This document shows, in pieces, positions 1 through 64,000 of a stretch of 64,000 nt of DNA. Positions within the stretch are counted from its first letter, which is position 1. Each line of letters opens with the position of its first letter. The DNA comes from Microbacterium arabinogalactanolyticum (GTDB taxonomy: Bacteria > Actinomycetota > Actinomycetes > Actinomycetales > Microbacteriaceae). Location: positions 186,001 through 250,000 of the forward strand of contig NZ_BRZC01000007.1 of the NCBI RefSeq assembly GCF_030268005.1. The letters run 5' to 3'. Under the pieces are notes generated by a model. The model did not search any database and had not been told where the DNA came from. It was given only the letters and a program-made list of their open reading frames with translations. The translations under genes and the position numbers were made by a program.

Positions 1-1716
1 AGGGTCAGCGCCTTCTGGCGCGCGAACGCCGAACTGCGCCGCCGTCTGGAGAAGCTGGAGGAGCGCGAGCGCCGCCGGGACATCCTCGCCGGCGACGAGA
101 CCGTGTTCGCCTTCTACGACCAGCGCATCCCGCACGAGGTGTTCGACGTGCGCTCCTTCGAGAAGTGGTGGCGCGACGCCCTCGCGTCCACGCCGAAGCT
201 GCTCGTCATGCGCGAGAGCGACCTGCTCGAGGACGAGGACCGCGCCGACCAGTCCGAGTTCCCCACCCGCTGGACGCAGGGCGACCAGGTGCTGGGCCTC
301 GCCTACCGCTTCGAGCCGGGGGCGGAGGACGACGGTGTGAGCGTGGTGCTTCCGCTCGCCCTGCTGCAGCAGATCCGCGACACCGGCTTCGACTGGCAGG
401 TGCCCGGCCTGCGCGACGAGCTCATCACCGCCCTGCTCCGCGCGCTGCCGAAGGCGGTCCGCCGCCATGTCGTGCCTGCCGCGGACTGGGCCGCGAAGCT
501 GGGCGAGCAGCTCGCCCAGGACGGCCCCGAGAACCACGCCGGCGTGCCCGAGCGCTCGCTCAAGGAGTCGCTGGCCCGGCTGATCCAGCCGATCGCGAAC
601 CAGCGCGTCGCGGCATCGGACTTCGAGGACGATCGTGTGCCGGGGCACCTGCGGATGAACTTCCGCGCGGTCGACGAGCGCGGGCGCGTCGTGGGCTCCG
701 ACCGGGATCTGGCGTCCCTGCAGCAGCGGCTCTCGGACCGTTCGCGGCAGAGCGTCGCGCGCTCGATCGCGCGTCCGGATGCGCCGGCGAAGGGCGCACG
801 CAAGCCCGATGCCGCGTCCGTCGCCGCAGCATCCGCCCGCGGTCCGATCGAGCGCGACGACCTGACGGACTGGACCTTCGGGGACCTGCCCGACGTCCTC
901 GACACGAAGGTCGCAGGTGGTGTGGTGCGCGGCTACCCCGCGATCGTGGACCGCGGCTCGACCGTGTCGGTGCGCCTGGAGGCGACGGTGGATGCCGCGG
1001 CATCCGCCACCCGCGACGGGGTGCTGCGTCTGGTGCTGCTGAACGTCCCCTCCCCCGCGTCGTACGTGCAGAACCACCTCACCTCGGCGGAGAAGCTGGC
1101 GCTCGCCGCATCGCCGTATCAGAACGTGGCTGCACTGATCGAGGACGCCCGCACAGCCGTCGTGCGCGGGCTCATCGAGGCCGAGGTGCCCGGCGGACTC
1201 ATCCGCACCGAGGCCGAGTTCCGGCGGGTGCGGGATGCCGTCAACGCCGCCCTCGTGGACAGCCTGTTCGCGTGCGTGTCGCTGGTCGCCCGCATCCTGA
1301 CGAAGAGTCGCGACGTGGAGCGCGGCATCAAGTCGCAGAACTCGCTCGCGCTGCTCGGCCCGCTGAACGACATCCGCTCCCAGCTGAGCGGCCTCATCCG
1401 CCCCGGCTTCATCTCCGCCACGGGGGTGGAGCGGCTCGCACATCTTCCCCGCTACCTCGACGGGATGCTGGACAGGCTGAAGACGCTCGCGAACGAGCCG
1501 GGCAAGGACCGCGCCCGTATGACCGAGTACGAGCGCATGGCGAAGGCCTTCGAGGACGCCGGCGGCACGATCCCGCTCGCATCCGACGCGCCGGCCGCCC
1601 TCGTGGAGGTGCGCTGGCTTCTCGAGGAGTACCGGGTGAGCGTGTTCGCGCAGCGCCTGGGCACCGCGCAGCCCGTCTCACCGCAGCGGATCATGAAAGC
1701 GCTCTCGGCTCGCTGA
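1..1716 (+). CDS. hrpA: HrpA-type ATP-dependent RNA helicase, C-terminal part
   Basis: The frame is open from the first base, so the gene starts upstream of the window; 571 residues are visible. It opens with an arginine-rich helix (LRRRLEKLEERERRRDI) followed by FYDQRIPHEV, the junction that leads into DUF3418, the long C-terminal domain typical of bacterial HrpA DEAH-box helicases. The helicase core with Walker A and DEAH motifs lies outside, so catalytic residues cannot be checked. Known family members unwind RNA and act in mRNA processing and ribosome rescue; that role is transferred by family only. The gene ends 41 bases before a quinone oxidoreductase with its own leaderless-type promoter, so the two are probably separate transcription units. 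Confidence 0.88.
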   Translation, partial: RVSAFWRANAELRRRLEKLEERERRRDILAGDETVFAFYDQRIPHEVFDVRSFEKWWRDALASTPKLLVMRESDLLEDEDRADQSEFPTRWTQGDQVLGLAYRFEPGAEDDGVSVVLPLALLQQIRDTGFDWQVPGLRDELITALLRALPKAVRRHVVPAADWAAKLGEQLAQDGPENHAGVPERSLKESLARLIQPIANQRVAASDFEDDRVPGHLRMNFRAVDERGRVVGSDRDLASLQQRLSDRSRQSVARSIARPDAPAKGARKPDAASVAAASARGPIERDDLTDWTFGDLPDVLDTKVAGGVVRGYPAIVDRGSTVSVRLEATVDAAASATRDGVLRLVLLNVPSPASYVQNHLTSAEKLALAASPYQNVAALIEDARTAVVRGLIEAEVPGGLIRTEAEFRRVRDAVNAALVDSLFACVSLVARILTKSRDVERGIKSQNSLALLGPLNDIRSQLSGLIRPGFISATGVERLAHLPRYLDGMLDRLKTLANEPGKDRARMTEYERMAKAFEDAGGTIPLASDAPAALVEVRWLLEEYRVSVFAQRLGTAQPVSPQRIMKALSAR

Positions 1717-1745
1717 GAGATCGCCGCCGTCGCCCGAGGCCGCGT

Positions 1746-1751
1746 TAGCCT
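1746..1751 (+). promoter_or_regulatory. Leaderless-type -10 box TAGCCT
   Basis: TAGCCT lies 6 bases before the ATG at 1758, so transcription should begin at or next to the start codon. No Shine-Dalgarno sequence is present. Confidence 0.55.
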
Positions 1752-1757
1752 GGCATC

Positions 1758-2702
1758 ATGGCTCGCGCGATCGTCCACACCGAACTCGGCTCCCCTGACG
1801 TCCTCCGGCTGGTGGAGGTGCCCGACCCCGTCGCAGGCCCTGGCGAGGTGGTCGTCCGGATCGAGGCCGCCGGCGTCAACCCGATCGACGTCAAGCAGCG
1901 CTCGGGGAAGCGCCCCCTGCCGCCGATCACCGAGCCGCGGCACGTCGGATTCGACGGCGCCGGGACGATCACGGCGATCGGCGAGGGCGTCACCGGCTTC
2001 GCGGTCGGCGAGCGCGTGGCGATCGGCGACACCCGGGGCACGTACGCCACGGCTCTCGCGGTGCCGGTGCACAACATCACCCGCCTGCTCGACGGCGTCA
2101 CCTCGGCGGAGGGCGCCGCCCTCAGCATCCCGGCCGGCACGGCCTACCAGTCCCTGCGCTCGCTCGGCGTGCGCAAGGGCGACACGCTGCTCATCCACGC
2201 CGGCTCCGGCGCGGTCGGCCAGGCGGCGATCCAGTTCGCCGTGCTGTGGGGGGCCACGGTCATCGCGACAGCGAGTCCCGCGCGGCACGAGCAGCTCCGC
2301 GCACTGGGCGCGATCCCCGTCGCATACGGCGACGGTCTCACCGACCGCGTCCGCGAGGCGGCCCCGCAGGGCGTGACGGTCGCGCTGGACGGCGCCGGCA
2401 CCGACGAGGCGATCCAGACCTCACTCGAGCTGGTCGCCGACCGGGCCCGGATCGCGACGATCGTGCGCGGACCGGATGCCGCCTCCTTCGGAATCCAGGC
2501 CTACTCCGGCGGCAGCCCCGACCCGCTCACCGAGGAGCAGCTGGCCTGGCGCCGCGAGGCCGTGGGCGTGGCGATCAACCTGATCGAGGCCGGCGACTTC
2601 CAGGTGGAGCTCGGTCCGGAGCTGCCTCTCGCCGAGGCGGCGCGTGCCCACGAGCTGATCGAGCAGCACGCCGCCACCGGCAAGATCATCCTGATCCCCT
2701 GA
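1758..2702 (+). CDS. NAD(P)H:quinone oxidoreductase, zinc-free MDR family
   Basis: A 314-residue medium-chain dehydrogenase/reductase. The N-terminal GroES-like half contains GFDGAGTITAIGEGV, and the nucleotide-binding half has HAGSGAVGQAAIQFA, the AxGxxG turn of the Rossmann fold near residue 130. The cysteine cluster that binds zinc in alcohol dehydrogenases is missing, which places it with the zinc-independent quinone reductase branch that reduces quinones or enones with NADPH in the cytosol. The substrate is unknown. The start is set by a TAGCCT box 6 bases upstream and no ribosome binding site. The gene is convergent with the following minus-strand monooxygenase, with 19 bases between them. 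Confidence 0.85.
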   Translation: MARAIVHTELGSPDVLRLVEVPDPVAGPGEVVVRIEAAGVNPIDVKQRSGKRPLPPITEPRHVGFDGAGTITAIGEGVTGFAVGERVAIGDTRGTYATALAVPVHNITRLLDGVTSAEGAALSIPAGTAYQSLRSLGVRKGDTLLIHAGSGAVGQAAIQFAVLWGATVIATASPARHEQLRALGAIPVAYGDGLTDRVREAAPQGVTVALDGAGTDEAIQTSLELVADRARIATIVRGPDAASFGIQAYSGGSPDPLTEEQLAWRREAVGVAINLIEAGDFQVELGPELPLAEAARAHELIEQHAATGKIILIP

Positions 2703-2721
2703 GTCCCTTCGCTGCGGCGCG

Positions 2722-3834
2722 TCAGGCGGCGGCGCGCTCCTCGTCGCGCAGACGCGCGCCCTCGCGCAGCAGCGGGATGAGCTCGCGGCCCCAGTCGCGC
2801 ACGTCGCCCAGCGGGTCGAAGCCGCGGATGAGGAAGCGCGTCACGCCCAGGTCGTAGTACTTCAGCAGCGCCTCCGCGACCTGTGCGGGCGTGCCGACCG
2901 GGGCGGTGGAGTTGCCCGCCGGGCCCATCAGCTTGGTGATGCCCAGCCAGAGCCTCTCATCGTGCACGTCGCCGCGCTGCGCATGCTGCTGCAGCAGGTC
3001 CGCCGACAGAGAGCGCTGCTCGCGCCGCCGCGGGCTCGCGAAGGCGAGCGTGTCGCCGGAGCTCGCCCGGGCCTTGAGCTCCGCGGCCTCCGCATAGATG
3101 CGGTCGGCCTTCGCCCATGCCTCCTCCTCGGTGTCGGCGATGATCGGCCGCGTCGACAGGCTGAAGTCGACATGGCGGCCCGCCTTGGCCGCGGCCGCAC
3201 GGATCGTGCGGATGTGCTCGGCGACGTCGGCGAGCGGCTCGCCGAACAGCATGTACACGTCAGCGCCGTTGGCGCCGACCTCGACCGCGCCTTCCGACAG
3301 TCCGCCGAAGAAGATCGGGATGCCCGCCTCGGTCGCCGGCTTGACAGCCGAGAACGCGCCCTCGAAGCGGTAGAAGTCGCCCTCGTAGTCGAACGGCTCC
3401 TCCGAGGTGAGGGTGCGGCGCAGCACCTCGATGAACTCGCCGGTGCGACGGTAGCGGTCGGACTTCTCACTGAAGTCGCCGTCCCGGCGCTGATCCGCCT
3501 CGCTGCCGCCGGAGATGTGGTGGATCGCGACGCGTCCGCCGCCGGTGAGGTGGTCGAGGGTGGCGAGCTTGCGTGCCACGAGGGTCGGCGCGACGAACCC
3601 CGGTCGGTGCGCGATGAGCACCTTGAGCGAGTCGGTGGCGTGCAGCGCGGCGGCGGCCACGGCGAAGCCGTCCGGCGAGCTGGCGCTGTAGCCGATCAGG
3701 ATGCGGTCGAACCCCGCCTCCTCGTGGGCACGGGAGAACTCCTTCACGTAGGCGGGGTCGACGACCGGGCCGTCCACCGCCTTGGTCTCGGACCCTGCGG
3801 TCGTGGCGATCATTCCGAGCAGTTCGATGGGCAT
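2722..3834 (-). CDS. SsuD-like FMN-dependent monooxygenase (LLM class)
   Basis: A 370-residue luciferase-like TIM-barrel protein. The stretch HRPGFVAPTLVARKLATLDH followed by GGGRVAIHHISGGSEADQRRDGDF closely follows the alkanesulfonate monooxygenase (SsuD) pattern, as does FFGGLSEGAVEVGANGADVY further on. SsuD enzymes use FMNH2 and oxygen to release sulfite from sulfonates in the cytosol. This is the last gene of a six-gene minus-strand operon headed by an ABC-import binding protein; it starts 1 base after the stop of an ABC ATPase and has a good ribosome binding site (AAGGAG). No dedicated flavin reductase gene is adjacent. The exact sulfur substrate is inferred, not shown. Confidence 0.82.
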   Translation of the reverse strand: MPIELLGMIATTAGSETKAVDGPVVDPAYVKEFSRAHEEAGFDRILIGYSASSPDGFAVAAAALHATDSLKVLIAHRPGFVAPTLVARKLATLDHLTGGGRVAIHHISGGSEADQRRDGDFSEKSDRYRRTGEFIEVLRRTLTSEEPFDYEGDFYRFEGAFSAVKPATEAGIPIFFGGLSEGAVEVGANGADVYMLFGEPLADVAEHIRTIRAAAAKAGRHVDFSLSTRPIIADTEEEAWAKADRIYAEAAELKARASSGDTLAFASPRRREQRSLSADLLQQHAQRGDVHDERLWLGITKLMGPAGNSTAPVGTPAQVAEALLKYYDLGVTRFLIRGFDPLGDVRDWGRELIPLLREGARLRDEERAAA

Positions 3835-3835
3835 G

Positions 3836-4657
3836 TCAGCTCCTTGCGAGGGGTGCGGGTCGGTTGGGTCGGCGGATGTCGATCACGGGGACCGAATCGA
3901 TGAGACGTCGGGTGTACGGATGCTGCGGCTTCGCGACGATCTGGGAGGTGAGGCCGTCCTCCACGATGCGGCCGTGGTGCAGCACGACGAGCCGGTCGCT
4001 CAGGGCGGCGAGCGAGCCGATGTCGTGCGAGATGACCAGCATCCCGAGCTGCTCGCCGCGGCTGCGGCGCAGGGCGATGAGGGCCTGCACGACCCGGTCC
4101 CTGCTGGCCGCGTCCAGCGCGCTGACCGGTTCGTCGAGCACGAGCAGGCGCGGCTGCACGACGAGCGCCCTGGCGATGGCGGCGCGCTGACGCTGACCGC
4201 CGCTGAGCCCGGCCGGCAGCCTGGTGAGCAGCTCGGCATCCAGGCCCACAGCCTCCACGGCGGCATCCACGCGATCGCGGGCCTGGTCTGCGGGGATGCG
4301 CGCGATGCGCAGCCCCTCCGCGATCGATTCGCCGATGCGGATGCCGGGATCCAGCGATCGCAGCGGGTCCTGGAACACGTACTGCACGGTGCCCGAACGG
4401 CGCCAGCGCCGCAGGGCGCCGCCGCGCAGTCGCGTGATGTCCTGCCCGTCCACGAGCACGTGGCCGTCCGCTGCGTCGACCGTGCGCAGCACGGCCTTGG
4501 CGAGCGTGGTCTTGCCGGATCCGGACTCGCCGACGATGCCGACCACCTGGCCGGCGCGCAGTCGCAGCGACAGCCGGTCGAGCACGCGCACCGGCCCGTA
4601 GTCGACGGACAGGTCCTGGAGCTCGAGCAGCGATCCGCGGCCTTCGTCGTGCGACAT
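3836..4657 (-). CDS. Oligopeptide/nickel-type ABC importer ATPase (second ATPase)
   Basis: A 273-residue ABC ATPase with Walker A GESGSGKTT, signature LSGGQRQR, Walker B LLVLDEPVSALD and the switch histidine in VISHD. The C-terminal PQHPYTRRLIDSVP tail is typical of the DppF/OppF side of peptide-family importers. It hydrolyses ATP at the cytosolic face to drive import through the two permeases encoded upstream. The chosen ATG (MSHDEGRG) overlaps the stop codon of the preceding ATPase in TGATG, which indicates translational coupling; the frame stays open far upstream but those residues are the shadow of the neighbour. Confidence 0.9.
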   Translation of the reverse strand: MSHDEGRGSLLELQDLSVDYGPVRVLDRLSLRLRAGQVVGIVGESGSGKTTLAKAVLRTVDAADGHVLVDGQDITRLRGGALRRWRRSGTVQYVFQDPLRSLDPGIRIGESIAEGLRIARIPADQARDRVDAAVEAVGLDAELLTRLPAGLSGGQRQRAAIARALVVQPRLLVLDEPVSALDAASRDRVVQALIALRRSRGEQLGMLVISHDIGSLAALSDRLVVLHHGRIVEDGLTSQIVAKPQHPYTRRLIDSVPVIDIRRPNRPAPLARS

Positions 4658-5595
4658 CACAGGAACCTCTCCAGTCCATAGGCCGCATGAGCGGCGAGCA
4701 GTGAACGGGTGTACGGATGCCCGGGCGCGTGCAGCACGCGCGAGGTCGCCCCGCCCTCGACGACGCTGCCGTCCCGGAACACCAGCACGCGCTCGCACAC
4801 CTGTGCGACCACCGCGAGGTCGTGCGAGACGAGGATGAGCGCCAGCCCGCGCTCGCGCCGCAGCCGGGCCAGCAGCTCGAGCAGTTCGGCCTGCACGGTC
4901 ACGTCCAGCGCAGTCGTGGCCTCGTCGGCGATGAGCACCGCCGGATCGGCAGCGAGCGCCATCGCGATCAGCACGCGCTGCAGCATCCCGCCGGACAGCT
5001 CGGCGACGCGCTGCCGCAGCACGAGGTCGACGCGGCGGATGCCGAGGTCGTCGAGCAGCTCCCGGGCGCGCGAGCGCGCCTGGGCCCGCGGCACGCCTGC
5101 CGTCACCCGCAGGGTCTCCCGCAGCTGGGCTCCGACCGGGAGCGCGGGGTTCAGGTAGGACGCCGGGTCCTGGAAGACGGCGCCGATGCGGGTTCCCCGC
5201 ACGGACCGCCACTCCCGCTCGGACGCCGCCGTGAGGTCGCGCCCGTCGACCCGCACGCTCCCTCCTGTGACGGAGAGCCCCTCGGGGAGGATGCCCAGAA
5301 GTGCGCGGCAGGTGAGTGTCTTGCCGCTTCCCGACTCCCCGACGACTCCCAGCGCCTCCCCCGGTCGCACCGACAGCGAGACGCCGTGCACCAGTTCCGT
5401 CCCGTCGGCGGCGGCGATGACCAGCCCGTCGACGCCCGCGACGGCGGCGCGAACGGCCGATGCCTCGTCGAAAGACGGCGACAGGGGTTCGCGATTCCAG
5501 GACGCTTGCGCCTCTGGAGGGGCTTCCAGGGCCGTGCGTCCTTCAGAGGTGCGCTCCTCCTTCAGGAGGATGCGGGATCCCAGGGCCTCAGACAT
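4657..5595 (-). CDS. Oligopeptide/nickel-type ABC importer ATPase (first ATPase)
   Basis: A 312-residue ABC ATPase with Walker A GESGSGKTLT, signature LSGGMLQR, Walker B AVLIADEATTALD and VSHD switch, plus the GHPYTRSLLAA tail of the DppD/OppD branch. The first 50 residues are a poorly conserved extension before the ABC fold starts at VDGLVIAAADG. The ATG at 5595 (MSEALGS) has GGAG upstream and lies 8 bases inside the end of the permease gene. It pairs with the next ATPase to form the heterodimeric motor of the importer. Confidence 0.9.
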   Translation of the reverse strand: MSEALGSRILLKEERTSEGRTALEAPPEAQASWNREPLSPSFDEASAVRAAVAGVDGLVIAAADGTELVHGVSLSVRPGEALGVVGESGSGKTLTCRALLGILPEGLSVTGGSVRVDGRDLTAASEREWRSVRGTRIGAVFQDPASYLNPALPVGAQLRETLRVTAGVPRAQARSRARELLDDLGIRRVDLVLRQRVAELSGGMLQRVLIAMALAADPAVLIADEATTALDVTVQAELLELLARLRRERGLALILVSHDLAVVAQVCERVLVFRDGSVVEGGATSRVLHAPGHPYTRSLLAAHAAYGLERFL

Positions 5596-6472
5596 CGACG
5601 GTCTCCTTCCGGTTCGCGCCCGCCCGGTGACGCACCCGCGCCGCACCGGTGCGATCGCGTACGGCATCGGCGAGCAGGTTGAGCGCTCCGACGGTCAGCA
5701 CGATGGCCAGCGCCGGGGCCAGGGGTCCCTCTGGTCGCTGGGCGAGGTAGCCGAGATCGCTGGCCAGCATCCCTCCCCACGTGGGGGCCGGAGGCTGCAC
5801 GCCGATGCCGAGGAACGTCAGCGAGGCTACGGCGAGCAGCGCCGAGCCCAGCGCGCTGATGCCTGCGACGACCAGCGTCGGCGCCACCTGCCGCCAGGCG
5901 TGCCGGCCGAGCACCCACCAGGCCGATGCGCCCAGCAGGGTGGCGGCCTCGACGTACTGCGCGTCGCGCACCCGCAGCGTGGCGGCGCGCGAGATGCGGA
6001 AGAATCCCGGGGCGATCAGAAGCCCGATCGCGGTGGTCGCCTGCACGAGCCCGTTGCCGAGCAGGGCCGCGAAGACGATGGCGAACAGGATGAACGGCAG
6101 CGCCAGCAGCGCGTCGACGACCCGCAGTGCCAGCCATTCGGCCGGCCGTGGCAGGAAGGCGCTGAGCGCCCCGGGCAGGGCGCCGACGAGCAGCCCGATG
6201 AGCGCCGCGGCGAGCGCGCTCAGCAGCGACGCCGGCGCTCCGGCGAGCAGCCGCGACAGCACGTCACGACCGAGGTAGTCGGTGCCGAGCAGGTGCGCGG
6301 GCGAGGAGCCGTGCAGTGCGAGCGCGGTGTCCTGGGCGAGCGGGTCGTACGGCGCCAGTGCCGGGCCCGCCACGGCCAGCACGGCGACGACCGCGACCAG
6401 GCCGAGCGCGAGGCGCACGGTCCAGACACCGGAGCGCACAGGGCCCGAACCCATAGGGGCGGAGGAGCTCAT
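5588..6472 (-). CDS. Dpp/Opp-type ABC permease (DppC-like)
   Basis: A 294-residue membrane protein with a first helix near the N terminus (VRLALGLVAVVAVLAVAGPAL), the LLGTDYLGRDVLSRLL motif found after helix 1 in DppC-type permeases, and an EAA loop (EAATLLGASAWWVLGRHAWRQV) that docks onto the ATPases. It forms the translocation path together with the upstream-encoded permease. The start ATG (MSSSAPMG) overlaps the stop of the preceding gene by 4 bases (ATGA), with GGCGG rather than a strong ribosome binding site upstream, consistent with coupled translation. Confidence 0.9.
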   Translation of the reverse strand: MSSSAPMGSGPVRSGVWTVRLALGLVAVVAVLAVAGPALAPYDPLAQDTALALHGSSPAHLLGTDYLGRDVLSRLLAGAPASLLSALAAALIGLLVGALPGALSAFLPRPAEWLALRVVDALLALPFILFAIVFAALLGNGLVQATTAIGLLIAPGFFRISRAATLRVRDAQYVEAATLLGASAWWVLGRHAWRQVAPTLVVAGISALGSALLAVASLTFLGIGVQPPAPTWGGMLASDLGYLAQRPEGPLAPALAIVLTVGALNLLADAVRDRTGAARVRHRAGANRKETVDV

Positions 6473-7527
6473 GCGGCGTTCCTTCCGGTTCCGGTGCTGC
6501 GGCGGATGGCGAGGTTGATGACGACGCCGGAGACCACGACGACGGCGATGGCCACGAGCAGCACGCCCTGCACCACCGGCACGTCGCCCTGCAGGGCGGA
6601 GGTGTTCGCCAGGCGCCCGAGCCCGGGCATCCCGAAGATCACCTCGGTGATGACGGCGCCGCCCACGAGCCGCGGCACGTGCACGCCCAGCGCGCTGAGG
6701 GCGGGGGCGGTGGCGTTCGGCAGCGCGTGGCGGAACACGATCCGCGCAGGACTCAGTCCGTGCACGCGAGCGCCGATGACGTAGTTCTCGGTGAGCGCGC
6801 CCACCAGTGAGGTGCGCAGCTGCCGTGCGATGTCGGCTCCGGCGTCCAGGCTGAGCGCCACCGAGGGCAGCACCAGGCAGGCGAGCCAGGCGCCGACGTC
6901 CTTGCTCGGCGGCACGTAGCCTGCCACCGGGAACAGCGGGATGGCATGACCGAACAGCAGGATCAGCGCGATCGCGACGACGAACGCCGGAACGGTGGTG
7001 GCGATGCTGCTGAGCACGGTGACGACCCGGTCGAGGATCCCGCCGCGGTTCACCGCAGCGAGGATGCCGAGCGCGGAGCCGCCGACCAGCGCGCACAGCG
7101 TGGCCCCGGTCGCGATCGACAGACTCACCGGGAAGGCCTGCGCGATGCTCGTGGAGACCGGGATGGTGGTGAACCAGCTGGTGCCCAGGTCGCCGGTCAG
7201 CGCCGAGCCCAGCCAGTCGAGGTACCTCACGAGGAAGGGCCGGTCCAGCCCGAAGACGTGGTTCAGCCGGTCGATGTCGGCCTGGGTCGCGACCTCGCCC
7301 AGGGCGACGGCGGCCGGGTTGGACCCGGATGCCGCGCCCAGGGCGAAGGTCGCGAAGGTCGCGATCACGAACACCGTCGCCGCCGTGGCCGCGGTGGCGA
7401 GCACGCGGCCCGCAACGCGGAGCAGCGGATGCCGCGCCGAGGCGGCGCGCTCGGCATCCGAGCGCGTGGCGGGAGCCGCGCCGGCGGCGGGTCCCGTCTC
7501 CGTGCCCGGCTCGGTGACGACGGTCAT
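6469..7527 (-). CDS. Dpp/Opp-type ABC permease (DppB-like)
   Basis: A 352-residue permease. After a roughly 40-residue Ala-rich cytosolic tail comes helix 1 (VFVIATFATFALGAASGSNP), then the GLDRPFLVRYLDWLGSALTGDLGTSW region characteristic of DppB-type subunits, several further helices, and an EAA-like loop (GARVHGLSPARIVFRHALPN). The first helix lacks the usual RLIPGDP-type sequence and instead has GAASGSNPA. It follows the binding-protein gene by 2 bases in the operon SBP-permease-permease-ATPase-ATPase-monooxygenase. The ATG at 7527 is preceded by an A/G-rich stretch (GGTGAAGGGCTGACC) that can serve as ribosome binding site. Confidence 0.9.
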   Translation of the reverse strand: MTVVTEPGTETGPAAGAAPATRSDAERAASARHPLLRVAGRVLATAATAATVFVIATFATFALGAASGSNPAAVALGEVATQADIDRLNHVFGLDRPFLVRYLDWLGSALTGDLGTSWFTTIPVSTSIAQAFPVSLSIATGATLCALVGGSALGILAAVNRGGILDRVVTVLSSIATTVPAFVVAIALILLFGHAIPLFPVAGYVPPSKDVGAWLACLVLPSVALSLDAGADIARQLRTSLVGALTENYVIGARVHGLSPARIVFRHALPNATAPALSALGVHVPRLVGGAVITEVIFGMPGLGRLANTSALQGDVPVVQGVLLVAIAVVVVSGVVINLAIRRSTGTGRNAA

Positions 7528-7529
7528 GG

Positions 7530-9044
7530 TCAGCCCTTCACCTTGACGTCTTCCCAGCGCTGCACGTCGAGCCAGTGGCGGATGCCGGTGACCTTCGACG
7601 GGTGCGCGAGGATGCGCGGCCAGCTGAACAGGAACGTGTTCGGCTGCAGCTTCACACCGAGCTCGACGGCGTGCTGGATGCGCTTCTCGTACTCCGGGGA
7701 GTCCGTGGGCGTCGCCCGTGCGGCATCGATGGCCGCGGTGAGCTCCGCCGGCGTCTGCCGGCCGAGGTTCATCAGCCCCTCGGGCCCGTAGAGCACCTCG
7801 AGCGCCTGCAGCGGCGACTGCCGCCCGGAGAAGCTGTCCAGCACGAACGGATGGGTGCGCTGCACGTAGTTCTGCGAGATCGCCGTGGCGGGGAGCACGC
7901 TGAGCTTCACGTCGATGCCGGCTTTCGCCCACTGCGCCTGCAGCACCTCGGCGAGCGCCGTGTCGTCCTCGCTGAGCGCGAGCTCCAGCTGCAGCCCGTC
8001 CGGATGCCCGGCCTCGGCGAGCAGCTTCCTGGCCGCGGCGACGTCGTACGGGTACAGGTCGTCGAGACTCTTGTCGTGTGCGGAGTAGCCGTCCGGGAAG
8101 GGCTGCCAGTTCGGCGTGCCGCGACCGAAGTAGGCGGCCTTGATGAGGGCCTTGCGGTCGGTCGCATGGCTGATCGCCTGCAGCACGCGCTGGTCGTCGA
8201 ACGGCGCGACCGTGCTGTTGACGTCCAGCGCGCGCACGGTGAGCGCCTTGATCTCCTCGACGTCCAGGCCCGCGCCCTCGGCCGCCTTCGCCTGCGAGGG
8301 CGGGATGATCGCGACATCCCACTGGCCGGTGTCGATGCCCGCGACCACGGTCGCGTCATCGGTGACCGGCACGACGTGGAACTGATCGATGAAGATGTGG
8401 TCGGCGTTCCAGTAGTGGTCGTTCTTCTGCAGATCGGCGCGGGCATTCGGGACGTACTCGGTGAGCTCGAACGGCCCCGAGCCCTCGGGCTGGGTCGCGA
8501 GCGAGGCGACGTCCTTGAACGCGGCCGGGTTCACGATGAAACCGGTCTTGCCGGCGAACAGGTAGGGCACCTGGTAGTCGGCCTGGTCCAGGTGCACGGT
8601 CACCGTGGTCGCATCCTTCACGTCCACCGAGGTGACGATGCGCAGCTGGCCGGCCAGGGTGGAGTTCTCCTGGTCGCGGCCGCGTTCGAGGTTCTCCTTG
8701 ACCGCCTCCGCGTCGATCGGGCTGCCGTCGCTGAACTCGGCGTCCTTGCGCAGGTGGAAGGTGATGGCCGTGCCGTCCGCGCTGTAGTCCCAGCTCTCGG
8801 CGATGCCGGGGACGACTTCGCCGGCAGGGTCGAGCTGGGTGAGTCCGTCGTAGACGAGGGCGAGCGCGTGGGTGTCCCAGCCCGCGGTCGAGGTGACCGG
8901 GTCCCAGCTGGTCGGCAGGCGCCAGCCCCAGGTGAGCGAGGTGGTCTCCGAGGGTGTCGCACCCGCCGACGCGCTGCAGCCGGCCATCGCGAGGGTCGCG
9001 ACGGCGAGCACGGCGAGGGCAGGGAGTCGGTTGCGTGAGGTCAT
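7530..9044 (-). CDS. Family 5 solute-binding lipoprotein of ABC importer
   Basis: A 504-residue extracytoplasmic binding protein with a lipoprotein signal (ATLAMAGC, lipid-anchored Cys23) and the SBP_bac_5 fold: GLTQLDPAGEVVPGIAESWDYSADG, then FHLRKDAEFSDGSPIDAEAV. Members bind peptides, nickel, glutathione and other small solutes; the sulfur-related neighbours suggest an organosulfur ligand, but that is inference. It is the first gene of the minus-strand operon. The start is supported by a TAGCTT -10 box 7 bases upstream, so the message is probably leaderless. The promoter faces that of the divergent hydrolase operon across 111 bases. Confidence 0.88.
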   Translation of the reverse strand: MTSRNRLPALAVLAVATLAMAGCSASAGATPSETTSLTWGWRLPTSWDPVTSTAGWDTHALALVYDGLTQLDPAGEVVPGIAESWDYSADGTAITFHLRKDAEFSDGSPIDAEAVKENLERGRDQENSTLAGQLRIVTSVDVKDATTVTVHLDQADYQVPYLFAGKTGFIVNPAAFKDVASLATQPEGSGPFELTEYVPNARADLQKNDHYWNADHIFIDQFHVVPVTDDATVVAGIDTGQWDVAIIPPSQAKAAEGAGLDVEEIKALTVRALDVNSTVAPFDDQRVLQAISHATDRKALIKAAYFGRGTPNWQPFPDGYSAHDKSLDDLYPYDVAAARKLLAEAGHPDGLQLELALSEDDTALAEVLQAQWAKAGIDVKLSVLPATAISQNYVQRTHPFVLDSFSGRQSPLQALEVLYGPEGLMNLGRQTPAELTAAIDAARATPTDSPEYEKRIQHAVELGVKLQPNTFLFSWPRILAHPSKVTGIRHWLDVQRWEDVKVKG

Positions 9045-9051
9045 GGCAGTG

Positions 9052-9057
9052 AAGCTA
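9052..9057 (-). promoter_or_regulatory. Leaderless-type -10 box TAGCTT of importer operon
   Basis: On the minus strand TAGCTT precedes the start codon by 7 bases; a possible -35 element TTGTGG (9076-9081) lies 18 bases further upstream. Confidence 0.5.
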
Positions 9058-9155
9058 GGAGCGCGGGAGCCGGGACCACAAGCGATCTGAAGCGCGAGGT
9101 CACGGTACGCAACAGTTCGACATATCCGAGGCGCGCCCGAGCACCTGTCCCGAAG

Positions 9156-9875
9156 ATGGGACGCATGAGTTCCGAGCCCGTCGCCGTCTTCACCCCGCCC
9201 TCCCGCGTCCGAGGGACGCTCGCGCTGGTCGCCGGGCGCGATGAGACCGCCGCGGTGTACCGCCGCTTCGGATCGCGCATCAGCGCCGACGGGTACGCCG
9301 TCGGCGTGTTCGGGACCGCGGATGCGGCCTCCGGCTGGCTCTCCGCACAGGACGACGCCCCTCACGTGCTGGTCGGCTCCGACACCGGAGCGTCGGCGGT
9401 GCTCACCGCGCTCACGCACGGCGATGTCGCGGACGCGGCGATCGTCGCAGGCGTCGTGGTCGACGCCGAGCGCACGCCCACGGATGCCGAGCGCACGGCG
9501 TGCCCGGTGCACCTCGGCGTCCTCGCAGAGCAGCACGGCACACCCTCCGAGGCCGACACGGTCTCCTCGCTTCCGGCGCCGGCGGACCTCGCCGCGATCG
9601 CCGTGCCGGTGCTGGCCGTGCACGGCGGGGCGGATCCCGTGTCGCCGTTCGCGCAGGCCGCGGCGGCGCTCGCGTCGATCCCGGACCTCGAGGTCGTCGA
9701 GACCGTGGACGGCCTGCACGACGCCCTGAACGACGCCAGCCACCGCAGCGTGGCCGCGAGCATCGTGCTGTGGCTGGAGCGCCTCCGCGCCGGCGACGTG
9801 CACGAGCCGGTCGTCCGCCGCGCCGTCCCCGCTCATGAGCCCGTCCCCGCTCACGAACAGGGGGCGGCAGCGTGA
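9156..9875 (+). CDS. Alpha/beta hydrolase with aspartate in the nucleophile elbow
   Basis: A 239-residue protein resembling the monoacylglycerol-lipase end of the alpha/beta hydrolase fold: the acid loop is HGGADPVSP (Asp160) and the histidine loop is VDGLHDALND (His188). The nucleophile elbow reads GSDTG, which puts Asp76 where lipases have serine; dehalogenases and epoxide hydrolases use Asp there. It starts the plus-strand operon and overlaps the sulfhydrylase gene by 4 bases (GTGA), so the two are translationally coupled. A role in releasing a sulfur- or halogen-linked group is speculation. ATG at 9165 is an equally possible start. Confidence 0.72.
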   Translation: MGRMSSEPVAVFTPPSRVRGTLALVAGRDETAAVYRRFGSRISADGYAVGVFGTADAASGWLSAQDDAPHVLVGSDTGASAVLTALTHGDVADAAIVAGVVVDAERTPTDAERTACPVHLGVLAEQHGTPSEADTVSSLPAPADLAAIAVPVLAVHGGADPVSPFAQAAAALASIPDLEVVETVDGLHDALNDASHRSVAASIVLWLERLRAGDVHEPVVRRAVPAHEPVPAHEQGAAA

Positions 9876-11164
9876 CCGAGGGCTTCGCCACGACCCAGGT
9901 GCAGGGAGGCTACGCCGTCGGTCTCCCCTCGTTCAGCGCCGTGCCGCCCATCCACCAGACCGCGGCCTACGAGTTCTCCTCTCTGCAGGAGGCCGCCGAT
10001 CTGTTCGCGCTGCGCAAGGCGGGCATCATCTACAGCCGCAACGCCAGCCCGACCCAGCAGATCCTCGAGGAGCGGGTCGCCGCACTCGAGGGCGGTGCGA
10101 GTGCCGTCGCCGTCGCATCCGGACAGGCGGCGGTCGCCGTGACCCTGCTCGCCCTCGCGGGTCGCGGCGGGCACATCGTCGCCGCCGATCAGCTGTACGG
10201 CGGCACCGTCGACCTGCTGCAGGACACGTTCGACGACTTCGGCATCCCGGTCACCTTCGTCGACCAGGACGATCCGGATGCCTGGCGGGCCGCCGTCACG
10301 CCGCAGACGAGGGCGCTGTTCGCCGAGACGGTCGCCAATCCGGTCGCGCAGGTGCTCGACATCCGACTGATCGCCGACATCGCCCATGAGGCAGGTGTCC
10401 CGCTCGTCGTGGACAGCACGGTGGGAACCCCCGCGCTGATCCGCCCGGGTGATCACGGCGCGGACTTCGTGGTGCACTCGGCGACGAAGTTCCTCTCCGG
10501 TCACGGCACCTCGCTGGGCGGGGTGGTCGTCGATCAGGGCACCTTCGACTTCGGCGCCGAACCGGAGCACTGGCCCCAGTTCACCGCCCCGTACCGGCGG
10601 TTCGGAGAGCTCGTGCTGTGGGAGCGCTTCGGGCAGGGGCAGGCGTTCGCGGCCCTGGTCAAGTCCAAATACGTGCACGACCTCGGGCCCTCGCTGTCGC
10701 CGTTCAACGCCTGGCAGATCCTGCAGGGCATCGAGACGCTCGACCTGCGCGTCGCCCGCCAGTCGTCGAGCGCGCTCGCGATCGCACAGCACCTGGCGCA
10801 GCATCCCGCCGTCTCCCGGGTGAACCATCCCGGCCTTGCGGACAGCCCGTGGCACGCCCTCGCGCAGCGCTACCTGCCCAAGGGGGCGCCATCGGTGTTC
10901 TCCTTCGATGTGGATGGCCCCGAGGACGAGGCGCCGGCGCGCATCGCCCGGCTGGTCGACGAACTGAACGTGTTCCGCCTGGTCGCGAACCTCGGCGATG
11001 CCCGCTCGCTGGTCGCGCACCCCGCATCCATGACGCATTCGCACCTGACCGCCGCCCAGCGTGCGGCGGCGGGCATCTCCCTGAACACCGTGCGCCTGTC
11101 GATCGGGATCGAGGATCCCGCCGACCTGATCGCCGACCTCGATCGCGCGCTCGCGATCGCCTGA
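9872..11164 (+). CDS. O-acetylhomoserine sulfhydrylase-like PLP enzyme
   Basis: A 430-residue Cys/Met-metabolism PLP enzyme. Features of the family are seen in order: YSRNASPTQQILEERVAALEGG, ASGQAA, the aspartate loop VDSTVGTPALIRP, and VVHSATKFLSGHGTS with the PLP-binding lysine. Length and the EHWPQFTAPY stretch fit O-acetylhomoserine (or O-acetylserine) sulfhydrylases, which fix sulfide into homocysteine in the cytosol. Its place between a hydrolase and a flavin monooxygenase, opposite an importer with an SsuD-like enzyme, suggests it assimilates sulfur freed from organic compounds. GTG start overlaps the preceding stop codon. Confidence 0.87.
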   Translation: MTEGFATTQVQGGYAVGLPSFSAVPPIHQTAAYEFSSLQEAADLFALRKAGIIYSRNASPTQQILEERVAALEGGASAVAVASGQAAVAVTLLALAGRGGHIVAADQLYGGTVDLLQDTFDDFGIPVTFVDQDDPDAWRAAVTPQTRALFAETVANPVAQVLDIRLIADIAHEAGVPLVVDSTVGTPALIRPGDHGADFVVHSATKFLSGHGTSLGGVVVDQGTFDFGAEPEHWPQFTAPYRRFGELVLWERFGQGQAFAALVKSKYVHDLGPSLSPFNAWQILQGIETLDLRVARQSSSALAIAQHLAQHPAVSRVNHPGLADSPWHALAQRYLPKGAPSVFSFDVDGPEDEAPARIARLVDELNVFRLVANLGDARSLVAHPASMTHSHLTAAQRAAAGISLNTVRLSIGIEDPADLIADLDRALAIA

Positions 11165-11202
11165 ACGCCGCACTCTGAACCCGAAGCACCAGGAGGACCC
11201 TC

Positions 11203-12258
11203 ATGGCCATCGACCTCGGATACTGGACTCCCGTCTACGGCGGGTTCCTGCGCAACGTCCGCGATGAGGGCCGCATGGCCGCCACGTGGGACTACATCCG
11301 GGAGGTGTCGGTGAAGGCCGACCGCCTCGGCTTCCACACCACGCTGGTCCCGGAGCTGTACCTGAACGACCGCAAGGGCACGGATGCCCCGAGCCTGGAG
11401 GCGTGGTCGCTGTCCGCGGCGATCCTCGCCGCGACCGACCGCCTGCGGGTGATGACGGCGGTGCGCCCCGGGTTCCACCTTCCCGCCGTCCTCGCCAAGA
11501 CCGTGTCCACCCTCGACAGCATCGCGCCGGGCCGGGTGGCGCTGAACGTGGTCGCGGCGTGGTGGGCGGAGGAGGCGCGGCAGTTCGGCGGAGTCTTCCC
11601 CGCGCACGACGCCCGCTACGCCCAGGCGACCGAGTTCGTCGAGGTGCTGAACGGGCTGTGGGAGAGCACGCCGTTCAGCTACCGCGGCGACCACTACGAG
11701 TTCGATGGCACGATCGTCGAGCCCAAGCCCTCCCGCCACCCGGTGATCTTCGCCGGCGGCGAGAGCGACGCGGGCCGGGAGGCGATCGCGGGATTCGCGG
11801 ATGCGTACGTCATGCACGGCGGCACGCTCGACGAGGTGCGCACGAACGTCTCCGACATGAACGCCCGCTCCGAGCGCCTGCACGGCCGGCCGATCGCCGA
11901 GTTCGGGATGCCCGCCTACGTGATCGTGCGCGACACCGAGGCCGAGGCGCAGCGCGAGCTGGACCGGATCACCACGGTCGACCCGCACTCCCCCGGCTAC
12001 GCCTCCTTCGAGCAGTTCCGGCAGAACTCGAACCTGTCGCTGGAGCTGTCCCGTCGCGAGTACTCGGTCGGCACGCGGGGCCTGCGCCCGAATCTCGTCG
12101 GCACGGCCGAGCAGGTCGCCGAGCGCATCGGCGAATACGCGGATGCCGGCATCAGCCTGCTGCTGATCCAGGCGTCCCCGCTGGACGAGGAGCTCGACCG
12201 CATCGCCGAGCAGGTCTTCCCGCTGGTGGAGCGGCGCTCGCTGGTCACTTCGGTCTGA
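11203..12258 (+). CDS. SfnG/SsuD-like FMN-dependent monooxygenase (LLM class)
   Basis: A 351-residue luciferase-like protein. LRVMTAVRPGFHLPAVLAKT, then STLDSIAPGRVALNVVAAWW, and later ERLHGRPIAEF follow the layout of dimethylsulfone monooxygenase (SfnG) and alkanesulfonate monooxygenases, enzymes that use reduced FMN to cleave C-S bonds. It is a different subgroup from the SsuD-like enzyme at 2722-3834. A strong ribosome binding site (AGGAGGACCCTC) precedes the ATG, 38 bases after the sulfhydrylase stop, so it is probably the third gene of that operon. Substrate unproven. Confidence 0.82.
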   Translation: MAIDLGYWTPVYGGFLRNVRDEGRMAATWDYIREVSVKADRLGFHTTLVPELYLNDRKGTDAPSLEAWSLSAAILAATDRLRVMTAVRPGFHLPAVLAKTVSTLDSIAPGRVALNVVAAWWAEEARQFGGVFPAHDARYAQATEFVEVLNGLWESTPFSYRGDHYEFDGTIVEPKPSRHPVIFAGGESDAGREAIAGFADAYVMHGGTLDEVRTNVSDMNARSERLHGRPIAEFGMPAYVIVRDTEAEAQRELDRITTVDPHSPGYASFEQFRQNSNLSLELSRREYSVGTRGLRPNLVGTAEQVAERIGEYADAGISLLLIQASPLDEELDRIAEQVFPLVERRSLVTSV

Positions 12259-12274
12259 GATCGGCGGCGCCCGA

Positions 12275-12280
12275 TACGCT
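12275..12280 (+). promoter_or_regulatory. Leaderless-type -10 box TACGCT
   Basis: TACGCT sits 6 bases before the ATG at 12287, separating the oxidoreductase gene from the upstream operon as its own leaderless transcript. Confidence 0.5.
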
Positions 12281-12286
12281 GATCCC

Positions 12287-13303
12287 ATGACCGGTCTTCG
12301 TTGGGGCATCCTCGCCACGGGCGGCATCGCCGCATCCTTCGCATCCGACCTGCGCACTGCGGGACTCGACCTGCAGGCGGTCGGCTCCCGATCGCAGGAG
12401 TCCGCCGACGCGTTCGCCGCGCGCTTCGACATCCCGCGCGCGCACGCCTCCTACGAGTCCCTCGTCGCGGATCCGGACATCGACATCGTCTACGTCGCGA
12501 CCCCGCATCCCATGCACCACGACAACGCCCGGCTCGCACTGGAGCACGGCAAGCACGTGCTCGTCGAGAAGGCGTTCACCGTTACGCGGGCACAGGCCGA
12601 GGACCTGCAGCGCCTCGCGGCGGAGAAGGGCCTGATCGCCATGGAGGCGATGTGGACGCGCTATCTACCGCACATGATGCGCATCCGCGAGATCATCGCC
12701 GACGGCACCCTCGGCGAGATCCGCTCGGTCATGGCCGACCACACGCAGAGCCTGCCCACCGATCCGGCGCATCGCCTGAACGCGCTCGAGCTCGGCGGCG
12801 GCGCGCTGCTCGATCTCGGCATCTACCCCGTCTCGTTCATCTGGGACGTGCTGGGCGAGCCGGTCACCATCCAGGCATCCGCCCGCCTGGTCGAGACCGG
12901 AGCGGATGCCGAGGTCGCGACGATCATGACGCACGCCGGCGGGGCTATCTCGACCAGCCTCTCCTCGTCACGCACGGCCGGACCGAACACCGCGACGGTG
13001 CTCGGCACGAGGGCGCGGATCGAGATCGACCGGGTCTGGTACTCGCCGACCTCGTTCCGGGTGATCGGCGCCGACGGCACCGTGCTGGAGGAGTACGCGT
13101 CCCAGGTCGACGGCCGCGGCATGCAGTACCAGGCCTTCGCCGCCGAGGGCGCCGTGGCCGCTGCGGCCCCGGCCGGAGGCGTGCTCGCCCTGCCGATCGC
13201 CGAGTCCGTGGCGATCATGGGCACGCTCGACGAGATCCGCCGGCAGGTCGGGGTCGTCTACCCTGGCGTCGACGACGCTGGTCTCGGCGCGGAGGCGCGC
13301 TGA
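12287..13303 (+). CDS. Gfo/Idh/MocA-family oxidoreductase
   Basis: A 338-residue NAD(P)-dependent dehydrogenase. The Rossmann start is GILATGGIAASFASDL, followed by YVATPHPMHHDNARLALEHGKHVLVEKAFTV with the EK(A/P) motif whose lysine acts in catalysis, and the C-terminal GFO_IDH_MocA_C alpha/beta domain (GGALLDLGIYPVSF, where the aspartate and tyrosine region sits). Such enzymes oxidise or reduce sugars, inositols and dihydrodiols. Nothing nearby fixes the substrate. The gene ends 2 bases before the next ATG, so it is co-transcribed with the NYN-domain gene. Confidence 0.87.
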   Translation: MTGLRWGILATGGIAASFASDLRTAGLDLQAVGSRSQESADAFAARFDIPRAHASYESLVADPDIDIVYVATPHPMHHDNARLALEHGKHVLVEKAFTVTRAQAEDLQRLAAEKGLIAMEAMWTRYLPHMMRIREIIADGTLGEIRSVMADHTQSLPTDPAHRLNALELGGGALLDLGIYPVSFIWDVLGEPVTIQASARLVETGADAEVATIMTHAGGAISTSLSSSRTAGPNTATVLGTRARIEIDRVWYSPTSFRVIGADGTVLEEYASQVDGRGMQYQAFAAEGAVAAAAPAGGVLALPIAESVAIMGTLDEIRRQVGVVYPGVDDAGLGAEAR

Positions 13304-13305
13304 CC

Positions 13306-14214
13306 ATGGCGGAGACGACCGGACGCGTCGCGGTCTACCTCGACTTCGACAACATCGTGATCTCCTGGTACGACCGGGTGCACGGCCGCAACGCCTACGG
13401 CAAGGACCGCCAGAAGATCACCGACGACCCGCATGACGCCGAGGTGGCCGAGCGGCTCAGGCAGGCGATGATCGAGGTCGGAGCGATCATCGACTACGCC
13501 TCCTCGTTCGGCACGCTGGTCCTCACGCGCGCCTACGCCGACTGGTCGTCGCCGGTCAACGCCGAGTACCGCTCGCAGCTGGTGGCCCGCGCGGTCGACC
13601 TGGTGCAGCTGTTCCCCGCTGCGGCCTACGCGAAGAACGGCGCCGACATCCGCCTGGCCGTCGACGCCGTGGAGGACATGTTCCGTCTGCCCGACCTCAC
13701 GCACGTCGTGGTCGTCGCCGGTGACAGCGACTACGTGCCGCTCGCGCAGCGCTGCAAGCGACTCGGCCGCTATGTGATCGGGGTGGGCGTCGCCGGGTCG
13801 ACGGCGAAGTCGCTGGCCGCGGCCTGCGACGAGTTCGCGACCTACGACTCGCTGCCCGGCGTGGTGCGGCCGAAGAAGGATGCCGCATCGAACGGCCAGG
13901 CGAAGGATGCCAAGGCGAAGGCAGATCAGAAGCCGGCGACCACCCGTCGCGCGAAGGCGACGACGAAGCCCGACGAGCAGGGCGAGGCGACGCTGCTGCT
14001 GGAACGCGCTCTGCAGCTCGGCCACGACAAGGCGGATGCCGACGAGTGGCTGCACGCCTCGGCGGTGAAGACCCAGATGCGCCGCATGGACCCCTCGTTC
14101 AGCGAGAAGGCGCTCGGCTTCCGCTCGTTCAACGACTTCCTCCGTTCGCGCGACGACATCGCGGAGCTCGAGGAGAGCGGGCACGAGCGGCTGGTGCGCC
14201 TGCGCGAGCGGTGA
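13306..14214 (+). CDS. NYN-domain RNase-like protein with C-terminal OST-HTH/LOTUS-like domain
   Basis: A 302-residue protein. The N-terminal NYN (PIN-like) domain shows the acidic residues of the active site: VYLDFDN, NGADIRLAVDAVEDM and VVVAGDSDYVPLAQR. A lysine/alanine-rich linker (about residues 185-225) leads to a C-terminal module ending FRSFNDFLRSRDDIAELEE, which looks like an OST-HTH/LOTUS RNA-binding domain. LabA/DUF88 relatives are thought to be ribonucleases. The ATG follows the oxidoreductase stop by 2 bases. The RNA target is unknown. Confidence 0.83.
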   Translation: MAETTGRVAVYLDFDNIVISWYDRVHGRNAYGKDRQKITDDPHDAEVAERLRQAMIEVGAIIDYASSFGTLVLTRAYADWSSPVNAEYRSQLVARAVDLVQLFPAAAYAKNGADIRLAVDAVEDMFRLPDLTHVVVVAGDSDYVPLAQRCKRLGRYVIGVGVAGSTAKSLAAACDEFATYDSLPGVVRPKKDAASNGQAKDAKAKADQKPATTRRAKATTKPDEQGEATLLLERALQLGHDKADADEWLHASAVKTQMRRMDPSFSEKALGFRSFNDFLRSRDDIAELEESGHERLVRLRER

Positions 14215-14252
14215 CGCACCGTGCTCGCCCGGGGCACCGCCGCTCCGTCGAC

Positions 14253-14292
14253 GAGCGAGAGGCTGTCCAAGAGCGAGAGGCGTTGCTAGGCT
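14253..14292 (+). promoter_or_regulatory. Promoter with paired direct repeats upstream of nagZ-like operon
   Basis: GAGCGAGAGGC occurs twice (14253-14263 and 14271-14281) with an 18-base period, directly before an extended -10 element TGCTAGGCT (14284-14292). The transcript would carry a leader of about 45 bases ahead of the ATG at 14345. The repeats sit where a -35 element is expected and could bind a regulator. Confidence 0.4.
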
Positions 14293-14344
14293 GACGGGCA
14301 CGTCTGGGGACGAGCTGGGGACGAATCTCGATGAGGAGAACGTC

Positions 14345-16135
14345 ATGCACAGAAGGCCCCTCCGCGCGGTCGCAGCCCTGACGGCAGCCGTCGCCCTGGC
14401 GATCACCGGCGCCCCGATGGCAGCATCCGCTGCCCCCGCGTCACCTCCCGGTCACGAGCGTGCGGCCGCGGCGTATGCGCAGACGACCATGGCGTCGATG
14501 ACGCTGGAGCAGAAGATCGGGCAGCTGTTCATCCTGTTCGCCTACGGCCCGACCGCCACCACCGACGACCCGCGCAACACCGCCCTCTACGGCGAGGCGG
14601 ACGCGGCCGACATCATCTCGGAGTACGAGCCGGGTGGGTTCATCCTGTTCTCGGCTCGCGACAACGTGACCGATCCCGTGCAGGTGGCCACGCTCGCGAA
14701 CGGTCTGCAGGATGCCGCCCAGCACGCCGGCGCCGGCATCCCGCTGCTGGTCAGCACGGATCAGGAGCAGGGCATCGTCACCAGGATCGGCTCCCCGGCG
14801 ACGCTCTTCCCCGGCAGCATGGCGCTGGGCGCCGGGCGCAGCGCGAAGGACACCCGCAAGGCAGCCGCCATCACCGGCCAGGAGCTCGCCGCGATGGGCA
14901 TCCAGCAGAACAACGCCCCGGATGCCGACGTCAACGTCAACCCCGACAACCCCGTGATCGGCGTGCGCAGCTTCTCATCCGACCCCGCTCTCGTCTCCGA
15001 GCTCACCGCCGCTGCCGTGCACGGATATCAGGACGACGCCGGCATCGTCGCGACGGCCAAGCACTTCCCCGGCCACGGCGACACCGCCACCGACTCGCAC
15101 ACCGGCCTGCCGCTGATCACGCACACGCTCGAGCAGTGGCAGCAGATCGACGCCCCGCCCTTCAAGGCGGCGATCGCCGCGGGTGTGGATTCGATCATGA
15201 CCGCGCACATCGTGGTGCCGGCGCTCGACGACAGCGGTGACCCCGCCACGCTGTCCAAGAAGATCGTCACCGGCCAGCTGCGCGACGCGCTCGGATTCCA
15301 GGGCGTGATCGTCACCGACGGCCTGGAGATGGCCGCCGTGCGTCAGAAGTACGGCGACGGCGAGGTGGCCGTGCGCGCACTCGAGGCCGGGGTCGACCAG
15401 CTGCTGCTCCCCGCCGCCCCGCAGGAGGCCTACCGCGCGGTCGAGGACGCGGTCGCCACCGGCCGCATCACGGAGCAGCGCATCGACGAGTCGGTCGAGC
15501 GCATCCTGAAGATGAAGTACGACCAGGGCGTGACGACGCACGCGAAGGTCGACACCGGCAAGGTGATGAACGTCGTGGGCAAGAACTCCAGCCTGCGCGC
15601 GGCGGAGAAGATCACCGACCGCACGACCACGCTGATCCGCAACGAGAACGGCGCTCTGCCCGTCGCCGTCGACGGCAAGAAGGTGCTGGTCACCGGCTAC
15701 GGCGTGGTGACCGGACAGACGCTGGCCGGAGAGCTCACCGCACGCGGCGCGGACGCCACCGCGCTCTCGACGGGCACCGCGCCCACACAGGCTCAGATCG
15801 ACCAGGCCGTCGCCGCCGCGCAGACGAGCGACGTCACGGTCGTGCTCACCAACGGCATGACGGCCACCAGCACGCAGAAGGCGCTGGTCGCCGCCCTGGA
15901 TGCCACGGACAGCCACTTGGTCGTGGTCGGCGTGCGCAACCCGTACGACATCAACCAGCTGGGAGACGTCGACGACTACATCGCCACGTACTCCTACGCG
16001 GCGCCCGCGCTGACGTCGCTCGCGAAGGTCATCACCGGGGAGATCAGCCCCACCGGGAAGCTGCCCGTCGACATCTACTCGGCTGACCACCCGACGCAGA
16101 TCCTCTACCCGTTCGGCCACGGGCTCACGTGGTGA
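14345..16135 (+). CDS. nagZ: Secreted family GH3 beta-N-acetylglucosaminidase (NagZ-like)
   Basis: A 596-residue exported glycosidase: a Sec signal peptide of about 33 residues (cleavage near ASAAPAS), then the GH3 barrel with KHFPGHGDTATDSHTG (residues 239-254), the NagZ-type loop that supplies the His-Asp dyad, and VTDGLEM with the nucleophile Asp325. The C-terminal half is the GH3 alpha/beta domain, as in the larger Bacillus NagZ and unlike the single-domain E. coli enzyme. It should remove N-acetylglucosamine from muropeptides outside the cell. It is followed by NamZ- and AmiE-like genes, the same trio as in Bacillus subtilis. Confidence 0.87.
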   Translation: MHRRPLRAVAALTAAVALAITGAPMAASAAPASPPGHERAAAAYAQTTMASMTLEQKIGQLFILFAYGPTATTDDPRNTALYGEADAADIISEYEPGGFILFSARDNVTDPVQVATLANGLQDAAQHAGAGIPLLVSTDQEQGIVTRIGSPATLFPGSMALGAGRSAKDTRKAAAITGQELAAMGIQQNNAPDADVNVNPDNPVIGVRSFSSDPALVSELTAAAVHGYQDDAGIVATAKHFPGHGDTATDSHTGLPLITHTLEQWQQIDAPPFKAAIAAGVDSIMTAHIVVPALDDSGDPATLSKKIVTGQLRDALGFQGVIVTDGLEMAAVRQKYGDGEVAVRALEAGVDQLLLPAAPQEAYRAVEDAVATGRITEQRIDESVERILKMKYDQGVTTHAKVDTGKVMNVVGKNSSLRAAEKITDRTTTLIRNENGALPVAVDGKKVLVTGYGVVTGQTLAGELTARGADATALSTGTAPTQAQIDQAVAAAQTSDVTVVLTNGMTATSTQKALVAALDATDSHLVVVGVRNPYDINQLGDVDDYIATYSYAAPALTSLAKVITGEISPTGKLPVDIYSADHPTQILYPFGHGLTW

Positions 16136-16160
16136 CCGAAGGACGAGGAGGAGAAGACTC

Positions 16161-17456
16161 ATGAACATCAGCAGACGAGGACTCTTCGGCGCAGCGGGAG
16201 TCGCCGCGGCCACCGCCGCCGGCGCGGCCGTCAACAGCAGCGCCGCCGTCGCGGGCACCGTCCCGGCGGCGGCGACCGGCCGACCGGTGCGGGCCGGCGC
16301 CGACATCGCCGCCGGCGACAAGTGGCGCATCCTGTCCGGACGCAGGGTCGGCGTGATCACGAACCCGACGGGTGTGCTGGACGATTTCACCAGCATCGTC
16401 GACGACATGATCGCTCGGGGCGTCGACCTGCGTGCGGTCTTCGGGCCGGAGCACGGGTTCCGCGGCACCGCGCAGGCGGGCGAGGCCGAGGAGACCTTCA
16501 CCGATCCGCGCACCGGGGTCACGGTGTACGACGCGTACGGAGCCACGGTGACGAAGCTCGCCGGCTTCTTCACGACCGCCGCCATCGACACCGTCGTGTT
16601 CGACATCCGCGATGTGGGCGTGCGCTTCTACACCTACATCTGGACCATGTGGACGGCGATGCAGGCGGCTTCCCAGGTCGGTGGCCTGCGCTTCATCGTG
16701 CTCGATCGTCCCAACCCGCTCGGTGGCCGCGCCCGCGGCCCCGTGCTGCAGCAGGGCTACACCTCCGGCGTCGGCCTGCTGGAGATCTCGCAGCAGCACG
16801 GCATGACGGTCGGCGAGCTCGCCCGGTTCTTCAACGCGACCTTCATGGAACGCGCCGGACAGCAGAAGCTGACCGACCTGCAGGTCGTGAAGGCGACCGG
16901 CTGGCATCGGCAGATGGTCGGACCCGACCAGGCGGACCGCTGGATCCCGCCGTCCCCGAACATGCCCACCCCGCAGACCGCGACGCTGTACCCGGGGACA
17001 GGGATGGTCGAGGCGACCGACTGGTCGGAGGGACGCGGCACGACCCGCCCGTTCGAGCTGATCGGCGCCCCGTACCTCGACCACCGCTGGGCCGAGGCGC
17101 TGAACGCACGGAACCTGCCCGGTGTTCAGTTCCGCGAGGCGTACTTCACCCCGATCTCCTCGAAGAACCAGGGCAAGGTGTGCGGCGGCGTGCAGGTGCA
17201 CATCATCGACGCGGAGAAGGTCGACGCGATCGAGGTCGGCACGCACATGCTCGTCGAGGCGCGCAGGATCTACCCCGAGTTCGCCTGGCGCGGCGACGGC
17301 GGCCGGTGGATCGGCCTGCTCACCGGCTCAGGGCGATTCCAGCAGCAGCTGGAGGCCGGGGCGTCCGCGGCCGAGATCATCGCCGCCTGGCAGCCGGAGC
17401 TGCAGAGGTTCCGCGACGACACAGAACCGCACCTGCTCTACGGAGGGCCGCGCTGA
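16161..17456 (+). CDS. namZ: Exported exo-beta-N-acetylmuramidase (NamZ-like, DUF1343)
   Basis: A 431-residue protein with a Tat signal (SRRGLFGAAGVAAATAAGAA) and the DUF1343 domain of glycoside hydrolase family GH171. Conserved stretches: GVITNPTGV, FGPEHGFRGTAQAGE (Glu97 a likely catalytic residue), FDIRDVGVRFYTY, LDRPNPLGG and SPNMPTPQTATLYPG. NamZ of Bacillus subtilis removes terminal MurNAc from the non-reducing end of peptidoglycan chains. It begins 26 bases after the NagZ-like gene with GGAGGAGAAG as ribosome binding site and overlaps the next start by 1 base (TGATG). Confidence 0.9.
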   Translation: MNISRRGLFGAAGVAAATAAGAAVNSSAAVAGTVPAAATGRPVRAGADIAAGDKWRILSGRRVGVITNPTGVLDDFTSIVDDMIARGVDLRAVFGPEHGFRGTAQAGEAEETFTDPRTGVTVYDAYGATVTKLAGFFTTAAIDTVVFDIRDVGVRFYTYIWTMWTAMQAASQVGGLRFIVLDRPNPLGGRARGPVLQQGYTSGVGLLEISQQHGMTVGELARFFNATFMERAGQQKLTDLQVVKATGWHRQMVGPDQADRWIPPSPNMPTPQTATLYPGTGMVEATDWSEGRGTTRPFELIGAPYLDHRWAEALNARNLPGVQFREAYFTPISSKNQGKVCGGVQVHIIDAEKVDAIEVGTHMLVEARRIYPEFAWRGDGGRWIGLLTGSGRFQQQLEAGASAAEIIAAWQPELQRFRDDTEPHLLYGGPR

Positions 17457-19219
17457 TGGCCGGCAGGAGACGGGCCACGGTCGCGATCGCCGGGCTGACC
17501 GCCGCGGGGATGCTGCTCACCGGCGGCATCGCGCCGGCGCTCGCGGACAGCGGGCCTTCCGACGCCCAGGGCAGGACCGGTCAGTTCGACACCCCCTACG
17601 CGGGTTTCATGAAGGGCTCCACGATGCTGCGGCACAGCACCCCTGAGGCGGTCCGGCTGGATCCCGCCCCGATCGAGAAGGCCTGGGCGGCGATCGACGG
17701 CTTCGCCGCCCCGACTGCTCCGGGCGCCAAGCCGATGTACGCGTCGGCGGTCGGCGTGATGGGCCACCAGGGCAGGATCGTCAGCGAGCATCACGTCGGC
17801 GACTCCCTGCTGTACGCGGACGGCACGACCAAGCTGCCCGAGGCACAGCGCATCGCCGCGCAACAGGACACCATCTACGACATGGCGTCGGTGAGCAAGC
17901 TGTTCACCTCGATCGTGATCATGCAGCTGGTGGAGGACGGCCTCGTCGATCTGGATGCGACCTACGGCAGCTACGTGCCGGAGTTCGCGAACGGCGGCAA
18001 GGAGACGATCACGATCCGGCAGATGCTCACGCACACATCGGGTCTCGTATCGTGGCTGCCGCTGTGGAGCGCGTACTCCGACAAGGATGCGCGCATCCAG
18101 GCGGTGATGGACGTGCCGGTGAAGAACCCGCCGGGCACCGTGTACGAGTACTCCGATCTCAACCTCATCTCGCTGGGCGTGCTCGCCGAGCGGCTGACAG
18201 GCAAGTCTCTCGACGTGCTGGTCGCGGAGGGCATCACCGCGCCGCTGAAGATGGTCGACACCGGCTACAACCCGGACGCGAGCAAGAAGCCCCGGATCGC
18301 TGCGACCGAGTACCAGACCTCCCCCGCCCGGGGCATGGTCTGGGGCTCGGTGCATGACGAGAACGCGTGGAGCCTGGGCGGCGTGGCAGGCCACGCCGGC
18401 ATCTTCTCCACGGCGGCCGACATGGCGATCCTCGCGCAGACCATGCTCAACGGCGGTACCTACGGGGGCGAGCGGATCCTGTCCGAGGCGTCGGTGCGGG
18501 CGATGACCACCGATGAGAACACCGCCTTCCCCGGCGACTCCCACGGTCTCGGCTTCGAGCTGAACCAGCTGTGGTACATGGGCGGGCTCGGCGCCGGCTC
18601 CACCGCCGGGCACACCGGGTACACCGGAACGTCGCTGGTGATCGACTTCACGTCGCGGTCGTTCGTCGTGCTGCTGACCAACCGGGTGCACCCGAGTCGC
18701 ACCTGGGGTTCGAACAATCCGTCGCGTCGTGCGATCGCGCAGGGCCTCGCCGAGGCCCTCGCCGTCTCGCCCCGCAAGGGCAGGACGGAGTGGTTCAGCG
18801 GCACCGAGGATGCCTCCGAGCACACGCTCTCGGTCGACGTGGCCGCCGACAGCGGAGTGTCGCTGTCGTTCGACGTGTTCGCCGATCTGGAGTCGAGCGA
18901 CGTGTTCGCCCTCGAGGCGTCGCCCGACGGCGGGTCGACGTGGTCGCTCGTGCCGTACACGGTGCGCTTCAGCGATCGCGTCATCGAGACCGACGGCACG
19001 TTCGACAACCAGGGTCACCGCGATTGGGGCAGGGCCACGGCCACCCTGCCGGACGGCACCGACACGCTGCGCTGGCGGCTCACCACGGATGCCAACACGC
19101 AGGGCCGCGGCGCGTTCGTCGACGCGGTCACGCTGCGCGAGGGCCGGCGCGTCGTGCTCAACGGCGAGGCGGACGCCGCGGCGTTCACCGCGGACGGGTT
19201 CACCGAGGTCACCCGCTGA
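17456..19219 (+). CDS. Exported serine amidase of the beta-lactamase fold (AmiE-like) with extra C-terminal beta domain
   Basis: A 587-residue secreted protein. After a signal peptide ending near PALADS comes a class C beta-lactamase/AmpH fold: SVSK gives the SxxK nucleophile motif, YSD the second motif and HTG the third. In Bacillus subtilis the AmiE protein of this family cuts the MurNAc-L-Ala bond and is encoded beside NagZ and NamZ, exactly as here. About 130 residues after the enzyme domain (from near residue 455) form a Gly/Ser/Asp-rich, beta-type domain not needed in the Bacillus protein; it may bind wall polymer. A plain serine hydrolase or esterase remains possible. Confidence 0.82.
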   Translation: MAGRRRATVAIAGLTAAGMLLTGGIAPALADSGPSDAQGRTGQFDTPYAGFMKGSTMLRHSTPEAVRLDPAPIEKAWAAIDGFAAPTAPGAKPMYASAVGVMGHQGRIVSEHHVGDSLLYADGTTKLPEAQRIAAQQDTIYDMASVSKLFTSIVIMQLVEDGLVDLDATYGSYVPEFANGGKETITIRQMLTHTSGLVSWLPLWSAYSDKDARIQAVMDVPVKNPPGTVYEYSDLNLISLGVLAERLTGKSLDVLVAEGITAPLKMVDTGYNPDASKKPRIAATEYQTSPARGMVWGSVHDENAWSLGGVAGHAGIFSTAADMAILAQTMLNGGTYGGERILSEASVRAMTTDENTAFPGDSHGLGFELNQLWYMGGLGAGSTAGHTGYTGTSLVIDFTSRSFVVLLTNRVHPSRTWGSNNPSRRAIAQGLAEALAVSPRKGRTEWFSGTEDASEHTLSVDVAADSGVSLSFDVFADLESSDVFALEASPDGGSTWSLVPYTVRFSDRVIETDGTFDNQGHRDWGRATATLPDGTDTLRWRLTTDANTQGRGAFVDAVTLREGRRVVLNGEADAAAFTADGFTEVTR

Positions 19220-19225
19220 CGGCAA

Positions 19226-19269
19226 GGGACGCGCCCCGCGGCATCATCGGATGCCACGGGGCGCGTCCC
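19226..19269 (+). terminator. Large hairpin terminator after muropeptide operon
   Basis: Perfect 13-base arms (19226-19238 and 19257-19269, GGGACGCGCCCCG and its complement) enclose a second small stem GGCATC/GATGCC with an ATCG loop. It begins 6 bases after the AmiE-like stop. There is no T run, as usual in high-GC actinobacteria. Confidence 0.75.
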
Positions 19270-19287
19270 CGTCCCCGGAACAGTTTC

Positions 19288-19316
19288 TTGAACATGTTCA
19301 AATAACTGGCTAGCCT
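19288..19316 (+). promoter_or_regulatory. Leaderless promoter with palindromic operator over the -35
   Basis: A perfect 14-base palindrome TTGAACATGTTCAA (19288-19301) contains the -35 hexamer TTGAAC; a 17-base spacer leads to TAGCCT (19311-19316), 6 bases before the ATG at 19323. A dimeric repressor on the palindrome would block polymerase; the sequence resembles MarR-family operators, which is an inference. Confidence 0.65.
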
Positions 19317-19322
19317 GGTTCC

Positions 19323-20297
19323 ATGAGTGGAGATGTCGTCGGCGGAGGCAGAGTCGTGATCGGCGGGTCGACCGGGTTCATCGGCCGGCACCTGCAGGAG
19401 AAGTACCGCGCCGAGGGACGCGAGGTCGTCACGATCTCCCGCACCGGCGCTGATCTCGGATGGGCGGATCAGGCGGGCATCGACGCCGCCGTGGACGGCG
19501 CGAGCCTCGTCGTGGGACTGGCGGGCAAGAGCGTCAGCTGCCGGTACACGCCCGCGAACCGGGCCATGATCCTCTCCTCCCGTCTGGACACCACCGCCGT
19601 GCTCTCCACCGCGATCGGCCGGGCCGCCGCTCCCCCGCCGCTGTGGGTCAACTCGTCCACCGCGACGATCTACCGGCATGCCGAGGACCGTCCGCAGACG
19701 GAGGCCGACGGCGAGCTCGGCGCCGGATTCTCGGTCGAGGTGGCGAAGGCCTGGGAGCAGGCCCTGCTCGCCGCCGAGCTGCCCGCCACCCGCCGCGTGG
19801 CACTGCGCACGGCCATCGTGCTGGGCGACGGCGGCGTGCTCGGCCCGCTCCGCACTCTCGCGAAGGTCGGATTGGGAGGCACGCAGCTCGACGGCCGGTG
19901 GCCCGTGACCCGTGCCCGCCGCGCCGCGGGCACCGCGCACTTCCCGGGCGCCCGCGGCGGACGGCAGCGGTTCAGCTGGATCCACGTCGACGATGTCACG
20001 GGCATCATCGACTTCCTGGAGCAGCATCCGGAGCTCGACGGCCCGGTCAACGCCGCCAGCCCTCACCCGGTCCACAACAGGACGTTCATGGCAGCGGTCC
20101 GGCGTGCGCTCGGCGTGCGCTTCGGCCCGCCCGCACCGCGCTGGATGCTGGAGATCGGGGCGTTCGGTATCCGCACCGAGACGGAGCTGATCCTGAAGAG
20201 CCGGTGGGTGCTGCCGGGCAGGCTCGCGGCCGCCGGCTACGTGTTCCGGCATCCGGACCTGGATGATGCGCTGCGCGCGTCAGGCCTCGGGGCCTGA
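19323..20297 (+). CDS. TIGR01777-family NAD(P)-dependent epimerase-like protein
   Basis: A 324-residue extended short-chain dehydrogenase with GGSTGFIGRHL as nucleotide-binding turn, LAGKSVSCRYTPANR (a stretch diagnostic of the TIGR01777/SulA-like group), SSTATIYRH at the catalytic position, and FSWIHVDDV. The family (E. coli YfcH) has no firm substrate. The start is fixed by a leaderless promoter with a palindromic operator over its -35. Its last 18 bases overlap the end of the convergent PLDc_N-type gene. Confidence 0.85.
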   Translation: MSGDVVGGGRVVIGGSTGFIGRHLQEKYRAEGREVVTISRTGADLGWADQAGIDAAVDGASLVVGLAGKSVSCRYTPANRAMILSSRLDTTAVLSTAIGRAAAPPPLWVNSSTATIYRHAEDRPQTEADGELGAGFSVEVAKAWEQALLAAELPATRRVALRTAIVLGDGGVLGPLRTLAKVGLGGTQLDGRWPVTRARRAAGTAHFPGARGGRQRFSWIHVDDVTGIIDFLEQHPELDGPVNAASPHPVHNRTFMAAVRRALGVRFGPPAPRWMLEIGAFGIRTETELILKSRWVLPGRLAAAGYVFRHPDLDDALRASGLGA

Positions 20298-20663
20298 GTC
20301 GCCGCGCTCGCGCTCGCGCTTGCGCTTGGCGATCTCTGCGCGCAGCCGCTCCTCCTCGATCTCGCGCTCGAGATCGGCGAGCTGCTGCTCGGTGGTGCGC
20401 GTGTCGACGGGAATCGCGGGAGCGGTCGGCTGCGGCGGGTACGCGGTGCGATCGCGCGCGGGCCGCTGCAGGCGGATGCCGCCCTCGGGATACTCTCGCC
20501 CGATACCGAACCACAGCACGCTGCCGACGAAGGGCAGCAGGATCACCAGCAGCAGCCAGACGAACTTCGGCATGTACTTCACCTGCGAGTCGTCGCGCCG
20601 GATGATGTCCACCAGCGCGAACACCATCAGCGCCAGGACGAGCAGCGAGACCAGGTAACCCAT
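20280..20663 (-). CDS. Small PLDc_N-domain membrane protein
   Basis: A 127-residue protein with two membrane segments (YLVSLLVLALMVFALVDII and FVWLLLVILLPFVGSVLWFGIG) that match the phospholipase-D-nuclease N-terminal (PLDc_N) module, then a proline-rich linker and a charged coiled-coil tail (TEQQLADLEREIEEERLRAE). No catalytic HKD motif is present, so it is not an enzyme by itself. Function unknown; such proteins are common and may act as membrane anchors or stress-related factors. The start follows a TACTCT box by 6 bases. Confidence 0.82.
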   Translation of the reverse strand: MGYLVSLLVLALMVFALVDIIRRDDSQVKYMPKFVWLLLVILLPFVGSVLWFGIGREYPEGGIRLQRPARDRTAYPPQPTAPAIPVDTRTTEQQLADLEREIEEERLRAEIAKRKRERERGDSGPEA

Positions 20664-20669
20664 GCGCTC

Positions 20670-20675
20670 AGAGTA
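20670..20675 (-). promoter_or_regulatory. Leaderless-type -10 box TACTCT
   Basis: On the minus strand TACTCT is followed after GAGCGC by the ATG at 20663; no ribosome binding site is seen. Confidence 0.5.
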
Positions 20676-20717
20676 GCCGACGCGGCATCTCTGCCGGGCG
20701 GCTGCGGCTGCGGCTGG

Positions 20718-21545
20718 TCACTCCTCGCCCGTGGCGACGGGAAGCCCGGGCGTGTTCGACCAGGCGCTCCACGATCCCGGGTACACCGTCACCTCACGCC
20801 CGGCGAGATCGCCGGCGAGCGCCAGCTGCGCCGCCGTGATCCCGGACCCGCAGTATGCCGCGATCGGCATACTGCCGTCGGCGCCCGCCTCGTCGAATGC
20901 CGCCGCGATCTCGGAGGCCGGCCGGAACCGCCCGTCCTCGGTGAGCATCCGCGCGATCGGCAGGTTGCGCGCCCCGGGAATGTGCCCGGGGATCGGGTCG
21001 AGAGGTTCGGTCTCGCCCCGGTAGCGCTCTCCCGCACGGGCATCCAGCAGGATGCCCGTCTGCGGCCAGGCCGCAGCACCCGCCGTGTCGATCGTGCCGG
21101 TGGCTCCGGGCGCGCCCAGCACGATGTCGCCCTCGGACGCCTCGACCTCACCGGTGGCGATCTCGCCTCCCGCCGCCTGCCAGGCGGGCCACCCGCCGTC
21201 CAGCACACGCACATCGTCGAGACCGGCGCGGCGGAGCGCCCACCAGGCCCGGGAGGCCGACAGCATCCGATGGTCGTCGTACACCACCACGGGCACGCCA
21301 TCTCTGATCCCCCATCGCCGCGCAGCCTCGGCGAGCGCGGCGTCGTCCGGCAGCGGATGCCGTCCCTCACTCGGCTCGCCGTGGCGCGACAGCTCGTGCT
21401 CGACGTCGACGAACACCGCACCGGGGATGTGCCCGGCGAGATACTGCTCGCGTCCGTCGTCACGGCCGAGCTGCCAGCGCGCATCGAGCACGCGCACCTC
21501 GCCGAGCCGGTCCTTCAGTTCGGCGGCGCTGATCAGGGGGTTCAT
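20718..21545 (-). CDS. sseA: Two-domain rhodanese sulfurtransferase (SseA-like)
   Basis: A 275-residue protein of two rhodanese modules. The first (VLDARWQLGRDDGREQYLAGHIPGA) lacks a catalytic cysteine, the second carries CGSGITA with Cys232 as the sulfur-accepting residue. CGSG(V/I)TA is the loop of 3-mercaptopyruvate sulfurtransferases, while thiosulfate sulfurtransferases have CRxG, so mercaptopyruvate is the more likely donor. The ATG (MNPLISA) follows a GAGGAG site. It lies 43 bases downstream of the aldo/keto reductase gene on the same strand and may be co-transcribed with it. Confidence 0.88.
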   Translation of the reverse strand: MNPLISAAELKDRLGEVRVLDARWQLGRDDGREQYLAGHIPGAVFVDVEHELSRHGEPSEGRHPLPDDAALAEAARRWGIRDGVPVVVYDDHRMLSASRAWWALRRAGLDDVRVLDGGWPAWQAAGGEIATGEVEASEGDIVLGAPGATGTIDTAGAAAWPQTGILLDARAGERYRGETEPLDPIPGHIPGARNLPIARMLTEDGRFRPASEIAAAFDEAGADGSMPIAAYCGSGITAAQLALAGDLAGREVTVYPGSWSAWSNTPGLPVATGEE

Positions 21546-21588
21546 GTCGGGCTCCTCACTCGGGACGTCTCGCTCGCGGGACGGGCGC

Positions 21589-22518
21589 TCAGGGGACGAT
21601 GTGGCCGGCGGCGCGGAACAGCTCGTACCACTCCGAGCGGCTGAGCTCGACATCCGCGCCCGCCGCGGCATCCGCCACGCGCTGAGGCGTGGTCGTGCCG
21701 AGCACCACCTGCATGTGCGCGGGGTGGCGGGTGATCCAGGCGGTCGCGATGGCGATCGGCTCGACCGCGTACTTCGCCGCGAGCCGGTCGATGACGGCGT
21801 TCAGCTCGGGGTGCTTCGGGTTTCCGAGGAACACCCCGTCGAAGAAGCCGGCCTGGAACGGGGACCAGCCCTGGATGGTGATGCCGTTGATGCGGCAGTA
21901 CTCGACGATGCCGCCGCCGTCGCGGACGATGCTCTGCTCCTCGCCCGACATGTTCGCCGCGACGCCCTGCGCGATGATCGGCGAGTGCGTGATCGACAGC
22001 TGCAGCTGGTTCGCGATGAGCGGCTGGGTGACGGCGGTGCGCAGCAGGTCGATCTGACGCGGGGTGTGGTTGGAGACGCCGAAGGCGCGCACCTTGCCGG
22101 CGGCGGACAGCTCGTCGAAGGCCCTGGCTACCTCCTCCGGCTCCACGAGCGCGTCGGGGCGGTGCAGCAGGAGCACGTCGATGTGGTCGGTCTGCAGCGC
22201 CTTCAGCGATCCCTCGACCTGGGTGACGATGTGCTCGTACGAGAAGTCGAACATCTGCTCCGAGGGGACGATGCCGCACTTGGTCTGCAGGGTGATCTCG
22301 TCGCGCTCGGCGGCGCTGAGCCGCAGGGCCGAGGCGAACCGGTCCTCGCAGACGTGCATGGCGCCGCCGTAGATGTCGGCGTGATCGAAGAAGTCGATCC
22401 CCGCGGCGCGGGCGGTGTCGTACAGCTCACGCACCTCGGCGTCGGTCTTGTCGGGGATGCGCATCATGCCGGCGATGACCGCCGGGGCGGCTCCGGATCC
22501 GAACGGGACTGACTTCAT
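21589..22518 (-). CDS. Aldo/keto reductase
   Basis: A 309-residue TIM-barrel NADPH-dependent oxidoreductase. GIDFFDHADIYGG carries the catalytic Asp and Tyr, LQTKCGI the lysine, and LLLHRPD the histidine of the AKR tetrad; the family resembles YdhF-type reductases of E. coli (DALVEPEEVARAFDELSAAGKVRAFGVSN). The start is the ATG (MKSVPFGS) behind the strong site AGGAGGAACC. Substrate unknown. A TAGCGT box about 20 bases before the ATG could be its -10 element. Confidence 0.88.
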   Translation of the reverse strand: MKSVPFGSGAAPAVIAGMMRIPDKTDAEVRELYDTARAAGIDFFDHADIYGGAMHVCEDRFASALRLSAAERDEITLQTKCGIVPSEQMFDFSYEHIVTQVEGSLKALQTDHIDVLLLHRPDALVEPEEVARAFDELSAAGKVRAFGVSNHTPRQIDLLRTAVTQPLIANQLQLSITHSPIIAQGVAANMSGEEQSIVRDGGGIVEYCRINGITIQGWSPFQAGFFDGVFLGNPKHPELNAVIDRLAAKYAVEPIAIATAWITRHPAHMQVVLGTTTPQRVADAAAGADVELSRSEWYELFRAAGHIVP

Positions 22519-22543
22519 GGTTCCTCCTGGGTTCACGCCAACG

Positions 22544-23506
22544 CTACCGCGCGGGGTCGGCCTGTGGCCGCCGCAGCCTGGCCTGTCCCGTGAGCCACGG
22601 CGACAGGGGCGTGCGCAGGGCGCCGAGCCCGATCACGAGCGGGATGAGCATCGCCGCGGCGAAGGTCGGCCACGCCGGCCACGGCGTCCAGAGGAACACC
22701 GGATGCAGCAGCACGATCGTCAGCAGCGGCAGAGCCAGCAGGGTGCAGACCTGTGAGAAGCGACCGGGCCTCACGACGCCCTCGGCCAGCAGGATCAGTC
22801 CGGTCGAGATGGCGGCCGACGCGATCAGCGACAGCGCCGGCGTGCCGTAGTCGCCCTGCTTGATGTCGATGAAGTCCGACAGACCGCTCGCCACGAGCGC
22901 GGCACCGGTCGCGATGAGCAGGATGCCTGTGAGCGCGGGCGCGCGCGCCCGGTCGCGCACGCGTCGCAGAGCGTCGCCGACCAGCAGGTAGATCAGGCTC
23001 GTGGCGGCCATGCCGATGCCGAGTGGGGTGTCCGAGAGCGCGGATCCCCAGATCCAGCCGGCGACGGCACCGGCGATGCCCAGCATCCACTGCAGCGCGA
23101 GCGGCAGGCGTTCGATCAGGCGCAGCAGGAGCGCGGTGAAGAACAGCGTGGAGATGAACCAGAGCGTGATGTACGGCATCCCCGCCACTCCGCCGCCGTA
23201 CAGACCGCCGAGGAGGCGCTGCAGGGTGTCGGGGAAGCCCATGGACAGCAGCGCGATCGTCAGCAGGACGAACCCCGCCAGGTACGGCCGCGCGAGCGAT
23301 CGCCAGCGCCGGGTCAGTTCGGCGCGGAAGGAGCGGCCGGGCTTCCACAGATACCCGGAGAGCACGAAGAACACCGCGACGTGCCAGGTGTAGAGCAGGT
23401 CGCCGGTCAGATCGCGGGTGAAGACATGCCCTGCGACGATCGCCCCGACCGCGATGATGCGGACGAGGTCGATCGCTCCCGACCGGTTCGGAATCGCCTC
23501 GAGCAT
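22544..23506 (-). CDS. Acyltransferase-3 family membrane protein
   Basis: A 320-residue polytopic protein starting [24 protein letters not shown], the N-terminal helix of acyltransferase-3 (OafA/NolL/WecH-like) proteins with the conserved histidine, then [19 protein letters not shown], the family's second motif. About ten transmembrane helices follow. Members O-acetylate or O-succinylate surface polysaccharides, peptidoglycan or antibiotics at the membrane. The start MLEAIPN is chosen because TATCGT lies 6 bases upstream; a longer frame to 23584 has no such signal and lacks family sequence. Confidence 0.85.
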
Positions 23507-23512
23507 GCGGCG

Positions 23513-23518
23513 ACGATA
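23513..23518 (-). promoter_or_regulatory. Leaderless-type -10 box TATCGT
   Basis: Minus-strand TATCGT followed by CGCCGC and the ATG at 23506; it decides the start of the acyltransferase gene. Confidence 0.5.
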
Positions 23519-23591
23519 GTCCCCGGGGATGTCCGTCTCATGTGCGCCGGCTGGGTTGCGACACGGAGGCGCGGATGCCCGCATCCGGCGC

Positions 23592-23597
23592 TAACGT
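23592..23597 (+). promoter_or_regulatory. Leaderless-type -10 box TAACGT of pgi
   Basis: TAACGT precedes the pgi ATG at 23605 by 7 bases. It is divergent from the acyltransferase promoter, 74 bases apart. Confidence 0.5.
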
Positions 23598-23604
23598 TGC
23601 ATGC

Positions 23605-25278
<1,674 letters not shown>

Positions 25279-25284
<6 letters not shown>

Positions 25285-25320
25285 GGCAGGGCGCTCGGTC
25301 GCTGAGGCAGGGCGCCCGGT
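25279..25320. repeat. Two-copy 21-base tandem duplication at the end of pgi
   Basis: CGCTGAGGCAGGGCGCTCGGT (25279-25299) is repeated at 25300-25320 with a single C for T change. The first copy contains the pgi stop codon; the second copies it into the short gap before the convergent kinase gene. No hairpin is formed. Confidence 0.85.
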
Positions 25321-25324
25321 CGCA

Positions 25325-26611
25325 TCAGTGGCCCTTGCCGTGTCCTGAGCTCCCCTGACCCTTCCCCGAGTTGTTGCCCGGGCCCTTGTTCGGGTTCGGC
25401 TGACTCGTCGTCGAGCCCTGCCCCGAGGTCGCGCCGGAGCTCGAGGTCGACGTCTGCTGCGCAGCTGGGTCGGCGGGGGGCGATGCTGGCGGAGACGTCT
25501 GAGGCGCATGCACGGCGATCCGGGCGGGCGATTCGGCTGCGGGCGCGACGCCGTGGAACCCGAGGAAGGCGATGAGTGACAGCGCCGCCGCCCCCAGCGC
25601 CGCGGCGACGGCGATCCGCGTCCGTCGGAAGCGCGGTGGCGGTACGACCGCGGCTGCGGTGTACGCCCGCGTCCGCCCGGTCGGCGCGTCGTCATCGGAG
25701 TTCGTCTGCACATCGCGGCGGGATGCCCGGGTGGGGGCCGGAGGGGCGGTGCCGATGCCGCCACCGGAGGTCTCGGTGCGTCGGATCGCCTCGGCCTCCG
25801 CTGCCACCTCGGCGGCCGAGGGCCGCTCCGCCGGATCGTCGCGTGTCATGCGTGCGAGCAGCGTTCGCCATCCGGCATCCAGTGATTCCGGAATGGCCGG
25901 ACGCTCGGTCAGCCGCCGCAGCGCGGTCTGCACCCCACCCGCGACCGGGAACGCCGGCTCGCCGGTGAGCGCCTCGATCAGGACGAGACCGAGTGAGTAC
26001 ACGTCGACCGCGGTCGTCAGATCGGCGACGCGCACCTGCTCCGGCGCCATGTAGGCAGCGGTGCCGATGGCGATGCCCGGCGATGTGCGCCTCGGATCAT
26101 CGACGTCGAAGGCGATGCCGAAGTCCGTCAGCTTCGCGGAGGCGTGATCGCCGGGGCGGGGTGCTTCGGGCATCAGCACGTTCGAGGGCTTGACGTCCCG
26201 GTGGATGATGCCGGCCCGATGCACGGCATCCAGTCCCGCTGCGAGATCGTGGGCGACCGAAGCCGCCTCGACTCCGGACAGCGGCCCGCCGATCAGTCGC
26301 GAGGCGAGTGTGGGGCCCTCGACGTACTCCATCGCCAGATAGTGCGGCTGCCCGGGATCGAGTCGCGCGTCGTACAGGGTGACCAGGGAGGGATGCTTCA
26401 GATTCGCCAGCAGCGCCACCTCGGTGCGGACCCGCTCCAGCGAGATGGGGGTCTCGTCGGCTTGACGCAGCAGCTTGATCGCCACTGTTCTGCCCAGCAG
26501 CAGATCCTCGGCGCGGTACACCATGGACGTCGCCCCTCGTCCCACGCACGCTTCGAGGCGATATCGACCGTCGAGCAGCGACTGCGTCGCCTGATCGTCG
26601 ATGGCAGGCAT
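25325..26611 (-). CDS. Serine/threonine protein kinase with Pro/Ser/Gly-rich outer tail
   Basis: A 428-residue Hanks-type kinase: glycine loop GRGATSMVY, ATP lysine in VAIKLL, catalytic HRDVKPSNVL, DFGIA and GTAAYMAPEQ, all intact. A linker leads to one membrane helix (IAVAAALGAAALSLIAFLGF), and the outside part is only about 70 residues rich in Pro, Ser, Thr, Gln and Gly, ending GKGQGSSGHGKGH. There are no PASTA repeats, so it is not a PknB-type wall sensor. The start has AGGAG 7 bases upstream; a TAGAGT box lies about 50 bases above. Stimulus and targets unknown. Confidence 0.9.
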   Translation of the reverse strand: MPAIDDQATQSLLDGRYRLEACVGRGATSMVYRAEDLLLGRTVAIKLLRQADETPISLERVRTEVALLANLKHPSLVTLYDARLDPGQPHYLAMEYVEGPTLASRLIGGPLSGVEAASVAHDLAAGLDAVHRAGIIHRDVKPSNVLMPEAPRPGDHASAKLTDFGIAFDVDDPRRTSPGIAIGTAAYMAPEQVRVADLTTAVDVYSLGLVLIEALTGEPAFPVAGGVQTALRRLTERPAIPESLDAGWRTLLARMTRDDPAERPSAAEVAAEAEAIRRTETSGGGIGTAPPAPTRASRRDVQTNSDDDAPTGRTRAYTAAAVVPPPRFRRTRIAVAAALGAAALSLIAFLGFHGVAPAAESPARIAVHAPQTSPPASPPADPAAQQTSTSSSGATSGQGSTTSQPNPNKGPGNNSGKGQGSSGHGKGH

Positions 26612-26723
26612 CGATCACTCCTGAATCCTGCGGCTCGGGTGCCGCACGTCTGGAGACTCTAGGACGGCGTCGCGCGTTCGGCTTCCGCATTGACTGCGCG
26701 GCCGAGATCTGCAAGGAGCGGGA

Positions 26724-27914
26724 TCACACCCGACGGTACTGGGCGGTGATCGGGCAGTCGAAGGGATCGCGTGCGGCGAGGCCGACCCGGTTCAGGTAGC
26801 GGACGACGATGCCGTAGGACTGCAGCACGGTCGTCTCGGTGTACGGCACGTCATTCGCCGCGCAGTAGTCTCGGACCACCTCGCGGGCGCGGGAGAGGTT
26901 CAGACGCGACATGCTCGGGAAGAGGTGATGTTCGACCTGGTAGTTCAGGCCGCCGAACAGCCAGGTCGCCCACCAGCCGCCGGTCACGTTGCGCGAGGTG
27001 CGCACCTGCTTCGAGAAGAAGTCGAGCCGCGCGTCCGGGGAGATGATCGGCATGCCCTTGTGGTTCGGGGCGAAGGAGGCACCCATGTAGACGCCGAACA
27101 CGGCCAGCTGCACGCCCAGGAACGCGAAGGCCATCCCCACGGGAAGGAACAGGAACAGCGGCGTCAGCAGCAGAGCGAACCGCAGGGAGATGATGCCGAT
27201 CTCGGTCCAGCGCCCCTTCACGCGACCGGGCGTGACCAGATGCACCACGCTCAGACGATGCAGGTTCAGTCCTTCCAGCGTGAGCAGCGGGAAGAACAGC
27301 CACCCCTGGCGCTGCGTGATCCAGCGGATGACCCCGCGGGAGCGGGCCGCGTCCTCGTCGAGGAAGGAGATCGTGTCGACCTCGATGTCGGGGTCCTTGC
27401 CGACCATGTTCGGGTTGCCGTGGTGCTTGGTGTGCTTGGAATCCCACCAGGAGTAGCTCATGCCGATGAGCCCCGCGAGCACGCGTGCGAGACGGAAGTT
27501 CGCCGGGCCCGACGAGAGGATCTGCCGGTGCGCGGCCTCATGTGCGAGGAAGGCGACCTGGGTGAACAGGATGCCGAGCGCGGCCGCGATGAGCAGCTGG
27601 AACCAGCTGTCCCCCAGCAGGATGAAGCCGGTTGCGCATCCCGCGAAGCCGAGCAGCAGAGCGACCCCCACCAGCGTGTAGAACACCGGCGTGCGCCGCA
27701 GCAGGCCCAGATCGCGGATGACGTTCAGCACATCCTTGTAGGCGCGCGCCATCGGCGGGAACTCCGTGGTGCCGGAGTACGTCTGTCGGATGCGTCCCTG
27801 GGCGGGAGCGGTGGTCTTGATCGTGTCGACCTGAGCGAGTGAGATGGTGCTCTCCTGTCGATCGGAGCCCTTGAGCTTTGGAAGCCAAGGGCGGATGCCG
27901 ATCGCTGTCCTCAT
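26724..27914 (-). CDS. Fatty acid desaturase (membrane di-iron)
   Basis: A membrane desaturase with the three histidine boxes of the acyl-lipid/acyl-CoA class: AHEAAHR, SKHTKHHGNPN and NYQVEHHLFPS. It introduces double bonds into membrane fatty acids using oxygen and electrons from ferredoxin or a similar donor. The start is uncertain. The ATG at 27914 gives 396 residues, but its first 23 codons use codons rare in this genome and no ribosome binding site precedes it. A well-placed AGGAG (27852-27856) instead points at an in-frame ATC codon at 27843-27845, just before SLAQVDTIKTT. The next in-frame ATG (27752) would cut into conserved sequence. Confidence 0.88.
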   Translation of the reverse strand: MRTAIGIRPWLPKLKGSDRQESTISLAQVDTIKTTAPAQGRIRQTYSGTTEFPPMARAYKDVLNVIRDLGLLRRTPVFYTLVGVALLLGFAGCATGFILLGDSWFQLLIAAALGILFTQVAFLAHEAAHRQILSSGPANFRLARVLAGLIGMSYSWWDSKHTKHHGNPNMVGKDPDIEVDTISFLDEDAARSRGVIRWITQRQGWLFFPLLTLEGLNLHRLSVVHLVTPGRVKGRWTEIGIISLRFALLLTPLFLFLPVGMAFAFLGVQLAVFGVYMGASFAPNHKGMPIISPDARLDFFSKQVRTSRNVTGGWWATWLFGGLNYQVEHHLFPSMSRLNLSRAREVVRDYCAANDVPYTETTVLQSYGIVVRYLNRVGLAARDPFDCPITAQYRRV

Positions 27915-27957
27915 GCTACGCGGGGCGATATGCAGCAGGCGGCATGTGCTCGGGGGG

Positions 27958-27992
27958 CGGTGGTGCGCCCGGAGACCCCGGACGCACCACCG
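27958..27992 (-). terminator. Hairpin terminator of hydantoinase operon
   Basis: Arms 27958-27972 and 27978-27992 pair over 15 bases with one non-Watson-Crick position and a 5-base loop, starting 8 bases after the HyuB stop on the minus strand. It separates the operon from the desaturase gene. Confidence 0.7.
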
Positions 27993-27999
27993 CGGAGAC

Positions 28000-29706
28000 T
28001 CATCGACCCCGGATCGCGGCCGTCGCCTTCTCGTCGACGCCGAAGTCGGCCGTCACTACCACGCCGTAGTCGCGTTCCGCCGAGCGGTGCGAGACGAATC
28101 CGTTTCGCACGTCGTGCGCGACGGCGACGGGATCACGGCGCAACGGGTCTCCGTACCCGCCTCCCCCGCCGGTCTGGTTGACGAGCACGTCGCCCGCTTC
28201 GAGCCGGTTGTAGCTGCCGCCCTGCACGACCTCGCGGTCGGTGCCGGGGTTGAGCACGACCCGATTCGGCTTCCCGACCGCGCCGCCGTCGATCGCCCAC
28301 GGCTCCGTCTTCGTCTTGTAGACGAGGCAGATGCCGGTGGCTGGTGCTGTGAAGCGGTACGACCGGCTCACTCCGACCCCGCCGCGGTGCTCGCCTGCAC
28401 CGCCCGTGTCGGCGCGATAGCCGTAGTGCTCGATGATCATCGAGGACTTCGCCTCGAGCACCTCGACCGGGTTGTTGCGGCATCCGGGCTCCGAGAGGTG
28501 CATGATCCCGTCCTCGCCGTCGTGGCGCGCGGTGCCGCCGAAGCCGACGGCTTCGTTGGTCGCCTCCTGCCACGGCTCGCCGGTGCGCGGGTTCACGCCG
28601 AGGCCCATCATGGAGCACACGTCGCCGCCCGAGCAGGCGGGCACGAGCTCCGGCATCCCCTGAGCCAGGGCCTTGAGGATCACCTCGCCGGCGAGGAGGC
28701 CGGTCCAGAGAGTGAACGTGGGCATCGGCGACACCGCGTGCATGACCGAGCCGGGCACGGTGACCACGCGCAGCGGGGCGAAGTTGCCCGCGACGACCGG
28801 GGAGTCCGGCGTCGTGAGCGACTTGAAGATCAGGCTGGAGAGCGCCTCGGTCTGCCCCGGCGGCAGGTTGATGGGACCCTCGACGTTCTCGGCGCTGCCG
28901 GTCCAGTCGACGACCATCTCCTCGTCGGACACCGTCACAGTGCACTGCAGCCTGACGAGCTCGTCCTTGTTGATCCCGTCGTCGTCGACGTAGTCCACTG
29001 CGCTCCACGTGCCCTTCGGCAGCTTCGCGAGCGCGAGCCTGGCGAGCTTCTCACCGTGCTCGTTGATGGTCGCCATCGCCTCGGTCAGCGTGCCGACGCC
29101 GTACTTGTCGGCGAGCTCCTGGGTGCGGCGCACCCCGGTCACGCACGCCGAGACCTGCGCCTGGATGTCGCCGATCGTGTGCTTCGGCATGCGGCTGTTG
29201 AACCGGATGATGTTGAACACGTCCTCGTTGCGCTCGCCCCTGCGATACAGCTTCGACGCGGGCAGCATCAGCCCCTCCTGCGAGCGGTCCGTGGAGTCGA
29301 GGACGTAACCGGGGTCCTTCTGGTTCAGGTCGGTCACGTGCACGCGGCACGAGGCGAAGCCGATCAGCTCGTCGTCCACGTGGATCGGGGCGAAGACGAG
29401 GGGGTCGAGGGTGTGGGCGCTCGACCAGTAGGGGTAGTTGATGATGAAGACGTCGCCGGGCTCCATGGCGTCGACGCCCAGGAACTCCATCGAGTGCTTG
29501 ATGCCGGCGTCGTTGCCCCTGGTGAACACGGCGATCCCCGGTGCGTCGGCGACCACATCGCCGTTGGCGTCGTGGATGCCGATGCCGTAGTCGTGGATCT
29601 CGTAGACCACGGTGTTGTAGGCGGTGCGGCACAGGTTGCGCGCGACCTCCTCTGCAGCGGCCAGCAGGCCGTGCCTGATGATCTCGGTGGTGATGGCGTC
29701 GGCCAC
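28000..29706 (-). CDS. hyuB: Hydantoinase B/oxoprolinase beta-type subunit
   Basis: A 568-residue protein of the HyuB family: NTVVYEIHDYGIGIHDANGDV, PGDVFIINYPYWSSAHTLD, GPINLPPGQTEALSS and the glycine-rich C-terminal TGGGGGYGDPLRRDP are all typical. HyuB works with HyuA in ATP-dependent hydrolysis of hydantoins, oxoproline or related cyclic amides in the cytosol. GTG start with GGGAG upstream, 1 base after the HyuA stop, so the two subunits are coupled. It is the last gene of the minus-strand operon and is followed by a hairpin terminator. Confidence 0.9.
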   Translation of the reverse strand: MADAITTEIIRHGLLAAAEEVARNLCRTAYNTVVYEIHDYGIGIHDANGDVVADAPGIAVFTRGNDAGIKHSMEFLGVDAMEPGDVFIINYPYWSSAHTLDPLVFAPIHVDDELIGFASCRVHVTDLNQKDPGYVLDSTDRSQEGLMLPASKLYRRGERNEDVFNIIRFNSRMPKHTIGDIQAQVSACVTGVRRTQELADKYGVGTLTEAMATINEHGEKLARLALAKLPKGTWSAVDYVDDDGINKDELVRLQCTVTVSDEEMVVDWTGSAENVEGPINLPPGQTEALSSLIFKSLTTPDSPVVAGNFAPLRVVTVPGSVMHAVSPMPTFTLWTGLLAGEVILKALAQGMPELVPACSGGDVCSMMGLGVNPRTGEPWQEATNEAVGFGGTARHDGEDGIMHLSEPGCRNNPVEVLEAKSSMIIEHYGYRADTGGAGEHRGGVGVSRSYRFTAPATGICLVYKTKTEPWAIDGGAVGKPNRVVLNPGTDREVVQGGSYNRLEAGDVLVNQTGGGGGYGDPLRRDPVAVAHDVRNGFVSHRSAERDYGVVVTADFGVDEKATAAIRGR

Positions 29707-29707
29707 G

Positions 29708-31756
29708 TCAGGCTCCCTTCTTCGCGTACTGGATCGAGATGATGAGTTCGCCGTATGCGCCGACCTCGAGTCGGTCACCGGCATGCAGCACGGTCGTCGC
29801 CGTGTGCTCGGTCACGACGGCGGGACCCTCGAGGACATCGCCGGCCATGAGCTCCTCGCGCGAGACGAGCGCGTACTCCGCCGTCTCGTCGCCGTCGAGC
29901 ACGACCGTGCGCGTCCGCAGCGCGGGCGCTCCTCCGTCGGGGCGGGGCGCCGCCTTCGGCAGATCGGGCTTGTCGACCACGCCCACCGCACCCAGGCGAA
30001 GAGTCGTCGTCTCGATGGGGTCGTCCATGGTGTGCCCGTACTGCCGCAGATGCAGCCGGTCGAACTCCGAACGGATGGCCTCGCGGGGATCGCTGCCGTC
30101 CTCGGGGTAGTCGACCGTGACCGAGTGCTCCTGGCCCGAGTACCGCACGGCGACCACCCGGTGGAAGATCATCCGGTCGTCGTCGAAGCCCTCGGCGCGC
30201 AGGGTCTCCCTCGCCTCCGCCTCCATGCCGGCGTACAGGGCGTCGGCCGCCTCGGCGTCGAGGTCCTCGAGCGCCTGCAGGCTCGTGCGCGAGTAGTCGT
30301 GCTGCACATCGGCCATCAGCATCCCGAGCGCCGAGAACGCCCCCTGTCCCGGGGGCACGATCACCTCGGGGATCCCGAGCTCGCGGGCCACGTCGACCGC
30401 GACGAGGCCTCCGCCGCCGCCGAACGACAGCAGTGCGAAGTCCTTCGGGTCGTGCCCGAGCTCGATGGTGATCGCGCGGACGGCGCCCATGATCTTGGTG
30501 TTCGAGATCTGCACCATGCCCCGCGCCAGCTGGGTGACGCTGAGCCCGAGGGCCTCGGCGATCGGGGCCAGCGATTCGAGCGACTTCTCGCGGTCGAGCG
30601 TGAGCTCACCGCCGAGCGGGGTGTCGGTGCCGAGGTAGCCGATGGCGAGGGCGGCATCCGTGAATGTCGGCTCCGTCCCGCCGCGGCCGTACGCGGCCGG
30701 TCCCGGCATCGCCCCGGCGCTCTTCGGCCCGACCTGCAGGGCGCCCGCCTCATCCAGGTAGCCGAGCGAGCCGCCGCCCGCGCCGATCGTATGGATGTAG
30801 AGCGACGGAGTGTTGATCGGAAGGCCCTCGAACTCCGCGCCGTGATAGAGGACGGGGTTGCCGTCCTGCACCAGCGAGGCGTCGAGGCTCGTGCCGCCCA
30901 TGTCGATGGTGATGAGGTTCGGCCTGCCGATCAGCTTCGCGAAGGCGGCGGCGCCGACGACGCCGCCGGCCGGGCCCGACAGGATGAGGTTCACGGGCTG
31001 CTCGCGCGCCGCCGAGGCGGTCATCGCTCCGCCGCCCGAGCGCGACATGAGGAAGCGCCCGTCGAATCCGCGCCGCTCGAGCTCACCCTCGAGCGCCTTC
31101 AGGTAGCTGCGCATGATCGGCTTGATGTAGGCATCCAGCACCGCGGTGCTGGTGCGCTCGTACTCGCGGTACTCGCGGGAGAGCTCGTGCGACAGCGTGA
31201 CCTCGACCCCCGGTGCCTCCTCCACGAGGATCTCGCGCATCCGGAGCTCATGCGCGGGGTTCGCATAGGCGTGCAGGAACGCGACCGCGACCGCGTCGTA
31301 CCCTCGGCGCAGGATCTCGCGCGCGACCTCGCGCGCATCCTCGTCGTCGAACGGCGTCGCCACCGAGCCGTCGAACATGCAGCGCTCGGTCACCTCGAAG
31401 GTGTCGTAGCGCTCGAGCAGGGCCTCTGGCTTGCGATAGGCGATGTCGTACATCACCCGGCGGTCGGTGCGGCCGAGCAGGTAGACGTCGCGGAAGCCGC
31501 GCGTCGCGATCGTCGCGATGCGTGCACCGGTGCGGGTCAGCAGGGAGTTCAGGCCCAGGGTGCTGCCGTGATTGAAGGTCGAGACATCTGCGGGGTGCGC
31601 TTCGGCCTTCTCGAAGGCCGCCAGCACGCCGGCGGTCGGTTCGCTCGGCGTGGTCGGCACCTTCTCGAAGCGGAGCTCGCCGGTCTCGGGGACGAGTTTC
31701 ACCACGTCGGTGAACGTTCCTCCGACGTCGATGGCGATTCGGACGTTCTCGGACAT
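29708..31756 (-). CDS. hyuA: Hydantoinase A/oxoprolinase alpha-type subunit
   Basis: A 682-residue HyuA-family ATPase with intact ASKHA motifs: IDVGGTFTDVV (residues 9-19), SGPAGGVVGA, and IDMGGTSLD, plus GAGGGSLGYLD. Together with HyuB it should open a cyclic amide (hydantoin, N-methylhydantoin, oxoproline or similar) at the cost of ATP. The gene follows the importer permease after 114 bases, has AAGGA as ribosome binding site, and is coupled to hyuB. The ring compound is not determined by the sequence; the ribose-type importer upstream would bring it in. Confidence 0.9.
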   Translation of the reverse strand: MSENVRIAIDVGGTFTDVVKLVPETGELRFEKVPTTPSEPTAGVLAAFEKAEAHPADVSTFNHGSTLGLNSLLTRTGARIATIATRGFRDVYLLGRTDRRVMYDIAYRKPEALLERYDTFEVTERCMFDGSVATPFDDEDAREVAREILRRGYDAVAVAFLHAYANPAHELRMREILVEEAPGVEVTLSHELSREYREYERTSTAVLDAYIKPIMRSYLKALEGELERRGFDGRFLMSRSGGGAMTASAAREQPVNLILSGPAGGVVGAAAFAKLIGRPNLITIDMGGTSLDASLVQDGNPVLYHGAEFEGLPINTPSLYIHTIGAGGGSLGYLDEAGALQVGPKSAGAMPGPAAYGRGGTEPTFTDAALAIGYLGTDTPLGGELTLDREKSLESLAPIAEALGLSVTQLARGMVQISNTKIMGAVRAITIELGHDPKDFALLSFGGGGGLVAVDVARELGIPEVIVPPGQGAFSALGMLMADVQHDYSRTSLQALEDLDAEAADALYAGMEAEARETLRAEGFDDDRMIFHRVVAVRYSGQEHSVTVDYPEDGSDPREAIRSEFDRLHLRQYGHTMDDPIETTTLRLGAVGVVDKPDLPKAAPRPDGGAPALRTRTVVLDGDETAEYALVSREELMAGDVLEGPAVVTEHTATTVLHAGDRLEVGAYGELIISIQYAKKGA

Positions 31757-31870
31757 GACACGGTCCTTCCGTATTGGGGTCGTTGAGGGTTTCAGGGCAG
31801 CCTGCGGAGACCCGGGGTCGACCGGGCCGTTCGTCGCGGGTGCCGCAGGGGCGGAATGGGGAGAGGGTTG

Positions 31871-32854
31871 CTAGCGCTTGCCGCGGCCGGCCGCGGCGAG
31901 GCCGACGGCCGCGAGGATGATGAACCCGGTCACCATGTCCTTCAGCTGCGGGTTCAGGTTCAGCAGGTCGAAGCCGTTGCCGATCAGGGCGATGAGGAAG
32001 ACACCGGCGACAGAGCGCCAGACGGCTCCGATGCCGCCGTAGATGCTCGTGCCGCCGAGGATCACGGCCGCGATCGCGCTCAGCTCGAGCCCGGCGCCGG
32101 CGAGCGGCTGTCCGGACGCGATGCGCGAGACCCCGATCGCCGCGGCCGTACCGGCCGCGAGCCCGCTGATCACGAACACCAGGACCCTCGTGCGGGCCAC
32201 GTGAATGCCCGACAGCTCGGCCGCCTCCGCGTTGCCGCCGACGGCGTACACGCGACGGCCGAAGAGGGTCCGCGAGAGCAGGAACCACAGGATCGCGACC
32301 GCGACGATCATCACGAACACCGCGATGAAGATGCCGCCGACGCGGTTGCGCCCCAGAGCGGTGAAGCCCGGCGTCGTCACGGTGATCAGGCTGCCGCCGG
32401 TGATGAGCACCGCGACCGTCGTGAAGATCATCGAGGAGGCCAGAGTCGCGAGGAAGGAGTGCACCCGGAGTCGGGTGATGACGGTGCCGTTGAACGCGCC
32501 GAGGACGATGCCGATGAGGGGCGCCGCACCGAGGGCGAGCGCGACATCGCCCGTGCTCACCGCGAGCCATGCCGCCACGACGCCGGCCACGCTGTAGATC
32601 GCGCCGGTCGACAGGTCGAAGTTGCCCGAGATGATCACGAACGTCCCTGCGGCGGCGATGATCACCAGCGGAGCGTTCTGGTTCAGGATGTTGACGATGT
32701 TGCCGAACGTGAAGAACGACGGCGACAGCACGGCGAGCGCGACGAGCACGGCGACGAGCAGGAGCAGGACCGCGTACTCGATGACGAGCTCCTTCGGCGA
32801 GAACTTCCTGCTGGCGCGGGTCCGCGTCACGGTGGTGTTTGCGGCCTCGGTCAC
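31871..32854 (-). CDS. Ribose-type ABC importer permease (RbsC-like)
   Basis: A 327-residue permease with the family landmarks NIVNILNQNAPLVIIAAAGTFVIISGNFDLSTGA, the FLATLASSM helix, FGRRVYAVGGNAEAAELSGI (the coupling loop) and AAVILGGTSIYGG. It forms a homodimeric pore with the ATPase encoded just upstream. The GTG start (VTEAANTT) lies behind GAGAGGAGG and overlaps the ATPase stop by 4 bases. RbsC-type importers also carry nucleosides, purines and autoinducers, so a sugar substrate should not be assumed. Confidence 0.9.
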   Translation of the reverse strand: MTEAANTTVTRTRASRKFSPKELVIEYAVLLLLVAVLVALAVLSPSFFTFGNIVNILNQNAPLVIIAAAGTFVIISGNFDLSTGAIYSVAGVVAAWLAVSTGDVALALGAAPLIGIVLGAFNGTVITRLRVHSFLATLASSMIFTTVAVLITGGSLITVTTPGFTALGRNRVGGIFIAVFVMIVAVAILWFLLSRTLFGRRVYAVGGNAEAAELSGIHVARTRVLVFVISGLAAGTAAAIGVSRIASGQPLAGAGLELSAIAAVILGGTSIYGGIGAVWRSVAGVFLIALIGNGFDLLNLNPQLKDMVTGFIILAAVGLAAAGRGKR

Positions 32855-34377
32855 GCTGCCGCCTCCTCTCCGGTGGTCACGTGGAAGAGCCGGAACAGCA
32901 CGTCCTCCACGGTGGTCTGCTCGGGGACGATCTCCCCGAAGGTCTGGCCGTTGGAGACCAGGTAGGCGCGATGGGCGAGCTCCATGATCTCCTCGTGCTC
33001 CGACGAGATCAGGAGCACGCCGATGCCCTCCGCGGCGAGTCTGACGATGAGCTCGTAGATGGTGCGCTTCGCTCCGACGTCGACGCCTCGAGTCGGCTCG
33101 TCGAGGATGATCAGCTTCGGGTCCGCGGCGAGCGCCTTGCCGAGGAGGGCCTTCTGCTGATTGCCTCCCGAGAACCATCCGACAGGCAGCTCGATGTCGG
33201 GTGGCCGGATCTCGAGCGACTCCGCGAGCTCACGTGCCGTGCGCTTCTCGCTCCTGCGGTCGACGATCCCGCCCCGCGCGCGGGCCGGGAGACTCGCGAG
33301 ACCGATGTTCTCGCGCACCGATCGCTGCAGGACGAGGCCGTCCTTGTGGCGGTCCTCCGAGACGAGCACGAGGCCTGCATCGATCGAGTGCTTCGGGGTC
33401 CGCCCGGTCCAGTCGCGGCCACCGAATCGGATCTCGCCGGAGACGACCTCGTCGAGGCCGAACACGGCACGGAGGCATTCGGTCCGCCCGCTGCCCACGA
33501 GGCCGAGCAGTCCGACGATCTCGCCGGGGCGCACCTCGAAGCTCATCCGCTCGACCCCGGTCGTGGTGCGGAGCTCCCGCACCGTGAGGAGCGGGTCGGA
33601 TGCTTCGGGGAGCGGCGGACGGTCGGGGTACGCCTGCTCCATCTCGCGGCCGAGCATCGCGGTCACCAGATCGTGCTTCGACACCGAGGCCGCGTCGACC
33701 GTCGCGATCCGACGCCCGTCCCGCATCACGGTGATACGGTCGGCGACGCCGAGGACCGAGTCGAGGAAATGCGAGACGTAGATCACGCAGCACCCTCTGT
33801 CCCGGAGCGTCCGCATCAGCTGCTCGAGCTGCGCCATCTCGTGCGCGGTCAGGGACGAGGTGGGCTCATCCATCACGATGATCCGGGCATCCCTGGCGAG
33901 CGCCCGCAGGATCTCCACCTTCTGCTGATCGGCGATGCGCAGATCGCGCACCTTCTCCCCCGGGTCGAGGCCGAATCCGACCTGCGCGTCGAGCGTCGCG
34001 AAGCGCGCGGCGAGGTTGCGCCGCTCGATGCCGAAGCGGTGCTCCTCGACACCGAGGAAGACGTTCTGGGCGACGGTGAGGTCGGGGACGAGCGCCAGCT
34101 CCTGGGCGATCATCGCGATCCCCTGCTTCTGCGCGATCCCCGGGTTCCACCGGTCGACGGGGGCGCCGTCGACGACGACCTCGCCCCCGTCGGCCGCGTA
34201 GATGCCGGCGATCACCTTGCCGAGGGTCGACTTGCCCGCGCCGTTCTCTCCGACGAAGGCGTGGACCTCCCCGCCCCGGACGTCGAGCGACACGCCGTCG
34301 AGCGCCTGGGTCGCGCCGAACCGTTTGTCGACTCCCCGGAGTTCGACGAGAACGGGTCCGCTGGCAGCATCCTGCAT
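32851..34377 (-). CDS. Ribose-type ABC importer double ATPase (RbsA-like)
   Basis: A 508-residue protein with two fused ABC domains. The first has GENGAGKSTLGKVIAG, the LRIADQQKVEILRAL region in place of a perfect signature, and IIVMDEPTSSLT. The second has the loose Walker A GLVGSGRTE, signature FSGGNQQK and LIILDEPTRGVDVGAK. This asymmetric pattern is normal for RbsA/XylG proteins. It powers import through the permease that follows. ATG start is 4 bases after the binding-protein stop. Confidence 0.92.
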   Translation of the reverse strand: MQDAASGPVLVELRGVDKRFGATQALDGVSLDVRGGEVHAFVGENGAGKSTLGKVIAGIYAADGGEVVVDGAPVDRWNPGIAQKQGIAMIAQELALVPDLTVAQNVFLGVEEHRFGIERRNLAARFATLDAQVGFGLDPGEKVRDLRIADQQKVEILRALARDARIIVMDEPTSSLTAHEMAQLEQLMRTLRDRGCCVIYVSHFLDSVLGVADRITVMRDGRRIATVDAASVSKHDLVTAMLGREMEQAYPDRPPLPEASDPLLTVRELRTTTGVERMSFEVRPGEIVGLLGLVGSGRTECLRAVFGLDEVVSGEIRFGGRDWTGRTPKHSIDAGLVLVSEDRHKDGLVLQRSVRENIGLASLPARARGGIVDRRSEKRTARELAESLEIRPPDIELPVGWFSGGNQQKALLGKALAADPKLIILDEPTRGVDVGAKRTIYELIVRLAAEGIGVLLISSEHEEIMELAHRAYLVSNGQTFGEIVPEQTTVEDVLFRLFHVTTGEEAAA

Positions 34378-34381
34378 CAGA

Positions 34382-35419
34382 TCAGCCGTTCCACTCGCCG
34401 GTGAAGTCGGGCGCCGCTTCGAGGTCGTCCTTGGTCGCCATCGGGGGGAGGTCGACGAGCGTGTCGGCGTCGACGACGGCCTGCACCTTCTCGCCGCGCA
34501 GCCTGTTGATCAGCTGCTCGAGTGCGGCCTCACCCATGCTGACCGGGTAGTTCAGGTAGTCGTTCGTCCACTTCCCCTCGCGCACGGCCTTGACGGCCTC
34601 CGTCGTTCCGCCTCCGCCGGTGAGGAAGATCGACGAGGGGTCGATGCCGGCGTTCTCGAGCGCGATCTGCGCTCCCAGCGTCTGCTGGTCGGCGTTGCTG
34701 AGGATGCCGTTGATGTCCTTGTTGGCCTGCAGCAGATTCGACACCGCGGTGAGCGACTTGTCGCGATCATAGGCGCCCTCGACGGTGCCGACGATCTCGA
34801 TGTTCTTGTGCGCGCCGAGGACGTCCTTCCAGGCCTTGATGCGTGCGACGTCGAGCGGAGAGTTCAGCAGTCCTGCCAGCAGGCCGATCTTGCAGGGGTC
34901 GATGTCCTTGCAGTACTCGACGACGGTCTCCGCCTGGCGCTTCGCTCCGGCCGACGGCGGCGAGGCCACGGTCGAGACGACGCCCTCGGTCTGCGGCTCC
35001 ATCTTGTCGATGTCCGGTCCGATGGGGTTCAGCACCGACACCACGGGGATGTCGTTGCCCAGTGGGAAAGCCGCAGCCAGGCCCGGTCCGTCCTGGGGCA
35101 CGACGATGACGCCGCTCGCCTGGCCGGTCGTCCCTGCGTTCTGCAACTGCGAGAGCTGGGTGTTGGCGTCGAACTGGCCGTCCTGGATCTTGGTCGTGAT
35201 CGTGATGCCGAGCTCCTTCTGCAGCTCCTTCGCCTTCTTCTGCACCCCCTCGTACACGGCCTGGTTGTAGCCGTTCTGCGACGAGGAGGCGAGGAAGACG
35301 ATCGAGAAGCTGTCGCCGTCGCCGCTTCCGCCGGGTCCGCCGTCGGAACTGCAGGCTGCGAGGGAGACGCCGAGCGCGAGCACGCCGGCGCCGGCGATGA
35401 TCCGTGGGAGGTGCGTCAT
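34382..35419 (-). CDS. Ribose-type solute-binding lipoprotein (RbsB-like)
   Basis: A 345-residue type 1 periplasmic-binding-protein fold with lipoprotein signal (LGVSLAAC, Cys23). FSIVFLASSSQNGYNQAVYEGVQKKAKELQ opens the fold and GVIVVPQDGPGLAAAF is the typical hinge region; DINGILSNADQQTLGAQIALENAG follows. Ligand unknown, but the operon continues with hydantoinase subunits, so a cyclic ureide, purine breakdown product or related ring compound is plausible. AAGAAG provides a modest ribosome binding site. The gene lies 34 bases downstream of the small ABM-like gene. Confidence 0.88.
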   Translation of the reverse strand: MTHLPRIIAGAGVLALGVSLAACSSDGGPGGSGDGDSFSIVFLASSSQNGYNQAVYEGVQKKAKELQKELGITITTKIQDGQFDANTQLSQLQNAGTTGQASGVIVVPQDGPGLAAAFPLGNDIPVVSVLNPIGPDIDKMEPQTEGVVSTVASPPSAGAKRQAETVVEYCKDIDPCKIGLLAGLLNSPLDVARIKAWKDVLGAHKNIEIVGTVEGAYDRDKSLTAVSNLLQANKDINGILSNADQQTLGAQIALENAGIDPSSIFLTGGGGTTEAVKAVREGKWTNDYLNYPVSMGEAALEQLINRLRGEKVQAVVDADTLVDLPPMATKDDLEAAPDFTGEWNG

Positions 35420-35453
35420 TGCATTCTTCTTTCGTGAGGGGTTCGGGTGGGAT

Positions 35454-35774
35454 TCAGATCTCGGTTCTGGAGACGCGGTGGTCGACCTCGTAGAGGCGCC
35501 CGACGCCGATCCGTGCGTCGGCGAGCAGCGCCGACAGCTCGGGGGCGGTGCGCGCGCGGTTCGGGTGGTCCAACCACTCCTGGTAGGCGGCCTCGTCCGG
35601 CCAGACGGCGGTCACGATGATCTCGCCCGATCCGTCGACCGCCGTGGCGATCTCCGAGCTGAAGGCGCGGGTCAGGTCGAGTGACTCCTGCAGGATCGCC
35701 TCGCGGCGGTAGAGCTCCAGCACGGAGTCCGCCTGCGCCGGCGTCGTGTGCAGGGTCAGGACTGAACGGATCAT
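35454..35774 (-). CDS. Small ABM-fold (antibiotic biosynthesis monooxygenase-like) protein
   Basis: A 106-residue single-domain protein; MIRSVLTLHTTPAQADSVLELYRR, then VTAVWPDEAAYQEWLDHPNRA match the dimeric alpha+beta barrel of ABM/EthD-like proteins. These can be cofactor-free monooxygenases, isomerases or heme-degrading enzymes, or simply help a pathway. It is the first gene of the hydantoinase/importer operon, which suggests a part in handling the imported ring compound. Ribosome binding site is weak (GGAG 11 bases upstream). Confidence 0.75.
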   Translation of the reverse strand: MIRSVLTLHTTPAQADSVLELYRREAILQESLDLTRAFSSEIATAVDGSGEIIVTAVWPDEAAYQEWLDHPNRARTAPELSALLADARIGVGRLYEVDHRVSRTEI

Positions 35775-35884
35775 CGGGTCTCGTACTCCATCGTCTCGAT
35801 CGTCTGGGATGCCGCGTCGCGTCTGTCATCGTCGGGTTACGCGGCGCTGCTCCATGAAGGTATCCGCATCGCATCCCGCCCATC

Positions 35885-35914
35885 TGTGCGTAATGCACAT
35901 TGCGGATGCCGCAA
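35885..35914. promoter_or_regulatory. Adjacent palindromes in the divergent control region
   Basis: Two abutting inverted repeats: TGTGCGTAATGCACA (35885-35899, 5-base arms) and TTGCGGATGCCGCAA (35900-35914, perfect 6-base arms). They lie between the importer/hydantoinase operon and the PucR operon, about 40-70 bases upstream of a TAGCGT -10 box (35954-35959) on the plus strand, the usual place of an activator site. PucR is the obvious candidate to bind here. Confidence 0.55.
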
Positions 35915-35993
35915 GAAATGCAAAAGAATGAAACTGCTGATGCGCGGCGGCTCTAGCGTTGCGTCCGGACAGAGGATCGCGAAGGAGCGGACG

Positions 35994-37283
35994 ATGCGTG
36001 TCGGAGTGAGAGTGCACGAGCGGCGCGTCACCGCCGCCCTGCTGCACCCCGACGGTACGTATACGGCCGACGAGACACCGGTCCGCGCCGACGGAGTCGA
36101 GGCGTCCATCGACCGGCTGCTCGGACGGATCGCGCGGTCGGCGCCGACGGTCTCGTCGATCGCCTTCGACGTCAGCGACGCGCTGCACCTCTCCGAGGTC
36201 GCACCCCTCACCGTGGTCCGCATCGCGCCGAGGCCGCCCGTCGCGCTCGCGGATGAGCCGCGGGTCGGTGACGCACCGATCATCCATGTGCGCGGTGGTC
36301 ATACGACGCTCGGCGAGGAGCTGGCGCCGTTCGACACGGCCGGCTTCCGCGCATCCGCCGCCGCGATCCCACCGGGGTCCCGCGTCGTGATCACGAGCGT
36401 CGGCGCACTCGTGAACCCGGCGCACGAGCTCGCCGCGGGCGAGATCCTTCTCGAGCTTGGCGGTCCGCTGAGCGTCGTGTTCTCGCACGCCTTCGCAAGC
36501 AACTCCTTCGCGACGCGGGAGCACACCGCGATCCTCAACGATGCCCTCGTGCCCGACGCCGAAGCACTCGCCACCGCGCTCGCGCTGGTCGCCGGCCGCA
36601 GGTTCCCCGACGCGCGCCTCTCGGTCACGAGGAATGACGGGGGCCGCGTGCCGTTGAGCAGGCTCCCCGCAGAGCCGATCCACTCCGCGTTCTCGGGCGC
36701 ACCGGTGGATTTCCTCGGCGCTGCAGCGCTCTGCGGATTGGACGACGGCGATCTCGTGCTCGCGTCGGATGACGGCCTGGCGCTCGGGACGCTGCGCGCC
36801 GGAGCGCCGGCTGTGATCCCGCGCCTGCACTGGAAGGGAGCCCGCCTGTCGACCCAGGCCGCGCACCTGGTCCCGGCGACCGAGATCCTCCTGCACGGGA
36901 GGACCACGACCCCCCGCCTCGTCCGCGTCGCCGGAGCTCCGCTGCCGGGCTGGCTCGAGGGCGGTGAGGTCGTGGAGACGGACCACGATCTTCGCGCGCT
37001 GGGAGCCGCCTGCGCTCCGCTCTCCGATTGGGCGCTCGGCACTGTCGGCGCCGTGAACGCCGCGGAGATGGCGCACGAGCTGCAGGCGGCCGAGGCGCGC
37101 GTCCGGGCCAGGCTCGCGGCGTTCGGTGCACTCCCGTCTTCTGTGCGCATCCTCGAGTCGCAGCTCGTGGCCACGACCTACGAGCACGCCAGGGTGGTCT
37201 CGGTCCGCGTGCGCGGCGTCGCCGGGGATCCCGTCGGGGGTCTGCTCACCGGCAGGAGGGCGCGCCATGCGGCTCAGCGCTGA
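35994..37283 (+). CDS. HyuA-like protein lacking the ATPase motifs
   Basis: A 429-residue protein that follows the hydantoinase A layout but has lost its nucleotide-binding signatures. The N-terminal IDVGGTFTD is replaced by VRVHERRVTAALL, the middle SGPAGGVVGA by FSGAPVDFLGAAAL, and IDMGGTSLD by ASDDGLALG (residues 257-265). The segment SHAFASNSFATREHTAILNDAL still mirrors SHELSREYREYERTSTAVLDAY of the canonical HyuA at 29708-31756. ATP hydrolysis therefore looks unlikely. It heads a coupled operon with a DUF917-like gene (17-base overlap) and a PucR regulator. ATG has AAGGAG 7 bases upstream. Confidence 0.72.
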   Translation: MRVGVRVHERRVTAALLHPDGTYTADETPVRADGVEASIDRLLGRIARSAPTVSSIAFDVSDALHLSEVAPLTVVRIAPRPPVALADEPRVGDAPIIHVRGGHTTLGEELAPFDTAGFRASAAAIPPGSRVVITSVGALVNPAHELAAGEILLELGGPLSVVFSHAFASNSFATREHTAILNDALVPDAEALATALALVAGRRFPDARLSVTRNDGGRVPLSRLPAEPIHSAFSGAPVDFLGAAALCGLDDGDLVLASDDGLALGTLRAGAPAVIPRLHWKGARLSTQAAHLVPATEILLHGRTTTPRLVRVAGAPLPGWLEGGEVVETDHDLRALGAACAPLSDWALGTVGAVNAAEMAHELQAAEARVRARLAAFGALPSSVRILESQLVATTYEHARVVSVRVRGVAGDPVGGLLTGRRARHAAQR

Positions 37284-38349
37284 GGATGTCAGGCACCTGC
37301 GCACCGGTGCGCTCTTCCTCGCCTGCGCGGCCGATCCCGAATGGTGCGACGAGCAGCAGGATCGGATCCTCGCGCGGATGGAGGGCGGCGACACCGCCCC
37401 GGAGCTGCTCGGCGTCGAGGAATTCGACGAGGACGCCCTGGTGGCAGCAGTCGGGTTCGTGAACAACGGGCTCCCGCTCTCCGAGCTGCGCCCTGCCGGC
37501 GACGAGTTCGTCAGCAGCGTCGAACTGCTCGAGCGCGAGCTGGGGCGCCGCATCGAGGGACTGTTCCCTCTCGCCGCTGCGAACGTGAACTCGATGGTCC
37601 CGCTGCTGACCGGGATGCAACTCGACCGCCCGGTGGTCGACGCCGACCCCATGGGGCGGGTGTTCCCGCTACTGTTCCAGTCCGTGTTCACCCTCGCGGG
37701 GCTCCCGGCCGGCCCCCTCGCCGCGACGGGACCGGTCGGCGAGTCCGCGTTCCTGCGGGTGCGCGAGCCCCGGCGTGCGGAGCGCCTCGTCCGGGCGCTC
37801 GCCGAGGAATTCGGCGGCTGGTCGGCGACGGCGCTCTATCCGATGACGGCGAGGGATCTCGCCAGGACCGGAGTGCTCGGCAGCGTGTCGCGGATGGTGC
37901 GCATCGGCAGGATCCTGGACTCCGATGCGAGCGCGAGTGCGAAGCACCAGCAGCTCCGGCGCAGCGAGGGCGTTCGCCGGATCATCCGGGCGAGAGTCGC
38001 CGACGTCGCCGGGCTCTCGCGACCCGCTCCGGCGGGCGAACCGGACCACCCGTCGAGCGTCGTGCTCATCGAGGAGTCCCAGGGTCGCTTCGTGCAGCTG
38101 GAGATCCAGAACGAACTTCTTCTGCTCATGGTCGACGGCACGCCCGAAGCGGTCATCCCGGACATCATCACGATGCTGCATCCCGACGACGGCCGCGTCG
38201 CCAGCCTCGACGACCTGTGGGTCGGCAACACCCTCGACCTCGTCGTCCTCCCTGCCGCCGGCCAGTGGTACACACCGGAGGGCCGGCGTCTGGCGGCCCC
38301 GGAGACGCTGCACTCCCTGCTCCCCGACCGCGGAAGGGCCCCGAGATGA
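37267..38349 (+). CDS. DUF917-like protein (S-Me-THD family) without the glycine loop
   Basis: A 360-residue member of the DUF917/S-methyl-thiohydantoin desulfurase-like family: NVNSMVPLLTGMQLDRPVVD, then DADPMGRVFPLLFQSVFTLAG and ALYPMTARDLARTGVLGSVSRMVRIGRIL match the family core. The N-terminal glycine loop normally written GTGGGG is LACAADP here (residues 18-24), and the usual GGxNS turn has become ANVNS. It therefore looks like a divergent, possibly non-catalytic member. It overlaps the HyuA-like gene by 17 bases and the PucR gene by 4 bases, which argues that the three products act together. Confidence 0.78.
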   Translation: MRLSAEDVRHLRTGALFLACAADPEWCDEQQDRILARMEGGDTAPELLGVEEFDEDALVAAVGFVNNGLPLSELRPAGDEFVSSVELLERELGRRIEGLFPLAAANVNSMVPLLTGMQLDRPVVDADPMGRVFPLLFQSVFTLAGLPAGPLAATGPVGESAFLRVREPRRAERLVRALAEEFGGWSATALYPMTARDLARTGVLGSVSRMVRIGRILDSDASASAKHQQLRRSEGVRRIIRARVADVAGLSRPAPAGEPDHPSSVVLIEESQGRFVQLEIQNELLLLMVDGTPEAVIPDIITMLHPDDGRVASLDDLWVGNTLDLVVLPAAGQWYTPEGRRLAAPETLHSLLPDRGRAPR

Positions 38350-39851
38350 ACCGATCCTCCGCGGGAGCCGTCGAGCTGCGCGACCTCATCGACACGCGCG
38401 ATCTCGCCGGCCTCTCGGTGCTGCACCTCGTCTCGGGCCGCAGCCCCGTGCGTGATCTCGCCCTCGTCGCCGACTTCGAGGACATCAGTTCGGTCGGCCC
38501 CGACACCGTCGTGCTCCTCGCTCCGGGTGGCGCGCGAGGGGGCTGGATGATCTCGGCGGCGCTGCGCTACGCGTGGGAACGGCGTGCGTGCGCGCTCATC
38601 GTCCCGGAGCAGCCGTTCACCGCGTCGGTCATCGAGCTCGCGAAGCGCCTGGAGGTCTCGCTGCTCACCACCCGACGCGATATGACCCGCCTCGCGATCG
38701 ATGCGGCGATCCGGATCGGCGCCGCGCGTGCCGAGGCGATGGTCCGCGTGCGCGCCGTCGTCGATCGGCTGGCGACCGTCTCCGGGCCCGCGCAGGCCGT
38801 CGACATGCTGTCGGACGAGCTCAGCGGAGCGCAGGTGTGGATCGAGTCCTCCGGGGCTCGCACGTTCGCGTCTCCGATGCCCCGCGAGGGCGATCCCGAC
38901 CCTCGAGCCATGTCGGTCGTCCGGGCCAGGCTCGCGCCTCGGGCCGAGGAACAGGACCTGGTGCTCGCCAGGGTTCCCACACATGCGGTGGTCTTCGGCG
39001 AGCAGCTGCTTGCCGGGGCCGCACCATCGCTCAGGGCTCTGCTTCTCGAGCAGCGCCTGAACGCCACCCGGACTTCGCTCCCCGCCATCTCGATCACGGC
39101 GCTGACCGGGTTCGCACCGATCGCCACGTTCATGGAGCCGTCGGAGCCGCAGGACGAACAGCGCGCGCGGCTGCCGCTCGACGGCGCCTTCCTGGCAGTG
39201 TGCCTGCTCGCCGAGGCGCCGGATCGCCTGGGCGCCCTCGTGCACCAGCTCTGGCACCTCGCCTTTCCCGAGGCGCCGCTCGCCCGATTCGAAGGCGGCT
39301 GGATCGGCTTTCTTCCCGTCGGCGATACCACCGAGCAGCGGGCGGAGACGCTGGCACGGGTGAGAAGCGGGTTCGTGCGCGCCGCGGGCGTCCCGATCAC
39401 CGGAGGCTGCTCAAGAGTCCACCGTTCCGCAGGGAGCGCTAAGCACGCGGTCCGCGAGGCCTGGCTCGCCGCGCGTCTCGCGGATGCCGCGGGGGCGACA
39501 CCCGAGGCGCCCAGCTCCGACGCCTTCGTGGAGTTCGACCACGCGCCGCTGCACCTGCTTGAACGTGTCGTGCCGGCGGATCTCGCCGATCAACTCGTCG
39601 AGGCGCTGTTCCCGCAGCTCGTCGCCGATCCCTCGGCTCCCCGCCTCATTGAGGCAGTGCTCGGCTACCTGTCGGCGAACGGGTCGATATCGACCGCCGC
39701 CGCGCGTCTCGGTCTGCACCGCAACACCGTGCAGACCAGGCTTCAGCGCGCCGCCGCGCTCGGCGTCGACCTCACCGAGCAGGCGAACGTGCTCCCCGTG
39801 CATCTGCTCTTCGCGGCGATGCATCGCGCGGGCCCCCGCGCGGACGTGTGA
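38346..39851 (+). CDS. PucR-family transcriptional regulator
   Basis: A 501-residue regulator. The N-terminal PucR-type sensor region runs from AVELRDLIDTRDLAGLSVLH to about residue 120, a variable middle follows, and the C-terminal HTH is LGYLSANGSISTAAARLGLH, followed by RNTVQTRLQRAAAL, the PucR/CdaR C-terminal helix-turn-helix. Relatives control purine, allantoin, proline and sugar-acid catabolism. It is translationally coupled to the DUF917-like gene (ATGA) and lies opposite the importer/hydantoinase operon, which it probably controls, along with its own operon. Confidence 0.87.
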   Translation: MNRSSAGAVELRDLIDTRDLAGLSVLHLVSGRSPVRDLALVADFEDISSVGPDTVVLLAPGGARGGWMISAALRYAWERRACALIVPEQPFTASVIELAKRLEVSLLTTRRDMTRLAIDAAIRIGAARAEAMVRVRAVVDRLATVSGPAQAVDMLSDELSGAQVWIESSGARTFASPMPREGDPDPRAMSVVRARLAPRAEEQDLVLARVPTHAVVFGEQLLAGAAPSLRALLLEQRLNATRTSLPAISITALTGFAPIATFMEPSEPQDEQRARLPLDGAFLAVCLLAEAPDRLGALVHQLWHLAFPEAPLARFEGGWIGFLPVGDTTEQRAETLARVRSGFVRAAGVPITGGCSRVHRSAGSAKHAVREAWLAARLADAAGATPEAPSSDAFVEFDHAPLHLLERVVPADLADQLVEALFPQLVADPSAPRLIEAVLGYLSANGSISTAAARLGLHRNTVQTRLQRAAALGVDLTEQANVLPVHLLFAAMHRAGPRADV

Positions 39852-39883
39852 GAAGCCTCGGCGGACACGACGAAGGCCCCGCC

Positions 39884-40417
39884 TCAGCGCGGCGCCGTGG
39901 GGAACGTGTCGGCTCCCGACCCGTCGAGCGCGAGCGCCCATTCGTTCATGGTGAGGTCCGCCCCGCGGAACTCCTCGGTGAAGGTTCCGGTCTGCGTGAA
40001 GCCTCCGCGCCGGCAGACGCCGTTGGAGGCGGCGTTGTCCGCGGCGGGGAACGCCGTGAGCAGGTGGCGCTCACCGCGATGCTCCCTCGCATCGTCGATG
40101 ACCAGTGCGAGCGCCCGCGCCGCCACCCCGCGTCCCTGCGCCTCAGGGAGCACGAACCAGCCCGCCTCCAGCACGGGCTCGCCCCGCCAGTCGGCCCGCC
40201 AGTACGCGATGGATCCGAGCGGGACGTCCTGGGCATCCACGATCACGAAGTTCCGCGCCTCGCCGGCCGCTCCGAGTCGCAGATACCGCTCGTTGCGGTC
40301 GATGATCTGCTCCTCGGTCTCCGGGCCGTTCAAGTGCGCCGTCATCTCCGGGGTGTTCGCCGCGCGGAGCAGGTCGATGTCATCCGCCGTCCACAGTCGC
40401 AGTCGTATCGTGTCCAC
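39884..40417 (-). CDS. GNAT-family N-acetyltransferase
   Basis: A 177-residue acetyltransferase. The acetyl-CoA loop is AQGRGVAARAL (the QxxGxG/A motif), preceded by EAGWFVLPE and followed by AADNAASNGVCRRGGFTQTG, the RimJ/RimL-type asparagine motif. It would acetylate a small molecule or a protein N terminus. GTG start; GAGCGT, a relaxed -10 box, lies 6 bases upstream. It is convergent with the PucR gene, 32 bases away. Confidence 0.83.
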   Translation of the reverse strand: MDTIRLRLWTADDIDLLRAANTPEMTAHLNGPETEEQIIDRNERYLRLGAAGEARNFVIVDAQDVPLGSIAYWRADWRGEPVLEAGWFVLPEAQGRGVAARALALVIDDAREHRGERHLLTAFPAADNAASNGVCRRGGFTQTGTFTEEFRGADLTMNEWALALDGSGADTFPTAPR

Positions 40418-40543
40418 GCGGCCACGCTCTCACGGGCCTCCGACATCCGCGAGCGCGAGGTCCTCCCCCGGATGTCGGTGGCCGGGCGTACCGTCGCAGA
40501 TGTGCGCGAGCCTCTCGCGTCTCCCTCGAGAAAGGCGCAGGAC

Positions 40544-40921
40544 ATGGACTGGAAGATCGAACTCATCCACGTGCCGGTGACGGACGTCGACCGCGCGAAG
40601 GAGTTCTACACGATGATCGGCTTCAACCCCGATCACGACCACCAGGTCTCCGACGAGCTGCGCTTCGTGCAGATGACCCCTCCCGGATCGGCCTGCTCCA
40701 TCGCCTTCGGCACCGGCATGGGCAGCGGGCTCGAGCCCGGTCAGCAGAACTCGATCCAGGTCGTCGTGCCGGATGCCGACGAGGCTCTGTCGCACCTGCG
40801 CGGACTCGGTGTCGAGGCCTCCGGCGTGGACGAGCAGCCGTGGGGCCGATTCGTCACCTTCGCCGACCCCGACGGCAACACCTGGACGCTGCAGCAGATC
40901 CCGGACTACGGGGCGCAGTGA
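40544..40921 (+). CDS. VOC-family (glyoxalase-like) protein
   Basis: A 125-residue single vicinal-oxygen-chelate domain: ELIHVPVTDVDRAKEFYTMIGF gives the first beta-alpha-beta unit with a metal-type histidine, and FVTFADPDGNTWTLQQIP closes the second unit with the usual DPDGN turn and terminal glutamine in place of glutamate. Small VOC proteins of this kind are often annotated as glyoxalase or bleomycin-resistance-like, with no firm substrate. A modest site AAAGG precedes the ATG. Confidence 0.82.
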   Translation: MDWKIELIHVPVTDVDRAKEFYTMIGFNPDHDHQVSDELRFVQMTPPGSACSIAFGTGMGSGLEPGQQNSIQVVVPDADEALSHLRGLGVEASGVDEQPWGRFVTFADPDGNTWTLQQIPDYGAQ

Positions 40922-41193
40922 GCGAATGACGGAGCAGACTGCGCAACGACGCTCCGCCTGAGGTGCTCAATCACCATCATCGAGAACGCGGCGGCCGCGA
41001 GCCCGACAGCGCCGCTCACCAATGCCGCGATGAACGCGACCCGTGCTGCTCGATGGTGGCCACGTCGGCCTCGGCGAGTTTCATCGACGGCCGTCGCGGT
41101 GCGTCGGGCTGACGGGCCTTCATTGCCACCCACGACGTCCGTTCGACGGACTTGAATCGCCTCCGTCACGAGCGCCAACCACGAACGCACCAC
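40906..41193 (-). CDS. Possible small one-helix membrane protein
   Basis: A 95-codon frame with GTG start whose C-terminal half holds one clear hydrophobic segment (VAFIAALVSGAVGLAAAAFSM) after a basic stretch. No family is recognised, no ribosome binding site is seen, and the last codons overlap the VOC gene end. It could be a chance frame; codon use is as AT-tolerant as in the neighbouring HIRAN gene. Confidence 0.28.
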   Translation of the reverse strand: MVRSWLALVTEAIQVRRTDVVGGNEGPSARRTATAVDETRRGRRGHHRAARVAFIAALVSGAVGLAAAAFSMMVIEHLRRSVVAQSAPSFAHCAP

Positions 41194-41348
41194 GTCGCTC
41201 GAGCTACGACGTGGTCGCGAACACGACCGTCGACGAGGACTACGGCGTCCCCGACTCAGGCTTCGATAACGCCTGACTACACGTCGCCGCGGATCTGAGA
41301 CGACGCGCGGTGCGACCCCAATAAGATCGTCTGAGGGAGACGAACACG
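40922..41348. other. Gap between VOC and HIRAN-protein genes
   Basis: This 427-base stretch contains the doubtful minus-strand frame above, a small hairpin GTCCG-TTCGA-CGGAC (41137-41151), and, at its right end, the TAAGAT -10 box (41322-41327) of the next gene. No integrase, attachment repeat or RNA gene is recognisable. Confidence 0.5.
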
Positions 41349-42686
41349 ATGAGCAAAGAGGCCCCCGCCAATTGGTATGCCGACCCTACGGGCCGACACC
41401 AGTACCGCTACTGGGACGGCGCCCGGTGGACAGATACCGTCGCCGACAACGGCAACCAGTCAATCGATCTGCTCGTACCAGCAGCAGCGCCGCTGACCCG
41501 GCGCGAGATGCGGCAACAGGCGAAGGCAGACGCCCGTGCACAGAAGGAAGCGGAGCGCGAAGCCAAGCGCCTGCAGGAGGTTCACGAGCGCCGGGTCCGC
41601 GAGCTCGCCGCGAAGCAAGCGGAAGCCGCACGGGTGCTCGCCGAGCAGCAGAAGCGAACCGAGCAGGAGGCCGCGGCGCGAGCAGCACTCGAACGACAGG
41701 AAGCCCGCCTCCGCGCCGAGCAGGAAGCTCGCGCGGCGGCCGAACGCGAAGCACGGGAAGCCCAGGACCGCGAAGCGCGGATCATCACCCAGTACCCCCG
41801 GTTCCGACTCCCTGACAGCAGCGGCTACCCGACCACGGAAGTCGCCGGCGAGTTCGCCCGCATCGATGCGATCCACCGCGTGCTCGGCCGCGCACCCCGC
41901 ATCGACCAGGAGCTCGTCAACGAGAACCTCGTCGCACTGCTAGTCCCCGAACCGCAAAACGCATTCGACCGCAACGCCGTCAAGGTCGTCATCAGCGGAT
42001 ACCACGTGGGCTACCTGGAGAAGGAAGTCGCCGCAATCACCCAGCCGATCATCCGCCGCATCATCGACGCCGGCTATGCTCCCGCTGTCGGCGCCCGCAT
42101 CTGGGCCGTCGCACGCCGCGGCTATGACGGCCCGGCGAAGCAGCATGCGAACGTCCGCCTCGCGCTCACTTACACGCATCTGATGACCCCGCGCAACGAC
42201 CCGCCACACGAGGCCTACAGCATCCTCCCCTGGGCCTCCGCGCTGCAGGTCACTGGCGAGGAGCACCACCAGCACGTCCTCGCCGAGTACGCCACCGAGG
42301 GCGACTCCCTCGTGATCGGCACCCTGCACGTCATACACGGTGGCATGGCAAAGACGCCGAAGGAGCTCATCGAGGTGCGCCTCGACGGCGAGCGCGTCGG
42401 CCAAATGACGCCAGCCTCGAGTCAGCACTTCCTACCGACCGTGCACCACCTCGCAGCGCAGGGCATGACGGCGGCCGCCTGGGTCACGATCACGGGCAGC
42501 GCGATCGCCGCTCAGGCGGTGTTGCATGCGACGAAGGCGCATGAGCTGCCTACCGAATGGTTCGAGGCACCTCAGACCGCGCCGCGGCTGTGGGGCACCC
42601 CCGCCCGTCGCGCCGTCGATGATGGCGCGATCGACGATGCGGAGATCCGCTCGCAGATGCGCGAGCCGATGTGGGACGAGCCGTGA
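41349..42686 (+). CDS. DUF2510-coiled-coil-HIRAN domain protein of unknown function
   Basis: A 445-residue protein with three parts. Residues 8-36 (NWYADPTGRHQYRYWDGARW) are a DUF2510 module, usually found in membrane or surface proteins of actinobacteria, yet no membrane helix follows. Residues about 50-150 are a long Arg/Glu/Ala-rich coiled coil. From residue 165 a HIRAN domain begins (VAGEFARIDAI, LLVPEPQNAFDRNAVKVV, GYHVGYLEKE); HIRAN binds 3' ends of single-stranded DNA in HLTF. A second, weaker copy starts near 299 (VTGEE, then ELIEVRLDGERVGQMTPASS). GAGGGA is the ribosome binding site. GAA, CAA and GCA codons are commoner than in neighbours, suggesting transfer. Confidence 0.78.
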   Translation: MSKEAPANWYADPTGRHQYRYWDGARWTDTVADNGNQSIDLLVPAAAPLTRREMRQQAKADARAQKEAEREAKRLQEVHERRVRELAAKQAEAARVLAEQQKRTEQEAAARAALERQEARLRAEQEARAAAEREAREAQDREARIITQYPRFRLPDSSGYPTTEVAGEFARIDAIHRVLGRAPRIDQELVNENLVALLVPEPQNAFDRNAVKVVISGYHVGYLEKEVAAITQPIIRRIIDAGYAPAVGARIWAVARRGYDGPAKQHANVRLALTYTHLMTPRNDPPHEAYSILPWASALQVTGEEHHQHVLAEYATEGDSLVIGTLHVIHGGMAKTPKELIEVRLDGERVGQMTPASSQHFLPTVHHLAAQGMTAAAWVTITGSAIAAQAVLHATKAHELPTEWFEAPQTAPRLWGTPARRAVDDGAIDDAEIRSQMREPMWDEP

Positions 42687-42809
42687 TGGATGTCTGGCGG
42701 CCTGCCGTCACCCTCGGCCTCGAGGTCATCGAGCGCCGCGACGTTCCACCGCTCCGACTGCATCCCCGGCGAGCGCTCGTGATGAGCGGACGCCGGGGGC
42801 GCACTCGTC

Positions 42810-42830
42810 GTCAGAGATTGTGTTTCTGAC
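42810..42830 (-). terminator. Weak hairpin after nrdF
   Basis: GTCAGA (42810-42815) pairs with TCTGAC (42825-42830) over a 9-base loop, 10 bases past the nrdF stop on the minus strand. The stem is short; a second small stem CTGGGA/TCCCAG overlaps the gene end. Confidence 0.35.
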
Positions 42831-42839
42831 CTGGGATGA

Positions 42840-46038
<3,199 letters not shown>

Positions 46039-46466
46039 CGTTCCAATCCGTCGCTCACGCGATCGACATCATCCGGCGTGCCGAATACCTCCAGCCGGTA
46101 CAAGTGCGGCACATGACACTTGCGGCTCACGATCTCTCCGGCGAGGCAGAACGACTCGCCGAAGTTGGTGTTCCCCGCGGAGATCACTCCGCGGATCAGG
46201 CTGCGGTTGTGCTCATCGTTGAGGAACCGGATCACCTGCTTGGGAACGGCGCCCTGCTCCTCGCCGCGCCCCTGACCGCCCCCGTAGGTGGGGGTGACGA
46301 GCACGTACGGCTCGTCGACGACGATCTGCTCGTCGTTTCGGTGCAGAGGGATGCGGCGGGCAGGAAGCCCGAGCTTCTCGATGAAGCGAGCGGTGTTACC
46401 CGAGACGCTCGAGAAGTAGACCAGGAGCGGCGCTGCGGTCGCGACTGCGCTCATGGCCGGCCACAC

Positions 46467-46700
46467 TCACGCCAGACGGGCGGCGAGCTCGTCGATCTTG
46501 TCGGGACGGAAGCCCGACCAGTGGTCCTCGTCGGTGACGACGACCGGTGCCTGCATGTAGCCGAGCGCCTTGACCTGCTCGAGCGCCGTGGCGTCCTCGG
46601 AGAGGTCGTGGATCTCGTACTCGATGCCCTTCGCATCGAGCGCGCGATAGGTGGCGTTGCACTGCACGCAGGAAGGCTTGGTGTAGACCGTGATCGACAT
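46467..46700 (-). CDS. nrdH: NrdH glutaredoxin-like redoxin
   Basis: A 77-residue thioredoxin-fold electron donor for class Ib ribonucleotide reductase. The active site is CVQC in TKPSCVQCNATYRALDAKGI, and WSGFRPDKIDEL is the C-terminal NrdH signature that suits thioredoxin reductase. It is the first gene of the operon with GAGGGG as ribosome binding site. The promoter region above holds two NrdR boxes. Confidence 0.95.
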   Translation of the reverse strand: MSITVYTKPSCVQCNATYRALDAKGIEYEIHDLSEDATALEQVKALGYMQAPVVVTDEDHWSGFRPDKIDELAARLA

Positions 46701-46753
46701 GAATTCCCCTCAATCTCAGCTGTTCTCCGGCAGACCCCCCACCGGGACTTCAA

Positions 46754-46769
46754 TACTACATATAGGGAC
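46754..46769 (-). promoter_or_regulatory. NrdR box 1 (proximal to nrdH)
   Basis: TACTACATATAGGGAC resembles the NrdR consensus ACACWATATATWGTGT in its ACTA-CATATA core. It lies about 55 bases before the nrdH ATG, exactly 31 bases (three helical turns) from the second box. Confidence 0.7.
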
Positions 46770-46784
46770 GGACATTGCGACCGA

Positions 46785-46800
46785 CCACTAGGGATAGTAG
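46785..46800 (-). promoter_or_regulatory. NrdR box 2 (distal)
   Basis: CCACTAGGGATAGTAG keeps the CACTA and TAGT half-sites of the NrdR box. NrdR represses ribonucleotide reductase operons by binding two boxes 31-32 bases apart; the spacing here matches. Confidence 0.65.
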
Positions 46801-46814
46801 TTACATCCGTGTAG

Positions 46815-46990
46815 TTTTCCACCGCTCTCCCCATGTTCAACACAGCTTCTCCACGGTTTCTTCCACAGCCGGGAGCCCCTCGGAACGGCCCGCGAACCGC
46901 GAGTTCTCGCGGCTTCCGGGGCCGGTCGCCGGATCCATCCACAGGCCGCACGCTACGCCGCACCACCGACATCCGATTTCCTGTGGAGAA
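46815..46990. promoter_or_regulatory. Cluster of DnaA-box-like sequences upstream of nrdHIEF
   Basis: Five near matches to TTATCCACA lie in this 176-base stretch: TTTTCCACC (46815-46823), TTCTCCACG (46847-46855), TCTTCCACA (46859-46867), CCATCCACA (46935-46943), and on the minus strand TTCTCCACA (46982-46990), which has one mismatch. It fills most of the 367-base gap between nrdH and the exporter gene; no gene is seen in that gap. Confidence 0.35.
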
Positions 46991-47055
46991 CGCCCTTCGG
47001 CGTGTCGCGGCGTGTCGCGGCATCCGACACCTCGCGCGCCGCCGCGCACCCCGGA

Positions 47056-47061
47056 TAGGGT
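47056..47061 (+). promoter_or_regulatory. Leaderless-type -10 box TAGGGT
   Basis: TAGGGT is followed by six bases and then the GTG at 47068, which decides the start of the exporter gene. Confidence 0.5.
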
Positions 47062-47067
47062 TCTCTG

Positions 47068-48282
47068 GTGGCGGGATATCGGGACCTTCTTCGCACGCCG
47101 GGAGTCGGCCGCATGATCGCGGCGCAGCTGGTGGCGCGCTTCCCCAACGGCATGATGAGCCTGGCGATCCTGATGCACGTCGAGCAGCAGTCCGGGTCCT
47201 ACGGCGCCGCGGGCCTCGTGCTCGCCGCGGCATCCGTCGGCCAGGCCATCGCGGGCCCGGTGACGAGTCGCTGGATGGGCGCCTGGGGCATGCGCCGCGT
47301 GCTCACCCTCACCCTGTCCGTGTGCGTCGCCGCCGTGCTCTGCCTGGCTCTGCTGCCGCTGAGCATCGCCGGCTACATGGCGTTCGCGATGCTCGCCGGT
47401 CTGTCCACGCCTCCCGTGCAGTCGGCGGTGCGCACCATCTACCCCAAGCTCGTCAACGCGGGCCAGCTCACGCCGCTGTTCTCGCTGGACGCCTCGCTGC
47501 AGGAGATCATCTGGATCGTCGCCCCCGTGCTGATCACGATCGTCTCCACGCAGGTCGGCACCGTGCAGGGCCTGCTGCTGGTCGCGATCATCCTCGCCGG
47601 CGGGGGCACCTGGTTCATCCTCTCCCCCGAGGTCGGGCGCGTGCGCATTCCGCGCAGCAGGCGCGCGTTCGGACGCGTCGTCCTCAAGCCGCCGGTGCTG
47701 CTGGCGACCGTCATCGGCTTCCTCCTGATCGGAGCATGCTCCGCGGTCGAGGTGGGCGTCGTCGCCACCTTCGGGCACGGCGGGCTGGAGGCCGGGCTCG
47801 TGCTGGCGGTGTTCTCGGTCGGCAGCCTGGCCGGTGGCCTGGCGTTCGGCCACATCCCCATCGGACCCTGGGCGATGGCTCGGCGACTGCTCATCGTCAC
47901 GGTCGGACTGGGCCTGACCATGGTGACGCTCAACGTGTTCTGGATCGGCGGCACACTGCTGCTGGCGGGCATCGGCATCGCCCCGGCCCTCGCCGTGCTG
48001 TTCGCGATCACCACCGCGAGCGTGAAGTTCAGCGAGACCGCCGAGGCGTTCGGCTGGGCGGGCACCGGGCAGCTGATCGGCGCGGCGGCGGGCTCCGCGG
48101 TCGCGGGCATCCTGATCGACGCGGGCGGCCCGACCGGCGCGTACCTCGCCGCGGCACTGTTCGCGCTCGCCGGACTGATCGTCTCGGTGGTCTTCGTGCG
48201 CGCCTTCCCCGACCTGCGGAACCGCGATCCCAGCCCCTACCCCGACACCGAGACGCTCTCCATCCCGACCGTCCGTCCCTGA
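47068..48282 (+). CDS. MFS transporter
   Basis: A 404-residue major facilitator protein with about 12 membrane helices. The first loop reads GPVTSRWMGAWGMRRVLT, a relaxed form of the family's GxxxDRxGRR motif between helices 2 and 3. YMAFAMLAGLSTPPVQSAVRTIYPKLV is typical of a group of actinobacterial exporters with no assigned substrate. GTG start with a TAGGGT box 6 bases upstream and no ribosome binding site. The following acyl-CoA dehydrogenase has its own leaderless-type promoter. Confidence 0.88.
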   Translation: MAGYRDLLRTPGVGRMIAAQLVARFPNGMMSLAILMHVEQQSGSYGAAGLVLAAASVGQAIAGPVTSRWMGAWGMRRVLTLTLSVCVAAVLCLALLPLSIAGYMAFAMLAGLSTPPVQSAVRTIYPKLVNAGQLTPLFSLDASLQEIIWIVAPVLITIVSTQVGTVQGLLLVAIILAGGGTWFILSPEVGRVRIPRSRRAFGRVVLKPPVLLATVIGFLLIGACSAVEVGVVATFGHGGLEAGLVLAVFSVGSLAGGLAFGHIPIGPWAMARRLLIVTVGLGLTMVTLNVFWIGGTLLLAGIGIAPALAVLFAITTASVKFSETAEAFGWAGTGQLIGAAAGSAVAGILIDAGGPTGAYLAAALFALAGLIVSVVFVRAFPDLRNRDPSPYPDTETLSIPTVRP

Positions 48283-48307
48283 CGGTCGGCGCACGATCCT
48301 CGCGGCA

Positions 48308-48313
48308 TAGGCT
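48308..48313 (+). promoter_or_regulatory. Leaderless-type -10 box TAGGCT
   Basis: TAGGCT lies 6 bases before the GTG at 48320, within the 37-base gap after the exporter gene. Confidence 0.5.
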
Positions 48314-48319
48314 GGGCGC

Positions 48320-49480
48320 GTGAGCACCTTCGACGCCGCTGCCTTCCTTCCCGACAACCTGCTGGAGCGCATCCGCGAGCGCGCCGCCGTGCACGACCGC
48401 GAGAACACCTTCCCGCAGCAGGACCTCGACGAGCTGAAGGACGCCGGATACCTCTCGGTCCTCGTGCCCGCCGAGCTGGGCGGAGCGGGCCTGGGCCTCG
48501 AGCAGGCGGCCCTGCTGCAGCAGCGCCTGGCGACCGCATCCCCCGCCACGGCGCTCGCCATCAACATGCACCTGGTGTGGACCGGCGTCGCGAAGGTGTT
48601 CAGCGACCGCGGCGTGCCCGGGCTCGAGTTCGTGCAGCGCGGCGCCGTCGCCGGCGAGGTCTTCGCCTTCGGGATCAGCGAGGGCGGCAACGATCTGGTG
48701 CTGTTCGGCAGCGACACGGATGCCGCACCTCAGCCCGACGGCGGCTACGCCTTCACGGGCACCAAGATCTTCACCTCGCTCGCGCCGGTCTGGACGAAGC
48801 TCGGCCTGCACGGCCTGGACACGACCGATGAGGAGGCCCCGAAGCTCGTCTTCGCGTTCATCGACCGCACGGATGCCGTGGTCACCGGCGACGACTGGGA
48901 CACGCTCGGCATGCGCGGAACGCAGAGCCGCACGACCCGATTGAACGGCGCGATCGCCGCCCCCGAGCATGTGGTCCGCCGCATCGACCCGGGCCCGAAC
49001 CCCGACCCGATCGTGTTCGGCATCTTCAGCGTGTTCGAGATCCTGCTCGCCTCGGTGTACACCGGCATCGCCCGTCGCGCCCTCGACCTCGCGGTCGAGA
49101 CCGCGCAGAAGCGGCGCTCGAAGAAGTCCGGCACGACGTACAGCCAGGATCCCGACATCCGCTGGCGGGTCGCGGGCATGGGCCTGGCATACGACGCGCT
49201 GCCGCCGCAGATCTCCGCACTGGCCCGGGACGTCGACCAGCTCGCCGATCACGGACCGCGCTGGTTCAGCCTGCTCTCGGGCGTGAAGCATCGCGCGGTC
49301 GTCATGGCCAAGCAGGTCGCCGACGAGGCGATGCTGGTGGCCGGCGGCGGATCGTACTTCTCCTCCAACGAGCTCTCGCGGCTGTACCGCGATGTGCTGG
49401 CGGGGCAGTTCCATCCTTCCGACCCGGAGTCCGCGCACGCCACAGCCGCGACCGCCTGGCTCGGACCGCTCGAGGGCTGA
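48320..49480 (+). CDS. Acyl-CoA dehydrogenase-family flavoprotein
   Basis: A 386-residue FAD enzyme of the acyl-CoA dehydrogenase fold: helical N-terminal part (ELKDAGYLSVLVPAELGGAGLGL), beta domain with FGISEGGNDLVLFGSD and FTGTKIFTSLAP, then helical C-terminal domain. Resemblance to the desulfurisation/nitroalkane-oxidase-like branch (SfnB, DszC) is as strong as to fatty-acid enzymes, so the substrate may not be a CoA thioester. The catalytic glutamate position cannot be assigned with certainty. Its stop codon sits inside an 8-base-pair hairpin. Confidence 0.83.
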   Translation: MSTFDAAAFLPDNLLERIRERAAVHDRENTFPQQDLDELKDAGYLSVLVPAELGGAGLGLEQAALLQQRLATASPATALAINMHLVWTGVAKVFSDRGVPGLEFVQRGAVAGEVFAFGISEGGNDLVLFGSDTDAAPQPDGGYAFTGTKIFTSLAPVWTKLGLHGLDTTDEEAPKLVFAFIDRTDAVVTGDDWDTLGMRGTQSRTTRLNGAIAAPEHVVRRIDPGPNPDPIVFGIFSVFEILLASVYTGIARRALDLAVETAQKRRSKKSGTTYSQDPDIRWRVAGMGLAYDALPPQISALARDVDQLADHGPRWFSLLSGVKHRAVVMAKQVADEAMLVAGGGSYFSSNELSRLYRDVLAGQFHPSDPESAHATAATAWLGPLEG

Positions 49481-49490
49481 GACCCTCGAG
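49469..49490 (+). terminator. Hairpin spanning the stop codon of the acyl-CoA dehydrogenase
   Basis: CTCGAGGG (49469-49476) and CCCTCGAG (49483-49490) form a perfect 8-base stem with a 6-base loop that contains the TGA stop codon. Confidence 0.5.
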
Positions 49491-49514
49491 CCGCTGACCC
49501 CGAGCATCCGAGAA

Positions 49515-49578
49515 CAGGAGGATTGCCGAGACCAGGAGGATTCCGAGCGGAATCCTCCTGCATTCAGCAATCCTCCTG
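49515..49578. terminator. Nested double hairpin between convergent genes
   Basis: Outer arms CAGGAGGATTGC (49515-49526) and GCAATCCTCCTG (49567-49578) enclose a perfect 13-base inner hairpin CAGGAGGATTCCG (49533-49545) with CGGAATCCTCCTG (49548-49560). Each left arm starts with the same CAGGAGGATT. The symmetry makes it a bidirectional terminator for the dehydrogenase gene and the polyamine operon, whose last stop codon is 28 bases further right. Confidence 0.75.
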
Positions 49579-49605
49579 CGTAGGGTGATGCCGCCGTTCG
49601 ACGAC

Positions 49606-50433
49606 TCAGCCGCCCGCCATCGTGCGCGCGATGTCGGTGGCCGAGTCCCCCGCCCGCTTGAGCACGAGCGCCACGAGCGCCAGCGACGCGAGCGTGAGCA
49701 CGAGCATGATGGTGGAGACGGCGGCGATCTCCGGTCGCAGACCGCTGCGCAGGGCGCTGAGCACGTACACCGGCCACGGCGTCGTGCCCGACACCTGCAC
49801 GAACGCGGAGACGATCGTGTTGTCCAGTCCGAGCGTGAACGAGAGCAGGAAGCCGGCCAGCACCGCCGGCATGGCCAGCGGCAGCGTGACCTTCACGAAG
49901 GTGCGCAACGGCGGCGCGTAGAGGTCGGCGGATGCCTCCTCCAGACTGGCATCCAGTCCGACCAGTCGCGCCCGCACGATGTACGACACGATGGCGATGG
50001 AGAACAGCGACTGCCCGATGATCAGTCGCACGGTGCCGTCGTTGAAGATCCCGATCCCGGCGTCCTGGCCGAGGAACACCATCCACGGCAGCAGCGCGAC
50101 GGCATCCACGATCTCGGGTGTCACCGAGATCAGCAGCAGCATGCCCAGGAACCACACCACCCACTTGCCGGGGTTCCGGGCCATCGCGATGCCGGCGAGC
50201 GTGCCGAGCACCGTCGCGATGACCGCGGCGAGCAGACCCGTGCGCACCGACACCAGCACTGCATCCCTGATCGCCGGCTTGGTGACGATCGCGGCGAAGG
50301 AGTCGAAGCCGAAGTGGTCCCACGAGACGAGCAGTCGCCCGACGTTGAACGAGTACACGATGATCACGATGATCGGTAGGAACAGGAAGACGAAGACCAG
50401 CGTCGACCACACCGGAAGCAGCCAGCGGCTCAT
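49606..50433 (-). CDS. potC: Polyamine-type ABC importer permease (PotC-like)
   Basis: A 275-residue membrane subunit with six predicted helices, N-terminal LVFVFLFLPIIVIIVYSFN, and the EAA loop EASADLYAPPLRTFVKVTLPLAMP near residue 180. This matches PotC/YdcV-type permeases of spermidine, putrescine and related importers. The ATG start overlaps the PotB-like stop by 4 bases. It is the last gene of a minus-strand operon in the order ATPase, binding protein, permease, permease, and is followed by the nested hairpin terminator. Confidence 0.9.
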   Translation of the reverse strand: MSRWLLPVWSTLVFVFLFLPIIVIIVYSFNVGRLLVSWDHFGFDSFAAIVTKPAIRDAVLVSVRTGLLAAVIATVLGTLAGIAMARNPGKWVVWFLGMLLLISVTPEIVDAVALLPWMVFLGQDAGIGIFNDGTVRLIIGQSLFSIAIVSYIVRARLVGLDASLEEASADLYAPPLRTFVKVTLPLAMPAVLAGFLLSFTLGLDNTIVSAFVQVSGTTPWPVYVLSALRSGLRPEIAAVSTIMLVLTLASLALVALVLKRAGDSATDIARTMAGG

Positions 50434-51320
50434 GATCCTTCTCCCAACCTCAGGGCGTATCGCCGTCTCAACGGCATCGTGACCAGCCACAGCAGCAGCG
50501 CGGCGATGCCGATCGAGACGGCGATGGTGATGATGAGCAGCACGGCCATCGCCGATCCCAGCGCCCAGTTCTGCGCGGTCTGGAACTGGCTGGCCACCAT
50601 CTGGCCGACCATGTTGCCCTTCGCGCCGCCCAGCACCGTGGCGGTGATGTAGTCGCCCATCAGCGGGATGTACACCAGCAGGACGCCGGCGATGATTCCC
50701 GGCTGCGCGATCGGCACCGTCACACGCAGGAAGGTGACGAGACCGTTCGCCCCGAGGTCCTTGCTCGCCTCGCGCAGAGGACCGCTGACGCGGTCGAAGG
50801 CGACGTACAGCGGCAGGATCATCAGCGGCAGGTAGTTGTAGACGACGCCCAGCAGCACGGCTCCCCGGGAGTTGAGGATGTCGAGCGGACCGGGGATGAC
50901 GCCGATGAACTGCAGTGCGCCGGACAGCCATCCCTCGGGCGCCAGGATCACCTGCCAGCCGATCGTGCGCACCAGGAAGTTCGTCCAGAACGGCACCATC
51001 ACCAGCGCCAGCAGCATCCCGCGCTTCGAGGGCGCCGCCTTCACGGCGATCCAGTACGCCACCGGCGCCCCGATGATCAGGCACAGCAGGGTGCCGATGA
51101 CACCGACCCAGAAGGTGTTCTGGAACGTGTTGAAGAAGGTCGGCGAGAGCGCCTCGACGTAGCGGTCGAAGGAGAGCCGGTCATTGGAGTTCGTCGAGAA
51201 GATGCTCGGCTTGTAGCCGAAGCTGTACCAGACGACGACTCCGATCGGCACGACGAAGAACACGGCGAGCCACGCCCATGCCGGCAGCGCCAGCGCGAAC
51301 GGCATCCTGACCTTACGCAC
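50430..51320 (-). CDS. potB: Polyamine-type ABC importer permease (PotB-like)
   Basis: A 296-residue permease: first helix AWAWLAVFFVVPIGVVVWYSFGY, then a 70-residue extracytoplasmic loop with SFDRYVEALSPTFFNTFQNT, and the EAA-type loop EASKDLGANGLVTFLRVTVPIAQP. It pairs with the following permease to form the channel. A GTG at 51320 overlaps the binding-protein stop by 8 bases; an ATG five codons later (MPFALAL) is an alternative. No strong ribosome binding site is visible, so translation is probably coupled. Confidence 0.9.
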   Translation of the reverse strand: MRKVRMPFALALPAWAWLAVFFVVPIGVVVWYSFGYKPSIFSTNSNDRLSFDRYVEALSPTFFNTFQNTFWVGVIGTLLCLIIGAPVAYWIAVKAAPSKRGMLLALVMVPFWTNFLVRTIGWQVILAPEGWLSGALQFIGVIPGPLDILNSRGAVLLGVVYNYLPLMILPLYVAFDRVSGPLREASKDLGANGLVTFLRVTVPIAQPGIIAGVLLVYIPLMGDYITATVLGGAKGNMVGQMVASQFQTAQNWALGSAMAVLLIITIAVSIGIAALLLWLVTMPLRRRYALRLGEGS

Positions 51321-52488
51321 CTGCGGCCACCTTCACCTTGTTCCAGATCTCCACGATGCGCTCCTGCGCGCTGGTGAACTTCTGCTCGTGCATCGTCTTC
51401 ACCTGCTCGTCGCTGAAGTACACCATGTCGAGCCGATCCAGCTCAGCATCCTCGGCCTTCTGCTGCGTGCCCTGCACCCCCGTGTCGTAACCGATGTAAT
51501 CGACCTGGGCCACCTGGATGTCGGGGGCGATGATGTAGTCGATGAACGCGTGCGCCGCCTCGGGGTGCGGGGCTCCCTTGGCGATCGCCCAGTTGTCCAT
51601 CCACAGCTCCGTGGCCGGTGCGCCGAGCACCCACTGCCACCGCTCGGGGTCGTCCGACTCGTCCATGCCGAGCCTGGCGTCGCCGCTGTACGACTGCACG
51701 AGCGCCGCCGACGCCTGCGGGATCACCTGCCCGCCCGGTGCGGAGTCGAAGATCGAGATGTGCGGCGCGAGTTCCTCGACCAGGAACTTCTCGCAGGCAT
51801 CGAGATCCTTCTTGTCCGTCGTGTTCCAGTCGATCCCGTGCGACCAGTGGTAGATGCCGCACAGCGGCGCCGGGTCGTCGAGGACCGAGGTCTTGCCGGA
51901 TGCCTCGTTCTGGGCGGCGTCGATGAAGTCGGCCCACGTCGTGAGCTCACGGGTGATGACGCGCTTGTCGTAGACGAAGCCGGTCGTGCCCCATGCCTTG
52001 CATATCGAGTACGCGTTGTCGGGGTCGAAGGAGCGATGGATGAAGTTCGGATTCATCGTGGCGAAGTTCGGGATGAGGTCGAGGTTCAGCTTCTCGAGCA
52101 GACCGTTCTCGGCCATCGGCATCACGAACAGCCCGCTGGGGACGACGATGTCGTACCCGGAGGTCCCGCGCGCCGCCACCAGCTTCGCGATCAGCTCCTC
52201 ATTGGAGTTGAACGCGTCGACGACGATCTTCGGCCCCTTCTTCTTGGTGAACGCGGAGAGCAGTTCGGGCTCGTCGTAGTCGCTCCAGGTGTAGATCGAC
52301 AGCCGGTCCTCGAGCGGGCCGCCGTGCGCCTGCGCCGCGGTCCCGGCCTGGCCGGGTGCGCAGGCGGTGAACAGCACGGCTCCGCCGGCCGCGAGTGCCG
52401 TGGCGAGGAATCCCCGCCGGGTCAGCTCGCTGCGCAGGATGCCCGCCGCACCGCGGTGCGCGAGCACCCGGACCGGTTCGGAGGTCAT
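51313..52488 (-). CDS. potD: Polyamine-type solute-binding protein with Tat lipoprotein signal (PotD-like)
   Basis: A 391-residue binding protein. The signal LTRRGFLATALAAGGAVLFTAC carries twin arginines (24-25) and a lipobox cysteine (Cys43), pointing to Tat export and lipid anchoring. The mature part begins LSIYTWSDYDEPELLSAF, then GYDIVVPSGLFVMPMAENGLLEKL, the normal PotD/PotF pattern. Spermidine, putrescine or gamma-aminobutyrate-like amines are possible ligands. ATG overlaps the ATPase stop by 4 bases. Confidence 0.9.
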   Translation of the reverse strand: MTSEPVRVLAHRGAAGILRSELTRRGFLATALAAGGAVLFTACAPGQAGTAAQAHGGPLEDRLSIYTWSDYDEPELLSAFTKKKGPKIVVDAFNSNEELIAKLVAARGTSGYDIVVPSGLFVMPMAENGLLEKLNLDLIPNFATMNPNFIHRSFDPDNAYSICKAWGTTGFVYDKRVITRELTTWADFIDAAQNEASGKTSVLDDPAPLCGIYHWSHGIDWNTTDKKDLDACEKFLVEELAPHISIFDSAPGGQVIPQASAALVQSYSGDARLGMDESDDPERWQWVLGAPATELWMDNWAIAKGAPHPEAAHAFIDYIIAPDIQVAQVDYIGYDTGVQGTQQKAEDAELDRLDMVYFSDEQVKTMHEQKFTSAQERIVEIWNKVKVAAGA

Positions 52489-53642
52489 CGGACGGCCTTG
52501 GGCAGCGCGATCACGTGCGTCGCGGACGTCGGCGCACCGTCGGCCGCGAACAGGCGTGCATCCGATGTCGCCCAGGTGCAGCGGACGTCGTCGTCGACCG
52601 CGACCCGCGGCGCGTTCGGCGCGGGGGTGCGCACCAGCAGGGTCTGCCCGTCCGCGACCCCGACCACGACCTGCAGGGTCTCGCCCAGATACGACACGCT
52701 CAGCACGCGGCCGTCGGCCCCGGCACCGGTCGCGCCCGCGGAGTCGAGTTGGATGAACTCCGGACGGATCGCCGCGACGGCCTCCGCGCCGCGCTCGACA
52801 CGACCGGCGCCCCAGCGCCCCTCGATCAGGCCGAGGGGCGTCTCGATCGCATCGCCGTCGGCGGCGACGCCCCGGATGAAGTTCTGCTGCCCGATGAACG
52901 AGGCCACGTAGGCGGAGGCGGGTGCCGCATAGATGGCGTCGGGCGCGTCGAGCTGCTCGATGCGCCCCGCCCGCATCACGGCGATGCGATCGCTCATCGA
53001 CAGCGCCTCGCCCTGATCGTGCGTGACGAAGACGAACGTCGTCCCGAGCCGAGACTGCAGCAGCTTCAGCTCGACCTGCATCTCCTCGCGCAGCTGCCGG
53101 TCGAGCGCCGCGAGCGGCTCGTCCAGGAGCAGCACGCTGGGCCGGTTGATGAGCGCCCGCGACAGGGCGATGCGCTGCTGCTGCCCGCCTGAGAGCATGG
53201 TGGGCTTGCGATCGGCGAAGCGCCGCAGCTGCACCATGTCCAGTGCTTCGGCCACGCGCTCGCGCTGCTCCGCCTTGGGGACACCGCGCTGCTGCAGCCC
53301 GTACGCCACGTTCTCGGCGACGGTCATGTGGGGGAACAGCGCGTAGGCCTGGAAGACGGTGTTGACCTCGCGCTTGTAGGGCGGCAGGCCCAGCACGCTG
53401 CGCCCGGAGATGCGGATGTCACCGCTGTCCGGGTGCTCGAAGCCGGCGATCATGCGCAGCGTCGTGGTCTTCCCGCAGCCGGACGGACCGAGCAGCGAGA
53501 GGAACTCCCCCGGCCGGATGCTCAGGGACAGGTCGTCGACGGCGGTCGACTCGCCGTAGTGCTTGGTGACGCCGGCGATCTCCACGCCACCGGACGCGGT
53601 GCCCGCGTCGGGTGCGGTCGCCGCCACTGCGATATCGGCCAT
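52485..53642 (-). CDS. potA: Polyamine-type ABC importer ATPase (PotA-like)
   Basis: A 385-residue ATPase: Walker A GPSGCGKTTTLRMIAG, Q-loop FQAYALFPHMTVAENVAYGL, signature LSGGQQQR, Walker B VLLLDEPLAALD and VTHDQGEALSMSD, followed by a TOBE regulatory domain from about residue 285. It powers the PotBC-type channel. First gene of the operon; GGAGG lies 6 bases before the ATG, and a promoter with TTGACT and CATCGT lies just upstream. Confidence 0.93.
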   Translation of the reverse strand: MADIAVAATAPDAGTASGGVEIAGVTKHYGESTAVDDLSLSIRPGEFLSLLGPSGCGKTTTLRMIAGFEHPDSGDIRISGRSVLGLPPYKREVNTVFQAYALFPHMTVAENVAYGLQQRGVPKAEQRERVAEALDMVQLRRFADRKPTMLSGGQQQRIALSRALINRPSVLLLDEPLAALDRQLREEMQVELKLLQSRLGTTFVFVTHDQGEALSMSDRIAVMRAGRIEQLDAPDAIYAAPASAYVASFIGQQNFIRGVAADGDAIETPLGLIEGRWGAGRVERGAEAVAAIRPEFIQLDSAGATGAGADGRVLSVSYLGETLQVVVGVADGQTLLVRTPAPNAPRVAVDDDVRCTWATSDARLFAADGAPTSATHVIALPKAVR

Positions 53643-53651
53643 GAAACCTCC

Positions 53652-53680
53652 ACGATGAGATTCGAACAGCCGTCAGTCAA
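53652..53680 (-). promoter_or_regulatory. Probable promoter of the polyamine importer operon
   Basis: On the minus strand a -35 element TTGACT (53675-53680) is separated by 17 bases from CATCGT (53652-53657), 9 bases before the ATG. Further up, AACGGAATTTGCGTT (53765-53779) is an imperfect palindrome overlapping the end of the CsoR-type gene. Confidence 0.45.
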
Positions 53681-53777
53681 CCACAGTCGGGGGCTGAGGT
53701 ACAGCGAAAAGCGAAGAAAAGAAGCAGAATCGCGACGATATCCGTTGTCGAGACCTAGCGAGGCAACGGAATTTGCG

Positions 53778-54050
53778 TTACTTGCGGTCGAAGTCGAAGG
53801 CTTTCAGCAGCTCGCCGACGGCCTGCTCGCGCTCGTCGCCGCCCTGCTCGAACATGTGCGTCACGTGCGTGCGCAGGTGGTTCTCGAGCAGCAGCCGGTT
53901 CAGGGACTCCAGTGAGCGCTGCACGGCACGCGACTGCGTGATGATGTCCATGCAGTAGTCCTCGTTCTCGATCATCCGCGCGATGCCGCGCAGCTGACCC
54001 TCGAGGATGCTGGTGCGGTGCAGTGCGCGCTTCTTGATGTCGTCGATCAC
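53778..54050 (-). CDS. CsoR/RcnR-family metal-sensing repressor
   Basis: A 90-residue all-helical regulator: ILEGQLRGIARMIENEDYCMDIITQSRAV is the family signature. The metal site of CsoR is Cys-His-Cys; here the equivalents are Cys33, His58 and His62 (DYC, NHLRTH), so the third ligand is histidine and copper(I) is less certain; nickel, cobalt, zinc or a formaldehyde-type signal is possible. The GTG at 54050 is preferred over the ATG at 54086, because TACGCT lies 6 bases before it and the family is about 90 residues long. No metal exporter gene is adjacent; the target is unknown. Confidence 0.84.
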   Translation of the reverse strand: MIDDIKKRALHRTSILEGQLRGIARMIENEDYCMDIITQSRAVQRSLESLNRLLLENHLRTHVTHMFEQGGDEREQAVGELLKAFDFDRK

Positions 54051-54056
54051 ACTCAG

Positions 54057-54062
54057 AGCGTA
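54057..54062 (-). promoter_or_regulatory. Leaderless-type -10 box TACGCT
   Basis: Minus-strand TACGCT precedes the GTG at 54050 by 6 bases and decides that start. Confidence 0.5.
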
Positions 54063-54084
54063 GCCGTCATGAAAGGATGACGGC

Positions 54085-55374
54085 ATGTCGCGAACCCCGA
54101 TGGCGCTGCTGTCCCCCGCCGATCAGGAGCGGCTGCGGGGCCTGCGCCGGATGAAGGCCGTGGCGCTGGGCGCGCTGATCTTCATGGCCGTGGTCTTCGT
54201 GATCGCGTTCGCCTTGGAGCACAGGCACCCGTGGCTCGCGTACGTGCGCGCAGCCGCCGAGGGCGGCATGGTCGGCGCACTCGCCGACTGGTTCGCCGTG
54301 ACCGCGCTGTTCCGGCACCCGCTGGGGCTGCCCATCCCGCACACCGCGATCATCCCGAACCGCAAGGACGAGATCGGCCGCTCGCTGGGCGAGTTCGTCG
54401 AGACCAACTTCCTCTCCGGCGATATCGTGCGCGACAAGCTCTCCCGCACCGCGCTGTCGAAGCGCCTCGGCGAATGGCTGCAGGATCCTGCCCACGCCGA
54501 GCGGGTCGCCGCCGAGGGATCGACAGCGGCATCCGCCGTGCTCCGCGCGCTGAGCGACGACGACGTGCAGGGCCTCATCGCCGATCTCGCGCGCGAGCAC
54601 CTGATCGAGCCGGACTGGGCGCCGCCCGCGGGCGGCTGGCTGGAGCGCATCGTCGAGGCGGATGCGCACCGCGGTGCGGTGGACCTGGCCGTGGACAGCA
54701 TCTCGACCTGGCTGCACGCCAACGCGCACACCTTCCAGGGCCTCGTCTCCCGGCGGCTCCCGGGCTGGGTCCCCAAGCTCGCGCACCGCTTCGTCGACGA
54801 GACGGTCTACCACGAGGCCGTCCGCTTCGTGGAGGCCGTGCAGGCCGACCCGCAGCATCCGGCCCGTCAGGCGCTCGACGGCTACCTGGCCCGCCTGGCC
54901 GACCGCCTGCAGCACGACCCCGCCATGCGGGACCGCTTCGAGGGCGCCAAGGCCGCGGTGTTCGACAGCCCGCGGGTGATCGCGCTCGCGGCGCAGGCCT
55001 GGGACACCGCCAAGAACGGCCTGCTCACCGCCCTCGCCGACCCGGAGAGCGGGCTGCGCCGCCGCGCGGCATCCGCCGTCGCCGAGATCGGACGACGCCT
55101 GGCCACCGAACCCGCCCTGCAGGCCCGCGTCGACGGCTGGGTGACCGACGCCGCCGTGTTCCTGGTGGACCGCTACCGGCACGACATCGCGTCGATCATC
55201 ACCGACACCGTCGAGAAGTGGGATGCCGCGGAGACCACCGAGAAGATCGAGCTGATGGTCGGTCGCGATCTGCAGTACATCCGGCTCAACGGCACGGTGG
55301 TGGGGGCGCTCGCGGGACTCGCGATCTTCGCCGTCGCGCACGCCGCGATCCCGGTCCCGCTGGGGCTGGGCTGA
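54085..55374 (+). CDS. DUF445 family membrane-anchored protein
   Basis: A 429-residue DUF445 protein: first helix VALGALIFMAVVFVIAFALE, then WLAYVRAAAEGGMVGALADWFAVTALFRHPLGLPIPHTAIIP, the family's hallmark, followed by a long helical cytosolic body and a last helix GTVVGALAGLAIFAVAHAA. Members (YjiN in E. coli) have no established function. The ATG follows AAAGGATG; the start codon overlaps by two bases with a discarded minus-strand ATG of the regulator gene. Confidence 0.88.
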   Translation: MSRTPMALLSPADQERLRGLRRMKAVALGALIFMAVVFVIAFALEHRHPWLAYVRAAAEGGMVGALADWFAVTALFRHPLGLPIPHTAIIPNRKDEIGRSLGEFVETNFLSGDIVRDKLSRTALSKRLGEWLQDPAHAERVAAEGSTAASAVLRALSDDDVQGLIADLAREHLIEPDWAPPAGGWLERIVEADAHRGAVDLAVDSISTWLHANAHTFQGLVSRRLPGWVPKLAHRFVDETVYHEAVRFVEAVQADPQHPARQALDGYLARLADRLQHDPAMRDRFEGAKAAVFDSPRVIALAAQAWDTAKNGLLTALADPESGLRRRAASAVAEIGRRLATEPALQARVDGWVTDAAVFLVDRYRHDIASIITDTVEKWDAAETTEKIELMVGRDLQYIRLNGTVVGALAGLAIFAVAHAAIPVPLGLG

Positions 55375-55397
55375 TGCCGTCGGCGTGAGCCGGGGTC

Positions 55398-56042
55398 TCA
55401 GCCCGCCAGGGCCTCGGCGATCGGCCGGTCGCCGTCGTTGAAGCGGATCGTCCGGCGGATGGTGGCGGGCTGCTGCAGCGTCTCCGCGATCACGAGCGCG
55501 ACGTCAGCGCGCGACACCTCCCCCGAGACGGCGGGGGTCGCGTCGATGCGCCCGGTGGCCTCGCCGAGCGTCAGGCGGCTGGGCGCCAGCACGGTCCAGT
55601 CCAGGCTGGTCGCCCGCAGGTACTCGTCGGCGGCCGCCTTCGCCTCGGCGTAGGCGTGGAACGGATCGGATGCCGGGATGCCGTGCTCCGGCGAGGAGCC
55701 GAAGTAGGAGACCATGACGTAGCGGTCCACGCCGGCGTCCCTCGCCGCGTCCATCGACCGCACGGCGGCCTCGAAGTCGACGGCGTGCGTCCGCTCCGGA
55801 CTCCCGCCACCCGCACCGGCCGACCAGACGACGGCGTCGTGCCCGGCGATCAGCGCGGCGAACGCCGCACGATCCTCCCGCTCCATGTCGAACACCACCG
55901 GTACGGCGCCTGCGGCGCGCACGTCATCGGACTGCGCGGGATCGCGGATGACGGCGGTGACCTCGTCGCCGCGAGCGACGAGCACCGGAGCGAGCAGCAG
56001 TGCGACCTTGCCGTGGCCGCCGAACACGATGATCCGAGCCAT
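55398..56042 (-). CDS. NAD(P)-binding Rossmann protein (atypical SDR)
   Basis: A 214-residue single-domain protein: IIVFGGHGKVALLLAPVLVARG is the dinucleotide-binding turn with the GxxGxxA/G spacing shifted, VWSAGAG follows strand 4, and YVMVSYFGS replaces the YxxxK catalytic motif. This is the NmrA/BVR-B-like group of atypical short-chain dehydrogenases, which sense or reduce with NAD(P)H. TAGCGT lies 6 bases before the ATG, though GGAGG within those bases could also act as a ribosome binding site. Confidence 0.82.
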   Translation of the reverse strand: MARIIVFGGHGKVALLLAPVLVARGDEVTAVIRDPAQSDDVRAAGAVPVVFDMEREDRAAFAALIAGHDAVVWSAGAGGGSPERTHAVDFEAAVRSMDAARDAGVDRYVMVSYFGSSPEHGIPASDPFHAYAEAKAAADEYLRATSLDWTVLAPSRLTLGEATGRIDATPAVSGEVSRADVALVIAETLQQPATIRRTIRFNDGDRPIAEALAG

Positions 56043-56048
56043 GCCTCC

Positions 56049-56054
56049 ACGCTA
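56049..56054 (-). promoter_or_regulatory. Leaderless-type -10 box TAGCGT
   Basis: Minus-strand TAGCGT then GGAGGC then the ATG at 56042. Confidence 0.45.
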
Positions 56055-56103
56055 CCCGCGCGGAGCGGCTCTGGCACCGGAGCACCGCCGAAGCTCCTCC
56101 CCC

Positions 56104-56137
56104 GCACGAGACGGCCCTCATGACGCCCGTCTCGTGC
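56104..56137 (-). terminator. Hairpin terminator of the hut operon
   Basis: GCACGAGACGG (56104-56114) and CCGTCTCGTGC (56127-56137) pair perfectly over 11 bases with a 12-base loop, 23 bases past the hutG stop. Confidence 0.72.
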
Positions 56138-56160
56138 TGGAGCAGAACTCTCCTGCGGCC

Positions 56161-57060
56161 TCAGCGTACGGCGAGGCCCGCGAGCAACTCGAGCACGCAG
56201 AGCGCAGCGAGGCGCACGGTGCGGCCGTCCTCGGCATCCGCGGTCGCGTCGACCTCGGCGAGGTCGGCGCTGACGACGCGTTCGTCGGCGGCGATGCCGC
56301 GCACCAGGGCCCGCAGCTCCCATGCGGCGAATCCGCCGGGAACGCTCGCCGGGCAGCCGGGGACGGCGGCGCGGTCGACCGCATCGACATCGATGTCCAG
56401 GTGGATGCGAGAGCCCGCCCCGGCGACCTCCAGCGCCTCGGCGACGACGTCGGCGAGGCCGCGACGGCGCACCTCGTCGAGCGTGATCACGCGGATGCCC
56501 CACTCCTCCGCGCGCTGAGCGTAGGCCGCGGAGTTCGCGAAATCGGCGATGCCGATCTGCACGATCCGCTTCGGGTCGATGCGCTCCCCATCCGGGGCGT
56601 CCTGCACCAGCCGGCGCACCGGGGAGCCGTTCGAGACTCCGTCACGAAGGTCGTAGTGCGCGTCGATCGTGATGAGCCCGTCGGCCCCGGCGCCACGGGC
56701 GACGGGATAGGTCAGCGAGTTGTCGCCGCCGAGCGCGATGACCAGACGCGAGTCCGCGGCCAGCTCCCGCACGCGGTCGACGGCGCGCTGCACGCCCTCG
56801 TCCCCGTCGGGCTCGTGCACATCACCGGCATCCACGATCCGCAGCGCCTCGTTCAGGTCCACGGCGGGCGCGCCCATCAGCGTCGCGCTGTAGCGCGGCA
56901 GGGCCTCGCGGATCGCCGCCGGCGTCGCGTGAGCGCCCGTGCTCGAGATCGACGTGCGCCAGGTCGGGACGCCCAGCAGCACGGCATCCGTCGTCTCCCC
57001 CGCGACCGGCGCGGGCCAGGATCCGGCGCGCGGCCAGAGCTCGTCGTGCGGAAGTGCCAT
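56161..57060 (-). CDS. hutG: Formimidoylglutamase (ureohydrolase family)
   Basis: A 299-residue arginase-fold metalloenzyme. Metal ligands appear in IDAHYDLRD and HLDIDVDAVDRAAVPGCPA; the first-ligand loop is ALGGDNSLT, with asparagine where arginases have histidine, as I recall from Bacillus subtilis HutG. NGSPVRRLVQD matches HutG substrate-loop sequence. In the hut operon it should convert N-formimidoyl-glutamate to glutamate and formamide, the last step of histidine breakdown. ATG start; 18 bases after hutI with an AGGAGAGG site. Confidence 0.88.
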   Translation of the reverse strand: MALPHDELWPRAGSWPAPVAGETTDAVLLGVPTWRTSISSTGAHATPAAIREALPRYSATLMGAPAVDLNEALRIVDAGDVHEPDGDEGVQRAVDRVRELAADSRLVIALGGDNSLTYPVARGAGADGLITIDAHYDLRDGVSNGSPVRRLVQDAPDGERIDPKRIVQIGIADFANSAAYAQRAEEWGIRVITLDEVRRRGLADVVAEALEVAGAGSRIHLDIDVDAVDRAAVPGCPASVPGGFAAWELRALVRGIAADERVVSADLAEVDATADAEDGRTVRLAALCVLELLAGLAVR

Positions 57061-57078
57061 GTTCGTCCTCTCCTGGCG

Positions 57079-58254
57079 TCAGCGGACCGCGACGCCGTCC
57101 TTCCAGACCTTCTTCACGAGCGGCACACCGGGGCGGTAGGCCAGGTGCACCCGCGTGGGCGCGTCGAGCAGCACCAGGTCGGCGCGCTTGCCCGGCGCGA
57201 TCACCCCGATGTCGTCGCGCTGCAGCGCGGCGGCGCCTCCGGCGGTGGCGGCCCAGACGGCCTCGGCCGTCGTCATGCCCATCTCCCGCACCGCGAGCGC
57301 GATGCAGAACGGCATCGACGAGGTGAAGCTCGATCCGGGGTTCGTGTCGCAGGCGATCGCGACCGTCACTCCCGCGTCGATCAGCCGGCGCGCGTCCGGG
57401 AACGGATGCCGGGTGGAGAACTCCACCCCGGGCAGCGCCGTGAGCACGGTGTCGGATGCGGCGAGCGCGGCCACGTCCTCGTCGGAGAGGTACGTGCCGT
57501 GGTCGACGGATGCCGCGCCCAGCTCGATGGCCAGCTGCACGCCCTCACCGGGGCCGAGCTGACTGGCGTGCACGCGCGGCTTCAGGCCGCGGGCGATACC
57601 CGCCTCGAGCACCCGCCGCGACTGCGGCACCGTGAACGCTCCGGTCTCGCAGAACACGTCGATCCACTTGGAATGCGGGGCGCAGGCGTCCAGCATGTCG
57701 CCGATCACGAGCTCGACGTACTCGTCGCCGCGGTCGGCGTACTCCGCCGGCACGACGTGCGCGCCCAGGAAGGTCACCTCGGGTGTGACCTCGGCGGCCA
57801 GGCGCACCAGGCGGGCCTCGGTCTCGACATCCAGCCCGTAGCCGCTCTTGATCTCGACGGTCGTGGTGCCCTGCGCGAGCATCTCGTCGAGGAACCCCCG
57901 CAGCCGCGCGCGCAACTCGTCGTCGGACGCGCCGCGGGTCGCGGCGACGGTGGAGCGGATGCCGCCGGCGGCGTACTTCTCACCGGCCATGCGCGCCTCG
58001 AACTCGGCGGCCCGGTCGCCGCCGAACACGATGTGGCTGTGGCTGTCGACGAAGCCGGGGATGACCGCACGGCCCTCGGCATCCACCTCAAGGTACCCGC
58101 CGGGAAGCGCGGGGACGTCCGATGCCGGACCGACCCACGCGATGCGCTCGCCCTCGATGAGGACGGCCGCGTCGGTGAGCGTGCCGGAACGGCCCAGCGG
58201 GGAGCTGACGTTGGTCGTCAGCTCCCCGATGTTCGTGATGAGCGTGGTGCTCAC
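57079..58254 (-). CDS. hutI: Imidazolonepropionase
   Basis: A 391-residue amidohydrolase that opens the imidazolone ring to N-formimidoyl-glutamate. Metal histidines are in [20 protein letters not shown], the substrate region in [14 protein letters not shown], then [45 protein letters not shown] and ACDTNPGSS. All are typical of HutI. It overlaps hutU by 4 bases (ATGA) and is followed by hutG. The chemistry needs zinc or iron; the protein is cytosolic. Confidence 0.95.
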
Positions 58255-59930
58255 AGCATCGGCACCTTGAGTCCGCGCTCGCGGGCGATGTCGCGGGCGT
58301 GCTCGTAGCCGGCGTCCACGTGACGCATGACGCCGGTGCCGGGGTCGTTGGTCAGCACGCGCTCGAGCTTCTCGGCGGCGAGCTCGGAGCCGTCGGCGAC
58401 GGTGACCTGGCCGGCGTGGATCGAGCGGCCGATGCCGACGCCGCCGCCGTGGTGCAGCGACACCCAGCTGGCGCCGGACGAGGTGTTGAGCAGGGCGTTC
58501 AGCAGCGGCCAGTCGGCGATCGCGTCGGAGCCGTCCTTCATGGCCTCGGTCTCGCGGTACGGGCTCGCGACCGAACCGGAGTCCAGGTGGTCGCGGCCGA
58601 TCACGATCGGGGCGGACAGCTCGCCGGAGGCGACCATCTCGTTGAACTTCAGACCGGCCAGGTGGCGCTCCTTGTAGCCCAGCCAGCAGATGCGTGCGGG
58701 CAGGCCCTCGAAGTGCACCTTCTCGCCGGCCTTCTCCAGCCAGCGGTGCAGCGCCTTGTCCTCGGGGAACAGCTCCGCGATGGCGCGGTCGGTCTTGTAG
58801 ATGTCCTCCGGGTCGCCGGAGAGGGCAGCCCAGCGGAACGGGCCGCGGCCCTCTTCGAACTGCGGGCGGATGTACGCCGGCACGAAGCCGGGGAACTCGA
58901 ACGCGCGGTCGAAGCCGCCGAGCTTCGCCTCGGCGCGGATGGAGTTGCCGTAGTCGAACACGGCGGCCCCGGCGTCCTGGAACGCGACCATGGCGGCGAC
59001 GTGCGCGGCCATCGCCTCGCGCGAGCGACGGGTGAACTCCTCGGGGTCGCGCTCGGCCTCGGCCTTCCAGTCCTCGACGGAGATGCCGATGGGCAGGTAC
59101 GCGAGCGGGTCGTGCGCGCTGGTCTGGTCGGTCACGACGTCGATTGCGATGTCGCCGGCCTGCTGGCGGCGGAACAGCTCCGGGAAGACCTCGGCGGCGT
59201 TGCCGACGATGCCGACGGAGAGGGCCTCGCCCGCCTCCTTGGCGGCGACCGCACGGGCCACGGCCTCATCGAGGTCGGTGTAGTAGACGTCGAGGTAGCC
59301 GTGGTCGACTCGGCGGGCGAGACGGGTCTCGTCCACGTCGACGATGAGGCAGGCGCCCTCATTGAGGGTGACGGCCAGCGGCTGCGCGCCGCCCATGCCG
59401 CCGGCGCCGCCGGTGAGCGAGAGGGTGCCCTTCAGGGACTCCTTGCCGAGCGACTGCGCAACGGCGGCGAAGGTCTCGTAGGTGCCCTGCAGGATGCCCT
59501 GCGAGCCGATGTAGATCCACGAGCCGGCCGTCATCTGGCCGTACATCATCAGGCCCTCGGCCTCGAGCTTGCGGAACTCGGGCCAGGTGGCCCAGTCGCC
59601 GACGAGGTTGGAGTTGGCGATCAGCACGCGCGGCGCCCACTCGTGGGTGCGGAACACACCGACGGGCTTGCCGGACTGCACCAGCAGGGTCTCGTCGGGC
59701 TCCAGCTCGTCGAGGGTGCGCACGATCGCGTCGTACGCCTCCCAGCTGCGGGCCGCGCGGCCGGTGCCGCCGTAGACGACGAGGTCCTCGGGGTGCTCGG
59801 CGACCTCGGCGTCGAGGTTGTTCATCAGCATCCGCTTGGCGGCCTCGGCACCCCAGCTCTTGGCAGTGCGCTGGTTGCCGCGCGCAGCGCGGATGCTGCG
59901 GGTCGGGTCGTGGAGGGTGGGCTCAGACAT
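58251..59930 (-). CDS. hutU: Urocanate hydratase
   Basis: A 559-residue NAD+-containing lyase that adds water to urocanate. The family is unmistakable: [72 protein letters not shown] (the NAD+ loop), [15 protein letters not shown] and [19 protein letters not shown]. Length is that of the family. It overlaps hutH by 8 bases and hutI by 4 bases, showing coupled translation of the whole hut operon. Confidence 0.97.
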
Positions 59931-61464
59931 TCGTGTGCTCCTTCGCAGTGCGGAGGACGGCGCCCGAGCGCACGAGCTCGGTGACGGCCTCCATGTCGGG
60001 TGAGAGGAAGTGGTCGGGTCCGGGGCCGTCGGCGACGGTGCGGACCAGGTCGCGGACGGCGCCCGTGGCGGGGCCGGCGACCAGCGGCGCGCGCAGGTCG
60101 AGCGCGCGGGCGCCGGTGAGGATCTCGATGGCCAGCACGCGGGTGAGGCCGTCGACGGCGCGGCGCAGCTTGCGGGCGGCCGCCCAGCCCATCGAGACGT
60201 GGTCCTCCTGCATGGCCGACGACGGGATGGAGTCGACGGATGCCGGGGTCGCGAGCCGCTTGAGCTCGGAGACGATGCCGGCAGCCGCGTACTGCGCGAT
60301 CATCAGGCCCGAGTCGACGCCCACCTCGTGCGCGAGGAACGGCGGCAGGTCGCGGTTGCGGGCCGGATCCAGCGCGCGGTCGGTGCGGCGCTCGGAGATC
60401 GAGGCCAGGTCGGCGACCGAGATCGCAAGGAAGTCGAGCACGGCGGCGACGGGGGCGCCGTGGAAGTTGCCGTTCGACTCGAGGCGTCCCTCCGAGACCA
60501 CGATCGGGTTGTCGACGACGGATGCCAGCTCGCGCTCGGCGATCATCGTGGCGTGGCCCATGGTGTCGCGGGCGGTGCCGTGCACCTGCGGCGAGCAGCG
60601 CAGCGAGTACGCGTCCTGCACGCGGCCGTCCTCGGGTCCCTTGTGGCTGTGCACGATCGGCGACTCGGCGAGGAAGGCGCGGAGGTTCGCGGCGGAGGTC
60701 GCCTGGCCCACCTGCGGGCGCAGCGCCATCAGGTCGGCGGCGAACACGGCATCCGTGCCGAGCTGGGATTCGATCGACATGGCGGCGGCGAGGTCGGCGG
60801 TGGTCACGAGCTGCTCGAGGTCGTGCAGCGCGAGCACGAGCATCCCGAGCATGCCGTCGGTGCCGTTGACGAGGGCGAGGCCCTCCTTCTCCACGAGCAC
60901 GAGCGGCTCGATGCCGGCAGCGGCGAGTGCTTCGGACGCCGGGACCAGCTCGCCTTCGGCGTTGCGCACGTCGCCCTCTCCCATGGAGGCGAGTGCGACG
61001 TGCGACAGCGGCGCCAGGTCGCCGGAGCAGCCGAGCGAGCCGTACTCGCGCACGACCGGGGTGATGCGGGAGTTGAGCATGGCCGCGTAGGTGTCGACGA
61101 CGACGGGGCGCACGCCGGTGTGGCCGGAGGCCAGGGTCTGCAGGCGGAGCAGCTGCAGGGCGCGCACGACCTCGGTCTCGACCTCGGGGCCGGTGCCCGC
61201 GGCGTGCGAGCGGATCAGGCTGAGCTGCAGCTGGCGGCGGCGCTCGGGGGCGATGAAGGTGGTGGCGAGGGCGCCGAAGCCGGTGGAGACGCCGTAGTGG
61301 GGGTTCGGGTCGGCGGCCATGCCGTCGATGACGGCGCGGCCGGCGGCGACGCGCTCGCGGGCGGAGTCGGCGATCTCGACCTTCGCGAAGTGGCGGGCGA
61401 CGGCGACGACGTCGGCGGGCGACAGAGGTGCTGCGCCGACGATCACGGTGGAGGAATGCTGCAT
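59923..61464 (-). CDS. hutH: Histidine ammonia-lyase
   Basis: A 513-residue enzyme that deaminates histidine to trans-urocanate. The internal MIO cofactor forms from the Cys-Ser-Gly tripeptide in [14 protein letters not shown] (Ala-Ser-Gly in many homologues). [31 protein letters not shown] and [10 protein letters not shown] are further active-site stretches. It is the first gene of the operon; the start ATG (MQHSSTV) at 61464 is supported by the divergent regulator gene, as the longer frame would run through its promoter. Confidence 0.95.
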
Positions 61465-61496
61465 GATCTGATTCCACACCGTCGGATGCCCGTGCG

Positions 61497-61523
61497 GGAG
61501 CGCTCCGTGGCAGACTGTGTCTG
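61497..61523. promoter_or_regulatory. Palindromes at the divergent hutH-regulator start
   Basis: GGAGCGCTCC (61497-61506) and CAGAC-TGT-GTCTG (61511-61523) are perfect inverted repeats in the short gap; the second overlaps the start codon region of the IclR gene. They are likely operators for that regulator. Confidence 0.5.
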
Positions 61524-62299
61524 TGATCCCAGACGAGTTGGCTCCGGATGCCGCTGACACGCGCCCGCAGGTGCCCGCGGCGGATCAGACGCTGCGGATC
61601 CTGCGGCATCTGGCCCGCCGTCCGGCACCGATCGCGGCATCCGCACTGGCCCGCGACCTGGGCATCCCGCGCTCCACGGTCTACCATCTCCTCGCCACGC
61701 TCGAGGCGCACGGCTTCGTCGTGCACCTGTCGCAGGAGCGGCGCTGGGGCCTCGGCACCAGTGCCTTCGAGCTCGCCGGCGGCTACGCCCGCCAGGAGCC
61801 GCTGGCCCGGCTCGGGCGTCCGCTGATCGCCGCCCTCGCCGACCGCATCGGAGAGAGCGCGCACCTGGCCGTGATGAGCGGGCGGGACGTGCTGTACATC
61901 GTGGAGGAGCGCGCTGCGCGGCGGCCCGCGCTGGTGACGGATGTGGGCGTGCGCCTGCCCGCGCACCTCACGGCCACCGGACGGGCCATGCTCGCGGCGC
62001 TCCCGGCGTCGCAGGTGCGCGCGCTGTATCCGGACTCCGCCTCCTTCACCGACCGCACCGGGCAGGGCCCCTCGCGCCCCGCCGAGCTCAGGGAGGTGCT
62101 CCGAGAAGTGCGCGCTGCCGGCGTGGCCACCGAGGACGGCGAGGTGACGCCGGGCTTCCGCTCGGTCGCCGCCGTGGTGCGCGACCACGCGGGGTGGCCC
62201 GCCGCCGCGGTGGCCGTCACCTGGGAAGGCGAGCGCACGGTGACGCCGGCGGATGCCGTGCTCGAAGCCGCACACGCACTGCAGGCCAGGCTCGGCTGA
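61523..62299 (+). CDS. IclR-family transcriptional regulator, probably of hut genes
   Basis: A 258-residue IclR regulator: winged helix from ADQTLRILRHLARRPAPIAA through SALARDLGIPRSTVYHLLATLEAHGFV, then the effector-binding domain (LAVMSGRDVLYIVEERAA, PAHLTATGRAMLAALP). It lies divergent to hutH with 58 bases between starts, so histidine or urocanate is a likely effector. Two GTG codons (61517 and 61523) can start it; the second is preferred because CAGACT, a near -10 box, lies 6 bases before it. Confidence 0.88.
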   Translation: MIPDELAPDAADTRPQVPAADQTLRILRHLARRPAPIAASALARDLGIPRSTVYHLLATLEAHGFVVHLSQERRWGLGTSAFELAGGYARQEPLARLGRPLIAALADRIGESAHLAVMSGRDVLYIVEERAARRPALVTDVGVRLPAHLTATGRAMLAALPASQVRALYPDSASFTDRTGQGPSRPAELREVLREVRAAGVATEDGEVTPGFRSVAAVVRDHAGWPAAAVAVTWEGERTVTPADAVLEAAHALQARLG

Positions 62300-62376
62300 A
62301 CGACAGCATCCCGAACGGACGGAGAATTGTCGCTGATCTGCGACAAGGCCGCGACGGGCGTGCGACGGACGCTCGA

Positions 62377-62382
62377 TACTCT
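62377..62382 (+). promoter_or_regulatory. Leaderless-type -10 box TACTCT
   Basis: TACTCT precedes the ATG at 62389 by 6 bases (CGAACC), setting the start of the OmpA-type lipoprotein. Confidence 0.5.
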
Positions 62383-62388
62383 CGAACC

Positions 62389-63582
62389 ATGAACACTTCC
62401 GCACGAGCCCTCCTCGCGCTCCTCGGCACCGCCTCGGCCGTCATCGCCCTGGCCGGCTGCTCGGTCGGCGTGGCTTCGCCCGCGCCGGCATCCCAGAAGC
62501 CCAAGCCCGCGGCGTCCGCGGCCGCCACCCCGAAGCTGCTCGTGGTCCCCGGCTACGACGTCGGCGAGTTCCCGCCCGTGCCGCTGTTCCGCCTGCCGGA
62601 TCTCTCTCTGCTCGACTCCGCATCGGCATCCGGGTTCACGATCGACATCAAGGACGACTTCGCGAAGATCCCCGGGGTCACCGTCTCCCCGGCGCACTGC
62701 GACGCGGGCGGCGAGGTGGTCGCCGGCAACGGCAGCGCCTACCTGTACGGCGACGGCTCAGGCAACTACACCGGTTCCGACGGCAGCATCCAGAACTACG
62801 GAGACGGCTCCGGCAGCTTCACACTGAACGGCATCACCGTGCAGAACTATGGCGACGGCTCCGGCAACTACTCCGGGAACGGCGTCACCATCCAGAACTA
62901 CGGAGACGGCTCGGGCAACTACTCCGACAGCACGATGACCGTGCAGATCTACGGCGACGGCTCCGGCAACTACACCGGCCCCGACGGCACGATCCAGAAC
63001 TACGGCGACGGCTCAGGCAACTTCACCGGAGGCGGCGTCACCATCCACAACTACGGGGACGGCTCCGGCAACTACGCCGCTCCCGGGCTGACCATCGAGA
63101 ACTACGGCGACGGCACAGGCAAGCTCAACGGCAAGGACATCAAGGTCGAGCCGATCGCACCGGTCGCCAAGCTCGGCGTGTTCCCGCCCCTTGCGGCGCT
63201 GCAGCCCATCACCTCCTGCGGCACCGTGATCACCTTCGACGCGGGCGTGCTGTTCGACTTCGACAAGTTCAGCATCCGGCCGGACGCGGCGGCGACCCTG
63301 AAGACCGTGGCGGCCGCCCTGACCGAGTACAAGGTCGCGAACGCGGTCGTGTCCGGCCACACCGACGCCAAGGGCTCCGACGACTACAACCAGACGCTCT
63401 CCGAGAAGCGCGCGGCTGCCGTGGTGGCGGCCCTCCAGAAGGCCGGAGTGTCCACCGGCCTCACAGCGGAGGGCTACGGCGAGTCCCGTCCGGTCGCGGC
63501 GAACGAGATCGACGGCAAGGACAACCCCGCCGGCCGCCAGCTGAACCGCCGCGTCGAGATCTTCATCCCCGCGAGCCTGTGA
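62389..63582 (+). CDS. OmpA-domain lipoprotein with eight 17-residue YGDGSG repeats
   Basis: A 397-residue lipoprotein (signal ending VIALAGC, Cys24). Residues 120-255 are eight exact-length 17-residue repeats of the form YGDGSGNYTGxxxTIQN, likely a beta-solenoid. The C-terminal part, from about 284, is an OmpA-like peptidoglycan-binding domain: FDFDKFSIRPDAAATL, SGHTDAKGSDDYNQTLSEKR and GRQLNRRVEI. It would sit on the membrane and grip the wall. It starts leaderless (TACTCT box) and its stop overlaps an ATG two codons before the next gene's preferred start region. Confidence 0.85.
   Translation: MNTSARALLALLGTASAVIALAGCSVGVASPAPASQKPKPAASAAATPKLLVVPGYDVGEFPPVPLFRLPDLSLLDSASASGFTIDIKDDFAKIPGVTVSPAHCDAGGEVVAGNGSAYLYGDGSGNYTGSDGSIQNYGDGSGSFTLNGITVQNYGDGSGNYSGNGVTIQNYGDGSGNYSDSTMTVQIYGDGSGNYTGPDGTIQNYGDGSGNFTGGGVTIHNYGDGSGNYAAPGLTIENYGDGTGKLNGKDIKVEPIAPVAKLGVFPPLAALQPITSCGTVITFDAGVLFDFDKFSIRPDAAATLKTVAAALTEYKVANAVVSGHTDAKGSDDYNQTLSEKRAAAVVAALQKAGVSTGLTAEGYGESRPVAANEIDGKDNPAGRQLNRRVEIFIPASL
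62746..63153 (+). repeat. Eight tandem 51-base coding repeats
   Basis: Eight in-frame units of exactly 51 bases, each beginning with TACGGCGACGGCTC or a close variant (TACGGAGACGGCTC). The last unit is degenerate (YGDGTGKLNGKDIKVEP). Constant length with sequence drift fits a structural repeat rather than recent slippage. Confidence 0.9.
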
Positions 63583-63605
63583 TGACCGTTCAGGAGAAGC
63601 GCACC

Positions 63606-64000
63606 ATGATCCGTCCCCTCCCCGCCCTCGCCGCGGCCGCCCTCCTCGTCGCCCTGCTGAGCGGATGCTCGGTCAGCGTGATCGACAAAACCGACGGCGG
63701 CAAGCCGGCCGCTGGTGCACAGGACAAGCCCGCGAACGAGGAGCCTGTGGAGTCCCCGGACGCGGCTCCCACGGACGAGGGTGAGCTCCCTCTGCCGAAC
63801 GCCGCCACGGGCCTCGATCGCGACACGATCACCGCCGCCGCCACCACCGTGCGCCGCTGCGACAGCTCCGGTGAGCTCACGATCCTCGACGACGCCGTCG
63901 TCGCGCGCGTGGAGGGCACGTGCAAGCGCATCATCCTGAACTCGAAGGGCTCGATGCTCGTCACCGACGACGTCACGTCGATGGAGGTGATCGGCGACGC
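63606..64000 (+). CDS. DUF3060-type lipoprotein, N-terminal part
   Basis: Runs off the window. The visible 131 residues start with a lipoprotein signal (AALLVALLSGC, Cys21), then a low-complexity linker rich in Ala, Pro, Asp and Glu, then RRCDSSGELTILDDAVVARVEGTCKRIIL and MLVTDDVTSMEVIGD, which looks like a DUF3060 beta-repeat domain. Function unknown. ATG at 63606 has AGGAG upstream; another ATG (63582) overlaps the OmpA-type stop (TGATG) but lacks a site. Same strand, 23 bases after the OmpA-type gene, so probably co-transcribed. Confidence 0.75.
   Translation, partial: MIRPLPALAAAALLVALLSGCSVSVIDKTDGGKPAAGAQDKPANEEPVESPDAAPTDEGELPLPNAATGLDRDTITAAATTVRRCDSSGELTILDDAVVARVEGTCKRIILNSKGSMLVTDDVTSMEVIGD

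What the first reader, a model, noticed from the sequence alone, without database searches (positions are those of the whole stretch)
35994..39851. Operon of two motif-stripped hydantoin-pathway enzymes plus a PucR regulator
Seen: three genes overlapping by 17 and 4 bases. The first keeps the HyuA layout but lacks IDVGGTFTD, SGPAGG and DMGGTSLD; the second keeps the DUF917 core but lacks the GTGGGG loop; the third is a PucR regulator. A canonical HyuA with all motifs lies in the divergent operon, so catalysis is already covered. Known: HyuA and DUF917 proteins work in hydantoin-type chemistry. Inference: the stripped pair may be a ligand-sensing complex that informs PucR, a regulatory system built from former enzymes.
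Basis: partly seen in the sequence, partly recalled or inferred. Interest (0 to 1): 0.72.

Follow-up and report, generated by a model that had tools for sequence, protein, structure and literature searches.

The report
Dead hydantoinase pair beside its regulator
Two proteins descended from ring-opening enzymes have lost their catalytic signatures yet are kept beside a gene switch in dozens of soil-type bacteria, which suggests that retired enzymes may now help the cell sense the compound it is about to digest.

Summary
Window 35994-39851 encodes a HyuA-fold protein without ATP motifs, a DUF917/S-Me-THD protein without its glycine loop, and a PucR-type regulator, overlapping by 17 and 4 bases. 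Each stripped protein falls in one clade. In 38 of 38 distinct actinobacterial loci the three genes keep this order; canonical HyuAB lies in the fetched stretch in 37. Motif loss is consistent and the genes are under purifying selection, so this is not decay.

Intact short HyuA, DUF917 and a paralogous PucR stand in the same order elsewhere (13 of 21 intact loci, one in this genome); the stripped trio looks like a descendant. And a palindrome TGTGC-N5-GCACA precedes the stripped clusters (17 of 23 at 9/10 or better) and the intact operons (9 of 11; 0.2 expected); it is probably the operator of both regulators.

The sensing role is inference: no ligand and no contact with PucR was tested. DUF917 is as constrained as the working enzymes, so a changed activity remains possible.

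The parts
35994..37283 (+). stripped short HyuA (429 aa): HyuA/ASKHA fold, no P1, no P2, adenosine segment deleted
37267..38349 (+). stripped DUF917/S-Me-THD protein (360 aa): glycine loop and E103 lost, DxDxxGR and E283 kept
38346..39851 (+). PucR-type regulator (501 aa): GGDEF-like domain and HTH_30
35885..35899 (.). palindrome TGTGCGTAATGCACA, candidate operator between the divergent operons
35919..35932 (+). conserved block TGCAAAAGAATGAA (13 of 14 bases the same in all five regions aligned), promoter or second site; role unknown
35454..35774 (-). small ABM-domain protein (106 aa), first gene of the divergent operon
34382..35419 (-). ribose-type ABC substrate-binding protein
32851..34377 (-). 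ABC importer ATPase
31871..32854 (-). ABC importer permease
29708..31756 (-). canonical long HyuA with all ATP motifs
28000..29706 (-). canonical HyuB

Best explanation
The trio descends from an ordinary operon of short HyuA, DUF917 and PucR, presumably an ATP-dependent ring-opening system with its own regulator. In this clade the chemistry is done by a separate long HyuA/HyuB pair, fed in most members by an ABC importer. The old HyuA and DUF917 stayed next to PucR and lost ATP binding and the glycine loop. Most likely they now form a non-catalytic complex that binds the imported hydantoin- or lactam-like compound and informs PucR, which switches the importer and HyuAB genes through the TGTGC-N5-GCACA operator, much as the galactokinase relative Gal3p informs the yeast GAL switch (analogy recalled). 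Shown by computation: motif loss, one clade, conserved order and partners, purifying selection, a shared palindrome. Inferred: the complex, the ligand, action on PucR, and PucR as the binder of the palindrome.
For: Order kept in 38 of 38 distinct loci, HyuAB in the fetched stretch in 37 of 38, full importer in 26 of 38. First Asp of P1 and of P2 replaced and adenosine segment deleted in 35 of 35 aligned stripped HyuAs against 10 of 10 kept in intact ones; in caprolactamase, alanine at these two Asp nearly abolished activity (PMC8453981 section 13). DUF917 loop and E103 lost in 40 of 40 rows against 46 and 45 of 47 kept. New clade-specific invariants in both proteins. One clade each, SH-aLRT 99. 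dN/dS 0.17-0.35 for stripped HyuA, 0.04-0.11 for DUF917. Same palindrome before stripped clusters and intact operons; of three perfect copies in the genome one is here and one lies beside another HTH_30 regulator gene.
Against: No ligand, complex or regulation was tested. The same order with intact motifs is common (13 of 21 intact loci), so linkage to PucR may be inherited. DUF917 is as constrained as HyuA and HyuB and keeps D125, D127, R131 and E283, which suits an enzyme. The regulator is a full-length homologue of those of intact operons and shows no clear domain loss. Ten Arthrobacter-type loci lack a 9/10 palindrome in the regions tested.
Confidence: 0.42

Rival explanations
1. The pair is still an enzyme with changed chemistry: DUF917 carries an ATP-independent activity on a related ring (hydrolase, isomerase or desulfurase) and the HyuA-like protein is its structural partner; PucR is an ordinary regulator.
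For: DUF917 dN/dS 0.04-0.11, like HyuA and HyuB (0.05-0.11). D125, D127, R131, R176 and E283 kept in 40 of 40 stripped rows and 46 or 47 of 47 intact rows; new near-invariant W185, R241, R243. NCBIfam's nearest names are thiohydantoin desulfurases, far below cut-off (46 and 44 bits against 450 and 440).
Against: Glycine loop, E103 and the neighbouring GG are lost in the clade and ATP binding in its partner; a working HyuAB is present in 37 of 38 loci.
Confidence: 0.36
2. The pair is an accessory or allosteric part of the HyuAB enzyme (assembly factor, activator or storage partner), not of PucR.
For: HyuAB accompanies the trio in 37 of 38 loci; related carboxylases have additional HyuA-like subunits (PMC5214803 passages).
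Against: The trio, not HyuAB, forms the tight overlapping unit with PucR; HyuAB is divergent or some kilobases away in many loci. Short HyuAs have DUF917, not HyuB, as neighbour.
Confidence: 0.12
3. The pair is decaying remains of the old operon.
For: Stripped HyuA evolves fast (long branches) and is in pieces in L090.
Against: Open frames over several families, dN/dS well below 1, clade-specific invariant residues. In L090 the HyuA frame is split too, so sequencing error is likely there.
Confidence: 0.03

Closest known systems
Intact operons of short HyuA, DUF917 and PucR, several with a cytosine/purine-type permease (C4 operon of this genome, L009; L105-L116, L118)
   Same: gene order, fold families, paralogous PucR, the same palindrome in front (9 of 11 tested)
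   Different: ATP motifs and glycine loop intact, two or three DUF917 genes in most, no HyuB and no ribose-type importer at these loci; permease named by Pfam in four of four tested
ATP-dependent HyuA/oxoprolinase/caprolactamase alpha subunits
   Same: fold over nearly the whole length
   Different: no P1, P2 or adenosine motif, no HyuB partner of its own
DUF917 / S-methyl thiohydantoin desulfurase family (Pfam PF06032, PF20906; structure 2o3i)
   Same: both domains above cut-off, fold, DxDxxGR and E283
   Different: loop and E103 lost, new invariant residues
PucR-type regulators such as GabR and MabR
   Same: HTH_30, GGDEF-like domain; family members bind inverted repeats (PMC7652997 passages)
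   Different: stands in one overlapping unit with two enzyme-fold proteins
Yeast Gal3p and ROK repressors (recalled; Gal3p only in a listing abstract, PMC7556753; ROK repressors as weak fold matches)
   Same: a former sugar-kinase-type fold acting in gene control
   Different: here two former enzymes of one system beside a bacterial PucR; role not shown

Membership tests
ATP-dependent HyuA (catalytic alpha subunit) | HyuA/ASKHA fold | tested here: met
   model matches 5l9w_b Z 25.1, 6yra_A Z 23.4
ATP-dependent HyuA (catalytic alpha subunit) | phosphate 1 motif DxGGTxTD | tested here: not met
   first Asp absent in 35 of 35 aligned rows
ATP-dependent HyuA (catalytic alpha subunit) | phosphate 2 motif DxGGT | tested here: not met
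   first Asp absent in 35 of 35
ATP-dependent HyuA (catalytic alpha subunit) | adenosine segment (GxGGGS-type in short HyuA) | tested here: not met
   gap in 35 of 35
DUF917 / S-Me-THD family | Pfam N and C domains | tested here: met
   98.4 and 109 bits, cut-off 27 each
DUF917 / S-Me-THD family | glycine loop GTGGGG | tested here: not met
   0 of 40 stripped rows, 46 of 47 intact
S-methyl thiohydantoin desulfurase (enzyme) | NCBIfam equivalog score | tested here: not met
   46 bits against 450
S-methyl thiohydantoin desulfurase (enzyme) | activity | not testable with these tools
   needs an assay
PucR-type regulator | C-terminal HTH_30 | tested here: met
   33 of 33 members scanned
PucR-type regulator | GGDEF-like domain | tested here: met
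   window protein above cut-off; 28 of 33 members at E 0.01
PucR-type regulator | N-terminal PucR domain PF07905 | tested here: inconclusive
   0 of 33 stripped-locus and 2 of 18 intact-locus regulators match at E 0.01, yet the two groups align over 478 columns
Gal3p-like pseudo-enzyme sensor | catalytic motifs lost, fold kept | tested here: met
   for the HyuA part; DUF917 only in part
Gal3p-like pseudo-enzyme sensor | ligand binding without catalysis and contact with the regulator | not testable with these tools
   no complex prediction or assay was available

The most novel reading that the evidence does not exclude
A bacterial transcription switch in which a heteromer of two pseudo-enzymes, a HyuA without ATP binding and a DUF917 without its glycine loop, is the inducer sensor of a PucR-type regulator, evolved by loss of catalysis from an enzyme operon whose operator it still uses.
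Probability: 0.38. Interest if true: 0.78.

Novelty: new variant of a known kind. Interest (0 to 1): 0.6.

Why it matters
How PucR-type regulators sense their inducers looks unsettled: for GabR the presumed inducer did not change DNA binding (PMC7652997 passages), and for MabR the effectors remain to be identified (PMC11617747 passages). A conserved pseudo-enzyme pair beside such a regulator, with a candidate operator, makes the question directly testable, and intact and stripped forms of one operon can be compared. It also warns that genes annotated as hydantoinase or DUF917 in such clusters may not be catalysts.

Tried and rejected
Decay of the genes: rejected on open frames, dN/dS and clade-specific invariants. 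Long HyuB-linked HyuA as nearest kin: not supported; the profile scores the short HyuAs higher and the tree puts the stripped clade with them. Loss of the regulator's own N-terminal sensor domain as proof of outsourced sensing: not supported. SGPAGG loss as a clean marker: rejected. Papers on a non-catalytic HyuA/DUF917 pair: none seen in the listings (open-licence PMC library only).

Weak points of the palindrome: it was seen by eye in the 23 stripped-cluster regions, so one search is no independent test; the 11 intact operons are the test set. Of 14 intact loci with PucR on the operon's strand I left out L112, L117 and L118, for which I had assigned no first gene; for L113 I set the operon start to 11440 from homologue lengths after the site had been listed (8 of 10 without L113). 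Six of the 23 regions reach only 7 or 8 of 10, which shuffles reach in 10-38% of draws. Ten Arthrobacter-type loci have no site of 9/10 or better in the 250 bp before stripped HyuA or the 300 bp before HyuA; five of them have a 9/10 form 446-642 bases before HyuA. The perfect dyad is not enriched in the genome as a whole: 3 places, against 9 for the control pattern read backwards.

Trees used the quick method and carry long-branch warnings, for L099 and L128 in the HyuA tree and L123 in both or either; the careful method and the one-clade test were not run.

Rows dropped: L090 (stripped-HyuA frame in pieces) from motif counts and the HyuA tree; L102 (archaeal, HyuA only) from all counts; L099 is in the 35 but not in the 38 loci, the 40 or the stripped clade. 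L123, L126 and L128 were tested for P1 and the loop by pattern only in HyuA. The 40 stripped DUF917 rows include two genomes twice (L100/L125, L101/L127); the intact set of 47 includes L099's DUF917 and several paralogues per locus.
Full report
Observation. The window carries three overlapping + strand genes at 35994-37283, 37267-38349 and 38346-39851. Pfam sees the first only as a weak Hydant_A_N match, the second as S-Me-THD (DUF917) N and C domains, the third as a PucR-type regulator. Divergently, from 35774 down to 28000, lie a small ABM protein, a ribose-type ABC importer (binding protein, ATPase, permease) and canonical HyuA and HyuB; that HyuA holds all four motifs. The AlphaFold model of the first protein (pLDDT 87.8) matches HyuA-family structures over nearly all its length; that of the second (pLDDT 87.1) matches 2o3i, TM-score 0.77 on the query.

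Relatives. Searches with the stripped HyuA led to 38 distinct loci of the stripped kind: the window, G069 (L036), G095 (L038), L069-L098, L100, L101, G144 (L123), G198 (L126) and G184 (L128). Named records include Microbacterium, Leucobacter, Arthrobacter, Pseudarthrobacter, Paenarthrobacter, Sinomonas, Pseudonocardia, Amycolatopsis, Paractinoplanes, Nakamurella and Quadrisphaera. In 38 of 38 the three genes stand in the same order on one strand (35 by script, three read). HyuAB is in the fetched stretch in 37 (L071 is a 4.7 kb contig); all three importer genes in 26, two in L128, none in 11, L071 among them. The set was found by similarity to the stripped HyuA, so it does not tell how often the other genes occur without it. 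In the order-level sample 7 of 396 genomes have a match below 1e-70, and G144 proved an eighth. In L074, one of the ten loci without importer, an Asp/Glu/hydantoin racemase-type gene and an MFS transporter stand between the trio and HyuAB, which hints at hydantoin-like chemistry.

Motif loss. In 35 of 35 aligned stripped HyuAs (L099 included, L090 left out) the first Asp of P1 and of P2 are replaced and the adenosine segment is gapped; the 10 intact short HyuAs keep them. In caprolactamase, alanine at these two Asp left 0.05 and 0.4% conversion after 17-19 h against 100% in 1 h (PMC8453981 section 13; motif definitions in its passages, and those of PMC5214803). GG, the Asp-Gly of the ND(G) region, the following Gly of GAA and a C-terminal Tyr are kept. 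In DUF917 the loop and E103 are lost in 40 of 40 rows, while D125, D127, R131, R176 and E283 stay, and new near-invariant residues appear (Q118, R170, W185, P192, R241, R243). Each stripped group is one side of a branch with SH-aLRT 99 (quick method, long-branch warnings).

Selection. Window against five relatives: dN/dS 0.17-0.35 for the stripped HyuA, 0.04-0.11 for DUF917, 0.22-0.38 for PucR. Against four relatives: 0.05-0.11 for HyuA and for HyuB, 0.07-0.23 for the binding protein. All are under purifying selection. DUF917 behaves like the enzymes, the stripped HyuA more like the regulator.

Origin. Short HyuA with P1, DUF917 with the loop, and PucR stand in this order on one strand in 13 of 21 intact loci (L009, L105-L108, L110-L116, L118). 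One is in this genome (C4, L009), behind a cytosine/purine-type permease, and its PucR is the only other match to the window's PucR there at E up to 10. The stripped trio is best seen as a descendant of such an operon. L099 has a HyuA without P1 beside a DUF917 that keeps the loop, in another order; it may be an intermediate or a separate case.

Operator. The intergenic region holds TGTGCGTAATGCACA at 35885-35899. The dyad TGTGC-N5-GCACA reaches 9 or 10 of 10 in 17 of 23 stripped-cluster promoter regions, 11 of them perfect (discovery set), and in 9 of 11 intact operons, where shuffles give 0.2. Spacers of 0-4 and 6-12 give at most 5 of 23 and 1 of 11. The perfect dyad occurs three times in the 3.67 Mb genome: here, between another HTH_30 regulator gene and an acyl-transferase gene, and beside a thioredoxin-like gene. 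The second place recalls MabR, a PucR-family regulator whose gene lies immediately upstream of the operon it controls (PMC11617747 passages). Ten Arthrobacter-type loci lack a 9/10 site in the regions tested. PucR-type regulators are known to bind inverted repeats (PMC7652997 passages). That this PucR binds this dyad is inference.

Mechanism. The simplest account that covers loss of catalytic motifs, new invariants, tight linkage to PucR and a separate working HyuAB is a non-catalytic pair that senses the substrate for PucR. It is not proven. The main rival is an enzyme with changed chemistry, carried by DUF917, and the odds between the two are nearly even.

Literature. The only paper listed with all three words (hydantoinase, DUF917, PucR) is PMC11055893, which calls DUF917 likely hydantoinases in cyclodipeptide oxidase clusters; PucR is only in its reference list (passages). 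No paper on a non-catalytic pair was listed. PMC9477822 (passages) was read for HyuAB context and says nothing on the trio.

Noticed in passing
L099:8595-12639: Amycolatopsis taiwanensis has a HyuA without P1 next to a DUF917 that keeps the glycine loop, in the order DUF917, HyuA, PucR, and without HyuAB in the fetched stretch: an intermediate or a second, separate loss.
   Followed up: partly
L129:1435-2733: One of only three perfect TGTGC-N5-GCACA dyads in the genome lies between a second HTH_30 (PucR-family, MabR-like) regulator gene and an acyl-transferase gene, so the dyad may be a wider PucR-family operator.
   Followed up: partly
L090:2509-11349: Arthrobacter sp. Hiyo8: stripped HyuA is in three pieces and HyuA in two, while DUF917 and PucR are whole; sequencing error or a decaying copy.
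   Followed up: no
L009:7579-8613: The third DUF917 gene of the intact operons is a divergent paralogue; in L111 its counterpart lacks the glycine loop by pattern search.
   Followed up: no
window 35454-35774: A small ABM-domain protein opens the divergent operon and has counterparts beside other clusters of this kind; role unknown.
   Followed up: no
window 41349-42686: Protein with DUF2510 and HIRAN domains.
   Followed up: no
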